A stretch of 64,000 bases of DNA from the NCBI RefSeq assembly GCF_010500215.1, contig NZ_JAAGOY010000007.1, forward strand, positions 124,001-188,000, read 5' to 3'. This DNA is from Aliiroseovarius sp. PrR006. GTDB lineage: Bacteria > Pseudomonadota > Alphaproteobacteria > Rhodobacterales > Rhodobacteraceae. Below, piece after piece: positions 1 to 64,000 of the stretch (position 1 is its first letter; each line of letters starts with the position of its first letter). Made by a program: the position numbers and the translations under genes. Under the pieces are notes generated by a model that searched no databases, had not been told where the DNA came from, and saw only the letters and a program-made list of their open reading frames with translations.

Positions 1-483
1 AATGTACGCCTGCCGCTGGAAATCATGGGCTATCCCACGGCCGAGCAAGACGAGCGGATCAAGCGTGTGCTTGAGCTGGTCGATCTGGCAGGGTTTGAGA
101 AGAAGTTCCCGTGGCAGCTATCAGGCGGCATGCAGCAACGGGCCTCGATCGCCCGTGCACTAGCCTTTGATGCGGATATCCTGCTCATGGACGAGCCCTT
201 CGGGGCGCTGGACGAGATCGTGCGCGATCACCTGAACGAGCAGCTTTTGAAGCTTTGGGCCAAGACGCAGAAAACGATCTGCTTCGTCACCCACTCGATC
301 CCCGAGGCCGTGTACCTGTCGACCAAGATCGTCGTCATGTCCCCGCGTCCCGGCCGAATTTCCGACGTGATCGAATGCCCCCTGCCCGCCGAACGTCCGC
401 TGGACATTCGCGACACGCAAGAGTTTCTGGACGTCGCCCACCGGGTCCGCGAAGGGCTGCGCGCGGGGCATTCCTATGACTAG
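1..483 (+). CDS. ABC transporter ATP-binding protein (5' truncated by window edge)
   Basis: This is the C-terminal part of an ABC importer ATPase of the nitrate/sulfonate/taurine (SsuB/TauB-like) type. The frame is open from base 1, so the gene starts outside the window. Visible are the ABC signature LSGGMQQR, Walker B ILLMDEPFGALD and the switch histidine in VTHS; the Walker A part is missing. The stop overlaps the next permease by 8 bases (ATGACTAG), so it heads an operon of ATPase, two permeases and a binding protein that would energise uptake of a small solute. The substrate cannot be read from this fragment. Confidence 0.9.
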   Translation, partial: NVRLPLEIMGYPTAEQDERIKRVLELVDLAGFEKKFPWQLSGGMQQRASIARALAFDADILLMDEPFGALDEIVRDHLNEQLLKLWAKTQKTICFVTHSIPEAVYLSTKIVVMSPRPGRISDVIECPLPAERPLDIRDTQEFLDVAHRVREGLRAGHSYD

Positions 484-1411
484 AACGCTGTTTCCTGTCC
501 TGACTGTGCTCTTCGGTATTCTGGTGATCTGGTTCCTGGCCGTGGCACCGATGAACATCCGTGTCACATTGGATCAGGCGGCGCGCGCTGGGGGAGATGT
601 CGTCCCGACAGAGGCCGTGGAACGGCGCAATGCCTCGACCCTGTCGCTTCTGCTGAACAATAAAAGCTATATCGCGGGCGGCTATGACCTTGACCGTCCA
701 CGCCTACCCACACCGACGCAGGTCGGCCAAGAGCTGTGGAAGACGACGGGCGCAATGATCCTGAAAGGCCGCACATGGTCGAAACGGTCGCTGATTTATC
801 ACGGCTGGATCACCCTGCAATCAACCTTCTGGGGCTTCCTTTTGGGCACATCGGTCGGCATCCTTGGCGCCGTTCTGGTGGTGAAATCCCGCGTGCTTGA
901 AATGTCGCTGGTCCCTTGGGCCATCATCTCGCAAGCAGTGCCCATTGTGGCGCTTGCCCCGATGATCATCGTTCTGTCTTCTCAGGCGGGGATTGACGGG
1001 CGTGGGTTTCCGAAGGCGCTGATCTCGTCCTATCTATGTTTCTTTCCGGTCATGGTCGGCATGATCAAGGGGCTACGCGCCCCCAATGCCGAACAGTTGG
1101 ACCTTCTGAAAACCTACTCGGCATCAGGCCAGCAGCAGTTCCTGAAACTGCGGGTGCCGGCATCCCTGCCTTATCTGTTCACATCGCTTAAGATTGGCGT
1201 TGCTGCCGCCCTTGTGGGGGCCATCGTGGGCGAGCTGCCAACGGGTGCGATCAGCGGGTTGGGCGCACGGATCCTGATCGGCGATCAGTTCGGAACGCCT
1301 TTGGCGATCTGGTCAGCCTTGTTCGCCGCGGCCATTCTGGCGGGCGTACTGGTCACACTTCTTGACCGAACGCAGCATGTCCTGCTGCGCAAGATGGGGA
1401 TGCGCACATGA
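476..1411 (+). CDS. ABC transporter permease (SsuC/ThiX-like)
   Basis: A 311-residue inner-membrane permease of the binding-protein-dependent type. It has an N-terminal membrane anchor (residues about 4-25), a long periplasmic stretch, then several hydrophobic segments from about residue 115. The cytoplasmic coupling (EAA-like) loop lies near residues 210-235 (around LLKTYSASGQQQFLKLRVPA). It overlaps the ATPase by 8 bases and the second permease by ATGA, so translation is probably coupled. The two permeases would form a heterodimeric channel. The extended N-terminal region before the first core helix is longer than in SsuC. Confidence 0.88.
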   Translation: MTRTLFPVLTVLFGILVIWFLAVAPMNIRVTLDQAARAGGDVVPTEAVERRNASTLSLLLNNKSYIAGGYDLDRPRLPTPTQVGQELWKTTGAMILKGRTWSKRSLIYHGWITLQSTFWGFLLGTSVGILGAVLVVKSRVLEMSLVPWAIISQAVPIVALAPMIIVLSSQAGIDGRGFPKALISSYLCFFPVMVGMIKGLRAPNAEQLDLLKTYSASGQQQFLKLRVPASLPYLFTSLKIGVAAALVGAIVGELPTGAISGLGARILIGDQFGTPLAIWSALFAAAILAGVLVTLLDRTQHVLLRKMGMRT

Positions 1412-2253
1412 GCTGGATGATCTTCGCCTTTGTTTTCTGGATATGCGCCTGGGGCACCAATATCGCCCTTGTCCGGTCACGGCTGTCTGACACGACAGCG
1501 GTGAAATACACGGTGCCGATCCTGTTTGGCCTCACCATCGTTGTGCTGTGGGAGGCCGTGGTCCACAGCTTCGCCATCTCACCCGCCATCCTACCCGCCC
1601 CGTCAGCGGTGGCGGATCGTTTCATCAACTCGACCGGCATGCTGTGGGAGGATTTCGTCCAAACCGTCCTAAAAGGCGCGCTGCGCGGCTATATCATCGG
1701 CGTACTGGCAGCCTTTGTCGTCGCGATCCTGATCGACCGCTCACCCTTCCTGACGCGCGGCCTTTTGCCCATCGGGAACTTCGTGGCGGCTCTGCCCATC
1801 GTCGGCGTTGCCCCCATTCTGGTCAGCTGGTTTGGCTTTGACTGGCACTCCAAAGCAGCCGTGGTCGTCGTCATGGTGTTCTTCCCCGTACTGGTGAACA
1901 CCGTCCAAGGTTTGCGCGAAACAGATGCGATGCTGCGCGACCTGATGAAAACCTATGCTGCGGGATACTTCAAAACGCTGCTCAAGCTGCGCATCCCCGC
2001 CGCAATGCCCTTTATCTTCAACGGGCTGAAAGTGGCTGCAACACTTGCCCTGATCGGGGCAATTGTGGCTGAATACTTTGGATCCCCCACCCGCGGTATG
2101 GGATTCCGAATTTCAACAGGTGTCGGCAGCCTGTCGATCGATCTGGTCTGGGCCGAGATCGTCGTCGCCGCCCTTGCGGGCACTGCCTTTTACGGCATCG
2201 TCGCATTTATCGAGAAAAAGGTGACCTTCTGGCACCCGTCACAAAGAGGCTGA
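1408..2253 (+). CDS. ABC transporter permease, second subunit
   Basis: A 281-residue multi-spanning protein of the BPD_transp_1 family. It pairs with the preceding permease, whose stop it overlaps by four bases (ATGA). The coupling loop near residues 175-200 (LMKTYAAGYFKTLLKLRIPA) closely mirrors that of the partner, consistent with an old duplication. It acts in the inner membrane with the ATPase upstream and the binding protein downstream. Inference: this gene set resembles NMT1/THI5-type importers for pyrimidine-like or thiamine-precursor solutes, but nothing in this protein fixes the substrate. Confidence 0.88.
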   Translation: MSWMIFAFVFWICAWGTNIALVRSRLSDTTAVKYTVPILFGLTIVVLWEAVVHSFAISPAILPAPSAVADRFINSTGMLWEDFVQTVLKGALRGYIIGVLAAFVVAILIDRSPFLTRGLLPIGNFVAALPIVGVAPILVSWFGFDWHSKAAVVVVMVFFPVLVNTVQGLRETDAMLRDLMKTYAAGYFKTLLKLRIPAAMPFIFNGLKVAATLALIGAIVAEYFGSPTRGMGFRISTGVGSLSIDLVWAEIVVAALAGTAFYGIVAFIEKKVTFWHPSQRG

Positions 2254-2303
2254 GTAAATCAACCCAAAAACCAAACCAAAAATAATTCAACAAGGAGAGA
2301 ACC

Positions 2304-3293
2304 ATGAACCTTAAATCAATGATCGGCGCAGCTGCCCTTGCCGTTAGCGCAAGCGCGGCAACTGCGGCAGATGACGTTACGCTTCAGCTGAAGTGGGTCA
2401 CGCAAGGCCAATTTGCGGGCTACTATGTGGCGCTTGAGAACGGCTATTACGCTGAGGAAGACCTGAACGTCACAATTCTGCCCGGCGGCCCGGATATTGC
2501 ACCGACGCAGGTGATCGCAGGCGGCAGCGCAGACGTTGTTGTCGAATGGATGCCTGCAGCCCTTGCAGCGCGCGAAAAAGGCCTTCCGCTGGTCAATATC
2601 GCCCAACCCTTTGCGTCTTCGGGCATGATGCTGACCTGCTGGGGCGACGTGGGCATCTCCTCGCCCGCTGATCTGGCCAATCGCACCCTTGGCGTCTGGT
2701 TCTTCGGCAACGAATTCCCGTTCATGAACTGGATGTCGAAGCTGGGTCTGTCGACCGATGGCAAAAGCGAAACCGGGGTTGAAGTCCTGAAGCAGGCCTT
2801 CAACGTGGACGCCCTGCTGCAGCGCCAAGCCGACTGTATTTCGACCATGACCTATAACGAGTACTGGCAGGTGATCGATTCAGGTGTCAGCCCGGACGAA
2901 CTGGTGACCTTCAAGTATGAAGACCAAGGCGTCGCAACGCTGGAAGACGGTCTGTATGTGCTGGAAGACAAGCTTTCGGACGCCGCCTTCACCGACAAGA
3001 TGGAGCGTTTCGTGCGCGCCTCGATGAAAGGTTGGAAATGGGCCGAAGAGAATGCTGAAGCTGCAGCCGGGATCATCCTGGACTATGACGAAACCGGAGC
3101 CCAGACCGAGACCCACCAGATCCGCATGATCGGCGAGATCGGCAAGCTGACGGCAGGGTCGGACGGGTCGCTGAACGAAGCTGCTTACCAGCGCACGGTC
3201 GACACCCTGCTGGGTGGTGGTTCGGATCCGGTGATCACCAAAGCACCTGAAGGCGCCTGGACCAGCGCCATCACTGATGCAGCACTGAAATAA
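2304..3293 (+). CDS. ABC transporter substrate-binding protein, NMT1/THI5-like
   Basis: A 329-residue periplasmic solute-binding protein. The first 22 residues form a signal peptide ending in ASAATAA. The mature protein begins with the family pattern LQLKWVTQGQFAGYYVALENG, typical of SsuA/THI5-like (NMT1) binders. The start is set by a strong ribosome binding site (aaggagagaacc) before ATG 2304. It follows the second permease by 50 bases and ends the operon at a hairpin (3313-3341). Members bind hydroxymethylpyrimidine, thiamine precursors, riboflavin or related heterocycles; which one applies here is unknown. Confidence 0.87.
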   Translation: MNLKSMIGAAALAVSASAATAADDVTLQLKWVTQGQFAGYYVALENGYYAEEDLNVTILPGGPDIAPTQVIAGGSADVVVEWMPAALAAREKGLPLVNIAQPFASSGMMLTCWGDVGISSPADLANRTLGVWFFGNEFPFMNWMSKLGLSTDGKSETGVEVLKQAFNVDALLQRQADCISTMTYNEYWQVIDSGVSPDELVTFKYEDQGVATLEDGLYVLEDKLSDAAFTDKMERFVRASMKGWKWAEENAEAAAGIILDYDETGAQTETHQIRMIGEIGKLTAGSDGSLNEAAYQRTVDTLLGGGSDPVITKAPEGAWTSAITDAALK

Positions 3294-3312
3294 TCAGTTG
3301 ACATAAAACAGA

Positions 3313-3341
3313 AAACGGCGCGCCATTTCGGTGCGCCGTTT
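3313..3341 (+). terminator. Intrinsic terminator of the ABC importer operon
   Basis: A 12-bp stem (aaacggcgcgcc paired with ggtgcgccgttt, one G-U pair) with a 5-base loop lies 20 bases after the binding-protein stop. The run of T after the stem is short. On the other strand it could also stop transcription running out of tRNA-Leu. Confidence 0.75.
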
Positions 3342-3366
3342 GCATTTCAACATCACGTTATAAGCT

Positions 3367-3453
3367 TGGTACCCGCGGCCGGACTCGAACCGGCACGGCC
3401 TATCCGGCCTAGAGATTTTAAGTCTCCTGTGTCTACCATTCCACCACGCGGGC
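3367..3453 (-). tRNA. tRNA-Leu (anticodon UAA)
   Basis: An 87-base cloverleaf on the minus strand. The acceptor stem GCCCGCG pairs with CGCGGGU, the anticodon stem is GGAGA/UCUCU with loop CUUAAAA giving anticodon UAA, there is a long class II variable arm, the T-loop is GGTTCGAGTCC, and the 3' CCA is encoded. It reads UUA codons, which are rare in a GC-rich genome. Confidence 0.95.
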
Positions 3454-3501
3454 CTAGCACCACTTTCACTATCCCTAATATCAGGCTGGGGCAACGCCAG
3501 A

Positions 3502-3975
3502 TCACACCGACGTGCCATCTTCCTTCACGGCTTGCATCGCCACGTGGGTCGAGCTTTGTGCCACATGCGGCAAGGAACTGATCTTTTCCCCCAAGACCCG
3601 GCGATAGTCGCGCATGTCCTGCGTCCGCACCTTCAGCAGATAATCAAAATGGGCTGCAAGCATATAGCATTCCTCGACCTCGGGGATGGCTGCGACCCCT
3701 TCGTTGAACGCTGTCAACGCCGCCTCGCGCGTGTCAGACAGCTTTACCTCGACAAAGGCAACGTGGTCGCGGCCCATCCGAATTGGGTCGATTTGCGCAC
3801 GGTATCCGGTAATTACGCCGGTCTTTTCAAGCTTTTTCAAACGCGCCTGAGTCGGCGATTTCGACAAGCCAATTTTCCCGGCTAGCTCGGTGATCGAGAT
3901 CCGTCCATCCGTCGACAGAATATCCAGAATCAAGCGATCGAAGCGGTCAAACTCGGATTTCCATTCGTCCTGCAT
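3502..3975 (-). CDS. putR: Lrp/AsnC-family regulator, probable proline-responsive activator of putA
   Basis: A protein of about 157 residues with an N-terminal winged helix-turn-helix (DRLILDILSTDGRISITELAGKIGLSKS...) and a C-terminal RAM/AsnC ligand-binding domain. It is divergent from putA, the usual place of PutR/BkdR-like activators in Rhodobacterales. Inference: it senses proline and activates putA. The ATG at 3975 is preferred because a GGGGCG stretch sits 6 bases upstream; an ATG at 3987 would add four residues. Confidence 0.85.
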   Translation of the reverse strand: MQDEWKSEFDRFDRLILDILSTDGRISITELAGKIGLSKSPTQARLKKLEKTGVITGYRAQIDPIRMGRDHVAFVEVKLSDTREAALTAFNEGVAAIPEVEECYMLAAHFDYLLKVRTQDMRDYRRVLGEKISSLPHVAQSSTHVAMQAVKEDGTSV

Positions 3976-4032
3976 TTTTCGCCCCATTCAGACTCTATCA
4001 TCATCCTGTAGCACTAATTCAGTCATTTTGGC

Positions 4033-4058
4033 TAGTCACTTTGGGTTATGATAGTCAC
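4033..4058. promoter_or_regulatory. Direct repeat TAGTCAC in the putR-putA control region
   Basis: The heptamer TAGTCAC occurs at 4033-4039 and 4052-4058, spaced 19 bases start to start, about two helical turns. It lies in the short divergent region between the Lrp-type regulator and putA. This is a plausible binding site for an oligomeric Lrp protein, but rests only on repetition and position. Confidence 0.3.
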
Positions 4059-4080
4059 AACGACAAGAAAGGAGATCCGC

Positions 4081-7000
4081 ATGACCACTGATCTGCGCAC
4101 ATTGATTGATGACCTCGCCTATACGGATGAAGAGCGCCATATCGCTGGCCTTGTGACTTCGGCCAACCTATCTGACACCGATCGCGCGCGGATTGCGGCC
4201 AGCGGGGCGGAACTGGTGCGTGGTATCCGCGAAAGCTCGGATCCCGGCTTGATGGAGGTCTTTCTAGCCGAATACGGCCTGTCCACCGACGAAGGCATCG
4301 CGCTGATGTGTCTGGCCGAAGCCCTGCTGCGCGTGCCAGATGCGGAAACCATCGACGCGCTGATCGAAGACAAGATCGCGCCGTCCGATTGGGGCAAGCA
4401 CCTTGGGCGGTCGTCTTCATCACTGGTGAACGCCTCGACCTGGGCGTTGCTGCTGACCGGTAAAGTTCTGGAAGACCGCGAGCCCGGTATCGCGGGCGCA
4501 CTGCGCGGGGCCGTGAAGCGCCTGGGAGAACCTGTCATCCGAACCGCCGTCGGCCGCGCCATGAAGGAAATGGGCAGCCAATTCGTGCTGGGCGAGACCA
4601 TCGGGGCTGCGATGAAGCGCGGGTCCAAGATGGAAGAGAAAGGGTTCACCTATTCCTACGACATGCTGGGCGAAGCGGCCCTGACCGACAGCGATGCGCG
4701 TCGGTATCAGATGGCCTATGCCAAGGCGATTTCCGAGATTGCGGGCGCCTGTACCTCGGACGACATCCGCTCGAACCCTGGCATCTCGGTCAAACTGTCT
4801 GCCCTCTTTGCACGCTATGAACGCGCCCAGCACAAGCGCGTCATCGAAACGCTGGTTCCCCGTGTCTCGGCCCTTGCACAGCTGGCGAAATCGGCAGGCA
4901 TGGGTTTCAATATCGACGCCGAGGAAGCCGACCGTCTGCAGATTTCGCTAGATGTGATTGAAAAGGTGCTGGAAGACCCCGCGCTGGCAGGATGGGACGG
5001 ATTCGGCGTCGTGGTGCAGGCCTATGGCCACCGCGCGGGTGCCGTCATCGACTGGCTGCACGAAACCGCCACCCGTCTAGACCGTAAGATCATGGTCCGT
5101 CTGGTGAAAGGCGCCTATTGGGACAGCGAGATCAAGCGCGCGCAGGTCGAGGGGCTGGAAGGCTTCCCGGTATTTACCCGCAAGGTCGCCACCGATGTCA
5201 GCTATATCGCCAACGCCAAGAAGCTTCTGGGCCTGACCGACCGCATCTATCCACAGTTCGCCACCCACAACGCCCACACCGCCGCGGCCATTCTGGACAT
5301 CGCGCAGACCTCGGGTATCGACACGCAGGCTTACGAGTTCCAGCGCCTTCATGGCATGGGCGAGCGTCTGCACCAGATCATCATGGACGCGAACCGAACC
5401 CGCTGTCGCATCTATGCCCCCGTCGGCGCGCATCGTGATCTGCTGGCCTATCTGGTGCGTCGACTGCTAGAGAACGGCGCCAACAGTTCCTTCGTGAACC
5501 AAATCGTCGACGAAAGCGTCACGCCAGAAGAGGTCGCCGCCTGTCCGTTCGATGCGCTCGCAATCGAAGCCCCACACGTGCCCACGGGGCCCGAGCTTTT
5601 CGGAGCACGCAAGAACTCGATGGGTCTGGACCTAACCTATGACCCGCATCTCGATCAGATCGAGGCCGCGCGTGGGGCGTTCTCCAACACCGATTTCGTC
5701 GGTGCCCCGCTGATCTCAGGAACGCCTGCGGGTGGGCCGGTTATCACGGTCAAAAATCCCTCGACTCATACGCCAATCGGCCAGATCACATGGGCCAGCG
5801 CTGAAGATGTCGAGACCGCTCTGACCGCTGCTAAAGCATGGGATGCCAGTGCTGCGGAGCGCGCCAAGATCTTGAACCGCGCCGCGGACCTCTATGAAGA
5901 GAACCTCGGCCTCTTCTTCGCGCTGCTTTCGCGCGAGGCGGGCAAAATCTGGCTGGATTGCATGGGAGAGCTGCGCGAAGCCGTTGATTTCCTGCGCTAT
6001 TACGCGAGCCGCGTGGACGATCACACCCGCGCACCGGTGGGCCTTTTCACCTGCATCTCGCCGTGGAACTTTCCTCTGGCCATCTTCACCGGCCAGATCG
6101 CAGGCGCGTTGGCCGTGGGAAATGGCGTCCTAGCCAAACCCGCTGAACAGACCGGGTTGATCGCACATGAAGCGGTAAAGCTTCTGCATCAGGCGGGCGT
6201 CCCAACCGACGTCCTGCAACTTCTACCGGGCGACGGCGTAACCGTTGGCGCAGCCCTGACGTCGGATGCGCGGATCAGCGGCGTCGCCTTCACCGGCTCC
6301 ACCGAAACCGCCCAGATCATCCGCCGCGCAATGGCGGCGAGCATGGCCCCGTCTGCCCCGCTGATCGCGGAAACCGGCGGATTGAACGCGATGATCGTGG
6401 ACAGCACCGCCCTGCCCGAACAAGCCGTACGCGACATCGTCGCCTCGAGCTTCCAATCGGCAGGCCAGCGCTGCTCGGCCCTGCGCTGCTTGTACGTGCA
6501 AGAGGACGTGGCCGAGGCCATGACCGAAATGCTGGTCGGCGCGATGAACGAGCTGAAGCAGGATGACCCGTGGCATCTACACACAGACCTAGGTCCGGTG
6601 ATTGATGACGAGGCCTTCCAAGGCATCAAGACCTATGTGGACGCAGCCCGTGCCGATGGCCGCATCGCCCATGAACTGACCGCGCTGGAGGGCGGGTATT
6701 TCATCGCCCCGACCCTGATCCGTGTGAACGGGATTGAAGACATGAAGCGCGAAATCTTCGGTCCGGTGCTGCACATCGCCACCTTCAAAGCGGACCAGCT
6801 GGATCAGGTGATCGATACGATCAACGCCGCCGGATACGGTCTGACCTTCGGGCTGCACACCCGCATCGACGACCGCGTGCAGCACGTTTGTGACCGCATG
6901 CATGTGGGCAACGCCTATGTGAACCGCAACCAGATCGGCGCCATCGTCGGCTCGCAACCCTTCGGGGGCGAAGGCATGTCCGGCACTGGCCCGAAAGCGG

Positions 7001-7524
7001 GTGGCCCGATGTACATGGATCGGTTCTGTCAGCCTGCGCAGGTAGATCAACACGACGATGACGGATCAGCAGCCCCCGGCGCAGATGCGTTGTCAGGCGC
7101 GATCGCCAAGGCGCACAGCGATGCAACGCTGTCATCCTCACGCCTGCCCGGCCCGACCGGAGAGCTGAACCAGCTTTCGGTCCACCCGCGCGCGCCGTTC
7201 CTGTGCATGGGGCCGGGAAATGCTGCGGCTCAGGCCCAGAAAACCGCGATTGAAGCGCTTGGTGGCACCGCTGTTTTGGCGCCCAATCTGGCACCGGACG
7301 CTCTTGAAGCGGTCGACGGGATCGGCGGCGTGATCTTCTGGGGCGCAGACGAGGTCGCTCGTCAGATTGTCACCGCTCTGGCTTCGCGTCCCGGCGCGAT
7401 CCTGCCCTTGATCACCGGCGCTCCGACGGCGGAAACGGTGACCCATGAACGCCACCTTTGCGTCGACACGACCGCCTCGGGCGGGAACGCCGAGCTCTTG
7501 ATGCTGGCCCAAACCAAGGCGTGA
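4081..7524 (+). CDS. putA: Bifunctional proline dehydrogenase / L-glutamate-gamma-semialdehyde dehydrogenase
   Basis: A 1147-residue PutA that oxidises proline to P5C with FAD and then to glutamate with NAD+. Residues about 180-470 form the proline dehydrogenase barrel, with FAD/proline motifs such as VRLVKGAYWD and YEFQRLHGMGE. From about 530 follows the aldehyde dehydrogenase domain with SPWNFPLAIF, the catalytic glutamate in AETGGLN and the nucleophile in SAGQRCSALR. A C-terminal conserved tail follows. No ribbon-helix-helix DNA-binding domain precedes it, so it does not repress itself; the adjacent Lrp protein probably regulates it. An upstream ATG at 4048 is possible, but the strong site aaaggagatccgc fixes the start at 4081. 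Confidence 0.97.
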   Translation: MTTDLRTLIDDLAYTDEERHIAGLVTSANLSDTDRARIAASGAELVRGIRESSDPGLMEVFLAEYGLSTDEGIALMCLAEALLRVPDAETIDALIEDKIAPSDWGKHLGRSSSSLVNASTWALLLTGKVLEDREPGIAGALRGAVKRLGEPVIRTAVGRAMKEMGSQFVLGETIGAAMKRGSKMEEKGFTYSYDMLGEAALTDSDARRYQMAYAKAISEIAGACTSDDIRSNPGISVKLSALFARYERAQHKRVIETLVPRVSALAQLAKSAGMGFNIDAEEADRLQISLDVIEKVLEDPALAGWDGFGVVVQAYGHRAGAVIDWLHETATRLDRKIMVRLVKGAYWDSEIKRAQVEGLEGFPVFTRKVATDVSYIANAKKLLGLTDRIYPQFATHNAHTAAAILDIAQTSGIDTQAYEFQRLHGMGERLHQIIMDANRTRCRIYAPVGAHRDLLAYLVRRLLENGANSSFVNQIVDESVTPEEVAACPFDALAIEAPHVPTGPELFGARKNSMGLDLTYDPHLDQIEAARGAFSNTDFVGAPLISGTPAGGPVITVKNPSTHTPIGQITWASAEDVETALTAAKAWDASAAERAKILNRAADLYEENLGLFFALLSREAGKIWLDCMGELREAVDFLRYYASRVDDHTRAPVGLFTCISPWNFPLAIFTGQIAGALAVGNGVLAKPAEQTGLIAHEAVKLLHQAGVPTDVLQLLPGDGVTVGAALTSDARISGVAFTGSTETAQIIRRAMAASMAPSAPLIAETGGLNAMIVDSTALPEQAVRDIVASSFQSAGQRCSALRCLYVQEDVAEAMTEMLVGAMNELKQDDPWHLHTDLGPVIDDEAFQGIKTYVDAARADGRIAHELTALEGGYFIAPTLIRVNGIEDMKREIFGPVLHIATFKADQLDQVIDTINAAGYGLTFGLHTRIDDRVQHVCDRMHVGNAYVNRNQIGAIVGSQPFGGEGMSGTGPKAGGPMYMDRFCQPAQVDQHDDDGSAAPGADALSGAIAKAHSDATLSSSRLPGPTGELNQLSVHPRAPFLCMGPGNAAAQAQKTAIEALGGTAVLAPNLAPDALEAVDGIGGVIFWGADEVARQIVTALASRPGAILPLITGAPTAETVTHERHLCVDTTASGGNAELLMLAQTKA

Positions 7525-7571
7525 CCTGCCAACGACTTGACCCGGTGACACGCATCGGGTCAAGTCGGCCC

Positions 7572-8321
7572 ATGTTTCCCATTCGCGATCACAACCCATC
7601 TGAACGTGTGCCCTTCGTCACCTACGCCCTGCTGGCGGTGAACACGGTGGTTTTCCTGTATATGTGGCCGCTTTATGAAACCGCAGCGGCCTCGCAGGTA
7701 TTCATAGACTACGGCATGATCCCGCAGCGGTTATCGCTGGGATTGGGGCTGGAAACGCTTATCACCTCGATGTTCCTGCATGCAGGCTTCATGCATTTCG
7801 CGGGCAACATGCTGTTTCTGTGGATCTTCGGGGACAATCTAGAGGACATGCTGGGCCATGTCCGGTTCCTGCTGTTTTATCTGGCCACCGGAATTGCCGC
7901 AGCACTTTTGCAGTTCGCCACGGATCCCGGCAGTACCGTACCAATGATCGGCGCGTCCGGAGCAATCGCAGGAGTGATGGGAGGCTATCTGTTGCTGTTT
8001 CCCAAAGCCAAGGTCGATGTGCTGTTCATCATCGTGATCATCTTCAGGATCATCCCGATTCCAGCCTGGGCCGCCCTGCTGGTTTGGTTCGGACTGCAGC
8101 TGTTTAACGGCCTGGCATCCTTCGGAGCTGAAGGCGGAGGCGTCGCCCATTGGGCACATGCAGGGGGATTTATCGCTGGCTTTGCCTTGATCACGCCCGT
8201 TTGGTTGCGGCTTGGTGCACAGCGCTTTTGGTCACGCACACAGGGCCACCCCGACCATCCCGAAGCCACATACAAACTGTCCCGGTCCAGCATTCCACGG
8301 GCCGGGCGGCGTAAGCGCTAA
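7572..8321 (+). CDS. Rhomboid-family intramembrane serine protease
   Basis: A 249-residue integral membrane protease with about six hydrophobic segments. The catalytic serine is in GASGAIAG (about residue 128) and the catalytic histidine in HWAHAGGF (about residue 195). The conserved loop pattern with HAGFMHFAGNMLFLWIFGDN lies after the first helices. It cleaves other membrane proteins within the bilayer; the substrate is unknown. A longer TTG-initiated frame overlaps putA, but ATG 7572 (MFPIRDHNPSERVPF) matches the usual family start. It follows putA by 47 bases and may be partly co-transcribed with it. Confidence 0.93.
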   Translation: MFPIRDHNPSERVPFVTYALLAVNTVVFLYMWPLYETAAASQVFIDYGMIPQRLSLGLGLETLITSMFLHAGFMHFAGNMLFLWIFGDNLEDMLGHVRFLLFYLATGIAAALLQFATDPGSTVPMIGASGAIAGVMGGYLLLFPKAKVDVLFIIVIIFRIIPIPAWAALLVWFGLQLFNGLASFGAEGGGVAHWAHAGGFIAGFALITPVWLRLGAQRFWSRTQGHPDHPEATYKLSRSSIPRAGRRKR

Positions 8322-8380
8322 GAGAACGTAGGATAAATCAACACAACGTGCCCACCCAAGTGGAAACGCCCGTGCGTGAC

Positions 8381-8584
8381 TTAGTTCCCACCGACCGACT
8401 GTTTCGAGACAACTTCGCTGATCTTGTTCGCAAGGCTTGGAACACTTGACGTAACCGCAAACCCGGCGAACATGCCCATCAGCAGAATAGCGGCCGTCAG
8501 AACGACCCAATCAACGGTAACGGCACCATCTTCGCGACGCAGAAAACGCGCGAGTTTGGAGTATATGAGCGGCAACATAGTCAT
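8381..8584 (-). CDS. Small Flp-like single-span membrane protein
   Basis: A 67-residue protein with a charged N-terminus (LARFLRRE), then DGAVTVDWVVLTAAILLMG and a hydrophobic segment, as in Flp-type pilins and the related small Rhodobacterales proteins carrying EDGAVTVDWV. It has no partner pilus genes here, so a pilin role is not shown. ATG 8584 is used; a GTG at 8614 would add ten residues, and neither has a clear ribosome binding site. Confidence 0.65.
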   Translation of the reverse strand: MTMLPLIYSKLARFLRREDGAVTVDWVVLTAAILLMGMFAGFAVTSSVPSLANKISEVVSKQSVGGN

Positions 8585-8659
8585 GTTGTAATCTATTGGC
8601 GAAATTTGCGGCACAAATATGTCGGGCTACTCTCTTTTTCAGCCTGAACGGGACTTGCC

Positions 8660-9445
8660 TTATAGATTCTTTACCAAATTGTCGAATTTCTCGAAGATTG
8701 GTTCGTTGGCGGCAACAATGCTGCCACTTTCAAGAATCGCGTCGCCCTCGACCGGAGCAACCATGCCGCCAGCTTCTTTTACGATCAGCAGGCCCGCCGC
8801 GATGTCCCACGCATTCAGGCTGCGTTCCCAGTAGCCGTCATAGCGCCCAGCGGCGACATAGGCCAAATCAAGCGCGGCGGAGCCAAAGCGGCGTACGCCA
8901 GCGGTTGCTGGTAGAATGCGGGCCAGATCCTGAAGCGTTTCCGGCAGATCAGAACGACCGCCAAAGGGCAGACCCGTGGCGAAGATGCACTCGATCAGGC
9001 GCGAGCGGCCCGACACGCGCAGACGGCTTTGGTTCAACCAAGCGCCTTCGCCTTTTTCGGCGTAGAACATCTCGTCCTTGGCAGCGTCATAGACCACGCC
9101 GGCGACGATCTCGCCCTTGTGCTCAAGCGCAATCGAAATCGCCCAATGGGGCAAACCATGCAGGAAGTTGGTGGTACCATCCAGCGGATCAACAATCCAG
9201 CGGCGGGTCGGGTCTTTACCCTCGGCCGCGCCACCCTCTTCAGCCAGCCAACCATAGTTGGGGCGCGCTTCCATCAGCTCGTCACGGATGATCTTTTCAG
9301 CAGAGATATCGGCCTTCGACACAAAGTCGCCAGCACCCTTCATCGAGACCTGCAGGTTCTCAACCTCGCGAAAGTCTTTCACAAGGCTGCGACCAGCCAT
9401 GCGGGCCGCTTTGATCATCACGTTCAGATTTGCACTGCCTTGCAT
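8660..9445 (-). CDS. Inositol monophosphatase family protein (SuhB-like)
   Basis: A 261-residue metal-dependent phosphatase. It shows WLAEEGG (metal-binding glutamates), the signature WIVDPLDGTTNFLHGLP (about residues 84-100) and the C-terminal LNAWDIAAGLLIVKEAGG. Length and motifs fit the bacterial SuhB/IMPase family, which dephosphorylates inositol-1-phosphate and in some bacteria also affects rRNA maturation. The start at 9445 is chosen for the AGGAGT site eight bases upstream; the frame stays open further up without a better start. Confidence 0.9.
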   Translation of the reverse strand: MQGSANLNVMIKAARMAGRSLVKDFREVENLQVSMKGAGDFVSKADISAEKIIRDELMEARPNYGWLAEEGGAAEGKDPTRRWIVDPLDGTTNFLHGLPHWAISIALEHKGEIVAGVVYDAAKDEMFYAEKGEGAWLNQSRLRVSGRSRLIECIFATGLPFGGRSDLPETLQDLARILPATAGVRRFGSAALDLAYVAAGRYDGYWERSLNAWDIAAGLLIVKEAGGMVAPVEGDAILESGSIVAANEPIFEKFDNLVKNL

Positions 9446-9516
9446 CGAAAAGACTCCTGAGGTTTCAAACGGCGCGTATAGCCCCGTACGCCTTGTTTGC
9501 CAAGCCTGAAAGGGCG

Positions 9517-10422
9517 TCAGCCACGTTGAAGTTTTACCGGTTCCGAGCGGCACAACCGGATCATATGCGCCATGAAGGGAACCATGGTGTCCTCGTCCCG
9601 CGTTGCCGCATACATCTGCTTGCGTAGACCGCCTTCCGTCAGCCGTTTCGTGATGAAATCAGGATTGCGTTTCGCATCGGTCAGAACCCAGTCCGGCAGC
9701 ACTGCAACGCCGCGTCCGGCAGCGACCAGCATCAGGATTACCTCGGTCATCTCGACCTGCCTGAGTCCGCGCGGTTCGACCCGTTCGGGCGTCAAAAGCC
9801 CTGTGAACACATCGATTTTTGAGCGCTCCACCGGATAGGTCAGCAGCAGTTCCTGCTCGAAATCCTCGGCAACGACGAACTCCTCATCCGCCAGCCGATG
9901 CCCAGCCGCAGCCACAAAGCGCGGCTCATATGCAAAAAGCGGCGAGAAGGTAATGCCAGCCATATCGACCGGGTCCGAGGAAATGACAAAGTCCACTTCC
10001 TCGCGCCGTAGGGCTTCGATCGCGTCAAAGGCAAGGCGCTGGCGGATGTCCAGATCCACCTCCGGCCACGCATGCCGAAGCTTGTCCAGAACCGGAAACA
10101 GCCAGTCGAAACAGGCGTGGCATTCAATCGCGATGTGCAGCCGTCCAGAGCGGCCGGACTTCAGCGCGCGAAATTCCTCTTCAAGGCGGTCAATCTCGGG
10201 CAACACCTGTTCAGCCAGACGCAAGAGCTTCATCCCCGCCGGGCTTAACCGCATGGGCTTGGTCCGACGATGAAACAGCTCCATCCCGACCTGTTCCTCC
10301 AGCCCCTTGATCTGGTGACTTAGCGCCGATTGCGTAATGTGCAGAATGTCCGCCGCCCGCGCCAGAGACCCCGCATGGTGAATGGCGCGCACGGTGCGCA
10401 GATGCCGGAACTCGATGTACAT
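9517..10422 (-). CDS. metR: LysR-family regulator of methionine biosynthesis (MetR-like)
   Basis: A 301-residue LysR protein with an N-terminal helix-turn-helix (GSLARAADILHITQSALSHQ) and a co-inducer domain. It matches my recollection of enterobacterial MetR through much of its length, for example IAIECHACFDWLFP and TYPVERSKIDVF. It is divergent from metF and separated by a perfect inverted repeat, the standard arrangement of a LysR activator and its target. MetR uses homocysteine as co-inducer. Confidence 0.9.
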   Translation of the reverse strand: MYIEFRHLRTVRAIHHAGSLARAADILHITQSALSHQIKGLEEQVGMELFHRRTKPMRLSPAGMKLLRLAEQVLPEIDRLEEEFRALKSGRSGRLHIAIECHACFDWLFPVLDKLRHAWPEVDLDIRQRLAFDAIEALRREEVDFVISSDPVDMAGITFSPLFAYEPRFVAAAGHRLADEEFVVAEDFEQELLLTYPVERSKIDVFTGLLTPERVEPRGLRQVEMTEVILMLVAAGRGVAVLPDWVLTDAKRNPDFITKRLTEGGLRKQMYAATRDEDTMVPFMAHMIRLCRSEPVKLQRG

Positions 10423-10440
10423 GTATGATCCTCATGTTCT

Positions 10441-10468
10441 TTGTGAGAATTATGAATTTGTCTCACAA
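10441..10468. promoter_or_regulatory. Palindromic operator candidate between metR and metF
   Basis: A perfect 8-bp inverted repeat, TTGTGAGA (10441-10448) and TCTCACAA (10461-10468), with a 12-base A/T-rich spacer, sits in the 98-bp region between divergent metR and metF. The position fits a LysR-family recognition site. The inner sequence TGAATTTGTCTCA also resembles the MetR consensus TGAA-N5-TTCA with mismatches. Confidence 0.55.
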
Positions 10469-10520
10469 CGCCACGTGAGGCACAAGGGGGCAACTTCGCC
10501 AAACTGACCCCGAGGACGCC

Positions 10521-11387
10521 ATGACCACGCCAAATATCTCGTTCGAGTTCTTTCCCCCGCAATCGCTGGACGCTTCGTTCCGGCTGTGGGAAACCGTGCG
10601 CCAACTGGCCCCGCTGGATCCCAATTTTGTCTCGGTCACATATGGCGCTGGAGGCACCACGCGTGAATTGACCCATGACGCGGTGGGCACGATCCACAAG
10701 CATTACGGCTTAAACGTCGCGGCGCATCTGACCTGCGTGGAAGCGTCGCGCGAAGAAACATTGGCGATTGCGAAGAGCTATGCGGAAGTTGGCGTAAAAG
10801 AAATCGTGGCGCTGCGTGGGGACGCCCCGAAAGGCGCGGATCGTTTCACCGCACGCGAAGACGGGTTCGCCAACTCGGTCGAGCTGATCGAAGCCCTGGC
10901 CAATACCGGTGATTTCCACATCCGCGTCGGCGCCTATCCCGACCCCCACCCCGAGGCCGCTGATTTGGATGCCGACGTTGCGTGGCTGAAGCGCAAGGTA
11001 GATGCGGGTGCAGGATCAGCCATCACGCAATTCTTCTTCGAGGCTGACACCTTCTTCCGCTTCCGCGACAAATGCGAGAAAGCCGGGATCGACGTGCCGA
11101 TCATCCCCGGCATCCTGCCTATCGAAAATTGGAAAGGTGTGCGCAAGTTCGCTGAGCGTTGCGGCGCAACGATCCCAACTTGGCTGGATGATGCCTTCCA
11201 CAAAGCAGAACGTGACGACCGCACCGACCTGCTGGCCACCGCCCTCTGCACCGAGCTGTGCTCGGACCTGATCGATGGCGGCGTGGAAGACCTGCATTTC
11301 TATACGCTTAACAAACCCAGCCTTACCCGCGATGTGGCCCATGCACTGGGCGTCACACCACAAGTCAGCCTGGCTAAAGTTGCCTGA
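10521..11387 (+). CDS. metF: 5,10-methylenetetrahydrofolate reductase
   Basis: A 288-residue FAD enzyme that reduces methylene-THF to methyl-THF, the methyl donor for methionine synthesis. The N-terminal ISFEFFPPQS contains the catalytic glutamate, and HLTCVEASREETL, ALRGDAPKG and PGILPIENWKGVRKF are characteristic of the family. Its length is that of the short bacterial MetF without a regulatory domain. It is divergent from metR, which probably activates it. Confidence 0.96.
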   Translation: MTTPNISFEFFPPQSLDASFRLWETVRQLAPLDPNFVSVTYGAGGTTRELTHDAVGTIHKHYGLNVAAHLTCVEASREETLAIAKSYAEVGVKEIVALRGDAPKGADRFTAREDGFANSVELIEALANTGDFHIRVGAYPDPHPEAADLDADVAWLKRKVDAGAGSAITQFFFEADTFFRFRDKCEKAGIDVPIIPGILPIENWKGVRKFAERCGATIPTWLDDAFHKAERDDRTDLLATALCTELCSDLIDGGVEDLHFYTLNKPSLTRDVAHALGVTPQVSLAKVA

Positions 11388-11458
11388 TCCAGGCCACACC
11401 ACGACGTCACAAACCTTGTGACCCAGCGTAAGTCTTGCATGAACTCACTCCCCACCTA

Positions 11459-11491
11459 GCCTTTCCGAACACCACTTCGGAAAGGCCTTTT
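11459..11491 (+). terminator. Intrinsic terminator abutting the thioesterase start codon
   Basis: An 11-bp perfect stem (gcctttccgaa 11459-11469 and ttcggaaaggc 11476-11486, loop caccac) is followed by ctttttc. It is a textbook terminator for metF, but the T-run ends only two bases before ATG 11494 and the only purine-rich ribosome binding candidate (ggaaagg) is buried in the stem. Confidence 0.8.
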
Positions 11492-11493
11492 TC

Positions 11494-11973
11494 ATGCTGC
11501 ATGCAACCTCGTTCGATCAACTGCCAACCCTTGACGTCACCGCCTCGATGTCTGGGCTTGAGTTCATGCAAGGTATTCTGAATGGCACCATGCCAGCGCC
11601 CCCCATCGGAGCCACGCTGAACTATCATCTACATGCGGTCGAGGATGGAAAAGTCACGTTTCACGGCACCCCTGAATTCGAGCATTGCAACCCTATGGGC
11701 ACAGTTCACGGGGGCTGGTACGGCACGCTTTTGGACAGCGCGATGGCTTGTGCGGTAATGACGCGCGTGCCGAAGGGCTCAGTCTACACCACGCTGGAAT
11801 ATAAAGTGAATATCCTGCGCCCCATCCCGCGCGGCATGTTGATCGAGGCCACGGCGCAGGTCCAACACGCCGGACGCTCGACCGGGATATCTAAGGGCGA
11901 GATCCGAGGCGTCGAGGATGGCAAGCTCTACGCCACCGGCTCGACCACCTGTATCATCATGAAGGTTACTTAA
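11494..11973 (+). CDS. PaaI-family hotdog thioesterase
   Basis: A 159-residue single hotdog-fold protein. MSGLEFMQGILNGTMPAPPI is the usual N-terminal segment of PaaI-type acyl-CoA thioesterases, and HCNPMGTVHGGWYGTLLDSA is the active-site region, with the conserved glycine-rich helix. It hydrolyses acyl-CoA or aryl-CoA esters; the substrate is unknown. The start lies two bases after a terminator hairpin, which is odd for expression. Its TAA overlaps the stop of the convergent decarboxylase gene (shared TTAA). Confidence 0.85.
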   Translation: MLHATSFDQLPTLDVTASMSGLEFMQGILNGTMPAPPIGATLNYHLHAVEDGKVTFHGTPEFEHCNPMGTVHGGWYGTLLDSAMACAVMTRVPKGSVYTTLEYKVNILRPIPRGMLIEATAQVQHAGRSTGISKGEIRGVEDGKLYATGSTTCIIMKVT

Positions 11974-13109
11974 AGCGCCAGCGACTGCACCGTCACGGTT
12001 TCAATCGCGCCATAGCCGTTGAACCGCGTAACAGTCGCAAAGCTGTAGGCACCCATACCTGCGATCAGAAGATAATCTTCTTCTGCTAGGTCCTCAGGAA
12101 GCGCCAGCGGATCGGGCAGTTGATCGATGGAATCGCAGGTCGGCCCGAACACAACGCGTTCTTCAAGCTTGCCCTTATGCGCGTCTCCGTCGGCGCGCAC
12201 GGTTCTCAGCCGGTCCGGCACGCCAATGGACGGAGCTTCTGACAATGCGCCATAGATCCCGTCATTCAGATAGACGGCACCATCTTCACGGATCGCTTTG
12301 ACACAAGTGGCCAGACTGAAGGCTTCAGCAACCATGGCGCGGCCCGGCTCGCAGACAAGCTCAGGCGCATCTTCGCCAAACTCGACCACCACTGCGGCGT
12401 GAATGGCATGAAAAATCGCCTCGAGGTCCGGCGCAATTCCACGATTGGCGGCAAAACCACCGCCCACGTTCAGGCGATGCAGGCGAATGCCCGCGCGTTT
12501 TGCGACGTCGGCACATTGCGAGACATAGGCGACCCACGCGGACGGATCGGCGCATTGCGTACCCGGATGGAAGGTCATGGATGGGATAAACCCCGCCGAT
12601 TGAGCGTGCTGAAGCAGCGCAACCGCTTGATCGGGGTCGGCACCAAACTTCGCCCCAAAATGATAGGCTGCGCCGTCGACAGGAAGCGCCAAACGGACCG
12701 AGATTTCAACGCCTTGCGGCGGCACCTGTGCAATCAGCTTGTCCAGCTCGCGCGCGCTGTCGACCGAATAGGATTGCACGTTCAGGGCCACGGCCTGCGC
12801 AATCTCGGCCCGCGAACGCACCGGGTTGTTATAGTGCATTTCGACATCACGGGACACAGCACGCAGCGCCAGCATTTCAGCAGGGCTGGCTACATCGAAG
12901 GCCTGCAACCCGGCGGTCACAAGGTTTTCCAGAACCATCGGCGCATCGTTGGCTTTGACCGCATAGGTCACCAGCCCATCAAACCCCGCGATGAAGCGGC
13001 GCGCCGTTGCCTGCAACACAGCGGGCGCGAAGTACATGACGGGTTGCATTGGGCGCTCGGTCTTGAGGTGAGACAAAGGGGTCAGCCAAATCGAAGGTTG
13101 TCTGCTCAT
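11970..13109 (-). CDS. Type III PLP-dependent decarboxylase (ornithine/lysine decarboxylase family)
   Basis: A 379-residue alanine-racemase-fold decarboxylase. AVKAND carries the PLP lysine (about residue 53), HPGTQ and NVGGGFA bind the phosphate, CEPGRAMV follows, and FGPTCDSID holds the active-site cysteine and aspartate. It makes putrescine or cadaverine from ornithine or lysine in the cytoplasm. It is divergent from an Lrp-type regulator at 13233, a likely control link. Ornithine versus lysine preference cannot be decided by eye. Confidence 0.92.
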   Translation of the reverse strand: MSRQPSIWLTPLSHLKTERPMQPVMYFAPAVLQATARRFIAGFDGLVTYAVKANDAPMVLENLVTAGLQAFDVASPAEMLALRAVSRDVEMHYNNPVRSRAEIAQAVALNVQSYSVDSARELDKLIAQVPPQGVEISVRLALPVDGAAYHFGAKFGADPDQAVALLQHAQSAGFIPSMTFHPGTQCADPSAWVAYVSQCADVAKRAGIRLHRLNVGGGFAANRGIAPDLEAIFHAIHAAVVVEFGEDAPELVCEPGRAMVAEAFSLATCVKAIREDGAVYLNDGIYGALSEAPSIGVPDRLRTVRADGDAHKGKLEERVVFGPTCDSIDQLPDPLALPEDLAEEDYLLIAGMGAYSFATVTRFNGYGAIETVTVQSLAL

Positions 13110-13232
13110 GGTCTTATTTCCGGGATCCTATTGACGCTAACCTTAGATTCACAAGCCGCGCCGTCGATTTCCAGTGGCAGTCCGGGCGAAATGCCGGTTA
13201 AATGTCGTCAGATTGATGGAAAGACCGAACAA

Positions 13233-13664
13233 ATGGACGATACTGACCGCGAACTTCTAGCCCAACTTGAGGGAAACGCGCGACTGCCCGTGGCAACCTT
13301 GGCGCGACGTCTGGGATTGGCACGATCGACCGTGCAAGCGCGGATCGAACGCCTTGAAGAGAAGGGCATTATCGCCGGCTATGCGCTTCGACTGGGGGAT
13401 GCGGCGCGCGGGGACCGCATTCGCGCCACCGTTCTGATTTCGATCGAACCACGCTCAACCCCGGCAGTTCTGGCGCGCCTGAAAACTTTGACGCAAGTCG
13501 AGGCCGCCCACACAGCCTCGGGCCGCTGGGATATGGTGCTGCAACTGGCGGCACCTTCGACCGCGTTACTGGACGAGGTGCTGGATGCGATTGGCGAGAT
13601 TGACGGGGTGAAAGGTTCGGAAAGCCTGATCCACCTCTCGACGCGGATCGACCGGCTGGGCTAG
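13233..13664 (+). CDS. Lrp/AsnC-family transcriptional regulator
   Basis: A 143-residue regulator with a winged helix (MDDTDRELLAQLEGNARLPV, then RLGLARSTVQARIERLEEKGII) and a C-terminal AsnC/RAM domain. ATG 13233 is chosen for the ggaaag about nine bases upstream; an in-frame ATG at 13191 is possible. The frame runs far upstream antisense to the decarboxylase, but that part is not coding. Divergent placement suggests it controls the decarboxylase in response to an amino acid. Confidence 0.88.
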   Translation: MDDTDRELLAQLEGNARLPVATLARRLGLARSTVQARIERLEEKGIIAGYALRLGDAARGDRIRATVLISIEPRSTPAVLARLKTLTQVEAAHTASGRWDMVLQLAAPSTALLDEVLDAIGEIDGVKGSESLIHLSTRIDRLG

Positions 13665-13705
13665 GATAGGCAAGAGTTTCATTTACACCTTTCAGGGGCA
13701 AGACC

Positions 13706-15352
13706 TTGACCTTTAAAGATATTCAAACCGTCAAAACGACTCCGATCGCGGGGCAAATCCCCGGGACATCAGGGCTTCGTAAGAAAGTTAAAGTGTTCTC
13801 AGAACCGGGCTATCTGGAAACCTACACTCAGGCGATCTTTAACGCGATTGATCCCACCGGGAAGACCTTCGTTCTTGGCGGAGACGGGCGCTTTTTCAAC
13901 AGCGAGGCCATCGCTACAATCTTGCGCATGGCCGCAGCCAATGGTGTGGCAAAGATCATCATTGGTCAAAACGGCATTCTGTCGACCCCGGCGGTCAGCC
14001 ACCTGATCCGAAAGCGTAGTGCAGATGGTGGGTTCATCCTGTCGGCCAGCCACAATCCTGGCGGTCCGGGCGGCGACTTTGGCCTGAAATACAACACTGA
14101 AAATGGCGGCCCAGCGCCCGAGGCCATCACGGACAAGATTGTGGCCTGTGCCGAAACGATCTCTAACTACCGGATCACTAAGGATCTGCCCGAAACACTC
14201 GAGACCTTGAGCGATCTGGGCACCCACACATTTAACGGCATAGAGATCGAGATCGTCGATCCCGTCGCAGACTATGCCGCGCTGATGGAAGAGCTGTTCG
14301 ACTTCGACGCCATTCGCAAGATGATCAACGCGGGCTTCACCCTGCGCTTTGACGCGATGCACGCGGTCACTGGGCCGTATGCCACAGAAATTCTGGAACG
14401 CCGCCTTGGGGCTGTACAAGGCTCGGTGGTGAACGCCGTGCCTTTGGAGGATTTCGGCGGAGGGCACCCGGACCCCAACCCTGTATGGGCCAAAGAGCTG
14501 TTCGACCATATGCACGAGCCAAATGCACCCGATTTCGGGGCGGCCTCGGACGGAGATGGCGACCGGAACATGATTGTCGGCAAGGGGATCTATGTCGCCC
14601 CGTCCGACAGCCTTGCGGTGCTGGCGGCGAATGCGCATCTCGCCCCCGGTTACGCGCGCGGGGTTGCTGGCGTGGCACGCTCGATGCCGACCTCGGCTGC
14701 GTCGGATCGCGTGGCGGAAAAACTGGGAATCAAGGCCTTCCAGACCCCCACCGGCTGGAAGTTTTTCGGCAATTTACTGGATGCTGGCCGCGCCACGCTC
14801 TGCGGCGAAGAAAGTGCTGGCACCGGATCGGATCACGTACGCGAGAAGGATGGGCTGTGGGCCGTGTTGTTGTGGCTGAATATTCTCGCCGTACGAGGTG
14901 AAAGCGTGGCTGACATCCTGAAGGACCACTGGCAGACCTATGGCCGGGACTACTATTCGCGCCATGACTACGAAGGTTTGGACACCGCCGCTGCGAATGC
15001 CGTCATGGCCGACCTGAAAGAACGCCTGCCCGCCCTGCCCGGCCACCCCGCAGCAAGCCTGACCGTAAGTGCCGCCGAAGACTTTGCCTATACCGACCCG
15101 ATCGACGCCTCCGTCGCCACGGGGCAAGGCATTATACTAACCTATGAAGGTGGCGCGCGCGCCATGCTGCGGCTGTCAGGCACCGGCACCGAGGGCGCAA
15201 CGCTGCGGGTTTATCTGGAACAATATGCCCCGCCAGACGGCGACCTGGGCCGCGACACGCAAGAGGCGCTGTCAGAGGTCATCGCGGCCACTTCGAAACT
15301 GGCCAACATCGAAGACATGCTGGGCCGCACTGGGCCGGATGTTGTCAGCTAA
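13706..15352 (+). CDS. pgm: Phosphoglucomutase, alpha-D-glucose phosphate-specific
   Basis: A 548-residue mutase that interconverts glucose-1-phosphate and glucose-6-phosphate. SASHNPGG carries the phosphoserine, DGDGDRNM is the magnesium loop, CGEESAG the sugar-binding loop and RLSGTGTEGATLR the phosphate-binding loop near the C-terminus. Translation must start at TTG 13706 (site aggggc just upstream), because no ATG precedes the conserved TTPIAGQIPGTSGLRKK segment. It ends at a hairpin shared with the convergent gene. Confidence 0.96.
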   Translation: MTFKDIQTVKTTPIAGQIPGTSGLRKKVKVFSEPGYLETYTQAIFNAIDPTGKTFVLGGDGRFFNSEAIATILRMAAANGVAKIIIGQNGILSTPAVSHLIRKRSADGGFILSASHNPGGPGGDFGLKYNTENGGPAPEAITDKIVACAETISNYRITKDLPETLETLSDLGTHTFNGIEIEIVDPVADYAALMEELFDFDAIRKMINAGFTLRFDAMHAVTGPYATEILERRLGAVQGSVVNAVPLEDFGGGHPDPNPVWAKELFDHMHEPNAPDFGAASDGDGDRNMIVGKGIYVAPSDSLAVLAANAHLAPGYARGVAGVARSMPTSAASDRVAEKLGIKAFQTPTGWKFFGNLLDAGRATLCGEESAGTGSDHVREKDGLWAVLLWLNILAVRGESVADILKDHWQTYGRDYYSRHDYEGLDTAAANAVMADLKERLPALPGHPAASLTVSAAEDFAYTDPIDASVATGQGIILTYEGGARAMLRLSGTGTEGATLRVYLEQYAPPDGDLGRDTQEALSEVIAATSKLANIEDMLGRTGPDVVS

Positions 15353-15385
15353 ACACAGGCACAGCTGACGCGCCCATAAACGAAA

Positions 15386-15406
15386 CGCCCGGTGCTTAGC
15401 CGGGCG
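15386..15406. terminator. Bidirectional hairpin between pgm and a convergent gene
   Basis: A perfect 7-bp GC stem, cgcccgg (15386-15392) with ccgggcg (15400-15406), and a 7-base loop. It lies between the stops of pgm and the small secreted protein gene. T-runs on either side are weak. Confidence 0.65.
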
Positions 15407-15427
15407 CTTGTCAATTCTGGGAAAGGA

Positions 15428-15766
15428 TTAGCCTGTCACTTCGGTGCAGGTCCCGCGGCCCCAACCGGATTTGGCGCCCGAGGCCGAGAAGTCATAATGG
15501 CCGTCTTTCAGGTTCATGTTGTAGTGCAGCGTATAGCTGTAGTCGTCGCTGAACATCAGGTACGTCACCGAGTCCAGACCGGGATACACACTGGCCGTCT
15601 TCTTTTCGCCGCCCATCATCAAGTACCCGTCCTTACCGCCGTCAATCGTGACCAATGTCACGGCCATTTCGGGTAGACTTCCGTTAGGAACCTCGCAATC
15701 AAAGGTCTGTTCCTGTGCCAGAGCCATGGTGGGGGTGAAAGCCAAAAGAAGGAGTGCTTTTTTCAT
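15428..15766 (-). CDS. Small secreted protein, unknown function
   Basis: A 112-residue protein with a clear signal peptide (MKKALLLLAFTPTMALAQ, cleavage after ALA). The mature part is about 94 residues with two cysteines, one near the start (FDCEVPNGS) and one near the end (GRGTCTEV), probably disulphide-bonded in the periplasm. The start at 15766 is set by the signal peptide; the frame extends upstream without sense. I do not recognise the family. Confidence 0.7.
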   Translation of the reverse strand: MKKALLLLAFTPTMALAQEQTFDCEVPNGSLPEMAVTLVTIDGGKDGYLMMGGEKKTASVYPGLDSVTYLMFSDDYSYTLHYNMNLKDGHYDFSASGAKSGWGRGTCTEVTG

Positions 15767-16031
15767 AAGTATTCGCCTGTTGATCCGGGTTTCCGCCAGA
15801 CAGCCTAAAGTGATCCGTCGCGTGAGCAGTACTGCTACGGGTTGAATATGGCAGCAATTTGTCAAAACTCCTTCCAACCCTTTCATGCGTTAACCATTTT
15901 GAGTTTGTCCCGATTTCACCACCTATTCGATCATTTTCGCCATTCCCTGGGGCTACAGGTGCGGGCGGGGTTTCCCTTTGCCGCCCACTTGGGTAAACGG
16001 TCTTGGATTTATGAGATTTGGGACGACCACC

Positions 16032-19000
16032 ATGGCCATGGACAAGACCTTCGACGCGGCATCCGCCGAAGCACGCATCTATAAGACGTGGGAAGAGGCT
16101 GGCGCCTTCAAAGCGGGCGCAAATGCCAAACCTGATGCTGACAGCTTCACCATCATGATCCCGCCGCCCAACGTGACAGGCGCGCTGCACCTTGGCCACG
16201 CGTTCAACAACACACTACAGGACATCCTGATCCGCTGGCACCGCATGCGCGGCTTCGACACGCTGTGGCAGCCCGGTCAGGACCACGCAGGCATTGCCAC
16301 CCAGCTTCAGGTCGAAAAGATGCTGGCCGAAACGGGACAACCCGGTCGCCGCGAGCTGGGCCGCGAAGCGTTTCTGGACAAGGTCTGGGAATGGAAGGGC
16401 GAATACGGCTCGACCATTATTGAACAACTGAAACGTCTGGGCTCTACCTGTGACTGGTCGCGCAACGCCTTCACCATGGCCGGTGCGCCGGGTGATCCGC
16501 GTACGGGGCACGAGAACTCGGCCGATTTCCACGATGCCGTTCTGAAGGTCTTCGTGGACATGTACAACAAGGGCCTGATCTATCGCGGTAAGCGTCTGGT
16601 CAACTGGGACCCGCATTTCGAAACCGCCATTTCGGACCTTGAGGTCGAGAATATCGAGACCCCCGGCCACATGTGGCACTTCAAATACCCGCTGGCTGGT
16701 GGCGCGACCTACACGTACGTCGAGAAGGACGAGGACGGGAACGTTACGCTGGAAGAAGAGCGTGATTATATCTCGATCGCGACGACCCGCCCCGAAACTA
16801 TGCTGGGCGACGGCGCAGTAGCTGTGCACCCCGATGACGAACGCTATGCGCCCATCGTCGGCAAGCTTTGCGAAATCCCAGTGGGTCCGAAAGAGCATCG
16901 CCGCCTGATCCCGATCATCACCGACGAATACCCGGACATGACCTTCGGTTCGGGTGCCGTGAAGATCACCGGCGCGCATGACTTCAACGACTATCAGGTC
17001 GCCAAGCGCGGCGGCATTCCGATGTATTCGCTGATGGACACCCGCGGCGCGATGCGGGCCGATGGCCTGCCCTATGCCGACGAGGCCGCCACCGCCCAGC
17101 GCATCGCCAATGGCGAGGAAGGCTTTGACGAGGCGAAGATCGCCGCGATGAACCTTGTGCCAGACGAATATCGCGGGCTGGATCGCTTTGAAGCTCGTAA
17201 GCTGGTGGTCGATCAGATCACCGCAGAAGGTCTGGCCGTGATGATCACCAAGACCGTCGAAGTCGACGGCGAAGAGGTCACCGGCACCGTACCCTACGTT
17301 GAAAACAAACCGATCATGCAGCCCTTCGGTGACCGCTCGGGCGTTGTGATCGAACCGATGCTGACCGATCAGTGGTTCGTGGATGCCGAGAAGATCGCTG
17401 GGCCCGCATTGGACGCAGTCCGCAATGGTGACGTGAAGATCATGCCGGAAAGCGGCGAGAAGACCTTCTATCACTGGCTGGAAAACATCGAACCGTGGTG
17501 TATCTCTCGCCAGCTCTGGTGGGGACACCAGGTTCCGGTATGGTACGGCCTGGATCTGTCCGGCAAAGGTTTCAAGGACGACGAGAACGACAACGCGCTT
17601 GATCTGGTCGAGATGGGTCGCCTGCTTCTGGACCAAGACCTGCTGCCCGGTCACGAGCACAGCCACTGCGCCCACGATTTCGACGCTGTCGCACCACAGT
17701 TCGATGAGGTTCTGGTCACGCTGCCCGCGCCGCTGAACCACGCCCGTGTGGTCGAAGTTGCCACACGCGCCGAAGCGATGCACATGCTGGCCGAAAGCCT
17801 TGCTGCCTATGAGACCTCGCAAGATCCCACCAAACTGGTCTACCCGGTTTGGCGCGACCCCGACGTGCTGGACACGTGGTTCTCGTCGGGCCTCTGGCCC
17901 TTCGGCACGCTGGGCTGGCCTCAGGACACGGACGAGCTGGAGCGTTTCTTCCCCGGTGACGTGCTGATCACCGGTCAGGACATCCTGTTCTTCTGGGTCG
18001 CCCGGATGATGATGATGAGCCAAGCGGTCTGCCAAAAGAACCCGTTCCACACGGTCTATCTGCACGGGCTGGTCCGTGACGAGAAGGGCAAGAAAATGTC
18101 CAAGACCACGGGCAATGTGATCGACCCGCTGGAAATCATCGACGAATACGGCGCGGACGCTTTGCGGTTTACCAACACGGCTATGGCCTCGATCGGGGGC
18201 GTGTTGAAAATGTCCAAGGATCGCGTAGCCGGATACCGGAATTTCGGCACCAAACTTTGGAATGCTGCAAGATTTGCGGAAATGAACGACTGCAAACCGG
18301 TCGCGGATTTCGACCCCACAAGCCCGACGCAGACGGTGAACCGCTGGATCATCTCGGAAACTGCGAAGATCCGTGAAGATGTGGATGCCGCGCTGACCGC
18401 GTACCGCTTCAACGACGCCGCACACGGGCTTTATGCCTATGTCTGGGGCAAAGTTTGCGACTGGTATGTCGAATTCTCGAAGCCGCTACTGAACTCGAAT
18501 GACGAGGCCGTTTTGGCCGAGACCCGCGCCACTATGGCATGGGTCATCGACCAGTGTCTGATCATGCTGCACCCGATCATGCCGTTTGTGACGGAAGAAC
18601 TGTGGGGCCAGATCGCTGAGCGTCCGAAGATGCTGATCCACGCGGATTGGCCGGAATATGGCGATGAGCTGTTGGACGAAGACGCCGCGCGCGAAATGAA
18701 CTGGGTGATCTCGCTGATCGAGAACATCCGCTCGGCCCGCTCGCAGATGCACGTCCCCGCCGGTCTGAAAATCCCGGTGATCCAGCAAGAACTGGACGCC
18801 GCTGGCCGCACCGCGTTGGAGAACAACCAAGCGCTGGTGATGCGCATGGCACGTGTCGACTCGATCACGGAAATGGCCGAGTTGCCCAAGGGCTGCATCA
18901 CCGTTGCGGTTGCTGGTGGCATCTTTGCGCTTCCACTGGCCGAGATCATCGACGTGGACGAGGAAATCGCGCGGCTTGAGAAGTCGCTGGGCAAGCTGGC

Positions 19001-19157
19001 CAAGGAACTGGGTGGTCTGCGCGGGCGATTGAAGAACCCGAAGTTTGCGGAGAACGCTCCGGCCGAGGTTTTGGCCGAGACCAAGGCAAACCTCGCCGCC
19101 CGCGAAGAGGAAGAGGCGACGCTGAACGCCGCACTCGATCGTCTGAAAGAAATCTAA
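16032..19157 (+). CDS. valS: Valyl-tRNA synthetase
   Basis: A class I aminoacyl-tRNA synthetase of about 1041 residues that charges tRNA-Val. [15 protein letters not shown] holds the HIGH-like motif, [14 protein letters not shown] the KMSKS loop, the editing (CP1) domain lies between, and the C-terminus is a coiled coil ([19 protein letters not shown]). The size exceeds the E. coli enzyme because of alphaproteobacterial insertions in the central region. Starts at 16032 and 16038 (MAMDKTF) are both possible; 16032 follows gggacg. A long opposite-strand frame across this gene is a codon-bias shadow. Confidence 0.97.
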
Positions 19158-19162
19158 AGGAC

Positions 19163-19190
19163 AGGCCGGGGCGACCCGGCCTTTTCTTTT
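19163..19190 (+). terminator. Intrinsic terminator of valS
   Basis: A perfect 8-bp stem aggccggg (19163-19170) with cccggcct (19175-19182), capped by a GCGA tetraloop of the GNRA type and followed by tttctttt. It begins six bases after the valS stop. Confidence 0.9.
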
Positions 19191-19241
19191 GGCGCGCATT
19201 TCAACCTTGCCCGTCTGCGCACGCCCTGCTCTAACAAGGGC

Positions 19242-20354
19242 ATGACCAAGACCCATGCCCGCCTGACCCCGCTTGCCGATAGCCTTCCTGCAACCGTGCC
19301 TTTCGTCGGCCCCGAAACGCAGGAACGCACCCGTGGGCGTGATTTTGCGGCACGCCTTGGCGCGAACGAGAACACGTTTGGCCCGTCGCCCAACGCAATC
19401 GCCGCGATGCAGGCAGCGGCAGGCGATATCTGGATGTATGGCGACCCAGAAAACTACGACCTGCGTCATGCGCTGGCCGATCACCACGGCATCGCGCCCG
19501 AGAACATTCTGGTGGGCGAAGGGATCGACGGGATCCTCGGCTATCTGGTGCGACTTCTTGTCGGGCCGGGCGACATGGTGGTGACCTCGCAGGGCGCGTA
19601 TCCGACCTTCAACTATCACGTGGCCGGCTTTGGCGGCGTGTTGGAGACGGTGCCCTACAAAGATGATCACGAAGATCCCGTGGCGCTGATCGACAAGGCG
19701 GCCGAGGTCGGGGCCAAGCTTGTTTACATCGCCAACCCGGACAACCCGATGGGCACGTGGCATGACGCCGAAACCATCCAGCGCATGATCGACGCGGTAC
19801 CCGATGGCTGCCTGTTGGTGCTGGACGAAGCCTATATCGAATTTGCCCCGGAAGGCAGTGCGCCCGCTCTGAACACGGATGACCCACGCGTGATCCGTAT
19901 GCGCACGTTCTCGAAGGCATACGGGATGGCAGGCGCACGGGTGGGCTATGCCATTGGGCAGGCCGAGCTGATCACCGCCTTCAACAAGATCCGCAACCAT
20001 TTCGGTATGTGCCGTATCAGTCAGGCAGGCGCATTGGCGGCGCTGAAGGATCAGGGGTATCTGGCACAGGTGGTCGCGAATGTGGCCGAGGCCCGCTCCC
20101 GGATCGACCAGATCGCGCGGGACAACGGGCTGACCACCCTGCCCTCGGCCACCAACTTCGTTGCTGTGGATTGCGGGCGGGACGCCGCGTTTGCCAAGGC
20201 GGTTCTGGACGAACTCATCGCGCTGGATGTCTTCGTGCGCATGCCCTTTGCCGCCCCGCAAAACCGCTGCATTCGCATTTCGGCGGGCCGTCCCGAGGAA
20301 CTGGACGTGTTTGCGGCTGCTCTGCCCAAGGCGCTGGCAGCCGCCCGCGCCTAA
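19242..20354 (+). CDS. HisC-like PLP-dependent aminotransferase
   Basis: A 370-residue fold-type I aminotransferase close to histidinol-phosphate aminotransferases. LGANENTFGPSP is the N-terminal substrate loop, ANPDNPMGTW and LDEAYIEF line the cofactor pocket, and TFSKAYGMAGARVGYA contains the PLP lysine. No other his genes are nearby, so it may act on another amino acid such as an aromatic or phosphorylated one. It converges on the class V aminotransferase gene with a four-base overlap of the 3' ends. Confidence 0.88.
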   Translation: MTKTHARLTPLADSLPATVPFVGPETQERTRGRDFAARLGANENTFGPSPNAIAAMQAAAGDIWMYGDPENYDLRHALADHHGIAPENILVGEGIDGILGYLVRLLVGPGDMVVTSQGAYPTFNYHVAGFGGVLETVPYKDDHEDPVALIDKAAEVGAKLVYIANPDNPMGTWHDAETIQRMIDAVPDGCLLVLDEAYIEFAPEGSAPALNTDDPRVIRMRTFSKAYGMAGARVGYAIGQAELITAFNKIRNHFGMCRISQAGALAALKDQGYLAQVVANVAEARSRIDQIARDNGLTTLPSATNFVAVDCGRDAAFAKAVLDELIALDVFVRMPFAAPQNRCIRISAGRPEELDVFAAALPKALAAARA

Positions 20355-21550
20355 ACCTCGGCCATCACCTTCGCCGCGGCGGGCAAAGCGCCCTCTCCAT
20401 GCGGGATGCCCAGCGCGGTCAGGCCTGATTGAATGGCAGACAGCGCGCTCATCACCATCGGCGCGTTTACATGCCCCATATGGCCCAGACGAAAGAACCC
20501 GTCGCCATTGGGGTCTTCGGGCGCGGACATACCAAGGCCAATGCCAAGCGTAATGCCCATGTTCTGTTCGGTCCAATTGCGCAGCGCGGTGCCGTGTGGC
20601 GCACCAATGTGCAGCGACGTCACGGCGGTCGAGCGATGCGTCGGATCGGCCACATTCATTTGAAGCGGGCCATCTGCGCCCCACGCATCAAACGCCGCCC
20701 AGACCGCGCGGGCCAAATGAGAGTGACGCGCCCAGACGGTGTCCATCCCGCCTTCCTCGGCGATCATTGCCAGGGATTCGCGCAGTCCATAAAGGTGATG
20801 GGTCGGGGCTGTGCCTCCGAAATACTGATAGAACTGCTCGGGGTTGGCGCGCGGCGCCCAATCCCAATAGCGCGACACGCGGGGATTGGCTGCCCGGGCG
20901 GCAGCGGCTTTGTCATTAAAGAACACAAACCCCATACCCGGCGGCACCATCAACCCCTTCTGCGATGCCGCGACGGCAACATCCACGCCCCAAGCGTCCA
21001 TTTCAAACTGGTCGCAGCCCATGGATGCGATGCAATCGACCATCAACAGCGCCGGGTGCCCCGCCGCATCCATCGCCGCACGCACCACCGCTACGTCATT
21101 CCGGATCGACGTCGACGTGTCCACATGGGTCAATAGGACCGCTTTCAGATTATGTGCAGCGTCGGCTCGCAGCAGCTCCTCAACGCGGGTTGGATCCACA
21201 GGCGCCTTCAAACCGAACTCTTCGATGACAGGTTCGATGCCCAGCCCGGTCGCCATCTCGTGCCAGCCATGCCCGAACCGACCCGTGCACAGGGATAGCA
21301 CCTTGTCACCGGGGGACAGCGTGTTCGACAGGGCCGCCTCCCATGCACCATGACCATTGGCGATATAGATCACCGCATCATGCCGGGTACGGGCAACCGA
21401 TTTCAGGCCGTCGATCAAACCGGGCATCATATCCACCACCTCGCCCGCATAGATGTTGGGCGCGGCGCGATGCATGGCTTGCAGCACGCGATCCGGCATG
21501 ACCGAGGGGCCCGGAATGGCCAGATAGGTACGACCGTGGGATAAAGGCAT
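20351..21550 (-). CDS. Class V aminotransferase (alanine/serine-glyoxylate type)
   Basis: A 399-residue PLP enzyme. The start MPLSHGRTYLAIPGPSVMP has the IPGPS motif of the serine/alanine-glyoxylate aminotransferase group, VDCIASMGCDQFEMD follows, and the PLP lysine is in SQKGLMVPPGMGF. Members transfer the amino group to glyoxylate or use phosphoserine-like substrates. ATG 21550 is preferred over GTG 21565 because gaaagag precedes it. Confidence 0.88.
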   Translation of the reverse strand: MPLSHGRTYLAIPGPSVMPDRVLQAMHRAAPNIYAGEVVDMMPGLIDGLKSVARTRHDAVIYIANGHGAWEAALSNTLSPGDKVLSLCTGRFGHGWHEMATGLGIEPVIEEFGLKAPVDPTRVEELLRADAAHNLKAVLLTHVDTSTSIRNDVAVVRAAMDAAGHPALLMVDCIASMGCDQFEMDAWGVDVAVAASQKGLMVPPGMGFVFFNDKAAAARAANPRVSRYWDWAPRANPEQFYQYFGGTAPTHHLYGLRESLAMIAEEGGMDTVWARHSHLARAVWAAFDAWGADGPLQMNVADPTHRSTAVTSLHIGAPHGTALRNWTEQNMGITLGIGLGMSAPEDPNGDGFFRLGHMGHVNAPMVMSALSAIQSGLTALGIPHGEGALPAAAKVMAEV

Positions 21551-21706
21551 GGGGGGCTCTTTCACTTTTCAGACCTCAAGCGGTAATGCGCCACCCCGAT
21601 TGCGTCAACGTCGTTGTCAGGGTCGCCTGCTTGTTTGTGGCGCGCGGACAAGTTACATCCCGTAGGTACGCCGTTAGGCGGCAACCCTAAACTGGACCGA
21701 AACCGC

Positions 21707-22390
21707 ATGTTCAGAAGCTTGTATGCCAAGATCAAACAACGCGAACATGCGTGGAAACACCAGTTCGGGATGGACATCTCGACGCCTGAAGGACGGCGCG
21801 CGGCACGGCTGCGCAGCAACATCATCGATCACTCTTTCATCCGCCGGATCCTGCCCAATCGCCATCAGCTATCACCGGATGCGTGGCGGTCGAACCAGCC
21901 CGATCCGGTGCATTTTCCGGCACTTCAGGCAGCAGGGATCAAGACGGTGATCAACCTGCGGGGCGAGAGCAAACTCTCGCACTACCTGTTCGAGGCCGAG
22001 GCCTGCCGCGACTATGGTATGACGCTGATCGATCACCAGATGACCGCATACGCTGCGAAAGAGCGCAAGGTTTATCTTGACCTGCTGGACATCATGGAAC
22101 GTGCCGAAAAGCCGTTTCTGGTTCATTGTAAATCCGGCGCGGATCGCACCGGCATCGCGTCTGCGCTTTACCTGTTGGACCAGTGTGGCGCGACTCCGGA
22201 CGAGGCGCGCGCGCAGTTGTCCTTGAAATACGCCCACCAACGCTGGACGAAAGCGGGTATCCTGACTGCGATGATCAATGCCTATGCCGATCACCACAAG
22301 AACGACGCGATCTCGATCCGGGACTGGCTGGCACAGCATTATGACCCCGAGACAATCACCCAAGCCTTTCAGGCGAAACGGAAAAAGTAA
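21707..22390 (+). CDS. Dual-specificity/tyrosine phosphatase family protein
   Basis: A 227-residue protein with the CX5R phosphatase loop HCKSGADRTG at about residue 142 and the upstream pattern DPVHFPALQAAGIKTVINLRGE, typical of DSP-like phosphatases near lipid or polysaccharide genes. The catalytic cysteine and arginine are present. It shares one base (TAATG) with the following MsbA-like exporter, so the two are translationally coupled; a role in envelope lipid or glycan dephosphorylation is an inference from that. Confidence 0.85.
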   Translation: MFRSLYAKIKQREHAWKHQFGMDISTPEGRRAARLRSNIIDHSFIRRILPNRHQLSPDAWRSNQPDPVHFPALQAAGIKTVINLRGESKLSHYLFEAEACRDYGMTLIDHQMTAYAAKERKVYLDLLDIMERAEKPFLVHCKSGADRTGIASALYLLDQCGATPDEARAQLSLKYAHQRWTKAGILTAMINAYADHHKNDAISIRDWLAQHYDPETITQAFQAKRKK

Positions 22391-24273
22391 TGAGTTCTGA
22401 GACCGCCCGCACCGACCAGAAAAAGATGATCCGCTGGCTGTGGAAAGGCTATATGCGCGCCTATCGCCTTCCCTTAGCTTTGGCGATGCTGTTGATGCTG
22501 GTCGAAGGTCTGGCACTGGGCGGCTTGAGCTACATGATCAAACCGATGTTCGACGTGGCATTTTCATCGGGAGCAACACAAGCCATCTTAGGCGTTGCCC
22601 TTATCGTCGCGGGGATCTTCATCACCCGCGCCTTTGCCGCCTTTGGTCACCGCGTTTTGATGGTCCATGTGGGACAGCGCGTGGCCGCGAAACTGCAATC
22701 GGACATGGTCGCACACATGCTGACGCTCGATAGCAGCTATTTCCGCGATAATTCCCCCGGCACGCTTATGGAGCGGGTCCGTGGGGATGCGCAGGCCATT
22801 GCCACGATCTGGGAGGTCGTGCTGGCCGCTGTCGCTCGGGATGTTGTGTCTTTGCTTGCTCTTCTCGGTGTGGCTATGTGGATTGATTGGCTTTGGGTTG
22901 TGGTGGCCGTGGCCGCGGCACCTGTCCTGACCTATCCGATGGGCATCCTGCAAAAGCGCGTGCGTAGAACCACCACCGACAGCCGGAGCGCTGCTGCCCA
23001 GATCTCGACCCGGCTGGACGAGATTTTCCACGGCATCAATTCGATCAAACTGTCGGGCACCGAACGTCACGAGCAGTCCCGCGTGGACCGCGAAATCGAC
23101 GTCTTCGCCAAAACCCATCTGCAAAGCCAGGCCAATCAGGGTGCCATCGTTGCCCTGATCGACATCATCGCTGCCATCGGCTTTTTCGGCGTGCTGGTCT
23201 ACGGCGGGTTACAGATCAATGCGGGCGTGAAGACCGTGGGCGAGTTCATGAGCTTCTTCACCGCGATGGCGCTGGTTTTTGATCCCTTGCGCAATCTGGG
23301 CAAGGTCTCAGGCGGGTGGCAGGCGGCGATTGCCAGCATGATGCGTATTCGCGACGTGTTCGCCCAGCGTCCGTCGATCCTGTCCCCGGCCAAGCCCGCC
23401 GCCCTACCCGCGAAGGCCGCGCAGGCGGATATTGTGTTGGACAACGTGAATTTTGCCTATGGCGACACGCCCATTCTGCGCGGTGCCAGCTTCACTGCCG
23501 AGGCCGGAAAAACCACCGCCCTTGTAGGCGCATCCGGGGCCGGCAAAAGCACCGTGTTCAACCTTCTGACACGCCTGGCGGACGCCAAAACCGGCAAAGT
23601 AAAAATCGGGAACGCGGACGTCACCGCCCTGCCACTGGATCAACTGCGCGGGCTGTTCTCTGTGGTCAGCCAAGAGGCGCTGCTATTTGACGAGACCCTG
23701 CGCGACAACATCTTGATGGGGCGCAATGACGTAGACGAAGCCACAATGAAACATGCGCTGGATACGGCGCATGTGGCGGACTTCCTGCCGCGGCTTGAGC
23801 ACGGGCTGGACAGCCCTGCCGGACCGCGTGGCTCGAACCTGTCCGGTGGGCAGCGCCAGCGGGTTGCCATCGCGCGCGCCGTCCTGCGCGATGCCCCGGT
23901 GCTGTTGCTGGACGAGGCGACCTCGGCGCTGGACACGAAATCCGAGAAGCTGGTGCAAGAGGCACTGGACACGCTGTCCAAGGGCCGTACGACGCTGGTC
24001 ATCGCGCACCGCCTGTCCACCGTGCGTGATGCCGACAAGATCGTCGTGATGGATCAGGGGCGCGTGGTGGATCAGGGCACGCATGACGAGCTGCTGGAAC
24101 GCGGTGGCCTCTATGCGCAGCTTTATAACCTTCAGTTTCAGGATGGCGGCGGCGTTTCTGACACGTCCACGCGCAGGGCTAAGGTTTATCTGCCCAAGGA
24201 AGCCAAGGAGCCGCCCCGCTGGTCGTTCCGTGGCATTCTGTCAGGCGGCTTATGGCGCAAACGCAAGGACTGA
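22390..24273 (+). CDS. ABC exporter, fused permease/ATPase (MsbA-like)
   Basis: A 627-residue half-transporter that acts as a homodimer. The N-terminal half has about six membrane helices (residues 25-310). The C-terminal ATPase shows Walker A LVGASGAGKST (about residue 380), signature LSGGQRQRVAIARA, Walker B VLLLDEATSALD and the switch histidine in IAHRLST. It resembles MsbA and other lipid or lipopolysaccharide flippases. Co-transcription with a phosphatase supports an envelope export role, but the cargo is not known. Confidence 0.9.
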   Translation: MSSETARTDQKKMIRWLWKGYMRAYRLPLALAMLLMLVEGLALGGLSYMIKPMFDVAFSSGATQAILGVALIVAGIFITRAFAAFGHRVLMVHVGQRVAAKLQSDMVAHMLTLDSSYFRDNSPGTLMERVRGDAQAIATIWEVVLAAVARDVVSLLALLGVAMWIDWLWVVVAVAAAPVLTYPMGILQKRVRRTTTDSRSAAAQISTRLDEIFHGINSIKLSGTERHEQSRVDREIDVFAKTHLQSQANQGAIVALIDIIAAIGFFGVLVYGGLQINAGVKTVGEFMSFFTAMALVFDPLRNLGKVSGGWQAAIASMMRIRDVFAQRPSILSPAKPAALPAKAAQADIVLDNVNFAYGDTPILRGASFTAEAGKTTALVGASGAGKSTVFNLLTRLADAKTGKVKIGNADVTALPLDQLRGLFSVVSQEALLFDETLRDNILMGRNDVDEATMKHALDTAHVADFLPRLEHGLDSPAGPRGSNLSGGQRQRVAIARAVLRDAPVLLLDEATSALDTKSEKLVQEALDTLSKGRTTLVIAHRLSTVRDADKIVVMDQGRVVDQGTHDELLERGGLYAQLYNLQFQDGGGVSDTSTRRAKVYLPKEAKEPPRWSFRGILSGGLWRKRKD

Positions 24274-24297
24274 CCCTTGGAGACACAGGAGAGCAAC

Positions 24298-25032
24298 ATG
24301 ACAGACCGCACAGTGTTGAGGGTCTCAGGCAAGGATCGCGAAAGCTTTTTGCAGGGGCTGGTGTCGAATGACGTGAAAGGGTTGAAGGACGGCTTGGTCT
24401 ATGCGGCCCTTCTGACCCCACAGGGCAAGTATCTGGCCGATTTCCTGCTGGTCCCGGCCGAGGACGCCATTCTAATCGACGTCGCCACGGATCTGGCGCG
24501 GTCGCTGGCGCAGCGTCTGACAATGTACAAGCTGCGTGCAGATGTCTCGATCGAGGCGACGGACATTACGCCGGCTCGTGGGCTGGGAGATGCGCCCGTC
24601 GCGGCATTTGCTGATCCGCGTCACGCAGCACTGGGGTGGCGTGCCTATGATGGTCGCGATAGCCAGACAGGCATAGATTGGGATGCCCTTCGCGTGGCCC
24701 ATTGCATTCCGGAAACCGGGATCGAGCTGACCGGGGACAGCTATCTTCTGGAAGCTGGGTTCGAGCATTTGAACGGCGTGGAATTCCGCAAGGGCTGCTA
24801 TGTGGGTCAGGAAGTGACCGCACGGATGAAGCACAAGACTGAGTTGAAGAAGGGGCTGGCAACGGTTTCCATCGAAGGCGAGGCCCCTGTTGGCACGGCG
24901 ATCACACGGGACGGGAAGCCCGTAGGGACGCTCTTTACCCAATCAGGTGATCAGGCGATTGCCTATCTGCGTTTTGATCGGGCAGGGTCCGACATGCAGG
25001 CCGGGGACGCAGTGGTCAACTGGAAGGGCTAA
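24298..25032 (+). CDS. ygfZ: Folate-binding protein YgfZ/CAF17 family
   Basis: A 244-residue aminomethyltransferase-fold protein with the YgfZ signature KGCYVGQEVTARM at about residue 165, including the conserved cysteine. YgfZ uses tetrahydrofolate to help assemble or repair certain iron-sulphur enzymes. The start at ATG 24298 is fixed by caggagagcaac; an upstream in-frame TTG has no site. It follows the exporter by 24 bases in the same direction. Confidence 0.92.
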   Translation: MTDRTVLRVSGKDRESFLQGLVSNDVKGLKDGLVYAALLTPQGKYLADFLLVPAEDAILIDVATDLARSLAQRLTMYKLRADVSIEATDITPARGLGDAPVAAFADPRHAALGWRAYDGRDSQTGIDWDALRVAHCIPETGIELTGDSYLLEAGFEHLNGVEFRKGCYVGQEVTARMKHKTELKKGLATVSIEGEAPVGTAITRDGKPVGTLFTQSGDQAIAYLRFDRAGSDMQAGDAVVNWKG

Positions 25033-25101
25033 GGGGCGCTGCCCCCGCATGATTTCCCTGCGGAAAATCACGCTCCCCCGGGATATTTAAAACAAGAAAA
25101 A
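25033..25101. repeat. REP-like intergenic boilerplate element
   Basis: The spacer between convergent ygfZ and rluE consists of a GC hairpin (ggggcgctgcccc), then an imperfect inverted repeat TGATTTCC (25050-25057) / GGAAAATCA (25062-25070), then cccccgggatattt and an A-rich tail. From memory, close copies of this string occur between many genes in Rhodobacteraceae, so this looks like a dispersed repeat that may serve as a terminator for both genes. Confidence 0.5.
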
Positions 25102-25107
25102 GCAGCG

Positions 25108-25653
25108 TCAGGCGTAGCGCCATTTGCCGTGGCCGATCCCATCCAGCGTATAGGCACCCACGCCGTAGCGGATCAGGCGCAGGGTTGGGTGGCCAATTGC
25201 GGCGGTCATGCGGCGGACCTGACGGTTTTTACCTTCGGTGATCTTCAGTTCAATCCAGCAATCGGGCACGGATTTGCGCACACGGATGGGCGGATTACGT
25301 TGCCAGAGCCCGGTGGGCTCGTCGATCCGTCGGGCCTTGGCGGGGCGGGTACGGCCGTCTTTGAGTACGACGCCATCACGGAGCGCCTGAAGGGCGGCCT
25401 CGTCAGGAACACCTTCCACCTGCACCCAGTATGTTTTTGAAAGCTTATGCTTTGGGTTTGCAAGCTTCGCCTGCAGCTTGCCGTCATCCGTCAGCACCAA
25501 AAGCCCTTCGCTGTCCCGATCCAACCGCCCCGCCGCGTAGACACCCGGCAGGTCGATATAGTCCGACAGGGTCTGCCGGTCGCTGCCTTCGTTGCCACGA
25601 TCGGTGAACTGTGAAAGCACATTGAAGGGTTTGTTGAAGAGGATCGTGGTCAT
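25108..25653 (-). CDS. rluE: 23S rRNA pseudouridine synthase (RluE-like, RsuA family)
   Basis: A 181-residue pseudouridine synthase that lacks the N-terminal S4 domain, as RluE does. It starts [17 protein letters not shown], has the catalytic aspartate in [14 protein letters not shown] (about residue 48), and ends with [23 protein letters not shown]. RluE modifies a uridine in helix 89 of 23S rRNA. ATG 25653 is preferred (gagg just upstream) over ATG 25668. Confidence 0.92.
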
Positions 25654-25716
25654 CTGGGCCTCAAACACAAAGGGCAGAGCCTGCGCCCTGCCCTTATTGG
25701 GGTATTCCCGAGCCGC

Positions 25717-26280
25717 TTAGGCGCGTTCGGAATATTCCATGGTTTCGGTGTTCACCACAATAGCTTCGCCTTGTGCCACAAAGGGCGGCACCGAGATGCG
25801 TACGCCGTTGTCCAGAACGGCGGGCTTGAAGCTGTTGGCGGCAGTCTGACCTTTGACGACTGGCTCGGTCTCTTCGATGACGCAGGTCACTTTCTGCGGC
25901 AGGGACGCGTTCAGGGCTTCGTCGTCGTAGAACTCGACCACGATGGTCATGCCGTCTTGCAGGAAGGGGCGGCGTTCGCCCAGAAGGTCGGCCGGGATCT
26001 GGTTCTGTTCATAGGTCTCGGTGTCCATGAAGATCAGCATGCCGTCATCTTCATAGAGGAACTGTTGATCTTTCTGCTCCAGACGTACACGCTCGACTTT
26101 GTCTGCGGAACGGAAGCGTTCGTTCAGTTTGGAACCATTGCGCAGGTTCTTCAGCTCGACCTGCGCAAATGCGCCGCCTTTACCGGGCTTTACGTGGTCG
26201 ACCTTCACTGCAGCCCACAGGCCGTCGTTGTGCTCCAACACGTTGCCGGGGCGAATTTCGTTTCCGTTGATCTTGGGCAT
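25717..26280 (-). CDS. efp: Elongation factor P
   Basis: A 187-residue three-domain EF-P that relieves ribosome stalling at polyproline. The domain I loop KPGKGGA (about residue 32) contains the lysine that is modified in many bacteria. The central and C-terminal OB folds are complete ([21 protein letters not shown]..., [15 protein letters not shown]). No modification enzymes (EpmA/EpmB) lie in this window. It is divergent from the small acidic protein gene at 26491. Confidence 0.96.
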
Positions 26281-26490
26281 ATCCTGAAACCTTCACAAAA
26301 GGTTGAAATTTCTTGGCCCGACCCTATATCTTGCAGGCTTGTCTCTGGCAAGCACGCGCGTCACGGCCAAATGTAACAGCTATGCGACAGGTGCATGGCT
26401 GCCATGTGATCCAGGGGATACCGAATCACGCAGAAAACGCCATATTGGCCGCTACGCCAGAAACCGCAAGAGCAATAATAAAGGACGACC

Positions 26491-26808
26491 ATGCTGGACT
26501 CCGTAGACGGTACCGCTTTCAATAACGAACAAGGCAACCGCGCGCGCAAGCTTTTCGCTGCTGTCGTGCTGGCTGCGTTGGACGACGCCATTGCTGATGA
26601 CAAGAAATACGGCAACGGCCCCGATCAGATCGCCCGCTGGGCCCGGTCGCGCGATGGGCGCGAAGTGTTGAGCTGTGCAGGCATCGACCCGAACGAGCGC
26701 GTCGTGAGCGGTCTGATGGACTTCGTGTCCAAAGGCATCCGCACCTCGGTCGCACTGAGCCGCGAAGAGAGCGAGCGTCGCAACGCCGCCACCGCAGAAG
26801 CCGCGTAA
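26491..26808 (+). CDS. Conserved small protein, DUF6280-like
   Basis: A 105-residue soluble, helix-rich protein (ARKLFAAVVLAALDDAIADDKKYG...). It resembles a small protein conserved in Rhodobacterales that I associate with DUF6280, from memory only. The start has aaaggacg eight bases upstream, and the gene ends at a strong terminator. The function is unknown; monocistronic expression is indicated by its own leader and terminator. Confidence 0.75.
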   Translation: MLDSVDGTAFNNEQGNRARKLFAAVVLAALDDAIADDKKYGNGPDQIARWARSRDGREVLSCAGIDPNERVVSGLMDFVSKGIRTSVALSREESERRNAATAEAA

Positions 26809-26834
26809 GCGCGCACAAGAATACTCAATGGAAG

Positions 26835-26860
26835 ACGCGTCCCGTTTGGGGCGCGTTTTT
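26835..26860 (+). terminator. Intrinsic terminator
   Basis: A 9-bp stem acgcgtccc (26835-26843) with ggggcgcgt (26848-26856), one G-U pair, a GTTT loop and a T5 tract. It ends the transcript of the small DUF6280-like gene. Confidence 0.9.
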
Positions 26861-26927
26861 CGTTTCAGCCCCTCGCCATGTCGGAACAGGGCTGGAGCGC
26901 GCTTTGAAAAGCGCCTAAGTCTTGGCC

Positions 26928-28373
26928 ATGACCAAGGCGATTATGATCCAGGGCGCAGGCTCGAATGTTGGGAAATCTCTGTTAGTGGCGGGGATTGCGC
27001 GGGCGGCCGTGAAGCGCGGGCTGAACGTGGCCCCGTTCAAGCCGCAGAACATGTCAAACAACGCGGCTGTCACTGTGGATGGTGGTGAGATCGGGCGCGC
27101 GCAGGCGTTGCAGGCGCGGGCCTGTGGGCTGGACCCGATTGTCGACATGAACCCGGTTCTATTGAAGCCCGAGACCGACACCGGCGCGCAGGTCATTGTG
27201 CAAGGCAAGCGCTTTGCCACCATGAAGGCGCGCGACTATGGCAAGGCCAAATCAGAGCTGATGCCGCGCGTGTTGGAGAGCTTTCACCGCCTAGGAGAAG
27301 GACGCGATCTGGTTCTGGTCGAAGGCGCAGGCAGCCCTGCCGAGGTCAACCTACGCAAGGGTGACATTGCCAATATGGGCTTTGCCGAGGCCGCCGACCT
27401 GCCGGTCGTGCTGGCGGGTGACATTGACCGGGGTGGCGTGATTGCGCAACTGGTGGGCACTCATGCGGTGCTGCCCGACGAGGACCGCGCGCGGATCAAA
27501 GCCTTTCTGGTCAACAAGTTTCGTGGAGACCCCACCCTGTTCGCCGATGGTGCCGACGAGATCGCCCGCCTGACCGGCTGGCACGATCTAGGCACCCTGC
27601 CCTGGTTCGCGGATGCGTGGCGCCTGCCCGCCGAGGACGTGATGGACATTGCCACGCGCAAAGGGGGCGTGTTCAAAATCGCGGTGCCGCGCCTGAACCG
27701 CATTGCCAATTTCGACGATCTGGACCCCTTGGTGAACGAACCGGACGTGACCGTCGAGATCATCGAGCCCGGCCGCCCCCTGCCCGGCGATGCCGATCTG
27801 GTGCTGATCCCGGGATCGAAGTCCACCATCGCCGATCTGGCGGACTTCCGGGCACAAGGCTGGGACATCGACCTAACCGCCCATATCCGGCGCGGTGGGC
27901 ATGTACTGGGCATCTGTGGCGGCTTTCAGATGCTGGGGACCGAGATCATCGATGCGGATGGCCTTGAAGGCCCGGCAGGTCGCGTGGCCGGGCTGGGGCA
28001 TCTGAATGTGGTCACACACCTGGAACCCCGCAAGACGCTGGCGCTTACGCAGGCAACCCACCTGCCCTCGGGCCAAGCGGTCGAGGGGTACGAGATCCAT
28101 CTGGGACGTACAGTAGGTCCTGATTGTGATACCGCATGGCTGTCGGTCAGTGATCGCCCCGAAGGCGCTAGCAGCGCAGATGGGCGCATTCAGGGCTGTT
28201 ACCTGCATGGGCTCTTTGCTGCGGATGGGTTCCGACGTCATTTCCTGAACGGGCTGGGCGCGCAGACCTCAGACATCAGCTTTGACGCACGAATCGAGTC
28301 CAGCCTGGACGCGCTGGCCGATCATCTGGAAACACATTTGGATATTGGTGCCTTGTTGGACTTGGCCCACTAG
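26928..28373 (+). CDS. cobQ: Cobyric acid synthase
   Basis: A 481-residue glutamine-dependent amidase that amidates side chains of adenosylcobyrinate in vitamin B12 synthesis. The N-terminal P-loop-like [19 protein letters not shown] and [13 protein letters not shown] are the family signature; the C-terminal glutamine amidotransferase domain has the nucleophile in [10 protein letters not shown] (about residue 330) and the histidine in GCYLHGLF. Start ATG 26928 is used instead of TTG 26922. No other cobalamin genes are adjacent, and no cobalamin riboswitch is apparent in the 67-bp leader. Confidence 0.95.
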
Positions 28374-28469
28374 GTCTTAGAGCATTCCGCCCTTAGCTCG
28401 AGACACAAATACCCTGCCACGCCTCCGGCGTTCTCGGGCCACTCTGCTTCTCAGAAAGGGCTGAATGCG

Positions 28470-29558
28470 TTAGTCAAACTTCTCCAAAGACAGCGCACGG
28501 GTGACTTCGCGGCGGACCATCCGGCGGACAGCTTGGGTAATCTTCACGCCTATTTCGCCCTTCAGCTCTTCGCGTACGATCCGCGAGACGATTTCCTGCA
28601 GGTGGTCTTCGTCGATGAAATCACTGTCGTCTTCGACGATCTCTGCTACAGGGGCGTCATCCACGGCGGCGGCCAATACCTCGGTACTCAGAGTGTCTTC
28701 CACCGAATCATCCGTCAGATCATCAATCTTGGCTTCGGCAAGAATAGGCTGGTCTTCGACCTCGTCTTCCGGAAGGTCGTCACCGTCGGCTTCAACCGGC
28801 TCGTCCGCGACAACGACAACATCGGGGTTTTCATCCGCAATGGGTTCCACGTCCACGGCCAGAGCATTCACGTCTTCAACCTCTGGCGCAGCGTCTACCT
28901 CGGGCACGACTTCAGCCTCGGGGGCCGCGTCGACAACCGGCGCTTCCTCCGTCTCGATTGCCGCAGCTGCGGCGTCAGTCGCCACGGCCTCGTCCTCAAC
29001 CATAACCTCGAGCTCGGCGACCTCTTCGGCTACCGCCTCCGATTCAACCTCATCCAAAGGCGTATGCGTGGCAACACTGGTTACACGTTGGTGCAAAAAG
29101 GCCACCTGTGCGGTTTCGCCCAACGCATCACTGTCCCAATTGTCTTCGAAATCAACCTGCGTGTCTGCAGGGGGTATCGGCATATCTGACGTGCTTTGAA
29201 GTCCCGGTTCGGCCATGTTGGCATCGAAAGACAGAACAAACGGCGGCATGTTTTCGGCGCTATCAGCATCACCCTCGTCTTCAGGCGATGCAGCGGCGGA
29301 CAGGGCGCTCTGCTCTAACCGCTCAACCGGAATATCACGTCCCGTAGGGGGGAGCGCCGAAAGAGCGGGCGCGTCGTCCTTGACGGCCTCATCCGGACCG
29401 CCTCCGAACACACGAAAGGCGGGCGTCAGGATCAGTTTGTCATCCGTCAGATCGGCCGTTTGACCATCGTCGTTCTGGTCTGGATCACCGGCAGCGATAA
29501 GACGGCGGATCGAGGACAGAACATCTTCAATTTCTGCGTTCGAGACCGGATCCGACAT
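28470..29558 (-). CDS. Acidic, low-complexity protein with PopZ/DUF2497-like ends
   Basis: A 361-residue protein in three parts. The N-terminus SNAEIEDVLSSIRRLIAA matches the short PopZ/DUF2497 motif (EILASIRRIISED in Caulobacter, from memory). Residues about 60-310 are a disordered, very acidic stretch rich in E, D, V and A. The C-terminal 45 residues form a basic amphipathic helical region (EIVSRIVREELKGEIGVKI...). Caulobacter PopZ has the same plan and forms polar condensates that anchor chromosome origins. Whether this is a PopZ analogue is inference. The start is ATG 29558; the upstream extension lacks sense. Confidence 0.7.
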   Translation of the reverse strand: MSDPVSNAEIEDVLSSIRRLIAAGDPDQNDDGQTADLTDDKLILTPAFRVFGGGPDEAVKDDAPALSALPPTGRDIPVERLEQSALSAAASPEDEGDADSAENMPPFVLSFDANMAEPGLQSTSDMPIPPADTQVDFEDNWDSDALGETAQVAFLHQRVTSVATHTPLDEVESEAVAEEVAELEVMVEDEAVATDAAAAAIETEEAPVVDAAPEAEVVPEVDAAPEVEDVNALAVDVEPIADENPDVVVVADEPVEADGDDLPEDEVEDQPILAEAKIDDLTDDSVEDTLSTEVLAAAVDDAPVAEIVEDDSDFIDEDHLQEIVSRIVREELKGEIGVKITQAVRRMVRREVTRALSLEKFD

Positions 29559-29710
29559 AAGGCACTTCCTGTTCAGCTGCGTCACGCACACAGATTCCCT
29601 GTGCGTTTGATGCCAGACTAGCCAGTTCAACCCGGCCAGACAACAGCCACAAGTAGAAACCTGCGACACCGAGGCAAATCACACACGCTGCGCAAGTCCC
29701 GGAAAGTGCT

Positions 29711-31111
29711 TTATTTCTTGCCCAGCGCCTCGAGCACAAGGTCCAGACGCTCGCCCTGCGGGCTGACGCGGTGGAGCGGTGCAGATTTGACGGTGTTGTA
29801 ATAGGCCTCGGGATCGAAGGCGACGACGCCAAGATTCAAGTGCTCGGCGGTCAGCAGGCCCATCGACGCCAACAGCGAGTAAACGGCAAGGTATTGATTC
29901 GACTGTGCGGTGATGCGAGCGGCTTCTGCATCCAGCAACTCTTGCTCGGCGTTCAGCACGTCCAGCGTGGTCCGCGAGCCCAGCGATGCCTCTTCCCGAG
30001 CGCCGCGTAGAGCCACCCGGCTGGCGCGGATCTGACGATCGGTTGCCTCAAGCGAAGCCGACGCGATGGCCAACTGCGCCCATGCGTTCGCAACGCCCTG
30101 ATCAACGGCAATACGCGCCTGGCTCAGGCCAGCCTTTGACGCATCAATTTGGGCAATCGCCTTGCGATATTCAGCGGATTTCAGGCCACCGGAATAGATA
30201 TCACCCTGCAGGGCGATGCCAACGGTGCTGTTGGTGCTGTCCAAGCTAGACGAAGCCGAGGTCCGGTCCATCCAAGTTGCGCTGGCCGAGCCCACCAGGG
30301 ACGGTTTCATCGACGCTTTCGAAATCTCAGCCGCCAGTTCGGTCACGCGCACATTGTGTTGTGCGGCAAGCAGATCAGGATGACGTTCGCGCGCAATGGC
30401 CTTCGCGGCATCCACCGTTTTTGCGGTCATCGGGAAGCGCGGCGGTGCCGACAAAGTGCCTGGGTAATGCCCAGTTGCGGCACGATACTCTTCACGCGCA
30501 ATCGCAAGGTTGCCTTGCGCCGAAGCCTCACCCGAGCGCGCGGCAGCAAGACGCGCCTGTGCCAGCGCGACGTCAGTCTGCGTGACCTCGCCCACTTCGA
30601 AGCGGTCATTCGCAGCCCGCAGTTCCTGCGTCAGAACACGGACCGAGTTGGCCTGAAGCTGAACGTTCTCGCTTGCCGAGCGGACATTCAGGAAGGCGTT
30701 GACCGCACGCAGAAGCACGCTCTGCTCGACCGCGACAAGGGTGTCACGCGTCGCAAGCACGGCCTCTTTCTGGGCTTCGACCGCCATCTTTCCACGGCCA
30801 AAATTGAACAGTAGAACCGAAGCCGTCAGCGTCGCCGACGTGCGCCAGTAGTCGTCATTGGGAACAAGCGTTGTCGGATCGATCCATGTGTGCTGAATCG
30901 CATAGCTGAGCACCGGGCGCAATCTTGCTTGCGCAATCGCGACATCCTCGTCCGCGGCGCGCAGCAGAGCCTGATTCTGATCCAGCAAACCGCTGTTCTT
31001 ATAGGCCGACGCCATCGCGTCCGAGAGGCTTTCCGCATAGGCCGCCGGCGTGGCGACAAGGGCGCAGGCAACGGCCAGCCCTGTCAGCTTCGATTTAAAC
31101 CCAATACGCAT
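29711..31111 (-). CDS. tolC: TolC-family outer-membrane efflux protein
   Basis: A 466-residue outer-membrane channel protein with a signal peptide (MRIGFKSKLTGLAVACALVATPAAYAES). The internally duplicated helical repeats are visible, for example RFEVGEVTQTDVALAQARLA and EASLGSRTTLDVLNAEQELL, the paired coiled-coil signatures of TolC. It forms the trimeric exit duct of type I secretion and efflux systems. Start 31111 has aggagagcgat directly upstream. It lies 45 bases after the PCMT-like gene on the same strand, a pairing common in alphaproteobacteria; no inner-membrane pump is in the window. Confidence 0.93.
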   Translation of the reverse strand: MRIGFKSKLTGLAVACALVATPAAYAESLSDAMASAYKNSGLLDQNQALLRAADEDVAIAQARLRPVLSYAIQHTWIDPTTLVPNDDYWRTSATLTASVLLFNFGRGKMAVEAQKEAVLATRDTLVAVEQSVLLRAVNAFLNVRSASENVQLQANSVRVLTQELRAANDRFEVGEVTQTDVALAQARLAAARSGEASAQGNLAIAREEYRAATGHYPGTLSAPPRFPMTAKTVDAAKAIARERHPDLLAAQHNVRVTELAAEISKASMKPSLVGSASATWMDRTSASSSLDSTNSTVGIALQGDIYSGGLKSAEYRKAIAQIDASKAGLSQARIAVDQGVANAWAQLAIASASLEATDRQIRASRVALRGAREEASLGSRTTLDVLNAEQELLDAEAARITAQSNQYLAVYSLLASMGLLTAEHLNLGVVAFDPEAYYNTVKSAPLHRVSPQGERLDLVLEALGKK

Positions 31112-31156
31112 ATCGCTCTCCTGCATCTCAAATTCACTGCGGGCGCATCGCCGATC

Positions 31157-31810
31157 TTAAAGCGCGAATTCCTGTGGTGCTTCAAATCCAGCCACAACGG
31201 GGGCTCCGGCGTTAAAATTCGGCCGCCAGACCATCTCCCCATCGATCTTATACCCGATTTTTACAGTTCCCAACATTCCCTCGGCAAAGATGCAGGCAAT
31301 ACGCCCCCCATCCTTGAGCTGATCCAACAAGCTTGCGGGGATGGTTTCCACTGCACCCTCCACCATGATCACGTCATAAGGGCCGTGTTTTACGTTGCCC
31401 TCGGCCAGCGATCCCGCGACGACAGCCACGTTGTCCACGCCCTGTGCCGACAGAATGCCCTGTGCTTCGTTGGCACGATCTTCCGTGTCTTCTACGGCGA
31501 TCACGAAATCCGCCATGCGGGCCAGAATTGCGGCGCTGTAGCCAAGGCCGCAGCCTAGATCCAACACCAGCTCGTTCGGCTGTACGTTCAACGCATCCAA
31601 CATCTTGGCCAATGTGCGCGGCTCAAGCATCACACGCCCGTCGTCCAGATCGATGTTTTCACCGACATAGGCGGCCTCGCGTTTGCCATCCGGCACATAT
31701 TCCTCACGCGCGACGGTCAACATCGCATCAATGATCGGGAATTTGGTAACATCCGAAGGACGCACCTGCGTGTCGACCATCATGGTACGGCGTGCGGCGA
31801 AATCAGTCAT
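31157..31810 (-). CDS. PCMT-family methyltransferase (protein-L-isoaspartate O-methyltransferase-like)
   Basis: A 217-residue SAM-dependent methyltransferase with motif I LVLDLGCGLGYSAAIL (about residues 80-95). It groups with protein-isoaspartate methyltransferases, but the usual substrate loop (around TISQP) is replaced by RVMLEPRTLAKML, so repair activity on isoaspartate is uncertain. It is immediately upstream of tolC and probably co-transcribed. Confidence 0.85.
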   Translation of the reverse strand: MTDFAARRTMMVDTQVRPSDVTKFPIIDAMLTVAREEYVPDGKREAAYVGENIDLDDGRVMLEPRTLAKMLDALNVQPNELVLDLGCGLGYSAAILARMADFVIAVEDTEDRANEAQGILSAQGVDNVAVVAGSLAEGNVKHGPYDVIMVEGAVETIPASLLDQLKDGGRIACIFAEGMLGTVKIGYKIDGEMVWRPNFNAGAPVVAGFEAPQEFAL

Positions 31811-32010
31811 GGCGGGCCTATGTTTCTGGGATCTTTGTTATCTTCTGCCACAGTTAGGCCGATGGCTGCAATCCTGCAAGGTGGTGCGACCTTATTGAGC
31901 ACCGGATCTGGCCTTTTCTGAAACCTGTGCCGGAAAATCACACATCCAACCGCGAAACCGGGCTGGACATCCCCCCAAGACCCGCGCTAGAGAACCCCCA
32001 CACCACGGAT

Positions 32011-32084
32011 GGCGAGTTGGCGGAGTGGTGACGCAGCGGATTGCAAATCCGTGTACACCGGTTCGATTCCGGTACTCGCCTCCA
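32011..32084 (+). tRNA. tRNA-Cys (anticodon GCA), island attachment gene
   Basis: A 74-base cloverleaf with acceptor stem ggcgagt/actcgcc, anticodon stem gcgga/tccgt around loop ttgcaaa (anticodon GCA), T-loop ttcgatt and an encoded CCA. Its 3' part is the crossover site of the adjacent integrase: bases 32040-32085 recur at 43146-43191. The gene is intact, because the incoming element restored the 3' end. Confidence 0.96.
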
Positions 32085-32085
32085 A
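32040..32085 (+). repeat. attL: 46-bp direct repeat (tRNA-Cys 3' end)
   Basis: The sequence from attgcaaatccgtg to cgcctccaa is identical to 43146-43191. The left copy is inside the functional tRNA-Cys and includes the anticodon loop, T-arm and acceptor 3' strand. Confidence 0.95.
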
Positions 32086-32246
32086 CATTTAGTAGAATTT
32101 CCAATAATTTGCAGATTTCGGCACAAGATCTTGTGTCGCGCATCTTGTGCACAATTCGTGCACAGTCCGCGTGCAGTTTCTGCTGCGACTTTGACTCGTT
32201 TGCCGTATAGTGTTCAGCAACAGGCATTTAACAAAAGCGGCATACG

Positions 32247-33662
32247 ATGAGCTACGGTGTAAGCACGGTAAATGTGCACAAGAAACTGAAGCTGGATAAG
32301 CGAAGCGGCAGTGACAATTGGTACGCGCGGCTGACGCTAGATAACGGCAAACGCATTGTTAAGAGTACAAAAACTGACGATTTGGAGGAAGCGAAAGAGC
32401 GCGCGATTGAGCTGTACTACGAAACAGAAGCTCGCATCAAAAACAACCTCCCTGCCCAAACCCGCAAGTTCAAGCATGTTGCTGAACACGCCATCAAACG
32501 CATGCAAGATGCATTGGAAAATGGGACGGGCAAACTGGCGTACAAAGACTACATTTCAGCACTGCGCATTTGGCTCATTCCGTACTTTGGCAGCACAGAC
32601 GTAGATAAGATTGACTTGGCTGCTTTGACGAAGTTCGACGCTTGGCGCACAGAGCAGAACAAGAAGCCATTTTCGCAAAGCGGCATCAACAATCATAACG
32701 CGGCACTGAACAGGGTTTTGGATGAGGCAGAACTGCAAGGCTGGCTCGTAAAATCTATGCGCCCCACTCTGCTAAACAAAGGCGTCAAAAGCGAAAGCAG
32801 AGGCAGCTTTACAGACGCTGAATACAAGAAAATCTACACCGCGCTGCGCACTTGGCATGAGAAGACGGACAACAAGAAGGCGGCGGCGACACGCGAAGTG
32901 CTGCGTAACTACGTTTTGTTCCTAGCGAATACAGGCATAAGACAAGGCAAGGAAGCGTTGGGGCTGCGCTGGCGCAACATTGAATGGCAAGAAAACGACG
33001 GCGAGAAATACCTGGTTGTAAATGTTGACGGAAAAACGCGAAAGAGAAGCGCAGTGGCGCGAGACACTGTGGAAGGCTACTTGGACAGGCAAAGCAAGCT
33101 GAATTCGTCTTTAAGCTACGACAGCTTCTCAGATCTCGTCGCTGCAAAAAGTGACGAGCACGTGTTTACGACGCGCTTAGGTCAAGTTACCAACATCGCC
33201 AGCCTGAACCGCGCATTTAATGCGCTGCTGGATGACTTGAGCTTGAAAGTTGGCGCTGATGGCAAATCCCGCACCCTGTACAGTCTACGACACTATTATG
33301 CGACGCGAGACTTGAAGCGCGGAATGAGTACTCATGCCCTAAGCAAGCAAATGGGCACTGGCACCACGATGATTGATAAGCACTACAGCAAGTTTAGCCC
33401 CATTTTGAATGCTGAGATGCACAGCGGACGCGACATGCGGAAGAACACAGCGAAGACGAAAAAATCTGACACTGGCGACGTTGTCGGCATGGCTTTTGAC
33501 ATGCTGGCAAATGGTAAGTTGGACGAGGCGGGCTTGTTGGCAGCTTTAGGCGTTGAACGGCCAAACTATGTTGTGACTGACGAGATTACGATAAAAGCAC
33601 TGGAAGCCCTGGGCAACGATTTGATCACGGATGACGCGTTGATGCGGATATTGAAGGGCTAG
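32247..33662 (+). CDS. int: Tyrosine site-specific integrase of the island
   Basis: A 471-residue tyrosine recombinase that would integrate and excise the island at tRNA-Cys. There is an N-terminal arm/core-binding region (residues about 10-180). The catalytic domain has Arg I in NTGIRQGKEALGLRW, box II YSLRHYYATRDLKRG and the nucleophile tyrosine in MIDKHYSKFSP. In box II the first histidine of the HxLR pattern is tyrosine, as I recall for many phage-type integrases. About 90 residues beyond the active tyrosine form an unusual C-terminal extension of unknown role. Confidence 0.93.
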   Translation: MSYGVSTVNVHKKLKLDKRSGSDNWYARLTLDNGKRIVKSTKTDDLEEAKERAIELYYETEARIKNNLPAQTRKFKHVAEHAIKRMQDALENGTGKLAYKDYISALRIWLIPYFGSTDVDKIDLAALTKFDAWRTEQNKKPFSQSGINNHNAALNRVLDEAELQGWLVKSMRPTLLNKGVKSESRGSFTDAEYKKIYTALRTWHEKTDNKKAAATREVLRNYVLFLANTGIRQGKEALGLRWRNIEWQENDGEKYLVVNVDGKTRKRSAVARDTVEGYLDRQSKLNSSLSYDSFSDLVAAKSDEHVFTTRLGQVTNIASLNRAFNALLDDLSLKVGADGKSRTLYSLRHYYATRDLKRGMSTHALSKQMGTGTTMIDKHYSKFSPILNAEMHSGRDMRKNTAKTKKSDTGDVVGMAFDMLANGKLDEAGLLAALGVERPNYVVTDEITIKALEALGNDLITDDALMRILKG

Positions 33663-33690
33663 CGCAAAAGTCGCCCTAGCCGCTTTCATT

Positions 33691-34110
33691 TCAAATTGAC
33701 TTGCGCTTTGCGGCCACGGCGATCGCGTCGTCCAGTTCGCCAGCTTCAACAGCGCCCTTCAACGACCCAAGCGCCCCCTGCACATCTTTCAGCGTTTTGA
33801 CAAACACCGCGTTGCCTTTGCCTAGCGCCAACACCTTGTTGCCGTACTTGCACTGTACGTACCAGCCGCCGTCCTGCTCAAAAAACCAAGGGCGCACTTT
33901 GCGCATACGATCAACAAGCACTTTCTCGCCATGCTCGTCTTTGCCCCAAGTCTTGCGCTTCACTTGGTGGTCCTCGCCTTTTAGCGCAGCCGCAGCCACA
34001 TTCAGCTGCTCATCAATGCCAGCAACAAGCTTCTGCCTGCGCTGCATTGTTGGGTCTTGCCTTGCAGTACGAACAACGGATTTGACCGCCAATTTTGCTA
34101 GATGTGTCAT
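33691..34110 (-). CDS. Hypothetical protein, DUF6641-like
   Basis: A 139-residue basic, mostly helical protein. The pattern of RRQKLVAGIDEQLNVA, VRPWFFEQDGGWYVQCKYGNKVLALGKG and the tail LKGAVEAGELDDAI resembles DUF6641 proteins of proteobacterial mobile elements, recalled from memory. It converges on the integrase with 28 bases between stops. The function is unknown. Confidence 0.65.
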   Translation of the reverse strand: MTHLAKLAVKSVVRTARQDPTMQRRQKLVAGIDEQLNVAAAALKGEDHQVKRKTWGKDEHGEKVLVDRMRKVRPWFFEQDGGWYVQCKYGNKVLALGKGNAVFVKTLKDVQGALGSLKGAVEAGELDDAIAVAAKRKSI

Positions 34111-34194
34111 GTTTTCACTCCTTTCGAAACCGTCGCTAGTCTGGCCCCTTCAACGACAAAAACGATCTAAATTAGTGTTATGACAAAAGAAAAA

Positions 34195-34218
34195 GGGGCC
34201 AAGATGGCCCCAGTTTTT
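34195..34218. terminator. Bidirectional intrinsic terminator
   Basis: A perfect 7-bp stem ggggcca (34195-34201) / tggcccc (34205-34211) with a 3-base loop, T7 on the plus side and A-rich sequence on the minus side that reads as a T-run in that direction. It lies 26 bases downstream of the minus-strand gene ending at 34237, which is its likely client. Confidence 0.85.
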
Positions 34219-34236
34219 TTGCTCTTACGATTAGGC

Positions 34237-35178
34237 TTAGGCATAGTCGTGATCGCGGTGCATTTCTGGCTCACGGCCAGTAATATCAGTGAATGTTTGC
34301 ACTTTGGCAGCTTCTTCAGCCAGCACCTCTTTCCTGTCGCGCACAGGCTCATCCAATACTTTGCCAACAATCGCCAGCATGTATTCAATCGTTTTCACGT
34401 CGCCGTCTTCAACAACCAATTCTGGCTCTCCTTCATCATTGTAACGAATTAGAGCAACAGAAAGTCCTTTATATTGGTCGTTGCGCAAGTTGGGTTCACA
34501 GGCGAACTTGTTTCGCAGCTCTTGATGTTCCTCAGTCCCAAGCCAGCTGTCGACAAACGTTAGCCCGTTTTCAACATTCGCTTGATGGCGTTCGCTTGGC
34601 TTAACACCGCTTTCGTTCGTGTTTGCCACCTCGTAAATCCCACCTTCCCGCGCAAGCCATGCTGCAAATGAGATTTTTCCACTAGTAACGTCATCGCACT
34701 TGAGCGCGATTTTCAGAACACGAACCCATGCCTTTTCACGCGACTTTGTGATGTTTCCACATACAAACCGCAGCACTTTAGCTTCAAACGATGTAGCTGC
34801 GGTGAAGTCGATTTTTTCTTCCTTTTTCAGCTGCTTGATCGTTACCTCAAAAGTGTTCCGCATACGGCTAAGCTCGACTTTTTTACGATCGTGGCGGTGA
34901 ATGTTCATCCGTGCGACGACGCCAAAGACGCCTTGGAGAAACTCGTACAGCGCGATGTTCGCTTTTTCTTGCAGCTGGACATACTCGCCATATACGCCGC
35001 GCAATTCGCTCAGCAGATCAACAGCAGCATCAACCTCATTGTCGATGTTTTGCGCGGGACGGAGGAAAAATTTCATAACGTCTTTTTCGTTGCTGCGCTC
35101 AGCTTTGGGGCTTTCACTAGTGTTCAAGATGAGGTTTTGAGCATTGGTTTCGATTTGGGTTTCAAATGTGTTTTGCAT
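34237..35178 (-). CDS. Hypothetical island protein
   Basis: A 313-residue soluble, charged protein that I do not recognise. The middle (about residues 60-130) is helical with a possible coiled coil, and the C-terminal third is acidic. No catalytic motif is evident. ATG 35178 is chosen because aggaaatagac sits just upstream; ATG 35199 would add seven residues. It is divergent from the 276-residue gene across about 150 bases of AT-rich DNA, which probably holds the promoters of both. Confidence 0.65.
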   Translation of the reverse strand: MQNTFETQIETNAQNLILNTSESPKAERSNEKDVMKFFLRPAQNIDNEVDAAVDLLSELRGVYGEYVQLQEKANIALYEFLQGVFGVVARMNIHRHDRKKVELSRMRNTFEVTIKQLKKEEKIDFTAATSFEAKVLRFVCGNITKSREKAWVRVLKIALKCDDVTSGKISFAAWLAREGGIYEVANTNESGVKPSERHQANVENGLTFVDSWLGTEEHQELRNKFACEPNLRNDQYKGLSVALIRYNDEGEPELVVEDGDVKTIEYMLAIVGKVLDEPVRDRKEVLAEEAAKVQTFTDITGREPEMHRDHDYA

Positions 35179-35332
35179 GTCTATTTCCTTTTCTGTCATG
35201 CGTTTCAGTGTTTTGTTGAAGCTCTGTTCGTCATCAACACAATCAATGTATCGCGAATTTTTGACTTTCTTCGTTCAGTGAAATAGGCTCTATGTAAATG
35301 TGCATTTTTTCTCTTAACTATCTGTTTTTACT

Positions 35333-36163
35333 ATGGATGATAGAAGACATAGAGCGGGCCCAAAGCTCTTTATTCATGCCCCACCATTCAAGGGCATACG
35401 CTCACGTGAAACTGGCGAGTACATCTCCAAACGGCTGGCGCGAATCCAACCGCCATTCCATGATGCAAAGCCATGGCAATGCTCCGTGTTTTACTTCTGG
35501 TGGGAGTTTTTGAGGCGACACGAAGGGTACAAGGATTGCTGTGAACGGAGCGGCAAGGGGCGCTACAAAAAGCTGTACGCTGACTTTGGTGATGTGCACG
35601 CATACAAGACAAAGGACTTCTGGAAATGGTGGAGTGAGAAAGTCGAAGAAGACTTAACGCGCGGGCAGCACTTGTTTGCAGAACCCGCTGCACGGCGGAT
35701 TCGGGCGGGAAACAGGTCGTTGAACGACCAAACTGACGGGACCATCACATTGTCGATTCCCCTTGAAGTGAGGACCAAGCAACTAGTTCGCAACTTCCGC
35801 GATATTCTAAACGACCACAAAGCAGACGTAGCGGCGGCACGGAAGGTAAGCAGGGCTTTGTATCCCGTTGCGGCCAAAGTGCGGCTTGTATCGCTATACC
35901 AAACACTATGTGTGTGGGACGTTTGGCAAGAACACAAGAAGCGCAAGAAGAAGTACGAGCTGGCTGAACTCGCTGGCCTACACGTCAATAGGGTTGTGAA
36001 CGGTTGGACTGTAGAAATGGCAAAACGAGAAGATCTGCCATACAACGACATTCAACGAGAGGTCAGGCGCAGACAAACGGCCAGTTTCAACCGCCACCTG
36101 GCTGCCGCTGAAGACTACATTGAAAATGTGGCGCGAGGTCAGTTTCCCAAGCGTAGCAAATGA
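35333..36163 (+). CDS. Hypothetical island protein
   Basis: A 276-residue basic protein, unrecognised. The N-terminal half is rich in aromatic residues (SVFYFWWEFLRRHEGYKDCCE, later DFWKWWSEKVEEDL), and the C-terminal half has a possible helix-turn-helix (ELAELAGLHVNRVVNGWTVE). This could be a DNA-binding element protein such as a replication or excision factor, but that is a guess from charge and context. There is no clear ribosome binding site at ATG 35333. Confidence 0.6.
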   Translation: MDDRRHRAGPKLFIHAPPFKGIRSRETGEYISKRLARIQPPFHDAKPWQCSVFYFWWEFLRRHEGYKDCCERSGKGRYKKLYADFGDVHAYKTKDFWKWWSEKVEEDLTRGQHLFAEPAARRIRAGNRSLNDQTDGTITLSIPLEVRTKQLVRNFRDILNDHKADVAAARKVSRALYPVAAKVRLVSLYQTLCVWDVWQEHKKRKKKYELAELAGLHVNRVVNGWTVEMAKREDLPYNDIQREVRRRQTASFNRHLAAAEDYIENVARGQFPKRSK

Positions 36164-36217
36164 GCCCATTTCAAAACTCCTTAGCCTGCTAAAGCTAAAT
36201 ACAGGCAGGAGAACGAA

Positions 36218-36517
36218 ATGAACGTATTGGAACTACAAAACTGCCTGAACAGGCTTGAAGCAAACCACCGCACCCAAAGCACCCAGGAACGATTGAAGAT
36301 CGCACAGTTGCTCATGCAATCCGCAAGCAGCTATGTTCAGCGGCTACGGACAGAACTGCGGGAAGATGGTGCAGCCGCAAGTAGGCGAAAAGCAAAGCGG
36401 CGTGAAACAGAGCTAGACCCAAAGCCACCTGTTAAACCAGTGCGCGTTGCTGAACCAAGCAAACCAAGAAAGCCGAAATATTCGGGAAATCACGCGCCAT
36501 CTGCACCAAAGCGATAA
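36218..36517 (+). CDS. Small basic hypothetical protein
   Basis: A 99-residue protein with a helical first half (NVLELQNCLNRLEANHRTQS...) and a lysine/proline-rich, probably disordered tail (PKPPVKPVRVAEPSKPRKPK). A good ribosome binding site (caggagaacgaa) precedes the ATG. It follows the 276-residue gene by 54 bases. The charged tail suggests nucleic-acid contact, which is inference. The hairpin-dense region begins about ten bases after its stop. Confidence 0.6.
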   Translation: MNVLELQNCLNRLEANHRTQSTQERLKIAQLLMQSASSYVQRLRTELREDGAAASRRKAKRRETELDPKPPVKPVRVAEPSKPRKPKYSGNHAPSAPKR

Positions 36518-36527
36518 ATAACTTTAA

Positions 36528-37119
36528 CAGGTTAAGGCGAAAGCCACCTGCTCTATAAACTGACCACACGGTTAGCACGCCAGTTATCATTGTGCCGCAA
36601 ATCCGTTCTGATGTGAGACGGTAAGCAAACGGATTAGTCAGTTGTCCGCTTCAACAGTCTACCCTGCCAATGTGCGCAGGATGCCTAAAAGCACACCGCC
36701 ATTGCGGAACCGTGCTTACTGTTGTCGTAGTGGTTGTAGCGCAGAGATGTGCGAATTTAGTGAGACGGAACGACACGCTGCCTAGCAGTACCCGTCATCG
36801 CGCTGGACAAGCTTTGCTACACCAGCCCCAGCGCGTGCGTAAGATGACCAGTAAAGAGATGATCGCAAAACCTGCTCTACCCATGTGGTTTGGTGAGTGT
36901 AGCCCAAAAGCGACGGATAAAGCCGCGCGACAGGATCACGCCAAGAACAGGCGTGATCCTATTGCTCTAGATAAAGACCTTCATTCATTCCCAAAATCAT
37001 CATGCCAATAATCTGAATTTGGCCAACAAAACGCTGTGCGGCGAGAGCGTAGCGATTGAGCCGCAACAGCTGCTGATGCGAAGCAGCGGCACAGAAGAAC
37101 TGACGATTGATGCCAGTTC
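36528..37119 (+). ncRNA. Candidate large structured non-coding RNA, unknown class
   Basis: Roughly 590 bases hold no convincing ORF but at least eight perfect or near-perfect hairpins in a row. Examples: CAGGT-taa-GGC-GAAA-GCC-ACCTG (36528-36550, GNRA loop); AATCCGTT/AACGGATT (36600-36607/36628-36635); CCTGC/GCAGG (36663-36680); a nested AAGCAC(CCGC-catt-GCGG)GTGCTT (36689-36717); CGCGCTGG/CCAGCGCG (36799-36806/36828-36835); an 11-bp AGGATCACGCC/GGCGTGATCCT (36932-36960); GCTGTGCGGC/GCCGCAACAGC (37033-37070, one bulged A); GAACTG/CAGTTC (37097-37119). GTGAGACGG occurs twice. Strand and ends are guesses; the 11-bp hairpin may be a 3' boundary. Confidence 0.5.
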
Positions 37120-37143
37120 GAATTGACAACAAGGAGATACTCA

Positions 37144-37482
37144 ATGTCATTGATGGAAAAAATCTACGATTACTTACACCAAAACGCATTTGTGGAGACG
37201 GCAGAAGAATTCAGCACAGATTGGTGTTGGAGAAGCAAAAGCTGGTTTGCCGTCCAAAAGAACAAGAACGGGGAATTTTCGATCCCTGTTGCAATCAACT
37301 GCCTCAACAAGACCAAGATCAATATCGCGTTGGCACATCTGAAACGGAAAAAGCTAGGCAGCATTGCTGACAGCGACATTCAAATTTTGAGTGAAGTCAG
37401 GGATCAGCTTGAACAGCATTTGCTGGAGCAACACAGGATTGCTGCTGTGGTCTGCAACGACGGACAAATATCAAAATGTTAG
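37144..37482 (+). CDS. Hypothetical protein, DUF6626-like
   Basis: A 112-residue protein starting MSLMEKIYDYLHQNAFVETA with the aromatic stretch DWCWRSKSWFAVQKNKNG, similar in plan to small DUF6626 proteins of mobile elements (recalled, not searched). The start is ATG 37144, with a strong aaggagatactca site directly after the structured region. It precedes the short recombinase gene by 136 bases. Confidence 0.6.
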   Translation: MSLMEKIYDYLHQNAFVETAEEFSTDWCWRSKSWFAVQKNKNGEFSIPVAINCLNKTKINIALAHLKRKKLGSIADSDIQILSEVRDQLEQHLLEQHRIAAVVCNDGQISKC

Positions 37483-37503
37483 ACTTTCAGTAATGTCTAA
37501 CAT
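37476..37503 (+). terminator. Hairpin over the stop codon, possible terminator
   Basis: A perfect 9-bp inverted repeat ATGTTAGAC (37476-37484) / GTCTAACAT (37495-37503) spans the stop of the DUF6626-like gene. There is no T-run after it, so it could be an operator or RNA processing site instead. Confidence 0.4.
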
Positions 37504-37618
37504 CTTCCCCAAAAAGCCATTGGCAACAAAGGCTTAGCCTCAATGCCTTTTTCGGTCGTTTTGAAAAATGTGTGGTTTTACAATGACTTGTGACAGAAAC
37601 ACACATTTTGGGTGAGAC

Positions 37619-38191
37619 ATGAAACAAGCAAAGTTACTGACAACTACAGAACAGAAACGCGTCTACGCAGTCATTGACGCACACCGCTACAAAACAAGAA
37701 ATCGCGCAATCTTTGCTTTCAGTTTTTTTGCTGGGCTACGTGCTTGTGAGATCGCGGCACTAAAGGTTGGCGACGTTTTTGACGAGCAGGGTAACGTACG
37801 AGACACTGTGTATTTGGCAGTAACGCAGACAAAGGGTGGTGAAGCAGGTACTGTGCTGGTAAGCAAGCGTTTGAACAAGGCGCTTGCTTCATTTGCCGCC
37901 ACCTACCCGCGCCATGTCAGCAAACCAAATGCTCCGTTGTTCTTCAGCGCAAAGCGCGGCGGCTTTAGTGCGCAAACAATCGTGAATTTGTTCGCCAAGT
38001 TCTATGCTCTGGCAGGCATCAAGGGCGCAAGCAGTCACAGCGGCCGCAGACAGTTTTTGACGGAGTTGGCAGACAAAGGTGTGAACGTGCGCGTGATACA
38101 GGCGTTGGCTCGACACAAGGACATAAGCACGACCCAGAGATACATTGATTACAATGAGAGCAAGCTACGCAACGCGATTGAGCTTCTTTGA
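37619..38191 (+). CDS. Short tyrosine recombinase (catalytic domain only)
   Basis: A 190-residue protein consisting of just the catalytic domain. All key residues are visible: Arg in AGLRACEIAAL, HSGRR (HxxR), then ARHKDISTTQRYIDYNE with the late histidine and nucleophile tyrosine. The usual N-terminal core-binding domain is absent, as in several stand-alone mobile-element recombinases and FimB/E-like proteins. It could invert or excise a segment inside the island; no obvious inverted recombination sites were found. The 3' end converges on the methyltransferase gene, 16 bases apart. Confidence 0.88.
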   Translation: MKQAKLLTTTEQKRVYAVIDAHRYKTRNRAIFAFSFFAGLRACEIAALKVGDVFDEQGNVRDTVYLAVTQTKGGEAGTVLVSKRLNKALASFAATYPRHVSKPNAPLFFSAKRGGFSAQTIVNLFAKFYALAGIKGASSHSGRRQFLTELADKGVNVRVIQALARHKDISTTQRYIDYNESKLRNAIELL

Positions 38192-38207
38192 ATGCAGCGG
38201 CGATTGT

Positions 38208-39200
38208 TTATTCTGCAGCCAACGCTAAGCGCATTTGGGCTTCTTCACTCTTTTCAACCCGCTCTCCCCGTATCGCCGCTGCGATTGCTTGCCCAACGCT
38301 ACGAGCGACGGGCGGCGGGAATGCATTACCTATCTGCCTGTACTTTGAGGTCTTACCACCGCTGAATTCCCAGTGGTCAGGAAAACCCTGAATTCTGGCC
38401 GCCATTCTCAGCGTCAGTCTAGGCAGGTGATCAATAGCATGACTTGAGTTTGGCGGTTCATTGGCTATGCCCTTACCATCAACTCCCAGTTCAGCCCACT
38501 GACGTTTTGCCCTAGTTGGACCTAGGTCCGCACCACCGTGCTTTTTTGACCCCCCAACAATTGTTGGAGCCACTGCGGCAGCCTTCTTGCGCCACTCCTC
38601 AACTCCACCCCAGCCTTCAGCCGCCATCAGATCACCAATCGCTGCAGCAACAGTCATTTGACTTTCCAATGGTTTAGGAAAGTTGAATTCCCTTGAAATT
38701 TCGCGTTTCAATGCAACCAGTACAAACCGCGGCCTCAATTGTGGAACCCCATAATCGCTAGAGCGCAATAGCTCCCAGTGCGCTTCGTACCCCATATCTC
38801 CAAGTTCTTGAATAATGGCGCGGCGATAGTCAACGAATCTGGATGATGACAGCCCTCTTACGTTCTCTAACATTACAGCCTTAGGCTTGCATTCGCGTGC
38901 AAGCCTAAGGGCAGCGGGAAACAAGTCCCGCTCGTCGTCAGCACCAAGCTGCTTTCCCGCCACGGAAAAGGGAGGACACGGAACACCGCCAGCGAGCAAG
39001 TCGACACCATCGTACTCGTGGGCACTAAATTCCTTCAGGTCCGCCTCAACGACTGTCCAGCCAGGTCTGTTGAGGCGAAGAGTATTGCAGGCGTCAGCGT
39101 CTATTTCGACCGCCGCCGCCGTAGCGAATCCCGCTTGCTCCAAGCCAAGTGCTTGTCCGCCAGCGCCCGCGCAAATCTCTAAAACACTGATGCTGCTCAT
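38208..39200 (-). CDS. DNA (cytosine-5-)-methyltransferase
   Basis: A C5-cytosine methyltransferase of about 330 residues. Motif I LEICAGAGGQALGLEQAGF, motif IV GGVPCPPFSVAG with the catalytic cysteine, motif VI ENVRGL, motif VIII PQLRPRF, motif IX LTLRMAARIQGFPDHWEF and motif X QIGNAFPPPVA are all present, so it is probably active. The target recognition domain lies between VIII and IX (about residues 175-255). It is divergent from an HNH nuclease gene and is its likely modification partner. The start is ambiguous between 39200 and 39218. Confidence 0.93.
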   Translation of the reverse strand: MSSISVLEICAGAGGQALGLEQAGFATAAAVEIDADACNTLRLNRPGWTVVEADLKEFSAHEYDGVDLLAGGVPCPPFSVAGKQLGADDERDLFPAALRLARECKPKAVMLENVRGLSSSRFVDYRRAIIQELGDMGYEAHWELLRSSDYGVPQLRPRFVLVALKREISREFNFPKPLESQMTVAAAIGDLMAAEGWGGVEEWRKKAAAVAPTIVGGSKKHGGADLGPTRAKRQWAELGVDGKGIANEPPNSSHAIDHLPRLTLRMAARIQGFPDHWEFSGGKTSKYRQIGNAFPPPVARSVGQAIAAAIRGERVEKSEEAQMRLALAAE

Positions 39201-39344
39201 GTATGATTGAACCCTCATTTCACCCCACATATTGTAGCGCCTTCGACAGCTGGCGCAAGAAGAAGGTCAAACTTGCCCTCAACCTCTGGTAAAGCGCGAC
39301 CCATACGGATACCCTAACTGCGCAACAACACCTGGAGAGCAGTT

Positions 39345-39986
39345 TTGAGCTACAACCAGTATCTTCTATCACTAAACACCAAGAGTTTGAGCAAAGTTAA
39401 ACAGCTTATCCTAAAAACGTTATGGGAAGCGGGCGACAGCTATCCCAAAGGGTGGGTATCAAGCTCCCGTCTGCTTGAACTGACAAATCAAAAATATTTC
39501 GATCGTCGAACTCGCGAGCTAAGAGACGAGCTGGGGTGCGATATAGAGACACGCCACATAAACGGCGAACACCACTACCGCTTGAAGTCTGAAACACTTA
39601 ATCAGGCAAACCCTCGCGCGTATCTGACTGACACTGAGAAGAAGAAGCTATTTGCTGCTGCGGACTATTGTTGTGCGATATGCGGCAAGCGAGCAAAAGC
39701 TGGTGTGCGAGGACTTCAGGCAGACCACAAGATACCGCTAATACGTGGCGGTTCGCACCAGCTTGATAACTGGCAGGCAATTTGCAACGACTGCAACGTC
39801 TCAAAGCGGCGTTCATGCCAAGGCTGCGAAGAAAACTGCAAGAGTTGCACTTGGGCGTTTCCTGAAGTCCTTGGAGTTGCGGTCTCGCTTCGCCTTCCAG
39901 TGGAAACTGTTGAAGAGATTAGAAAACATACTGCAGACACACCAAAGTGGATTGCGGAGTTGGTTCAAAGAGAGCTTCATAAATGA
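39345..39986 (+). CDS. HNH endonuclease, probable restriction enzyme
   Basis: A 213-residue protein with an N-terminal winged-helix-like domain (residues about 15-85, SLSKVKQLILKTLWEAG... ) and an HNH domain: CAICGK, then LQADHKIPLIRGGSHQLDNWQ and CNDC. A further CxxC/CxxC cluster (CQGCEENCKSC) follows. The catalytic DH pair is intact. It starts at TTG 39345, with tggagagcag upstream. Divergent from the cytosine methyltransferase, it is the likely cutting half of a type II restriction-modification system. Confidence 0.87.
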   Translation: MSYNQYLLSLNTKSLSKVKQLILKTLWEAGDSYPKGWVSSSRLLELTNQKYFDRRTRELRDELGCDIETRHINGEHHYRLKSETLNQANPRAYLTDTEKKKLFAAADYCCAICGKRAKAGVRGLQADHKIPLIRGGSHQLDNWQAICNDCNVSKRRSCQGCEENCKSCTWAFPEVLGVAVSLRLPVETVEEIRKHTADTPKWIAELVQRELHK

Positions 39987-40100
39987 GGGTCGCGCTTATT
40001 AGAGCGTTTGCACTGCGCGCAAACATGCTTGTCAAGAAATGCCCTTAGTTGCGAATGTCGCGTAACCATAAGACTGAACACACCAAAGGAACTGAAGAGA

Positions 40101-41201
40101 ATGAGCCTCGAAGCAGAAGTGAAGGCTGCACGAAATGAGATTTCGCCTGACGGATATGAGATGTCAGTTGGCGAAATCATGAACTTGTACAGAGACGGTG
40201 AGTTAGTAATTGATCCAGCTTTCCAAAGGTTGTTCCGCTGGGATGAGACGAGGAAAACAAGATTCATTGAATCTTTGCTGTTAGGAATTCCAGTTCCACC
40301 AATTTTTGTTTTCCAAGACGAGAGCGGTGTATGGGAGCTAATTGATGGGCTTCAAAGGTTATCGACGATCTTTCAATTTACTGGGATTTTGAAAGGTAGC
40401 GATGGGGAAGAAATTGACGAGATGACTTTAGAAGGAACCACCTTCTTGCCAAGTCTTTCAGGAAAAAAGTGGAGCGCAGACAATGCACAAGAAGAAATTG
40501 GACAGGCGCTTCAAATTCAAATCAAACGAGCACGCCTACGTGTGGAAATCTTGAAACAAGAAAGCGATCCACTGGCAAAGTTTGAACTCTTTCAAAGGCT
40601 AAACACTGGCGGCGCTTCTCTATCAGAACAGGAGATTAGAAACTGCATTGCTGTCATGCTAAATCGCGATCTTCACGATTGGCTTCAAGCCAGAGCTCAA
40701 TTTGCACCTTTTGTAGACTGCACTCAGCAGACGGAACGGGCGGTTACCGCACAAATGAATGTTGAGCTAGTATTGCGCTATCTTGCCTATGTTCACCAAC
40801 CTTATGAAGGTGGCCTTGATGTCCATGATTACCTAGATAGCGTTCTAGCTAACTTGGCAAACAACAATCAATTCAATTTTGAGCAGGAGACTGCCAATTT
40901 TGAGCGAACGTTTCAAGCGCTTCACAATGCTTTAGGTGCAAACGCATTTAAACGCTGGGACGGCGCCCATTTTCGCGGAAAATTCCTAATGTCTGTTTTT
41001 GAGGTGCTTACAAGCGGCGTAGCGAACAACCTAGACGCAATCTATGCACTGGATGACGCCGCTCGCTCGCAATTCATTGAAGAAAAAGCAAAGTCGCTTT
41101 GGGAAAACGATGTTTTTCAAGCAAACTCTGGTGGAGGCGTACGCGGCACAACACGCTTGCAAAACTTGCTACCAATGTCTCGCGAATTTTTAGCCCCCTG
41201 A
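40101..41201 (+). CDS. DUF262-domain protein (GmrS-like, without DUF1524)
   Basis: A 366-residue protein whose N-terminal half is a DUF262 (ParB/sulfiredoxin-like) domain: DPAFQRLFRWDETRKTRFIESLLLGIPVPPIFV, then the signature LIDGLQRLSTI (usually DGQQRLTTI). DUF262 occurs in GmrS of the type IV GmrSD systems and in other anti-phage proteins, where it binds or hydrolyses nucleotides. The GmrD-type nuclease domain (DUF1524) is absent; instead the next gene, 20 bases on, is a HEPN protein. ATG 40101 is chosen (gaagaga upstream); the frame runs further up without a site. Confidence 0.87.
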   Translation: MSLEAEVKAARNEISPDGYEMSVGEIMNLYRDGELVIDPAFQRLFRWDETRKTRFIESLLLGIPVPPIFVFQDESGVWELIDGLQRLSTIFQFTGILKGSDGEEIDEMTLEGTTFLPSLSGKKWSADNAQEEIGQALQIQIKRARLRVEILKQESDPLAKFELFQRLNTGGASLSEQEIRNCIAVMLNRDLHDWLQARAQFAPFVDCTQQTERAVTAQMNVELVLRYLAYVHQPYEGGLDVHDYLDSVLANLANNNQFNFEQETANFERTFQALHNALGANAFKRWDGAHFRGKFLMSVFEVLTSGVANNLDAIYALDDAARSQFIEEKAKSLWENDVFQANSGGGVRGTTRLQNLLPMSREFLAP

Positions 41202-41221
41202 CGAAACGGAAAGCGATTTCA

Positions 41222-41878
41222 GTGGCCAAGATTCGCACCTTATCTGATCTCCAAGACCGCCTTGACAAAGAACTAGCATGGCGACTGAAAGAGGTTGCAG
41301 TTCTGAAGACGGCTGTGCAAAAAGCATCTGGGCAGGCTCAGGTCGCTCAGGTGCGAGCGGGTGTTACAATACTGTATGCTCACTGGGAAGGTTTTGTTAA
41401 GCAAGCTTCCACACAGTACCTTGAATACATATGCCGCAGTGGAACGAAATACTCTGAACTACAAGACGCGTTTGTGTTCCTTGGTTTACGAAAGCAGATT
41501 TCAAGAATTGCGGTGTCGTCAAAAACCAAAGCTGGCATTGAAGCCATTGAGTTCATGCGCAAAGGTTTGGGTGAAACAGCATCATTTGATTACCAGAGCG
41601 CGATTGATACGGCTTCCAATCTAAGCTCAACTGTATTTGAGGATATTGCGACATCTGTCGCGATTGATCCCAAACCATACACCCCCTACTCCAAACTGAT
41701 TGATGAGAGTCTCTTGAACAGGCGCAACAAGATCGCGCACGGAGAATTCTTGGATCTGGATGCCAAAAGCTGGAAAGAGTTGTCTGATGAAGTTCTGATT
41801 CTACTGCGAATGTTCAAAACAGACATTGAAAATTGCGCGACGATGCGAAGCTTTAAGCTGAAGGCGGTCAGTACATAA
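41222..41878 (+). CDS. HEPN-domain protein, MAE_28990/MAE_18760-like putative nuclease
   Basis: A 218-residue protein with the characteristic start KIRTLSDLQDRLDKELAWRLKEV and VTILYAHWEGFVKQASTQYLEY of the MAE_28990/MAE_18760 HEPN family, and the HEPN catalytic pattern Rx4H in RRNKIAHGE (about residue 165). HEPN proteins are mostly RNases that act in toxin-antitoxin and abortive-infection systems. It starts at GTG 41222 with ggaaag nine bases upstream, 20 bases after the DUF262 gene, so the two are an operon. Confidence 0.87.
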   Translation: MAKIRTLSDLQDRLDKELAWRLKEVAVLKTAVQKASGQAQVAQVRAGVTILYAHWEGFVKQASTQYLEYICRSGTKYSELQDAFVFLGLRKQISRIAVSSKTKAGIEAIEFMRKGLGETASFDYQSAIDTASNLSSTVFEDIATSVAIDPKPYTPYSKLIDESLLNRRNKIAHGEFLDLDAKSWKELSDEVLILLRMFKTDIENCATMRSFKLKAVST

Positions 41879-41978
41879 TGCAAAGAACGATTGGGGCGTA
41901 AGCAAATGGGGGCATGACGTGGTGGAGATTGACGACTGCAGATCAATGGTAGTCTTTCGGAACGCGAGCACCTCGAGT

Positions 41979-42965
41979 TTACCCCGCTCGAAGCTCAGCC
42001 TTACAGGGAAAAATTTTTATGCCTGAACGCCTACTGAACTGATCCAATACCCCACTAATGGAATAGATTCCCTTGTGTGGCTTCTCCATGAAATTGTCGC
42101 CGTCCTCAGGCGACAAAACGCAAGTCACGCGACCCACTGACCCTAAGCTATCATCATTAACTATCGTTAGATTTCCACCATTGATCCAACTCTCATCTTG
42201 CACGAAAAATACGTAGACTTCCTCAATGAAAATTGTCTGGCCGCGTTTGCTAGCCAAGTCCTTCAGTTGTAGCGCGGAATATAAGTACAAGTCCGTGTCA
42301 GCATCTAATACTACCGCGTAGTCTGCCAATCTTTGACGTTTAGCCTCTGCATCCGCTAGCTGTTGTTTTTCAACCTCACGCCTCTGCTGCACAGCGCGCG
42401 CCTGACGCTTAGCGTCTTCCTCAGCCAAACGTTTTCGTTCTGTTTCTTCAGCTGCCAGCCGTTGCTGTCTTCTTTCCTCCTCTTCCGCTGCCCGTTGCTC
42501 ACGTTCAAGCTGAGCAGCACGAAGACTTTCTTGGTATTTCTGCCACTCCTCAGAGTCCTTGTCTATTTTTTGGCTTTCAGAATTAGAATGTGCGATGGAT
42601 TCAAACTTGTCTGCATAACTTTGAATGCAAACCCTTGCCCTATTGCTCCTCCAACACTTGTCTCCGTCTTGGCGCAGGACTCCAAGTGACTTTGACAACT
42701 TAAAACCTAAGCCGCCGTTCCATTTCGATTCCCCACTTCCATCAACATATAGCTCAGAGATGTTACGCCCCGCCTCATCAAAATTTATTTTCGATGGGCT
42801 GACGTCGTAGAAGCCAATATAGCAATCACCATCAAGGAAAACTTCACCGTCTACTTCCAAGTAGCAGTACCTGTACTGCGACTGATATTCTTGTGACTCC
42901 GCTACTAGCGGATTCAAAAGCGCCCAAATACAGAGTGCGGTATATCCCCAGCATCTTGCCAACAT
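41979..42965 (-). CDS. Secreted protein with charged coiled coil
   Basis: A 328-residue protein with an N-terminal signal or anchor (MLARCWGYTALCIWALLNPLVA), a globular part with several cysteines, a long E/R/A/Q coiled coil (about residues 140-215, TolA-like), and a C-terminal globular part (about 220-328) with two cysteines. The family is not recognised. It is the last gene before attR, facing the HEPN gene. ATG 42965 is chosen for the signal peptide and upstream ggag; a TTG at 42998 is possible. Confidence 0.7.
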   Translation of the reverse strand: MLARCWGYTALCIWALLNPLVAESQEYQSQYRYCYLEVDGEVFLDGDCYIGFYDVSPSKINFDEAGRNISELYVDGSGESKWNGGLGFKLSKSLGVLRQDGDKCWRSNRARVCIQSYADKFESIAHSNSESQKIDKDSEEWQKYQESLRAAQLEREQRAAEEEERRQQRLAAEETERKRLAEEDAKRQARAVQQRREVEKQQLADAEAKRQRLADYAVVLDADTDLYLYSALQLKDLASKRGQTIFIEEVYVFFVQDESWINGGNLTIVNDDSLGSVGRVTCVLSPEDGDNFMEKPHKGIYSISGVLDQFSRRSGIKIFPCKAELRAG

Positions 42966-43145
42966 CTCCAATACTCCAGCTAAACTTTTGAAATTCAAAT
43001 CAGATGTACCGCAAACGGCTATGGCATGACTATTACATTCTCATTCAAGACGTCGACACTCAACCGTCTGTACGCAAATCGGTACACACATATTCTATAA
43101 TATTACAACCAACTGTTTTCTAATCACCTTTTGTATTGTGAGCCA

Positions 43146-43191
43146 ATTGCAAATCCGTGTACACCGGTTCGATTCCGGTACTCGCCTCCAA
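43146..43191 (+). repeat. attR: second copy of the tRNA-Cys 46-bp repeat
   Basis: Identical to 32040-32085. It has only the 3' part of the tRNA, lacking the acceptor 5' strand and D-arm, so it is not a functional tRNA gene. It marks the right end of the island. Confidence 0.95.
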
Positions 43192-43614
43192 AAACAGCTT
43201 GAGACTTAGTAGAAGACCCGGTGTCCCAAGCTCAAGTGGCGCCTTGGCCTCATGCGGCCTCAACGGAAATTCAGTTTCAACTGACTAAACTGCATTCCAC
43301 CCTGCATCGACGGAAATCGCGTTGATCGCTTTAATTTAAGCGTTCCTGATCCTTAATCTCGGCCATTGAGACTGATACTGTCCGCCTTGGTTGACAGAAA
43401 CGATCGTTCGCACTGTGGGCAGAGACTTGGTTGGGCTCGGATCTGCGCACGGTGCCTAAGCACTGCAGGAAAGAAAACTGAATGACAGCTGCTAATCTGC
43501 CGGCGCCGGTCAGAATCCAGACGGATAGACCGGCCCCTTTGGCCAAATCACGGCAAAACCAGAAAGCGAGCTAACCTTCCGAGAACTCACTTAGTCCGCG
43601 GAAGGCCAACTATA
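43192..43614. other. Non-coding stretch right of the island
   Basis: About 420 bases without a convincing gene. A 71-codon minus-strand frame (43331-43546) has no ribosome binding site or recognisable motif. The sequence returns to chromosomal composition here. It may hold remnants of the gene that originally followed tRNA-Cys. Confidence 0.5.
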
Positions 43615-44622
43615 TCAGACGAGCGCGCGTACTTTCTCAAGCAGTGCTGCGTTCACGGCCACGCCCTCTTTCGCGGCGCGGATACGGGCAGCCTGACGAC
43701 CGTCACCCGGCAGACGCGCGCCGTCTTGGTCACGGAACGAGGCGATTAGGTCTGCCAGTTTCTCTTGGAATAGACCGCCCGATGTGGCTTCCGGATCAAT
43801 CGCGATGAAGAACTGGCCGGTCTTGGGCGGACCACCTGCGGTGCCCGAGAACGGGCTGGCAACCGATCCCAGCGTGGCACCAGCCATCGCGGCGGCCATC
43901 AGTTCCACGGTCAAAGCAACGCCGACGCCCTTATAGTCACCCGACGGCACCATCGAGCCCTTCAGGCCGGCCTCGGGGTCGGTGGTGGGCTGACCGTCTG
44001 CATCCAGCACCCAGCCTTCGGGAACCGACTTGCCCTCGCGGGCGTGCTTCATCACTTCGCTTTTCGCAATCGTACTGGCCGACTGGTCGATCAAAAGTGC
44101 GGCGTTGCCGTCTGCATCCGGGGCCGAGATCGAGAACGGGTTGGTGCCGACAACCGGCTTCGCGCCACCCGACGGCGCAATCGACGCAGGTGCGTTGGTG
44201 AAGCCGATGCCCATCAGGCCAGCTTGTGCCAGACGCTGCGTGTGCACACCCAGAACGCCGCAATTGTACGAGTTGTTTACGGCAAGAACCGCCACGCCCA
44301 TCTCTTTCGCCAGCGGGATCAGCTTTTCAAAGCCAAGATCAATGGCGGTGTGGGCAAAACCGGTGGCAGCATCCACGGTCACCACGGCCGGGCGCGGTTG
44401 ATCAACGACGGGTTTGGCCTGACCATCCACTTTGCCGCATTCGACATGCTGGGCGTAGATCGGGATATAGGCCAGCCCGTGCGAGGCCACGCCATCAGCC
44501 TCGGTCATCGCAGTGGCGACCGCCAGCGGGCGCGCGTTTTCTTCCGAAGTGCCAGCCTTGACCAGCGCGTCAAAAGCCAGGGTTTCGATTTCCGAGAGCG
44601 AGAGTGTTTCAGTGGCGGTCAT
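43615..44622 (-). CDS. Ldh-family NAD(P)H oxidoreductase (DpkA/malate-lactate dehydrogenase type)
   Basis: A 335-residue enzyme of the second malate/L-lactate dehydrogenase family, whose members include delta-1-piperideine-2-carboxylate reductase and N-methylamino-acid dehydrogenases. Seen: EADGVASHGLAYIPIYA near the N-terminus, NSYNCGVLGVHTQRLA, and GTNPFSISAPDADG. The start at 44622 follows agaaagaacaaag. It is the last gene of a minus-strand run with a DUF3726 protein, a 567-residue protein and a BCCT transporter. In a sarcosine/methylated-amine neighbourhood an N-methylamino acid or cyclic imine is a reasonable substrate, but this is inferred. Confidence 0.88.
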   Translation of the reverse strand: MTATETLSLSEIETLAFDALVKAGTSEENARPLAVATAMTEADGVASHGLAYIPIYAQHVECGKVDGQAKPVVDQPRPAVVTVDAATGFAHTAIDLGFEKLIPLAKEMGVAVLAVNNSYNCGVLGVHTQRLAQAGLMGIGFTNAPASIAPSGGAKPVVGTNPFSISAPDADGNAALLIDQSASTIAKSEVMKHAREGKSVPEGWVLDADGQPTTDPEAGLKGSMVPSGDYKGVGVALTVELMAAAMAGATLGSVASPFSGTAGGPPKTGQFFIAIDPEATSGGLFQEKLADLIASFRDQDGARLPGDGRQAARIRAAKEGVAVNAALLEKVRALV

Positions 44623-44683
44623 CTTTGTTCTTTCTTTTCTATTGGTCGCGTGATGGGGGCAGCATTCCGCCCCCATCAAGATA

Positions 44684-45334
44684 TCAGTCGTTGTCGCTGA
44701 CCCCGGCACCCGCACCGCGCAGGCGGCTTTCTTCGGTGGCGGGGGCGAAGGTGCGGTGGGCAAAGCTGCCCAGTTGTTCCCAGCTGCTTTCGCAAACGTC
44801 CGCGCGCATCACGGGTTCACGCTTGCCGGTCATTTCAGCGGGGGCCGAGAAAACCAGCTGGCTGGCATGCTTGGCGCGCAGCGCATCGACGTCGCCCTGA
44901 ACGCACAGCTGTTTGCCGTCGGTGGCAACCCGCGCACCGTCCCATTCGGCGGCCACAGGCACGCCAAGACGCAGCGCCGCACCGCCCATGAAGGGCACGG
45001 CCAACAAAGGCAGGCTGACGTTCTGCATGGTGATCGTGCCGCGCTCGAGCAGACGCACGGCGCAATCGGACAGCGAGGCACCTGCGATCAGAGGGCTCAT
45101 CCGGCGGGTTGGCGCGTGCCAGATATCGGCACTCAGCGACACGGGTGACACGTCAATCGGAGGGATCCGGTCGTTCAGCTCCAGCAGTTCTGCCAGCATT
45201 TCCGTACCGGGAAAGCCGAAAGCGGACAGCCAGCGCGTGCCTTTTGCAGCCTCTTCTGACAGCCCCCAAGACAATCCAGCACCGCGCGCGGCGCGTTTGC
45301 TCATGGCTTCGATTTCATTCAGCGAGTGGCTCAT
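44684..45334 (-). CDS. DUF3726 family protein
   Basis: A 216-residue soluble protein of unknown function that I recognise as DUF3726 from its start SLNEIEAMSKRAARGAGLSWGLSEEAAKG and the middle RLLERGTITMQNVSLPLLAVPF. There is no signal peptide and no classical catalytic motif. Its ATG overlaps the stop of the upstream 567-residue gene (ATGA), so the two are coupled and probably form a functional unit with the Ldh-family enzyme downstream. Confidence 0.85.
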   Translation of the reverse strand: MSHSLNEIEAMSKRAARGAGLSWGLSEEAAKGTRWLSAFGFPGTEMLAELLELNDRIPPIDVSPVSLSADIWHAPTRRMSPLIAGASLSDCAVRLLERGTITMQNVSLPLLAVPFMGGAALRLGVPVAAEWDGARVATDGKQLCVQGDVDALRAKHASQLVFSAPAEMTGKREPVMRADVCESSWEQLGSFAHRTFAPATEESRLRGAGAGVSDND

Positions 45335-47034
45335 GCGACGCCCTCCTCAAGCTTGATTTCAGCGTCGGGGAAGACCCAGAAATCGGCGTTGTCCTGTGTC
45401 AGTTCGGTGGGCAGCGGCGCGTTGCCATACATGCAAATCCTCACCCAGCGATCCGAGCGCGGATCGAACTGCGTGGCGCCAAAGAAGGCCAGCTTGCAGC
45501 GCAGCATGTCGATGGGCAGCACATGATCCGAGATCGTGTTGTCGCGGATTTCAGCATAAGGCGCACGACCAACGATCTGGGCACGGCGCAGCACGTGGCG
45601 GTGCTCCGGATGGCGCAGAAGGAAGTCGGCAACCTGTGCCTCATCCGGCCAGTGTGCCAAGGCATTGAACAGTTGCGCGGCGTCCCGACCGGGGGCCAGC
45701 GGCTGCTCATATTCCTCGATCGGCTCTTCGAAACGTTCACCCAGACGGGGTTCAAGCTTTTCTTCCGACACATACCAAGCACGGGCGCGGTTTTCCGGGG
45801 CCTGCCAGTTGGTGTCGATCGCCCACGAATAGACATCAGTCAGCAGCGCGCGCAGATCACCCACGCTCATCGCACCGGCGATGCGGAAGGTGGCGGTGTT
45901 GTCGGCGGCCATTTCCTCGGCATAGCCGTCGACCAGCGAACCATAGGGCTCGAGGATCAGCGAGGCGATCCATTCCTGCCCTTCCAGCGACAGGTTCTCT
46001 TCCGCCCAGCGATACAGCGCGTCCCACGGTTGGCCTGTGGTCAGGTCGGCACTGGCCAGATAGGCATCCACTTTGACGACGTCAGCTTTAAGGTCCTTAA
46101 GCTTCTCGATCTGGATCGGATGCTCGGAATGCCACTGATCAATGGTGATCTTGCTGCGTGCAATCAGCGACTGGAACAGGGCAATCTCGTCCGCGCTGGC
46201 TTTCACCAGCTTGCGCACCGCCTGAATGGCGTTTTCGCGGGCGGCGACCCAATTGTTGAACAGCACGGGGTGGTTCAGCAGGAACGGCGCCATGCCCAGA
46301 CCGGTCGAGTTACCGATCCCCATAGCGCGCCCGATCTCGGGTGATAGCTGGGCCGCAGTACCGCCATTCGCGGCAGCGCGACGGTCGGCCATGTGCTGAA
46401 CCAAATCCAGCACGAACCAGCGGGTCAGATAGACCGACAGCATTTCGACCTGGAAGGGCGCGCGGAACTCGGGGCGTTCTGCAATCATCTCGCGATCTGC
46501 AGCGCCCAGCTTGCCGGATCCATAGACGGCAGTGGTGCGCATCAGGTATCCAACGGCTTCGATCTGCTCGATTTCCGGCTGGTTGCCTTCAGCAAGGCTG
46601 GAAACCACGTGTTCCCACAGGCGCACCGAGCGGTTGGCGCGCGACACGGACAGTTCGGTACCGGACACACGACCCGCTTCTTGCACCGGTATATTATGCG
46701 ACAGGCGTTCGATATCGTCGGCGGTCGGCACACCATCAAACAGGGTGAAAGTTGCATCCCATGCGTCTGCGATAACCCGGTCCGAGCGTTTCTCGGGCGG
46801 CAGGTCATGGGCATAGGCGATCAGCGAATAGGCGCGATCGGGGCCGTAGGCGGTATAGACCGCGTGGCCTTCGCCAGCGTCGTTTACGTTGAAGGCGGTC
46901 TTCTCGAACCGCCAGCCTTCACGGGCCAGACGACGGGTCAGCACGCGCATGAAAGACAGGCGTGATTGGTGGATAGAACCGAGGCGCGCAAGGCGCATGA
47001 CCAGTTCGGGATCACGGCGAGTTATGGTGTTCAT
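45331..47034 (-). CDS. Conserved protein of unknown function (567 aa), coupled to DUF3726
   Basis: A large soluble protein that I cannot place. Starting MNTITRRDPELVMRLARLGSIHQSRLSFM, it has an alpha/beta N-terminal part (residues about 30-110, AVYTAYGPDRAYSLIAYAHDL), a helical middle (about 190-320) and a C-terminal part rich in W, R and Q, ending with an acidic tail. No cofactor loop or metal site is obvious. It lies between a BCCT transporter gene and the DUF3726 gene, so it is a candidate for the missing enzyme of this pathway. The start at 47034 follows aagaga. Confidence 0.75.
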   Translation of the reverse strand: MNTITRRDPELVMRLARLGSIHQSRLSFMRVLTRRLAREGWRFEKTAFNVNDAGEGHAVYTAYGPDRAYSLIAYAHDLPPEKRSDRVIADAWDATFTLFDGVPTADDIERLSHNIPVQEAGRVSGTELSVSRANRSVRLWEHVVSSLAEGNQPEIEQIEAVGYLMRTTAVYGSGKLGAADREMIAERPEFRAPFQVEMLSVYLTRWFVLDLVQHMADRRAAANGGTAAQLSPEIGRAMGIGNSTGLGMAPFLLNHPVLFNNWVAARENAIQAVRKLVKASADEIALFQSLIARSKITIDQWHSEHPIQIEKLKDLKADVVKVDAYLASADLTTGQPWDALYRWAEENLSLEGQEWIASLILEPYGSLVDGYAEEMAADNTATFRIAGAMSVGDLRALLTDVYSWAIDTNWQAPENRARAWYVSEEKLEPRLGERFEEPIEEYEQPLAPGRDAAQLFNALAHWPDEAQVADFLLRHPEHRHVLRRAQIVGRAPYAEIRDNTISDHVLPIDMLRCKLAFFGATQFDPRSDRWVRICMYGNAPLPTELTQDNADFWVFPDAEIKLEEGVA

Positions 47035-47140
47035 TCTCTTGGCCTTTGCAGTCAGGACAATAGAGCATTTCGGGGCTTTCGTCGAACAGGGCCCGATAAT
47101 GCGCGGGGGATCAGGGGCGCCCGAAGGCGCCCCGTCATGA

Positions 47141-48688
47141 TTAGTTTTCTTTGCCTTTTGCCAGCGTGATGCGCAGGGCATCCCACAGCGAGGGCAGCAG
47201 AAGCAGCGATACCGGTACGGCGGTCACAACGATGAAGCTTTGCAGCTTGGATACGCCGCCCGAGCCAACCGAGATCAGGATCACGGCCATGACGCCCATG
47301 GCGATGCCCCAGAAGACACGCACCAGTGCGGGCGGGTTGTCGCCGTCGCTCATCGTGGCCGAGATCACGTAGCTCATCGAGTCGCCGGTCGTGGCCACGA
47401 AAATCGTGGTCAGGATCAGGAACAGGATCGACACCAAGAAGCCCAAGGGCAGGTTCCCGGTGATCGCCAGCAGGGCTGCCGGCAGGTTGAACCCTTCAAA
47501 GGCTTTCGAGATCGTGCCGGTTTCTGCCAGCTCCATCGAGATGCCGGTGCCGCCGATGATGGTGAACCAGAAGTTGGTCACGATCGGAGCAATGATCGAC
47601 AGCATGATGATGATCGAGCGGATCGAACGACCGCGTGATACACGGGCGATGAACATTGCCATCAGCGGGCCATAGCCCATGAACCAGCCCCAGAAGAACA
47701 CGGTCCACCAGCCCAGCCAGCCGGGTGCGCCGAACAGACCTGCGTCACCGCGGTACAGCGCCATCTGGAAGAAGTTGGCGATGTAGGTGCCGAAGCCCGA
47801 GAAGAACGAGCCGAAGATGAAGCCGGTCGGACCTGCAATCAGGACGAAAACCAGAAGCACAGCGGCAAGGATCACGTTGATCTTCGACAGAAGCTGAATG
47901 CCGCGCGACAGACCCGTCATGGCCGAGATCGTGTAGATGCCGACAAGACCAGCAATCACCAGGAACTGCGTGGCAAAGCCGTTCGGAATGCCAAACAGGT
48001 CATCCAGACCGTAAGCAACCTGCAGACCCAGGAAGCCGATCGGGCCAACAGTACCAGCCACAACAGCGATGATCGACGATGCGTCCGCGATCAGGCCGAT
48101 CGGGCCGTGGATCGCCTTGTCACCAAAGACCGGGTACAGCAGCGTGCGCGGGGCAAGCGGCAGACCTTTTTCATAGTGGTAGTGCATCAGCATCACGGTC
48201 GACAGCGAGCCAAGGATGGCCCACGCCAAGAAGCCCCAGTGCATGAAGCTTTGTGCAATCGCACCGTTTACGGCATCGGCAGTTCCGCCTTCAGCGCCAA
48301 ACAGAGGCGGCGAGGACAGGAAGTGTGCAATCGGCTCGCCTGCGGCCCAGAACACGCCGCCACCGGCCAGAAGCGTACACATGATCATCGAGCCCCACTG
48401 GAAGGTGGTGAACTCGGGTGCGGCAAGCCCGCCCATGATCGCGCGGCCACCGGGCAGCACGCACAGAACCAGACCGATCAGGAAGGTCGCCAGAAGCAGA
48501 ACCTGCCAGTAAAGGCCGAAATACGTGGCCGAGACGTTGAAGCCCCAGTCCACAGCTGCCGACAGCGCGTCAAGATTGACCAATGCTGCCAGACAGAAAA
48601 GGGCGATGAACCCGCCCGAGATCAGGAACAACGGCTTGTTCACGCCGCTGCTTTTCTGATCTGTCACTCCCACAGATGCTTCAGACAT
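47141..48688 (-). CDS. BCCT-family transporter (betaine/carnitine/choline type)
   Basis: A 515-residue inner-membrane protein with about 12 hydrophobic segments. The BCCT signature region reads WTVFFWGWFMGYGPLMAMF, followed by IARVSRGRSIRS. Compared with the substrate-box tryptophans of glycine-betaine carriers, the first Trp of the inner pair is kept, while the second and the following Trp are Phe and Tyr, which points to a substrate other than glycine betaine itself. A good site (gggagagatag) precedes ATG. It probably imports the quaternary or N-methylated compound degraded by the surrounding genes. Confidence 0.92.
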   Translation of the reverse strand: MSEASVGVTDQKSSGVNKPLFLISGGFIALFCLAALVNLDALSAAVDWGFNVSATYFGLYWQVLLLATFLIGLVLCVLPGGRAIMGGLAAPEFTTFQWGSMIMCTLLAGGGVFWAAGEPIAHFLSSPPLFGAEGGTADAVNGAIAQSFMHWGFLAWAILGSLSTVMLMHYHYEKGLPLAPRTLLYPVFGDKAIHGPIGLIADASSIIAVVAGTVGPIGFLGLQVAYGLDDLFGIPNGFATQFLVIAGLVGIYTISAMTGLSRGIQLLSKINVILAAVLLVFVLIAGPTGFIFGSFFSGFGTYIANFFQMALYRGDAGLFGAPGWLGWWTVFFWGWFMGYGPLMAMFIARVSRGRSIRSIIIMLSIIAPIVTNFWFTIIGGTGISMELAETGTISKAFEGFNLPAALLAITGNLPLGFLVSILFLILTTIFVATTGDSMSYVISATMSDGDNPPALVRVFWGIAMGVMAVILISVGSGGVSKLQSFIVVTAVPVSLLLLPSLWDALRITLAKGKEN

Positions 48689-48751
48689 CTATCTCTCCCT
48701 AGATTTGGCCCCTCCTGTTCGCTCGAGGCCAAGTTTCACTTCCCCGGCCCC

Positions 48752-49732
48752 TTAACGTCCTGTCTGAGGGCCAAAATTCTCTGCAAAAAAGCGGTACCAG
48801 TTACGTCCCATGATGCCGGCAATCTCGCCGTCATCCATTCCCACGGCTTTCAGGCCGTTTTCGATGTTGCCAAAGTGGCGGTTGTCTTCGAACCAGCTGG
48901 GCATCGGCGGGAAACCGGGCGCGGATTTGGATCCCTCGCCATAGTCGATTTCCTTGGTCCAACGACCCACGCGCATCCATTCAACGATGCTGTCGGGTTG
49001 GTCCTGACAAAGATCCGTGCCAATCCCCAGATGCTCTGCGCCGTATTTGTCCGCCGTGCGGGCAATCATCTCGCAGAAGCTTTCCAGCGTGCAGTCACCC
49101 TTGTCTTTCAGGTGGTGCGGATACACCGAAAAGCCGAGCATCCCACCATTTTCGGTCACCGCACGGATCACCGCATCGCGCTTGTTGCGCAGGGCGGGCG
49201 ACCAGTCATACGGATTTGCGTGAGTGATGGCGATGGGACGCTCGGACAGCTCGGCGGCCTCGATGGTTGAACGATCAGCCGAATGGCTCATGTCCACGAC
49301 GAGACCAACGCGGTTCATCTCTTTGATGACCTGTTTGCCCATGCGGGTGATGCCCATATCTTCGGCCTCGTAACAGCCGGTCGCAAGAAGCGACTGGTTG
49401 TTATAGGTCAGCTGCATGAAGCGTGCACCAAGGGTGTGGACAATCTCGACCAGACCGATGTCATCTTCGATAGGCGACGGGTTCTGGAAGCCGAAGAACA
49501 CGGCCGTGCGCCCGGTTTCGCGGGCCACGTCGATATCCGAGGCCCACAGGCCCTTCATGATCAGATCCGGATATTGCTCAAACCAACGGTTCCACTTTTC
49601 AAAGTTCAGAACCGTTTCGCGGAAGTTCTCGTGGTACGAGATGGTGACGTGGATTGCATCCACGCCCCCTTCACGAAGTTGGCGGAAGATCTTCTCGGAC
49701 CAGTTGGCGTATTGAAGACCGTCGATACGCAT
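48752..49732 (-). CDS. M19 (renal dipeptidase) family protein with altered metal site
   Basis: A 326-residue amidohydrolase-fold protein. The later ligands are present (DMSHSADRS, ITHANPYDW, GIGTDLCQ), but the N-terminal HxD zinc motif (usually DGHND) reads DGLQYANW and the bridging glutamate region reads GFQNPSP. This matches, from memory, the dipeptidase beside dimethylglycine genes in Pseudomonas aeruginosa (PA5396), which also lacks HxD. Its true substrate is therefore probably not a dipeptide. The ATG shares one base with the stop of the aldehyde dehydrogenase gene (TGATG). Confidence 0.88.
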   Translation of the reverse strand: MRIDGLQYANWSEKIFRQLREGGVDAIHVTISYHENFRETVLNFEKWNRWFEQYPDLIMKGLWASDIDVARETGRTAVFFGFQNPSPIEDDIGLVEIVHTLGARFMQLTYNNQSLLATGCYEAEDMGITRMGKQVIKEMNRVGLVVDMSHSADRSTIEAAELSERPIAITHANPYDWSPALRNKRDAVIRAVTENGGMLGFSVYPHHLKDKGDCTLESFCEMIARTADKYGAEHLGIGTDLCQDQPDSIVEWMRVGRWTKEIDYGEGSKSAPGFPPMPSWFEDNRHFGNIENGLKAVGMDDGEIAGIMGRNWYRFFAENFGPQTGR

Positions 49733-51180
49733 CAGACCGGGCCTGCGCTGATGTAGGCGGTCTTGACGGTGGTGTAGAACTCGGCGGCTGCCTTGCCCTG
49801 TTCACGCGGACCGTACGAGCTGTCGCCACGGCCACCGAACGGCACGTGATAGTCGGTACCAGCGGTCGGCAAGTTCACGGTGACAACACCGGTCTGGGCG
49901 TTGCGGCGGAAATGCGTGGCGCGGGCCAGCGATTTCGTCACGATGCCCGAGGTCAGGCCGAAGTTGGTGTCGTTGACGGTGGCCAGTGCCTCGTCATAGC
50001 TGCCAACCTTGATGACCGAGGTCAGCGGCGCGAACATTTCTTCGCGGTTGATGCGCATGTCGTTGGTGGTGTTCAGGAACACGCCAGGCGACATGTAGAA
50101 ACCTTGATGCGGCATCTCAAGACGCGCACCACCACAGGCCAGTTCAGCACCTTCGGTTTTGCCCAGATCAACATAGGCCAGGTTTTCCGAAAGCTGCTGT
50201 TCGCTGACGACGGGACCCATCTGGGTGCCCTCTTCCAGCGCGTGGCCCACTTTCATGGCCTGTGCACCGGCGACCAGTTTCTCAACAAAGGCGTCGTGCA
50301 CGGCTTCGTGGACCACGAGCCGGGAGGAAGCGGTACATTTCTGACCGGTGCCACCGAAGGCGCCACCAAGGGCCAGCGTCACGGCCAGATCCAGATCGGC
50401 ATCGTCCATCACGGCCAGAGCGTTTTTCGAGCCCATCTCCATCTGAACTTTGGTCAGGTTCTGAATGGCCGCCGAAGCGATGCCCTTGCCCACCGGAACC
50501 GAACCGGTGAAGGAAATGGCATTCACTTTCGGGCTTTCCACCAGACGCTGGCCGATCTCGCGACCTGCGCCCATGACCAAGCTGAACAGACCTTTCGGAA
50601 TGTCCTGACGGTTGATGATTTCAGCCAGCGCAACAGCCGAGGCGGGCGTTACGTTGGCAGGTTTCCACACCACGGCGTTGCCGTAGCACAGTGCCGGTGC
50701 GATCTTCCACGATGCGGTTGCGGTCGGGAAGTTCCAAGGCGAGATGATGGCGACAGTGCCAACGGCTTCACGACGCACGTCGATCTCGACGCCCGGGCGC
50801 ACGCTGTCTGCGTTCTCGCCCAGCTGACGCAGGCATTCAGCTGCGTAGTAGGTGAAGAATTGACCGGCGCGGTAAACTTCGCCTTTGCCTTCGGCGAAGG
50901 GCTTGCCTTCTTCACGAGCCAGAAGCGTGCCCAGCTCTTCGCAGCGGGCGATCAGTTCGTTGCCGATGGCGTTCAGAACCGCCTGCTTGCGCTCCATGCC
51001 ATAGGCTTCCCATTCGCGCTGTGCCACTTTGGCTTGGTCCAGCGTCGCTTCCAGCTGGTCGCTGCTGGCCTGCGCAAAGACGCCAACCAGATCGGTCAGG
51101 TCCGACGGGTTACGGTTTTCAATTTCGCTTACGCCTGCCAGCCATTCGCCAGCAATCAGGTTCTTTTGGATATCGGTCAT
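49732..51180 (-). CDS. NAD(P)+-dependent aldehyde dehydrogenase
   Basis: A 482-residue aldehyde dehydrogenase. SPWNFPTATASWKIAPAL lines the NAD site, MEMGSKN has the catalytic glutamate, and GGTGQKCTASSRL has the nucleophilic cysteine. The sequence is closest in my reading to alpha-ketoglutarate-semialdehyde/2,5-dioxovalerate or related semialdehyde dehydrogenases. First gene of the minus-strand run with the dipeptidase homologue and BCCT transporter. It is divergent from a LysR gene, which probably controls it. Confidence 0.92.
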   Translation of the reverse strand: MTDIQKNLIAGEWLAGVSEIENRNPSDLTDLVGVFAQASSDQLEATLDQAKVAQREWEAYGMERKQAVLNAIGNELIARCEELGTLLAREEGKPFAEGKGEVYRAGQFFTYYAAECLRQLGENADSVRPGVEIDVRREAVGTVAIISPWNFPTATASWKIAPALCYGNAVVWKPANVTPASAVALAEIINRQDIPKGLFSLVMGAGREIGQRLVESPKVNAISFTGSVPVGKGIASAAIQNLTKVQMEMGSKNALAVMDDADLDLAVTLALGGAFGGTGQKCTASSRLVVHEAVHDAFVEKLVAGAQAMKVGHALEEGTQMGPVVSEQQLSENLAYVDLGKTEGAELACGGARLEMPHQGFYMSPGVFLNTTNDMRINREEMFAPLTSVIKVGSYDEALATVNDTNFGLTSGIVTKSLARATHFRRNAQTGVVTVNLPTAGTDYHVPFGGRGDSSYGPREQGKAAAEFYTTVKTAYISAGPV

Positions 51181-51234
51181 GGAAGTGTCGCCTCACACAA
51201 AGTCAGTTTCCTTGGGTATGGACTTTTTAACCCA

Positions 51235-51281
51235 CTTCAATCAAACTCAAATTGCTGAAGGTTATTTCAGTCAAATTGAAG
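51235..51281. promoter_or_regulatory. Repeat-rich control region between ALDH and LysR genes
   Basis: Within 47 bases are the inverted pair CTTCAAT (51235-51241) / ATTGAAG (51275-51281), a direct repeat TCAAATTG (51247-51254 and 51271-51278) and an inner inverted pair CTGAA / TTCAG (51255-51259 / 51266-51270). Such nested symmetry between a LysR gene and its divergent target is typical of LysR binding sites. Confidence 0.5.
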
Positions 51282-51291
51282 TGTGAGCACT

Positions 51292-52200
51292 ATGGCGCTG
51301 AAAATTGAAATGCTACGCGGCTTTGCTACGGTCGCCCGCAGAGGTAATCTGAGCGATGCAGCCCAGACGCTGGGGCGGACGCCTTCGGCCGTGTCGATGA
51401 TGCTGAAACAGTTGGAAACCCATCTGGGGGAACCGCTGTTTGAAACCGACCGCAAAAGCAAACTGACCGCGCTGGGCACATTCGTTCTGGAGCAGGCCGA
51501 GCGCGAGCTGCAGCAGTTCGACAATACGGTGAAAGCAATCGAGGGCTTTGCCAAAGCCACCCACGGCCATGTGCGCATTGCCACCGTTCCGTCTGTGGCA
51601 GGCACCATCATCCCGCAGGTTTTTTCGCGGCATATCAATGACTACGGCAATGTAGACATCGAACTGCGTGACATGGATTCAAGCTCGATCCTGCACGAGC
51701 TGTCGCGCGACCGGATCGACATTGGCATCGCAACAATGGGCCAGCAAAGCGTGGGGCTGAACAGCCAGCACCTTTTGTCCGACACGTTTGGCGTCATCTG
51801 CGCGCCATCCCATGCCTTGGCGCAGGACACCGGTCCGCTCACCTGGGATGCATTGACCAACGAGCGACTCATCGCGAACTCGCTCTCGGCTGGGATCAGA
51901 GCCGAGGCGTCGATCCAGCTGCATGAAAAGGCGCTGCTGTCGGCCCACAACCTGACCTCGATCATGGCGATGGTGCAGGCCAGTATTGGAATCACAATTC
52001 TACCCGAGATGGCGGTCAGGGCCTCAAATTCAGCTGGATTGATCTTCCGCCCGCTCGCCGAACCGCACGCAAAACGCGAAATTCACCTGCTGCGCCGGGC
52101 TGATTCGACCCAATCCCCGGCAGCACGCCTGCTGGAGCGCCACATTCGTGAAATCGCTGCCGAGATCTCGCAAGATACATTGTTGGGGATGCCCTCATGA
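51292..52200 (+). CDS. LysR-family transcriptional regulator
   Basis: A 302-residue regulator with an N-terminal helix-turn-helix (MLRGFATVARRGNLSDAAQTLGRTPSAVSMMLKQLE) and a periplasmic-binding-like effector domain. It is divergent from the aldehyde dehydrogenase operon and overlaps the GlxA-type regulator gene by ATGA, so two different regulators are made together. ATG 51292 is used; an in-frame GTG at 51283 is possible. Confidence 0.9.
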   Translation: MALKIEMLRGFATVARRGNLSDAAQTLGRTPSAVSMMLKQLETHLGEPLFETDRKSKLTALGTFVLEQAERELQQFDNTVKAIEGFAKATHGHVRIATVPSVAGTIIPQVFSRHINDYGNVDIELRDMDSSSILHELSRDRIDIGIATMGQQSVGLNSQHLLSDTFGVICAPSHALAQDTGPLTWDALTNERLIANSLSAGIRAEASIQLHEKALLSAHNLTSIMAMVQASIGITILPEMAVRASNSAGLIFRPLAEPHAKREIHLLRRADSTQSPAARLLERHIREIAAEISQDTLLGMPS

Positions 52201-53210
52201 CTGATGCAAGCACCACCAAACCGCCCCTGACGCTGGGGATCTTGGTTTTCCCCGGCTTTCCGATGGCCTGCCTGACCTCGTGTATCGAACCGCTGCGTGC
52301 GGCCAATGAAATCTCGGGGCAACAAGCGTTTCGCTGGAAGGTGATCGCCGAAGACGATGGGCCGGTCGACTCGTCAGCGGGGGTTAGTTTCGCCCCGGAT
52401 TGCACATTGGCCGAAGCCGGAGAGCTGGATCTTTTGTTGTTCACCGCTGGCCCGAATGCCCGCTTCGCCACGCCGTCGCGCGCCAACGCGGCCCTGCAGC
52501 GCTACCAGCGCAGTAAAACCCGGCTGGGGGCGATCAGCGGCGGGGTGTTCGCGCTGGCCCATACCGGCCTAACGCGCGACAACCCGTTGTCGGTGCACTG
52601 GTGTTACGAGGCCGCCTTTCAGGCCGAGTTCCCCGACATCCCGGCGCAAAGCACGGTGATTTGCGAAGACGGCGACTATACCACCATTTCTGGCGCGTCG
52701 GCGGCCTTCGACCACATGCTGTCCCTGATCGAAACCCGTCTGGGCGGCGATATCATGGCCGAAGTCGCCTGTTGGTTCCAACACCCCTATATCCGCAGCG
52801 CCGCCGCCGCGCAGAAAACGCCGGCCCACGACACGGCGAAAAGCCAGGACCTGCTGCCCAAGCAGGTCGAACGCGCGATCGAGCATTTTGCCGAACATAT
52901 CGAAAGCCCGATCCAGATCAGCAGAGTGGCCGAAGCGGTGGGCGTTTCGACCCGCTCGCTTGAGCGCAGCTTCAAAGAAGCAACGGGACAAAGCCCGCTG
53001 AAGTATTATCGGAAGATGCGGATGAATCAGGCGCGCCAACTGGTGCTGTATTCCAACACGCCGGTGACCGAGGTCGCGTTCATGGTGGGCTATGCCACAC
53101 CCGGCGCATTTCTGCGGCACTATCGCGAAAGCTTCGGGCTGACGCCGATCGCAGATCGGCGGGCTAAGAATTCAATGCGGGTCAAGGGCAGCGACGCGCT
53201 GCCTTCGTAG
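52197..53210 (+). CDS. GlxA/AraC-family regulator (GbdR-like)
   Basis: A 337-residue regulator with an N-terminal DJ-1/PfpI-like amidotransferase-fold domain (LGILVFPGFPMACLTSC...) and a C-terminal AraC double helix-turn-helix (ISRVAEAVGVSTRSLERSF and TEVAFMVGYATPGAFLRHYRESFG). Pseudomonas GbdR has this architecture and activates glycine betaine/dimethylglycine/sarcosine catabolism. Position between the dipeptidase/BCCT operon and soxBDAG supports the same role here; the effector is not proven. Confidence 0.88.
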   Translation: MTDASTTKPPLTLGILVFPGFPMACLTSCIEPLRAANEISGQQAFRWKVIAEDDGPVDSSAGVSFAPDCTLAEAGELDLLLFTAGPNARFATPSRANAALQRYQRSKTRLGAISGGVFALAHTGLTRDNPLSVHWCYEAAFQAEFPDIPAQSTVICEDGDYTTISGASAAFDHMLSLIETRLGGDIMAEVACWFQHPYIRSAAAAQKTPAHDTAKSQDLLPKQVERAIEHFAEHIESPIQISRVAEAVGVSTRSLERSFKEATGQSPLKYYRKMRMNQARQLVLYSNTPVTEVAFMVGYATPGAFLRHYRESFGLTPIADRRAKNSMRVKGSDALPS

Positions 53211-53221
53211 TTTTGTCAGGC

Positions 53222-53773
53222 TTAGGCGACCGACCGGGCCGCCGCCACCAGTGCGTGATGCAGGGACGCCGCCGACGACCGTGGGCCGACTACCGCCATG
53301 CGGTCATCCCCGAGACGCCACAGAAATGCGCCCAGATGCTCGACCGTGCCGCGGATGACGTCACCACTAGACATGGTGCGAACCGGCACGTTGGACAGAC
53401 GCTCAAACTGGTCGCACAGCGCCGTGCCCGAGACGTCAAACCGGCACCAGCCATCTGTCTGTTCCACGACTGATGCCGTGTCCCCAAGCATCTGTTTCAG
53501 CTCAGCGGCCAGCAATTCGTGCTGGTTGTGATCGGCAGAGAACATCCACTGATCCGGACCGGTCCAGAAGGCGGTGAAATCGCCTTGCGTTGCGGTTTTT
53601 CCGATGCCCGGCAAGGCCAGTGGCAGGGCCTTCTGCACCGCATCCAACTGCCCTTCACGCGCGGAGACAGATGCCAGTGCCTGATCCACAACCTCGGTGA
53701 TGGTCAGCGTTCCGATCTGGTCGACGCGCGCGGTGTCCGCGCCCAGCGGGGTGATGGGTTTCAACTTATGCAC
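53222..53773 (-). CDS. soxG: Sarcosine oxidase gamma subunit
   Basis: A 183-residue subunit that resembles the small GcvT-like gamma subunit of heterotetrameric sarcosine oxidase (FTAFWTGPDQWMFSA, EQTDGWCRFDVSG). Start is GTG 53773, which overlaps the soxA stop by eight bases; the longer frame upstream reads soxA sequence. Last gene of soxBDAG. It converges on the GbdR-like gene with 11 bases between. Confidence 0.88.
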   Translation of the reverse strand: MHKLKPITPLGADTARVDQIGTLTITEVVDQALASVSAREGQLDAVQKALPLALPGIGKTATQGDFTAFWTGPDQWMFSADHNQHELLAAELKQMLGDTASVVEQTDGWCRFDVSGTALCDQFERLSNVPVRTMSSGDVIRGTVEHLGAFLWRLGDDRMAVVGPRSSAASLHHALVAAARSVA

Positions 53774-56720
53774 GGAGCTTCTCTCCTTCCGGATCGACGA
53801 AATGCGGACTGACGATTTCGACCAGAATTTCTTTATCTTCCAGTGGGTTAACCAACCGCAGTTGCTCGCCCATCCGTTCAAAACCCGACTTCACAAAGCC
53901 AAGCCCGATCGAACTTTCAAGGATCGGAGAATAGGCGGCCGAGGTGACATAACCCTGATCATGCGCGGCATTGACCGGGCCCGTAGTGGCCATCAGATGC
54001 CCGCCTGCTGGCACGGATTTCGACGCGTCCACCGGGCGCAAACCAACAAGGTTCAGCGCGCCCTCAGCGTTCATCCCATCGCGCCGCGACAGCACATTGC
54101 CGATGCACTCTTTTTTGGTCGAAACCATCCGGCCCAGCCCAAGGTTCAGCGCGGTGGTGGTACCGTTCAGCTCGTTCCCTGCCGCGTGGCCTTTTTCAAT
54201 CCGCATGACACCCAGCGCTTCTGTGCCGTAGGGGGTCACGTCGAATTCCGCGCCTGCCGCCATCATTTCGCGCATCAACGCGTCACCATAGCGGGTAGGC
54301 ACAGCGATCTCATAAGCCAACTCGCCCGAGAACGAGATCCGGAAGAGCCGCGCGCGGCAGCCGCCACAGACAGTGATTTCACCACACGCCATGAAGGGGA
54401 ATGCCTCGTTCGTGATATCGAATTCCGGGTCCACAATCTTTCGCAGCAGCTTGCGCGCGTTGGGGCCAGCGACAGCGTATTGCGCCCATGCCTCGGTAGT
54501 GGAAATCAACTGCACGTCCAGATCCGGCCATAGGCATTGGCGGGCGAATTCCATGTTGCGATAGACCACAACCGCATTGGCGGTGGTGGTGGTGACAACG
54601 AAATGATCCTCGGCCAGACGTGCGGCGGTGCCGTCGTCGTAGGCCACACCATCTTCGCGCAGCATCAAACCGTAACGCACCTTGCCCACGGGCAATTTGG
54701 CAAAGCCATTGGCATAGATCTTGTTCAGAAATTCAGCAGCATCCGCGCCCTGAACGTCGATCTTGCCCAGCGTGGTCACGTCGCAAATGCCGACAGAGTT
54801 GCGGGTGGCCAGAACCTCGCGGTCGACAGATTGACGCCAGTGGGTTTCACCCGCCTTGGGGAACCACTGCGCGCGCAGCCAGTTGCCAACTTCAACAAAC
54901 ACCGCGCCTTGTTCCTCAGCCCATGTGTGGCTTGGGGTCAGGCGGGTCGGGTGGAACTCTTTCCCCACCGCGCGGCCTGCCAGTGCGCCCATCGAAACGG
55001 GCGTATAGGGCGGGCGGAAAATGGTGGTGCCGGTGTCGGGGATCGACTTGCCTGTCAGCTCGGCCATCACTGCCAGCGCGCCAACATTCGAGGTTTTGCC
55101 CTGATCGGTCGCCATGCCCAGCGTGGTATAGCGTTTCAGGTGCTCGACCGAGGTGAAGTTCTCCTGATGCGCCAGTTTCACGTCCTTGACGGTCACATCG
55201 TTCTGGAAATCCAGCCACGCGCGTTTTGCGCCCGCGACATGCCAGAATGGGGTGAGCGAGACGGGGGCGTCCTCGGCATTAGGGAGGTCACCCACCTTGG
55301 CTTCTATGCCCAAATCAGAGAGCGCTTCAACCGCTTTCGCCGCGCCACCAGTCAGCGCAGCGTGGGTCGACATCTCGCCCATCGCAGCCCCGGCAACGCT
55401 TTGGCCCGAGGGCAAGCCCTGCCCAGGTACAAAGGCGTGGATATCTTCATTCCAAACCGGACGCCCGCGCTGATGGCAGGTCAGGCCAAGGTTGGGGTTC
55501 CAGCCGCCGGACATCGCCAGCGCGCCACAAGGGATCACGCGGGTCTGGCCGTTTGCCAGACGTACTGTGACAGAGGTCAGGCCCAAACGGCCCTTGGTGT
55601 CGACGATCTGTGCGCCTGCCAGCACCTCTGTGCCGTCAATTGCGGGCGCATCGGGGCGGATATCCACCACGGCGGGCACCTCGACCCCTTTGGCGATCAG
55701 GTCGCGGGCGGTCTTGTGGGCGTCATCGTTGTTGGCGAAGACGACAACCGACTGCGCGGGCGTGGCGGCAAAGCGGTTGGCATAGGCGCGGGTGGCACCG
55801 GCCAGCATCACGCCGGGACGGTCATTGTTTTCAAACCCGATAGGGCGTTCGATTGCCCCGGTCGCGACCAAGGCGCGTTTGGAATAGATCCGCCAAAGCG
55901 TCTGGCGCGGCTTGTCCGATTCCGGGGCGATCAGGTGATCAGCGTTACGCTCGACCGCTCCATAGACGCCGTGGTCATAGGCACCAAACACGGTGGTGCG
56001 CGGCATCACGCGGACGTTGGGCAGCGACGCCAATTCGGCCTGTGCCTGTTCTACCCATTCTGCGCCGGACTGATCAGACAGCGACCCGGTATCGGCCAGC
56101 AGACGTCCACCCAGACGGAAATCTTCGTCCGCTAGGATCACTTGTGCGCCTACACGACCCGCAGTCAGTGCAGCGGCGAGACCAGCAGGTCCAGCGCCAA
56201 TCACCAGCAGGTCACAATGCAGGAAGCCTTTGTCATAGGCGTCGGGGTCGCCTTCGCCGGTCAGGCTGCCAAGACCGGCGGCTTTACGGATAATCGGCTC
56301 GTAAAGCTTTTCCCAGAAGGCCCGCGGCCACATGAAGGTTTTGTAGTAAAACCCAGCGCTCAGGAAATTCGAGAAGCGATCATTGATCGCCATGAAATCG
56401 CGTTCCAGAGACGGCCAGCGGTTTTGCGAGTTGGCAACAAATCCGTCATAGATCTCGGCCACGGTGGCGCGGGTGTTGGGCTCCTGACGACCACCGGATC
56501 GCAGTTCGACCAGCGCGTTGGGTTCCTCAGAGCCTGCAGTCAGCACGCCACGCGGACGGTGGTATTTGAACGAACGCCCCATCAGGCGCACGCCATTGGC
56601 CAACAGGGCTGAGGCGAGCGTATCGCCCGCATGACCCTGATAGTTTTTGCCATCAAAGCTGAAATTGAGCGTGGCTGATCGGTCGATCAGCCCGCCAGAA
56701 AGGCGGTTTGCCTGTGTCAT
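53766..56720 (-). CDS. soxA: Sarcosine oxidase alpha subunit
   Basis: A 984-residue subunit. The N-terminal ferredoxin-like domain (about 10-95, HAGDTLASALLANGVRLMGRSFKYHRPRG split by the family pattern) is followed by the NAD-binding Rossmann domain LLVIGAGPAGLAAALTAGRVGAQV (about 170). The C-terminal half from about 590 is an aminomethyltransferase (GcvT)-like tetrahydrofolate-binding domain. The enzyme demethylates sarcosine (or a related secondary amine) to glycine, with formaldehyde passed to folate. It overlaps soxD and soxG by 4 and 8 bases. Confidence 0.93.
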   Translation of the reverse strand: MTQANRLSGGLIDRSATLNFSFDGKNYQGHAGDTLASALLANGVRLMGRSFKYHRPRGVLTAGSEEPNALVELRSGGRQEPNTRATVAEIYDGFVANSQNRWPSLERDFMAINDRFSNFLSAGFYYKTFMWPRAFWEKLYEPIIRKAAGLGSLTGEGDPDAYDKGFLHCDLLVIGAGPAGLAAALTAGRVGAQVILADEDFRLGGRLLADTGSLSDQSGAEWVEQAQAELASLPNVRVMPRTTVFGAYDHGVYGAVERNADHLIAPESDKPRQTLWRIYSKRALVATGAIERPIGFENNDRPGVMLAGATRAYANRFAATPAQSVVVFANNDDAHKTARDLIAKGVEVPAVVDIRPDAPAIDGTEVLAGAQIVDTKGRLGLTSVTVRLANGQTRVIPCGALAMSGGWNPNLGLTCHQRGRPVWNEDIHAFVPGQGLPSGQSVAGAAMGEMSTHAALTGGAAKAVEALSDLGIEAKVGDLPNAEDAPVSLTPFWHVAGAKRAWLDFQNDVTVKDVKLAHQENFTSVEHLKRYTTLGMATDQGKTSNVGALAVMAELTGKSIPDTGTTIFRPPYTPVSMGALAGRAVGKEFHPTRLTPSHTWAEEQGAVFVEVGNWLRAQWFPKAGETHWRQSVDREVLATRNSVGICDVTTLGKIDVQGADAAEFLNKIYANGFAKLPVGKVRYGLMLREDGVAYDDGTAARLAEDHFVVTTTTANAVVVYRNMEFARQCLWPDLDVQLISTTEAWAQYAVAGPNARKLLRKIVDPEFDITNEAFPFMACGEITVCGGCRARLFRISFSGELAYEIAVPTRYGDALMREMMAAGAEFDVTPYGTEALGVMRIEKGHAAGNELNGTTTALNLGLGRMVSTKKECIGNVLSRRDGMNAEGALNLVGLRPVDASKSVPAGGHLMATTGPVNAAHDQGYVTSAAYSPILESSIGLGFVKSGFERMGEQLRLVNPLEDKEILVEIVSPHFVDPEGEKLRA

Positions 56721-57013
56721 TGCATTACCTCGGCAGCGCGGTTGGCGCGTGCGACATCGCGAGCCAACTCAACCTTGGTGATCTCATGCGTGGTGGTGTC
56801 GCGGGTCACGACCAGCCAAGAGCGGTCGCCTTGCTCGTGGAACCACAGCTCGCGGTGCAAACCGGCGGGGTTTTCGCGCAGATGCAGATAGTCGTGAAAC
56901 TCGCGCAGAGCGTTTTCCGACAGCCAATAGGGACGGTTGATCAGGCCCGCGTCGCCCAGATAGGTGAACTCTTGCGCGTCGCGCGGTCCAAGAAGCGGAT
57001 GGTTGATGATCAT
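56717..57013 (-). CDS. soxD: Sarcosine oxidase delta subunit, zinc ligands lost
   Basis: A 98-residue delta subunit (GPRDAQEFTYLGDAGLINRP, HRELWFHEQGDRSWLVVTRDT). The usual zinc site of SoxD is Cys-x2-Cys near the N-terminus and His-x3-Cys near residues 59-63. Here the N-terminus reads INHPLLGPRD and the second site HEQGD: only the histidine is left. The protein contains no cysteine. It therefore belongs to a non-zinc subgroup. Confidence 0.9.
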   Translation of the reverse strand: MIINHPLLGPRDAQEFTYLGDAGLINRPYWLSENALREFHDYLHLRENPAGLHRELWFHEQGDRSWLVVTRDTTTHEITKVELARDVARANRAAEVMQ

Positions 57014-57025
57014 CGGTTCTGTTCC

Positions 57026-58276
57026 TCAGTGCAGGTTCGGTTGGGCACCCTGGCCCTTTTCGTCGATCATGTGCCCGGTCATGAACCGGTCCAGCCGATA
57101 GGCTTTGGCGGTCTCATGCGGACGGTCGGTTTTCAGAAGATGGGCAAAGCAGAAGCCCGCGGCAGGCGTGGCTTTGAAACCGCCATAGCACCAGCCGCCG
57201 TTGAAATAGAGACCCTCGATATGGGTCTTGTCGATGAAGGGCGAGCCATCCATCGACATATCCATGATGCCGCCCCAGCTGCGCAGAAGCCGCGCGCGTC
57301 CAAGGCCCGGGATCAGTGACATGCCACTTTCGATCACGTCTTCGACCACCGGCAGGTTGCCGCGTTGGGCGTAGGAATTGTAGCCGTCGATATCGCCGCC
57401 AAAGACCAGTCCGCCCTTGTCGGACTGGCTGCAATAGAAGTGACCCGCGCCATAGGTGATCACGCCCGGAATGAAGGGTTTCAGCCCCTCGGACACGAAG
57501 GCTTGCAGCACGTGGCTTTCGATCGGCAGACGCATTCCCGCCATCGCCATCACCCGGCTAGAGCTGCCCGCGACCGAGACGCCAACCTTCTTGGCGCCAA
57601 TAAACCCGCGTGAGGTCTCGACGCCCAGCACGCGCCCGTCTTCGATTTTGAAACCCGTGACTTCGCAGTTCTGGATGATATCCACGCCGCGCTGATCCGC
57701 ACCGCGCGCGTACCCCCACGCCACCGCATCGTGGCGCACCGTCCCACCGCGGCGATGCAACAACCCGCCCTTGATCGGGAAGCGGGCATTGTCGAAATTC
57801 AGGAACGGATACATGGCGCGCACGCCGTCAGTGTCCAAAAGCTCGGCATCTGATCCGTTTAGGATCATCGCATTCCCGCGCCGCCTTGCCGCATCCCGCT
57901 GCGCATCCGTGTGCACAAGGTTCAGAATACCACGCTGGCTGACCATCGCGTTATAGTTCAGGTCCTGCTCGAGGTTCTCCCACAACTTCAGCGAAAACTC
58001 GTAGAACGGTTCATTCCCGTCCAGCAAATAGTTCGAGCGGATGATGGTCGTGTTCCGGCCCACATTGCCGCCACCGATCCAGCCCTTCTCTAGCACCGCG
58101 ATCCGCGCGCCTTGAAACTCTTTCGCCAGATAATAGGCCGTGGCCAACCCGTGCCCACCGCCGCCAATGATCACATAGTCATAGGCGTCCTTCGGGTCGG
58201 GATCGCGCCATTGCGGCCCCCACCCTTTGTGTCCGGTCAGGCTTTCCTTGATCAGTCTCAAAGCAGAATAGCGCAT
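57026..58276 (-). CDS. soxB: Sarcosine oxidase beta subunit
   Basis: A 416-residue flavoprotein of the DAO family. The FAD-binding fold is YVIIGGGGHGLATAYYLAKE (about residue 34), and GGTVRHDAVAWGYARGAD contains the histidine expected to carry covalent FMN. It is the first gene of soxBDAG with a good site (aggagcccac). The neighbourhood (BCCT transporter, GbdR-like regulator) agrees with sarcosine or dimethylglycine-type substrates. Confidence 0.93.
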   Translation of the reverse strand: MRYSALRLIKESLTGHKGWGPQWRDPDPKDAYDYVIIGGGGHGLATAYYLAKEFQGARIAVLEKGWIGGGNVGRNTTIIRSNYLLDGNEPFYEFSLKLWENLEQDLNYNAMVSQRGILNLVHTDAQRDAARRRGNAMILNGSDAELLDTDGVRAMYPFLNFDNARFPIKGGLLHRRGGTVRHDAVAWGYARGADQRGVDIIQNCEVTGFKIEDGRVLGVETSRGFIGAKKVGVSVAGSSSRVMAMAGMRLPIESHVLQAFVSEGLKPFIPGVITYGAGHFYCSQSDKGGLVFGGDIDGYNSYAQRGNLPVVEDVIESGMSLIPGLGRARLLRSWGGIMDMSMDGSPFIDKTHIEGLYFNGGWCYGGFKATPAAGFCFAHLLKTDRPHETAKAYRLDRFMTGHMIDEKGQGAQPNLH

Positions 58277-58737
58277 GTGGGCTCCTGTTCGTATGCTCTA
58301 ATAAACTGGCATTTTGGCGTCGAACGCTTCTTCGGTTTCGGACAAGATTTGCGTCAGAATCGACATCTGGCGCACCGATGCCCCCAATGACCAAGGCGGT
58401 TTTGATACCCTCATGCGTGACATTCTGAATGGCTGCATAGTGGATCAATGATCCTCTGAACGGTCCCGCCCCCCCGGAACAAAGGGGACTAGCCTTGCTT
58501 GGCGACAGCAGCGAATGAAACCCACCTATAAGCGACATTTCAAGTACGACACTTGCGAAATGCTGCATTTTTCCCTCTATGGTTGCTAACTGCCTAAAAA
58601 TATTCGCTTTCCGCCTGCATTTGGACACGAAGATGTTGGCGGATTGGTCCCCATCAGCAATGGTTAATATCAGTTAACCAAAATCAACAGTTTGAAATGA
58701 TCGCTTTAGACAGCATCGGATTATTGGGGGCAAAAAT
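58277..58737. promoter_or_regulatory. Divergent control region with palindrome TGGTTAA-N6-TTAACCA
   Basis: A 460-base gap between soxB and the fusion-enzyme gene without a convincing ORF. A minus-strand frame (58179-58628) overlaps soxB and has no motif. The clearest signal is the perfect inverted repeat at 58661-58667/58674-58680, about 60 bases before ATG 58738, probably an operator or part of the promoter of the downstream pair. Confidence 0.45.
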
Positions 58738-61656
58738 ATGGAGAAGCAAAAGATCGCCGTAATTGGTGGCGGTGTCGGGGCCATGACGGCCATTTATGCC
58801 ATTACGCAAACGCCGGATTGGGACAAGAAATACGACATTACCGTCTATCAGCTTGGATGGCGCACGGGTGGAAAGGGCGCCAGCGGGCGCAACGCTGAAT
58901 TTGGGCAGCGGATCGAGGAACACGGGCTGCATGTCTGGGCCGGGTTCTATCAGAACGCCTTTCGCAACATGCGCCGCTGTTATGAACAGATGGTCGAGTT
59001 GGGATTGCGCAAGAAAAGCGACCCTCTCGGCACGATGGACAAGGCATTCAAGCCGCTGTCGCACCTATTTCTGGCTGAGAACGTTCCCACAGACGACCCG
59101 AATGAAAACCCATGGCGTCCTTGGGTGATCGACCTACCCAAGAACGACGAGGTGCCGGGGGACGAGACCGAGGTCCCCTCGCCTTTCGAGATGATGATGC
59201 GGATTTTGCAGATCATGATCGAGTTCCTACGCCGGGGCGAACTTGAAGGCGGCGCGGACGGACCGCTGGGGATCGAAGTGCCAGATGGCCTGTTGGACGG
59301 ACACGAAAGCATCCTTTCACATCTGAAGGCGCTGCCTGGGGCCGGACTTCCTGTCGGACCGCACAACTCGGACCTGTTGCTTGAGATCATCGAAGATGTA
59401 CAGGCCGAGGTGCACAGCCAACAGACGCCAGAAAACATGGCCCGCGACAGCGTGCGCCGGGGGTTGAACCTACTGGATATCGGGCTGGGCTATATGCACG
59501 GGGTGGTCAGTTCGGACACGTTCACCAATGGTTATGACGTATTGGACCAGTGGGAGTTCTCGGACTGGCTGCGTATGAACGGGGTCAGCGATCAGGCGCT
59601 GAAATGGGTGTCGATCCGGGGCTGCTATGACTTCGTGTTCGGCTTCCCCATGGGCAACACCGAGCGTCAGGGCGACACCGGCGCGGGCACGGCCTTGCGG
59701 GCGATGACGCGGCTGATCTTCACCTATTCCGGGGCGATCTTCCACAAGATGCAGGCCGGGATGGGCGACACGATATTTGGTCCCTACTATATGGTTCTGA
59801 AAGAGCTGGGCGTGAAGTTCGAGTTCTTCAACGCCGCCCGCAATCTGCATCTGGACGAGAACCGCACCCATATCGAGCGGATCAGCATGGTGCGGCAGGC
59901 CAAGGTGAAATCTGGCAGCTATGAGCCGTTGGTCGACGTGGACGGCCTGCCCTGCTGGCCGTCGGAACCCCTATGGGATCAGCTTGTCGATGGTCAGCAT
60001 CTGAAAGAGAGCGGCATCAATTTCGAAAGCGAGCGCACGCCGCCGAAGGGCGAGCCATTCACCCTGAAGCGAGGCGAGGATTTCGACCTTGTGATCCTTG
60101 GCGCCTCGATCGGGTCACTGCCCTACATGTCGCAAGAGCTATCCATCGCGTCCGAGCGCTGGCGCAACATGCTGGACCGGGTCAAGACCGTCTCGACCCA
60201 CGCGATGCAGCTGTGGCTGGACAAAACGCCCAAGCAGCTGGGGTGGGAGAAGCGCGTGAAAGCGCATAACTCGCAAAAGTCCCTGCCCCCGTCCCCGATG
60301 CGGACGGTCATCACAGGCTTTGCCGAACCGCTGGACACCTGGGCGGACATGTCCCACCTGATCCCGCACGAGGATTGGGGCACCGACAAACCCAAATCCA
60401 TCGCCTATTTCTGCTCGCCCGCGCCCGACGGTGAAGACATCACCGAATTCCGCGAGAGCTTCGGACGGTGGATGGACAAGGATCTGGTCAAGTTTTGGCC
60501 AGAAGCTGAGAAAGACGGCAAGTTTGACCGCAGTCTGCTTCATGAAAGTGAAGAAGCCGGGATTTACTCCCGTGTGAACATGTTCGGGTCAGAACGCTAT
60601 GTGCTGTCTGTCACGAACAGCGTTTATCACCGACTGGCTCCTTCTCAGAGCGGCTTTGCCAATCTCTATCTGGCAGGCGACTGGACGCGCTGCGGGTTGA
60701 ATGCAGGCTGCGTTGAAGGCGCAACCATGTCAGGGATCGCCTGCGCGTCAGCGGTCACGGGCGAAAAACTTCTAAACGTCGGAGCCAAGGATATCGCCCG
60801 CGAAGAAACCGTGTCGGAAAAGGCGATGTTCCAGACGAACTCGATCTCGGGCACGAAATGGCCGCTAACCCCGTTCTTTGCCCGGGGCGAGATGACGGGC
60901 GTATTTGTCTTCTATGAAGTGCCGCGCGCCGAGGTGCAGGCCATGCTGCCCCCGGGGATCGAACTGGGGCCAAGCCCCCTGACCCGGCCGGGCTTCCACC
61001 CCGTCGGCATGTCCTTCTGCAGCTATCACAATGTGCGCGGCTCATTCATTCCGGATTTCTTGGCGATGTCGCCCTATGGCGAGGCGACCTTCGCAATCCC
61101 CTACACCCGCACCGCCGAAGCACGGCAGGCGCCGCTTCTGTATCCGCGCAGGCTTTATGTGAATAGCAAGTCCGCGATCATGGCCGGCAAGGTGTTCTAT
61201 GCGATGCCCAAGGTCTGGTCCGATATCAGGCTTGAGAACACGCGCTTTACGGCCACAGGCCCGCGTGGGATGAAGATGCAGGCCACTTTCCAACAGCACA
61301 TGGACCCGGCCCCCCTGCCCGGCCACCCGGCACAGGGGGCAATCGCAAACTTGCTAAATATGACCTTTGTCACGCGCAATGCATCGGGACGGCTATTCTA
61401 CAACGCGTTCGACCTGCAACTGGATCGCGCCTATGTCGCCCCGGTGTCCGCTCAAATTGAAGTTAAAGACCCGGATCCTAACGGTTTTCCAACAACTTCG
61501 TTTGACGCGGCCCCGCTTCAGTTGCAAACTGGTGAACGCCTTCCCGGTGCATTCCGGGTCTGGTGCTCATGGGCGATGACCAACCCGCTGGACAGCAAAC
61601 GGGTGCGCCACGCGGCCATGGCAAGGGAGTGGGTACGTCAAAGATCGATGAGGTAA
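58738..61656 (+). CDS. Fusion: FAD-dependent oxidoreductase + acetoacetate-decarboxylase-like domain
   Basis: A 972-residue two-domain protein. Residues 1 to about 685 are a flavin oxidoreductase of the amine-oxidase/phytoene-desaturase type: dinucleotide fold IAVIGGGVGAMTAIYAI at the start, RTGGKGASGRN and HGLHVWAGFYQNAFR next, and the closing FAD motif LYLAGDWTRCGLNAGCVEGA at about 645. Residues about 705-970 resemble acetoacetate decarboxylase (MTGVFVFYEVPRAEVQAMLPPG; AGKVFYAMPKVWSDI with a possible Schiff-base lysine). The fusion implies oxidation then decarboxylation or dehydration of one substrate, identity unknown. Two bases separate it from the cyclase gene. Confidence 0.82.
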   Translation: MEKQKIAVIGGGVGAMTAIYAITQTPDWDKKYDITVYQLGWRTGGKGASGRNAEFGQRIEEHGLHVWAGFYQNAFRNMRRCYEQMVELGLRKKSDPLGTMDKAFKPLSHLFLAENVPTDDPNENPWRPWVIDLPKNDEVPGDETEVPSPFEMMMRILQIMIEFLRRGELEGGADGPLGIEVPDGLLDGHESILSHLKALPGAGLPVGPHNSDLLLEIIEDVQAEVHSQQTPENMARDSVRRGLNLLDIGLGYMHGVVSSDTFTNGYDVLDQWEFSDWLRMNGVSDQALKWVSIRGCYDFVFGFPMGNTERQGDTGAGTALRAMTRLIFTYSGAIFHKMQAGMGDTIFGPYYMVLKELGVKFEFFNAARNLHLDENRTHIERISMVRQAKVKSGSYEPLVDVDGLPCWPSEPLWDQLVDGQHLKESGINFESERTPPKGEPFTLKRGEDFDLVILGASIGSLPYMSQELSIASERWRNMLDRVKTVSTHAMQLWLDKTPKQLGWEKRVKAHNSQKSLPPSPMRTVITGFAEPLDTWADMSHLIPHEDWGTDKPKSIAYFCSPAPDGEDITEFRESFGRWMDKDLVKFWPEAEKDGKFDRSLLHESEEAGIYSRVNMFGSERYVLSVTNSVYHRLAPSQSGFANLYLAGDWTRCGLNAGCVEGATMSGIACASAVTGEKLLNVGAKDIAREETVSEKAMFQTNSISGTKWPLTPFFARGEMTGVFVFYEVPRAEVQAMLPPGIELGPSPLTRPGFHPVGMSFCSYHNVRGSFIPDFLAMSPYGEATFAIPYTRTAEARQAPLLYPRRLYVNSKSAIMAGKVFYAMPKVWSDIRLENTRFTATGPRGMKMQATFQQHMDPAPLPGHPAQGAIANLLNMTFVTRNASGRLFYNAFDLQLDRAYVAPVSAQIEVKDPDPNGFPTTSFDAAPLQLQTGERLPGAFRVWCSWAMTNPLDSKRVRHAAMAREWVRQRSMR

Positions 61657-61658
61657 GA

Positions 61659-64000
61659 ATGCAGGCAATGAATTGTATGTCATGCGGTGAAGCACTGCAT
61701 GAGGGCGCGCGGTTTTGTAGTTTTTGCGGGGCCGAAGTTGTTGCCTTGGATGACAACCCCGAGCTGCGCATCCTGACCATTCAATTCATTGACCTTGTTG
61801 GATCGACCGCCTTTGCGAACTCGACCGAGCTTGAGACCTATGACGACACCATCGCCGCCTTTCACCAGCAGGTGAACGAAACGGTCGAGACCTATCGCGG
61901 CCGCGTGTTGCAGCGCTATGGCGACGGGGTTCTGTCCTGCTTCGGATTGGACCATGACGGCGAGGATTCGGCCCTGTCGGCCATTGCAGCGGGTCTGTCG
62001 ATTGCCAAATCCATGCCCGAAAAGGTGAATGGGCAACAGGTGCGTGTCGGGATCGACACCGGCCAGATTATGTGTCGCGTCGGTCAACAGGGCGCGCTGT
62101 TTCCGCAGCTGACCGGGCTGCACGTGAACCGCGCCGCGCGGCTGCAGGAGCAGGCGCCAGTGAGCGGGGTTGTGATCTCGGGCCAGACGAAGTCTTTCCT
62201 GTCGCGTTTGGCACGTCTTGACGAAGCCGCACATGACACGCGCCTTCTGAAAGGGATCGACCAACCGGTCGAGTTGATCGAGGTCACCGGCTTTCAGTTC
62301 CAAGAAGATCACACGCAAAGCTCGGACCTGCTGGAGCGCGACAAAGAGCTCGCTCTTTTGCAAAACGATTCCAACCGCGCCCATGCGATCATTGGCCCGG
62401 CGGGCATCGGTAAGACCGTGCTTCTGGACGCTTTCAGCCGCACCCAGAAGAACGCTGGCATCGTCCGAATTGACGCCCGCGCCAACCTTCAGCAATCCGC
62501 GCTCTTCCCCGTGGTCGAAACCCTGCGGCGCGAGCTGGATCTGCATACGCAATCTTCGCTCGAGGATCTGGAGACGCAGTTTAAATCAATCGGGATCACA
62601 CTCGAAGATCAAGACATCATGGTGGTGGCCGGGCTGCTTGGCCTGCAGGCCGCCCTGCCCGTTCTTTTGACACCCGAACAGCTGCAATCACGCAGGATCA
62701 CTCTTGCTACCCGCGCACTGGCCGGATTGGCGCAGGCCCGCACGGCAGCCCTGACCTTCGACGATCTGCACTGGTTCGATGAAGGCACGATTGCCGTGCT
62801 TCAGGCTCTTATGCAAACCGACGGGACGCCGCCCCGCATCGTTGTCACCAGCCGCCCCTCCGAGAAAATCGATACGCTGCTGGAAAACGCTCCGGTCACG
62901 CCAATTCACCTGGCACCTCTCTCGCAAGAGGCCGCACAAGAAGCCTTGTCAGAATATCCCGAGCTGGACGACGCCAAGCGCGCCCGGATCATCGAAGCGG
63001 CCGAAGGTAATCCCTTGTTCCTATCGGCTCTGGCCACCCATGCGCGTCAATTCGGTGACGAAGATAGTTCACAACAGCTGCCCCAAACGATCGAGGCCAC
63101 CTTTCAGGCCATCATCAACGGCTTTGGCGCGCTGCGGGACGTGATCCAATGCGCATCGATCCTGGGTCGTGATTTCCAGCCAGAACGAGTGGCGCATCTG
63201 CTGCCGGATCGTCCGAACCTTGACGACGAGCTCCGCGTTCTGACCATCCGCGGCATTTTCAATCCGTATGGCGAGGGCGCCCTGTTCTTCGACCACATCC
63301 TGCTACGCGATGCGGCTTACGAGATGATTCCAGGCAAGCGTCGGCGGTCCCTGCACAAGAGTTTTGCGGATGCCATGCAGACGCATGACCCGGCCTATTG
63401 TGAGGCTTACCCACATCTGATGGCGGATCACCGCATGGCCGCGCGCGACCACGAAAACCTTCCGACGGCATGTATCGCTGCGGGCATTCACATGCTGATG
63501 GCCGTGAACTTTGATCAGTCCATGACCTATCTGGATCACGCCCGAAGTGACATGGAGGAACAGGCCAGTCCTGACCAAGTAACGCGCCCCGAGTACCTTC
63601 CGGTGCTCTCGCTTCTGGCCAGTGCCACGGTACAGCGTATGGGATTCTCGCACCCAGTAGTATTGGAGCGATATCAACTGCTGGAAGACGCCATCACCTA
63701 TGCCGAGGGCACAGACCGCCAGCGTATGACCGCGCTGTATGGCTTGTTTGCGCATCGCATCATCAACGGGCGCGTGCGCGAGAGCGGCGAGTATGTCGAG
63801 ATGATGGAGAAGCTCGCACGCGACGGCGATGACGAGCTGAAGGTGATGTGGCTGGTGAATGAAACCGCCCATGCGCTTTATTCAGGCCAATTTGATCTGG
63901 CGGCGGAGCAAAGCGCCCAGCTGAAGTCCATCTACCGCGTCGATGATCACGGCCGGTTGTTCCTGGAACTGGGCGCTGACCCACTGGCATCGGTTCTGTC
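61659..64000 (+). CDS. Class III adenylate/guanylate cyclase fused to ATPase and repeat region (3' truncated)
   Basis: At least 780 residues; the frame is open to the window end. Order: an N-terminal zinc ribbon (CMSC...CSFC, residues 6-23); a class III cyclase domain (about 36-205) with FIDLVGSTAF and RYGDGVLSCFG (metal aspartates) and GLHVNRAARLQE; a STAND-like ATPase with P-loop IIGPAGIGKT (about 244) and Walker B LTFDDLHWFDE (about 365); then a helical, TPR-like region. It couples ligand or protein sensing through an ATPase to cyclic nucleotide synthesis. Start ATG 61659 lies two bases after the fusion-enzyme stop, so the pair is an operon. Confidence 0.87.
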   Translation, partial: MQAMNCMSCGEALHEGARFCSFCGAEVVALDDNPELRILTIQFIDLVGSTAFANSTELETYDDTIAAFHQQVNETVETYRGRVLQRYGDGVLSCFGLDHDGEDSALSAIAAGLSIAKSMPEKVNGQQVRVGIDTGQIMCRVGQQGALFPQLTGLHVNRAARLQEQAPVSGVVISGQTKSFLSRLARLDEAAHDTRLLKGIDQPVELIEVTGFQFQEDHTQSSDLLERDKELALLQNDSNRAHAIIGPAGIGKTVLLDAFSRTQKNAGIVRIDARANLQQSALFPVVETLRRELDLHTQSSLEDLETQFKSIGITLEDQDIMVVAGLLGLQAALPVLLTPEQLQSRRITLATRALAGLAQARTAALTFDDLHWFDEGTIAVLQALMQTDGTPPRIVVTSRPSEKIDTLLENAPVTPIHLAPLSQEAAQEALSEYPELDDAKRARIIEAAEGNPLFLSALATHARQFGDEDSSQQLPQTIEATFQAIINGFGALRDVIQCASILGRDFQPERVAHLLPDRPNLDDELRVLTIRGIFNPYGEGALFFDHILLRDAAYEMIPGKRRRSLHKSFADAMQTHDPAYCEAYPHLMADHRMAARDHENLPTACIAAGIHMLMAVNFDQSMTYLDHARSDMEEQASPDQVTRPEYLPVLSLLASATVQRMGFSHPVVLERYQLLEDAITYAEGTDRQRMTALYGLFAHRIINGRVRESGEYVEMMEKLARDGDDELKVMWLVNETAHALYSGQFDLAAEQSAQLKSIYRVDDHGRLFLELGADPLASVL

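Follow-up and report, generated by a model that had tools for sequence, protein, structure and literature searches.

A predicted pseudoknotted RNA of about 460 nucleotides on an integrative island of Aliiroseovarius, with relatives in phage contigs

The DNA analysed here, a stretch of 64,000 nucleotides from the 3.2-Mb genome of Aliiroseovarius sp. PrR006 (hereafter the window), carries at positions 36525-36985 of its + strand what comparison with related sequences predicts to be a structured RNA of ~460 nt. The predicted fold is a compact body of about a dozen helices and two pseudoknots, and we judge it likely that the RNA is a stand-alone, trans-acting molecule of mobile elements, the window holding the island form of a larger class. 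An initial annotation had suggested that an integrative island here encodes a large structured RNA, and this is borne out by covariation, two pseudoknots, att repeats in tRNA-Cys and relatives in phage contigs. The span it had given, 36528-37119, holds for ~36525-36985 but not for the remainder, as the unit ends near 36985: the last ~130 bases are without conservation across the family, and we rejected 36986-37119 as part of the RNA core on the basis of its folding z of -1.2 (9 of 60 shuffles as low) and its lack of alignment across the family. Both ends are approximate, having been placed by a GATAAATA box and by the loss of conservation.

The stems that had been named lie where they were placed: the GNRA-capped hairpin (GGCGAAAGCC inside CAGGT/ACCTG, 36528-36550), the nested stem AAGCAC/GTGCTT (36689/36712), the 8-bp stem CGCGCTGG/CCAGCGCG (36799/36828) and the 11-bp perfect hairpin at 36932-36960. 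The reported recurrence of GTGAGACGG at 36613 and 36760 is also correct; the two copies belong to different helices, P4 and P10, and the second is kept as GTGANNNGG in the alignment described below. By eye, the 5' hairpin is kept in close relatives (for example L037; loci are cited by L numbers and genomes by G numbers), and AGGC repeats are found instead in others.

It is covariation among the aligned sequences, and not folding energy, that decides the case for a structured RNA. Alignment A6 contains 23 full-length sequences and 80 base pairs in 15 named helices, two of them pseudoknots; 80.0% of its 1748 cells are paired, and 54 of the 80 named pairs have changes on both sides, so that the compensatory changes sought in homologues are present. 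Double-changed cells number 274, compared with 108.6 (sd 8.2) in shuffled alignments, none of 500 of which scored as high, and with 60-93 when partners were slid, counts to be read with the structure being partly derived from the same sequences and the shuffles ignoring kinship. Most of the double-change support comes from P11, PK2, P16, P5, P3, P7 and P13, and P15 is poorly supported, with 29.3% of its cells paired; we think that the pairing of PK1 (58.2%), P6 and PK2 is lowered by alignment register. Omitted from A6 were L016 and L027 (truncated), L014 (5' part lost, internal deletion), L047 (in which the RNA would pass the contig end), L049 (an insert), L058 (too divergent) and, as duplicates, L032, L033, L035, L036, L039, L045, L051 and L059. 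Alignment A9 restores L016, L027, L049 and L058 and adds L078, L149, L150 and L151. Block A taken alone, in an alignment of 31 sequences that was fitted to the structure being counted but without PK1, is 94.5% paired, with 17 of 23 pairs double-changed.

Pseudoknot PK1 was put to a permutation test, run on the alignment fitted without PK1 and with the left register free within the 5' strand. All six tested pairs form in 26 of 28 distinct sequences, compared with at most 16 in 2000 permutations, and 228 of 756 swapped combinations form all six. This test was used for PK1 instead of a free helix search, which we rejected as a held-out test for being too permissive; when that loose search was applied, sequence by sequence, to five members outside A6, neither PK1 nor P11 was significant and PK2 stood out in three of the five. 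The helices and the other features of the island are collected in Table 1.

Table 1. Positions of the predicted RNA elements and of the island features in the window
Feature	Positions	Strand	Basis
attL, within and just behind tRNA-Cys	32040..32085	+	46-bp perfect repeat
Tyrosine integrase of island	32247..33662	+	PF00589, phrog_1
DUF6641-like protein	33691..34110	-	PF20346 E 0.0022, below its cut-off; phrog_31551 1.4e-24
GATAAATA box, presumed promoter element	36513..36520	+	single copy, both strands, 64-kb window
5' hairpin CAGGT/ACCTG with inner GNRA hairpin GGCGAAAGCC	36528..36550	+	sequence
Pseudoknot PK1	36558-36564 with 36637-36643 (P5 loop)	+	26/28 sequences, permutation test
Helix P3 (GCAC/GTGC)	36575..36595	+	100% of cells paired, 4/4 pairs double-changed, 31 sequences
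Helix P4 (CCGT/ACGG), holds first GTGAGACGG	36603..36621	+	covariation
Helix P5	36630..36648	+	5/5 pairs double-changed, 98% paired, 31 sequences
Long-range helix P6 (CAACAG/CTGTTG), encloses P7 and P8	36652..36724	+	3/6 pairs double-changed, 69.7% paired
Helix P7 (CCTGC/GCAGG)	36663..36680	+	98.2% paired, 3/5 pairs double-changed
Helix P10, starts in second GTGAGACGG	36764..36796	+	90.4% paired, 3/5 pairs double-changed
Helix P11 (CGCGCTGG/CCAGCGCG)	36799..36835	+	8/8 pairs double-changed, 89.8% paired
Pseudoknot PK2	36816-36822 (P11 loop) with 36897-36903	+	7/7 pairs double-changed, 69.6% paired
Helix P13, conserved loop GATNGCAAAACCT	36855..36878	+	3/4 pairs double-changed, 89.5% paired
3' hairpin P16	36933..36959	+	7/10 pairs double-changed, 88.2% paired
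DUF6626 protein, common RNA neighbour	37144..37482	+	PF20331 over cut-off
Small tyrosine recombinase, 190 aa, common RNA neighbour	37619..38191	+	PF00589, phrog_216
attR	43146..43191	+	46-bp perfect repeat

Among the 54 well-aligned pairs, G-U cells outnumber A-C cells by 108 to 41 (140 to 51 over all 80 pairs), and this excess favours an RNA made from the + strand. Folding energy was compared with shuffled sequence as had been proposed, and z is low, yet it discriminates poorly here. With 20 shuffles per strand, z comes to -3.27 (+) and -2.90 (-); for 36525-36985 it is -2.1, a value to which none of 30 shuffles fell. Elsewhere in the window, one of 11 further segments of 461 nt reaches -3.8 (8 shuffles). 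Because another segment of the same window is equally low, we rejected folding energy as proof of an RNA. As a separate observation, in a subgroup that includes L018, L027 and L044 a hairpin TGATGT..ACGTCA stands in place of P4 (CCGT..ACGG), as if a module had been swapped.

Relatives are few among sequenced genomes of the family. A DNA search of 394 family genomes returned nine with a match, G232 and G388 by only 30-37 bases. Covariance model R1, which covers 36554-36690 and was made from six loci, that of the window among them, scores 140.6 bits there and has carriers among 8 of 394 family, 2 of 21 genus, 2 of 357 class and 4 of 369 phylum genomes, counts that each include the window's own genome and come from overlapping draws. 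Model R2 represents the 3' domain and was made from alignment A7, which keeps 17 of A6's 23 rows. Searching with a pattern from the RNA's 3' half picked out 18 stretches in GTDB contigs and three viral contigs; R1, which covers the 5' half only, is found in 17 of the former and in all three of the latter, and in the eighteenth stretch, L047, the 5' half would fall beyond the contig end. With a second pattern, from the RNA's middle portion, nine viral contigs came up: the three already known and six new ones, each of the six containing block A (40.2-104.5 bits). Two of the five stretches found with a shorter pattern, L052 and L053, have no block A and were taken as chance. The RNA is present on related islands in other Alphaproteobacteria and in one more distant lineage (L149, L150).

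By blastn, the window RNA has no match in the phage and plasmid collections, L017 has none in the phages and L048 none in the plasmids; L031 gave only short matches, which were taken as unrelated. We found no publication describing this RNA in the open-licence literature (main texts). Broken copies also occur: at ~7700 of L016 the RNA is cut off against a restriction-helicase-like ORF (labelled by eye), the copy at ~120-210 of L014 lacks the 5' part and the middle, with the deletion at a GTGCG..GATG repeat, and that of L027 is cut behind block A.

The RNA had been put forward as a new class, and it indeed has no Rfam match at the curated cut-off, but in its 5' domain it appears remotely related to Polynucleobacter-1 (RF01718), a 141-nt model with a curated cut-off of 37 bits. 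Only two tRNAs exceed the curated cut-offs in the window, and neither lies in the RNA; ARAGORN and Rfam place no tmRNA or tRNA there, the window's tRNA-Leu and tRNA-Cys both being elsewhere. Weak Rfam matches to DUF2815, mir-1827, mir-32, LPR10, psbT-asRNA, TtnuCD4, mir-239 and Chloroflexus-1 were taken as chance. The likeness to RF01718 is seen by eye in the order of helices P3, P4, P5 and P6, the last enclosing P7 and P8, and in the motif CACUAuCC..GGA, and true RF01718 RNAs have a potential PK1 of their own, CTACTG/CAGTAG. Unlike this RNA, the RF01718 model is without a 3' domain or pseudoknots, and the family members tested score below its cut-off or are unmatched.

RF01718 has no match in the window RNA and exceeds its cut-off in none of 23 records searched, nor in three further ones. 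With cmscan it matches, below the cut-off, over its whole length in two phage lineages: in L031 at 21.2 bits (E 0.02 in 601 bases, 0.008 in 241 bases) and in L080, which is from L055, at 19.8 bits (E 0.37, 20 short loci scanned together); the L031 match was not recovered in two further scans, of its record and of locus L081, presumably through stricter filters. The two models coincide in one genome, G914, in which RF01718 is the sole match up to E 10 (25.8 bits, E 9.2e-4) and its position, 649533-649688, overlaps that of R1, 649569-649704 (52.9 bits, 5.1e-11), on the same strand; R2 follows behind (58.8 bits), and a DUF6641 relative lies beside the RNA. In G1042, of the same genus, relatives of the integrase, the small recombinase and DUF6641 surround the RNA. 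Of four viral contigs returned by a pattern made from the RF01718 consensus, three (L084, L085 and L086) have true RF01718 RNAs (92.1-94.4 bits); the fourth, L087, has none. The best matches of R2 outside the family, weak as they are (E 0.22-0.66), are found in these three contigs (L084 12.5, L086 12.5 and L085 10.6 bits, L084 and L086 being nearly identical), in each case immediately 3' of the RF01718 match and in the same orientation, and R2 had been built without any of the three. At the RF01718 RNAs of L084 and L085, R1 has no match.

The RF01718 scores of 19.8-25.8 bits hardly exceed that of a 23.3-bit match at a non-RNA place in G378, and at E up to 10 the model has matches in 6 of 14 control genomes; the link is drawn because the positions coincide, not because of the scores. 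RF01718 is thus probably the 5' part, about the 5' third, of a larger RNA class, of which the window RNA would be the island form. In the open-licence literature we found Polynucleobacter-1 in the 2010 paper alone, which lists it for Burkholderiales, fresh water and estuary (PMC2864571).

The island occupies 32040-43191 (11.15 kb) between its two repeats, the first of which lies in tRNA-Cys. Ten of its proteins were put to Pfam, and ORFs 41099-41878 and 41979-42998 stayed outside all family searches. Beyond the genes of Table 1 it has at 38208-41878 a cargo that resembles restriction-modification: a C5-cytosine methylase, an HNH protein, a GmrSD_N (DUF262) protein and a further ORF. We note that methylase-like or type III restriction-like ORFs, labelled by eye, are seen at other RNA loci. 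Among 23 RNA loci, some of which end early at contig ends, tblastn found relatives of DUF6626 in 20, of the small recombinase in 19, of the integrase in 14 and of a clamp loader in 10, with gene order and orientation varying from locus to locus. RNA islands L013, L017 and L018 carry a small clamp-loader-like AAA protein, which one would hardly expect on an integrative element of small size.

Of the 394 genomes, 28 encode the small recombinase, and 21 of these have no R1 match. Of 30 recombinase loci fetched, 23 were searched, the other seven being six known RNA places and L142; R2 has no match in these 23 and R1 two weak ones, both in L139 (15.0 and 12 bits, E up to 1). Since most recombinase genomes are without an R1 match, we rejected an obligate link between the RNA and the small recombinase; the recombinase loci are mostly without the RNA, which is therefore an optional part of these islands.

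In phage contigs, all of which are fragments, the RNA sits among or near late-type genes. In L031 it immediately precedes a same-strand gene for the terminase small subunit; in L057 such a gene follows after ~1.1 kb, with a 148-aa ORF between. In L054 and L055 it is found between small ORFs and a gene of phrog_447 ('NAD synthetase') with a weaker homing-endonuclease match, whose protein we take from its motifs to be GIY-YIG-like; a 53% identical relative of this protein adjoins the RF01718 RNA of L084, a contig that also has SbcC/SbcD-like and late sigma genes, as in T4-like phages. A 310-aa ORF and then a methyltransferase (phrog_8156) stand behind the RNA in L056, and in L058 long ORFs and terminase genes are on the strand opposite to it. 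A set of named phages chosen by a related terminase or phrog_447 gene (Melnitz, HTVC111P, DSL-LC06, V45v66, ACP17, phiN3 and P-HM1) was searched in parts or as wholes; the best scores, 15.9 bits for R1 and 16.7 bits for R2, fall at different places and were taken as chance. At ~590-1030 of L094, phage DSL-LC06 has an unannotated stretch whose leader carries AGGC repeats as in the family and which neither R1 nor R2 matches; it is perhaps a very divergent member, or nothing.

The phi29 pRNA takes part in packaging or particle assembly, and the present RNA could be a late-phase phage RNA with such a task, carried by islands that behave like phage satellites, a reading to which we give an outside chance. 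The terminase genes of L031 and L057 would fit it, as would the long tail-fibre-like ORFs (labelled by eye) near the RNA in phage contigs, the late sigma gene of L084, the resemblance of the GATAAATA-type box to the T4 late promoter, TATAAATA, and the clamp loader, three proteins of which (L013, L017 and L018) match phrog_168. However, no terminase adjoins the RNA in L054, L055, L056 or L058, no capsid or terminase family appears among the ten island proteins put to Pfam, and tblastn found no clamp loader relative on the window island.

A cis-regulatory leader, that is, a riboswitch or attenuator acting on the gene behind it, would agree with the first classification of Polynucleobacter-1, which in Table 1 of its description has 'y' under 'cis-reg?' and '?' under 'Switch?' (PMC2864571). 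DUF6626 does lie behind the RNA on the same strand and within 1.4 kb in 9 of 23 loci, at which a cis role is conceivable, and in phage L031 the terminase small subunit gene comes next. Yet DUF6626 is divergent in four loci, upstream on the same strand in two, more than 4 kb away in five and not found in three, and the next same-strand ORF in phage contigs differs between L031, L057, L054/L055 and L056, with the long ORFs of L058 on the other strand. No one conserved same-strand gene is found directly downstream, and we regard such a leader as improbable.

Very unlikely in our estimate is a DNA element, with single-stranded hairpins used by tyrosine recombinases or in replication and no RNA at all. 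The island has two tyrosine recombinases, the smaller of which recurs at most RNA loci, and GCGAAGC-type mini-hairpins lie just behind the core (by eye), but the G-U excess on the + strand, the fixed unpaired motifs, the occurrence in phage contigs and the varying orientation relative to the recombinase all speak against it. A degraded or overlooked protein gene with chance stems can be dismissed, in keeping with the original statement that no real ORF is present: the single 113-aa frame at 36670-37011 (a 105-residue stop-free run) is the longest in the window RNA, and in any of three frames of the 22 other aligned sequences the longest stop-free runs are 36-90 residues, those of 90 (L043) and 82 (L037) being in close relatives and the other 20 sequences having only 36-75, with no conserved protein and with compensatory changes in the stems.

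The reading that we favour is a stand-alone RNA that acts in trans. Because the neighbouring gene changes between loci, it would act as an RNA body and not on the gene beside it; it is presumably expressed, and would work while the element is lytic or excised. To our knowledge few bacterial RNAs of such size and knottedness are known, and this one may be among the handful of big RNAs of bacteria that have no known job. GOLLD and ROOL are large ornate RNAs of phages and prophages that form cages, with no described role (PMC12286853), and one GOLLD RNA is reported to be dispensable for phage production (PMC7567579). The present RNA is likewise large, ornate and found in phages, but it is ~460 nt long, lies on tyrosine-recombinase islands and has no tRNA in the seven related loci scanned, the tRNA-Cys att site of the window, 4.4 kb away, being the only tRNA near; GOLLD and ROOL have no match in it at Rfam cut-offs, nor among the weaker E-value matches. 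According to the latter paper, phage ICP1 and its PLE satellites each have a predicted non-coding RNA as their most abundant transcript (PMC7567579). The likeness, drawn from description, is that both a phage and its parasitic islands encode non-coding RNA; among the differences, inverted repeats flank the PLE transcript, and host and element are not the same.

By analogy with GOLLD/ROOL and with the ICP1/PLE transcripts, we tentatively propose a late phage RNA: phages would make it late in infection, and integrative islands would retain a copy with which to exploit that phage step or compete with it. A broader version strikes us as doubtful, namely a widespread ornate RNA of ~460 nt, known so far by its 141-nt fragment, that unrelated phages, T4-like ones among them, would produce in the late phase, that satellite or anti-phage islands would carry, and that would form a multimeric body serving or sabotaging a shared late step such as packaging or host shut-off. 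The RNA represents another class of large RNA, with a fold backed by covariation, that occurs on integrative islands of cultured bacteria as well as in phage contigs, and the evidence suggests that RF01718 is a fragment of a full-length RNA of phages and islands. At ~460 nt it is short enough for probing and cryo-EM, and its full-length presence in phages and islands makes the function of a big phage RNA directly testable by deletion.

Position 36513 holds the GATAAATA box from which the RNA is probably read. Of 28 loci, 25 have an NNTAAAT box 28-86 nt ahead of the model match, which for L084 and L085 is that of RF01718; L027 and L049 have no such box, and the single one of L031 stands at a distance of 134 nt. 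Consensus scans found no sigma-70 promoter on either strand and no intrinsic terminator on the + strand, and P16 is not a standard terminator, since no U-run trails it. Just 3' of the core (36986-37119; on islands and in some phages), GCGAAGC and GCGNNAGC mini-hairpin motifs are abundant by eye. We also note that two to four AGGC(A) repeats, in many cases roughly 8-15 nt apart, are seen by eye between the GATAAATA-type box and the core, with such leaders in L015, L016, L034, L038, L041, L044, L054, L056 and L058; these repeats are possible protein-binding or pairing sites.
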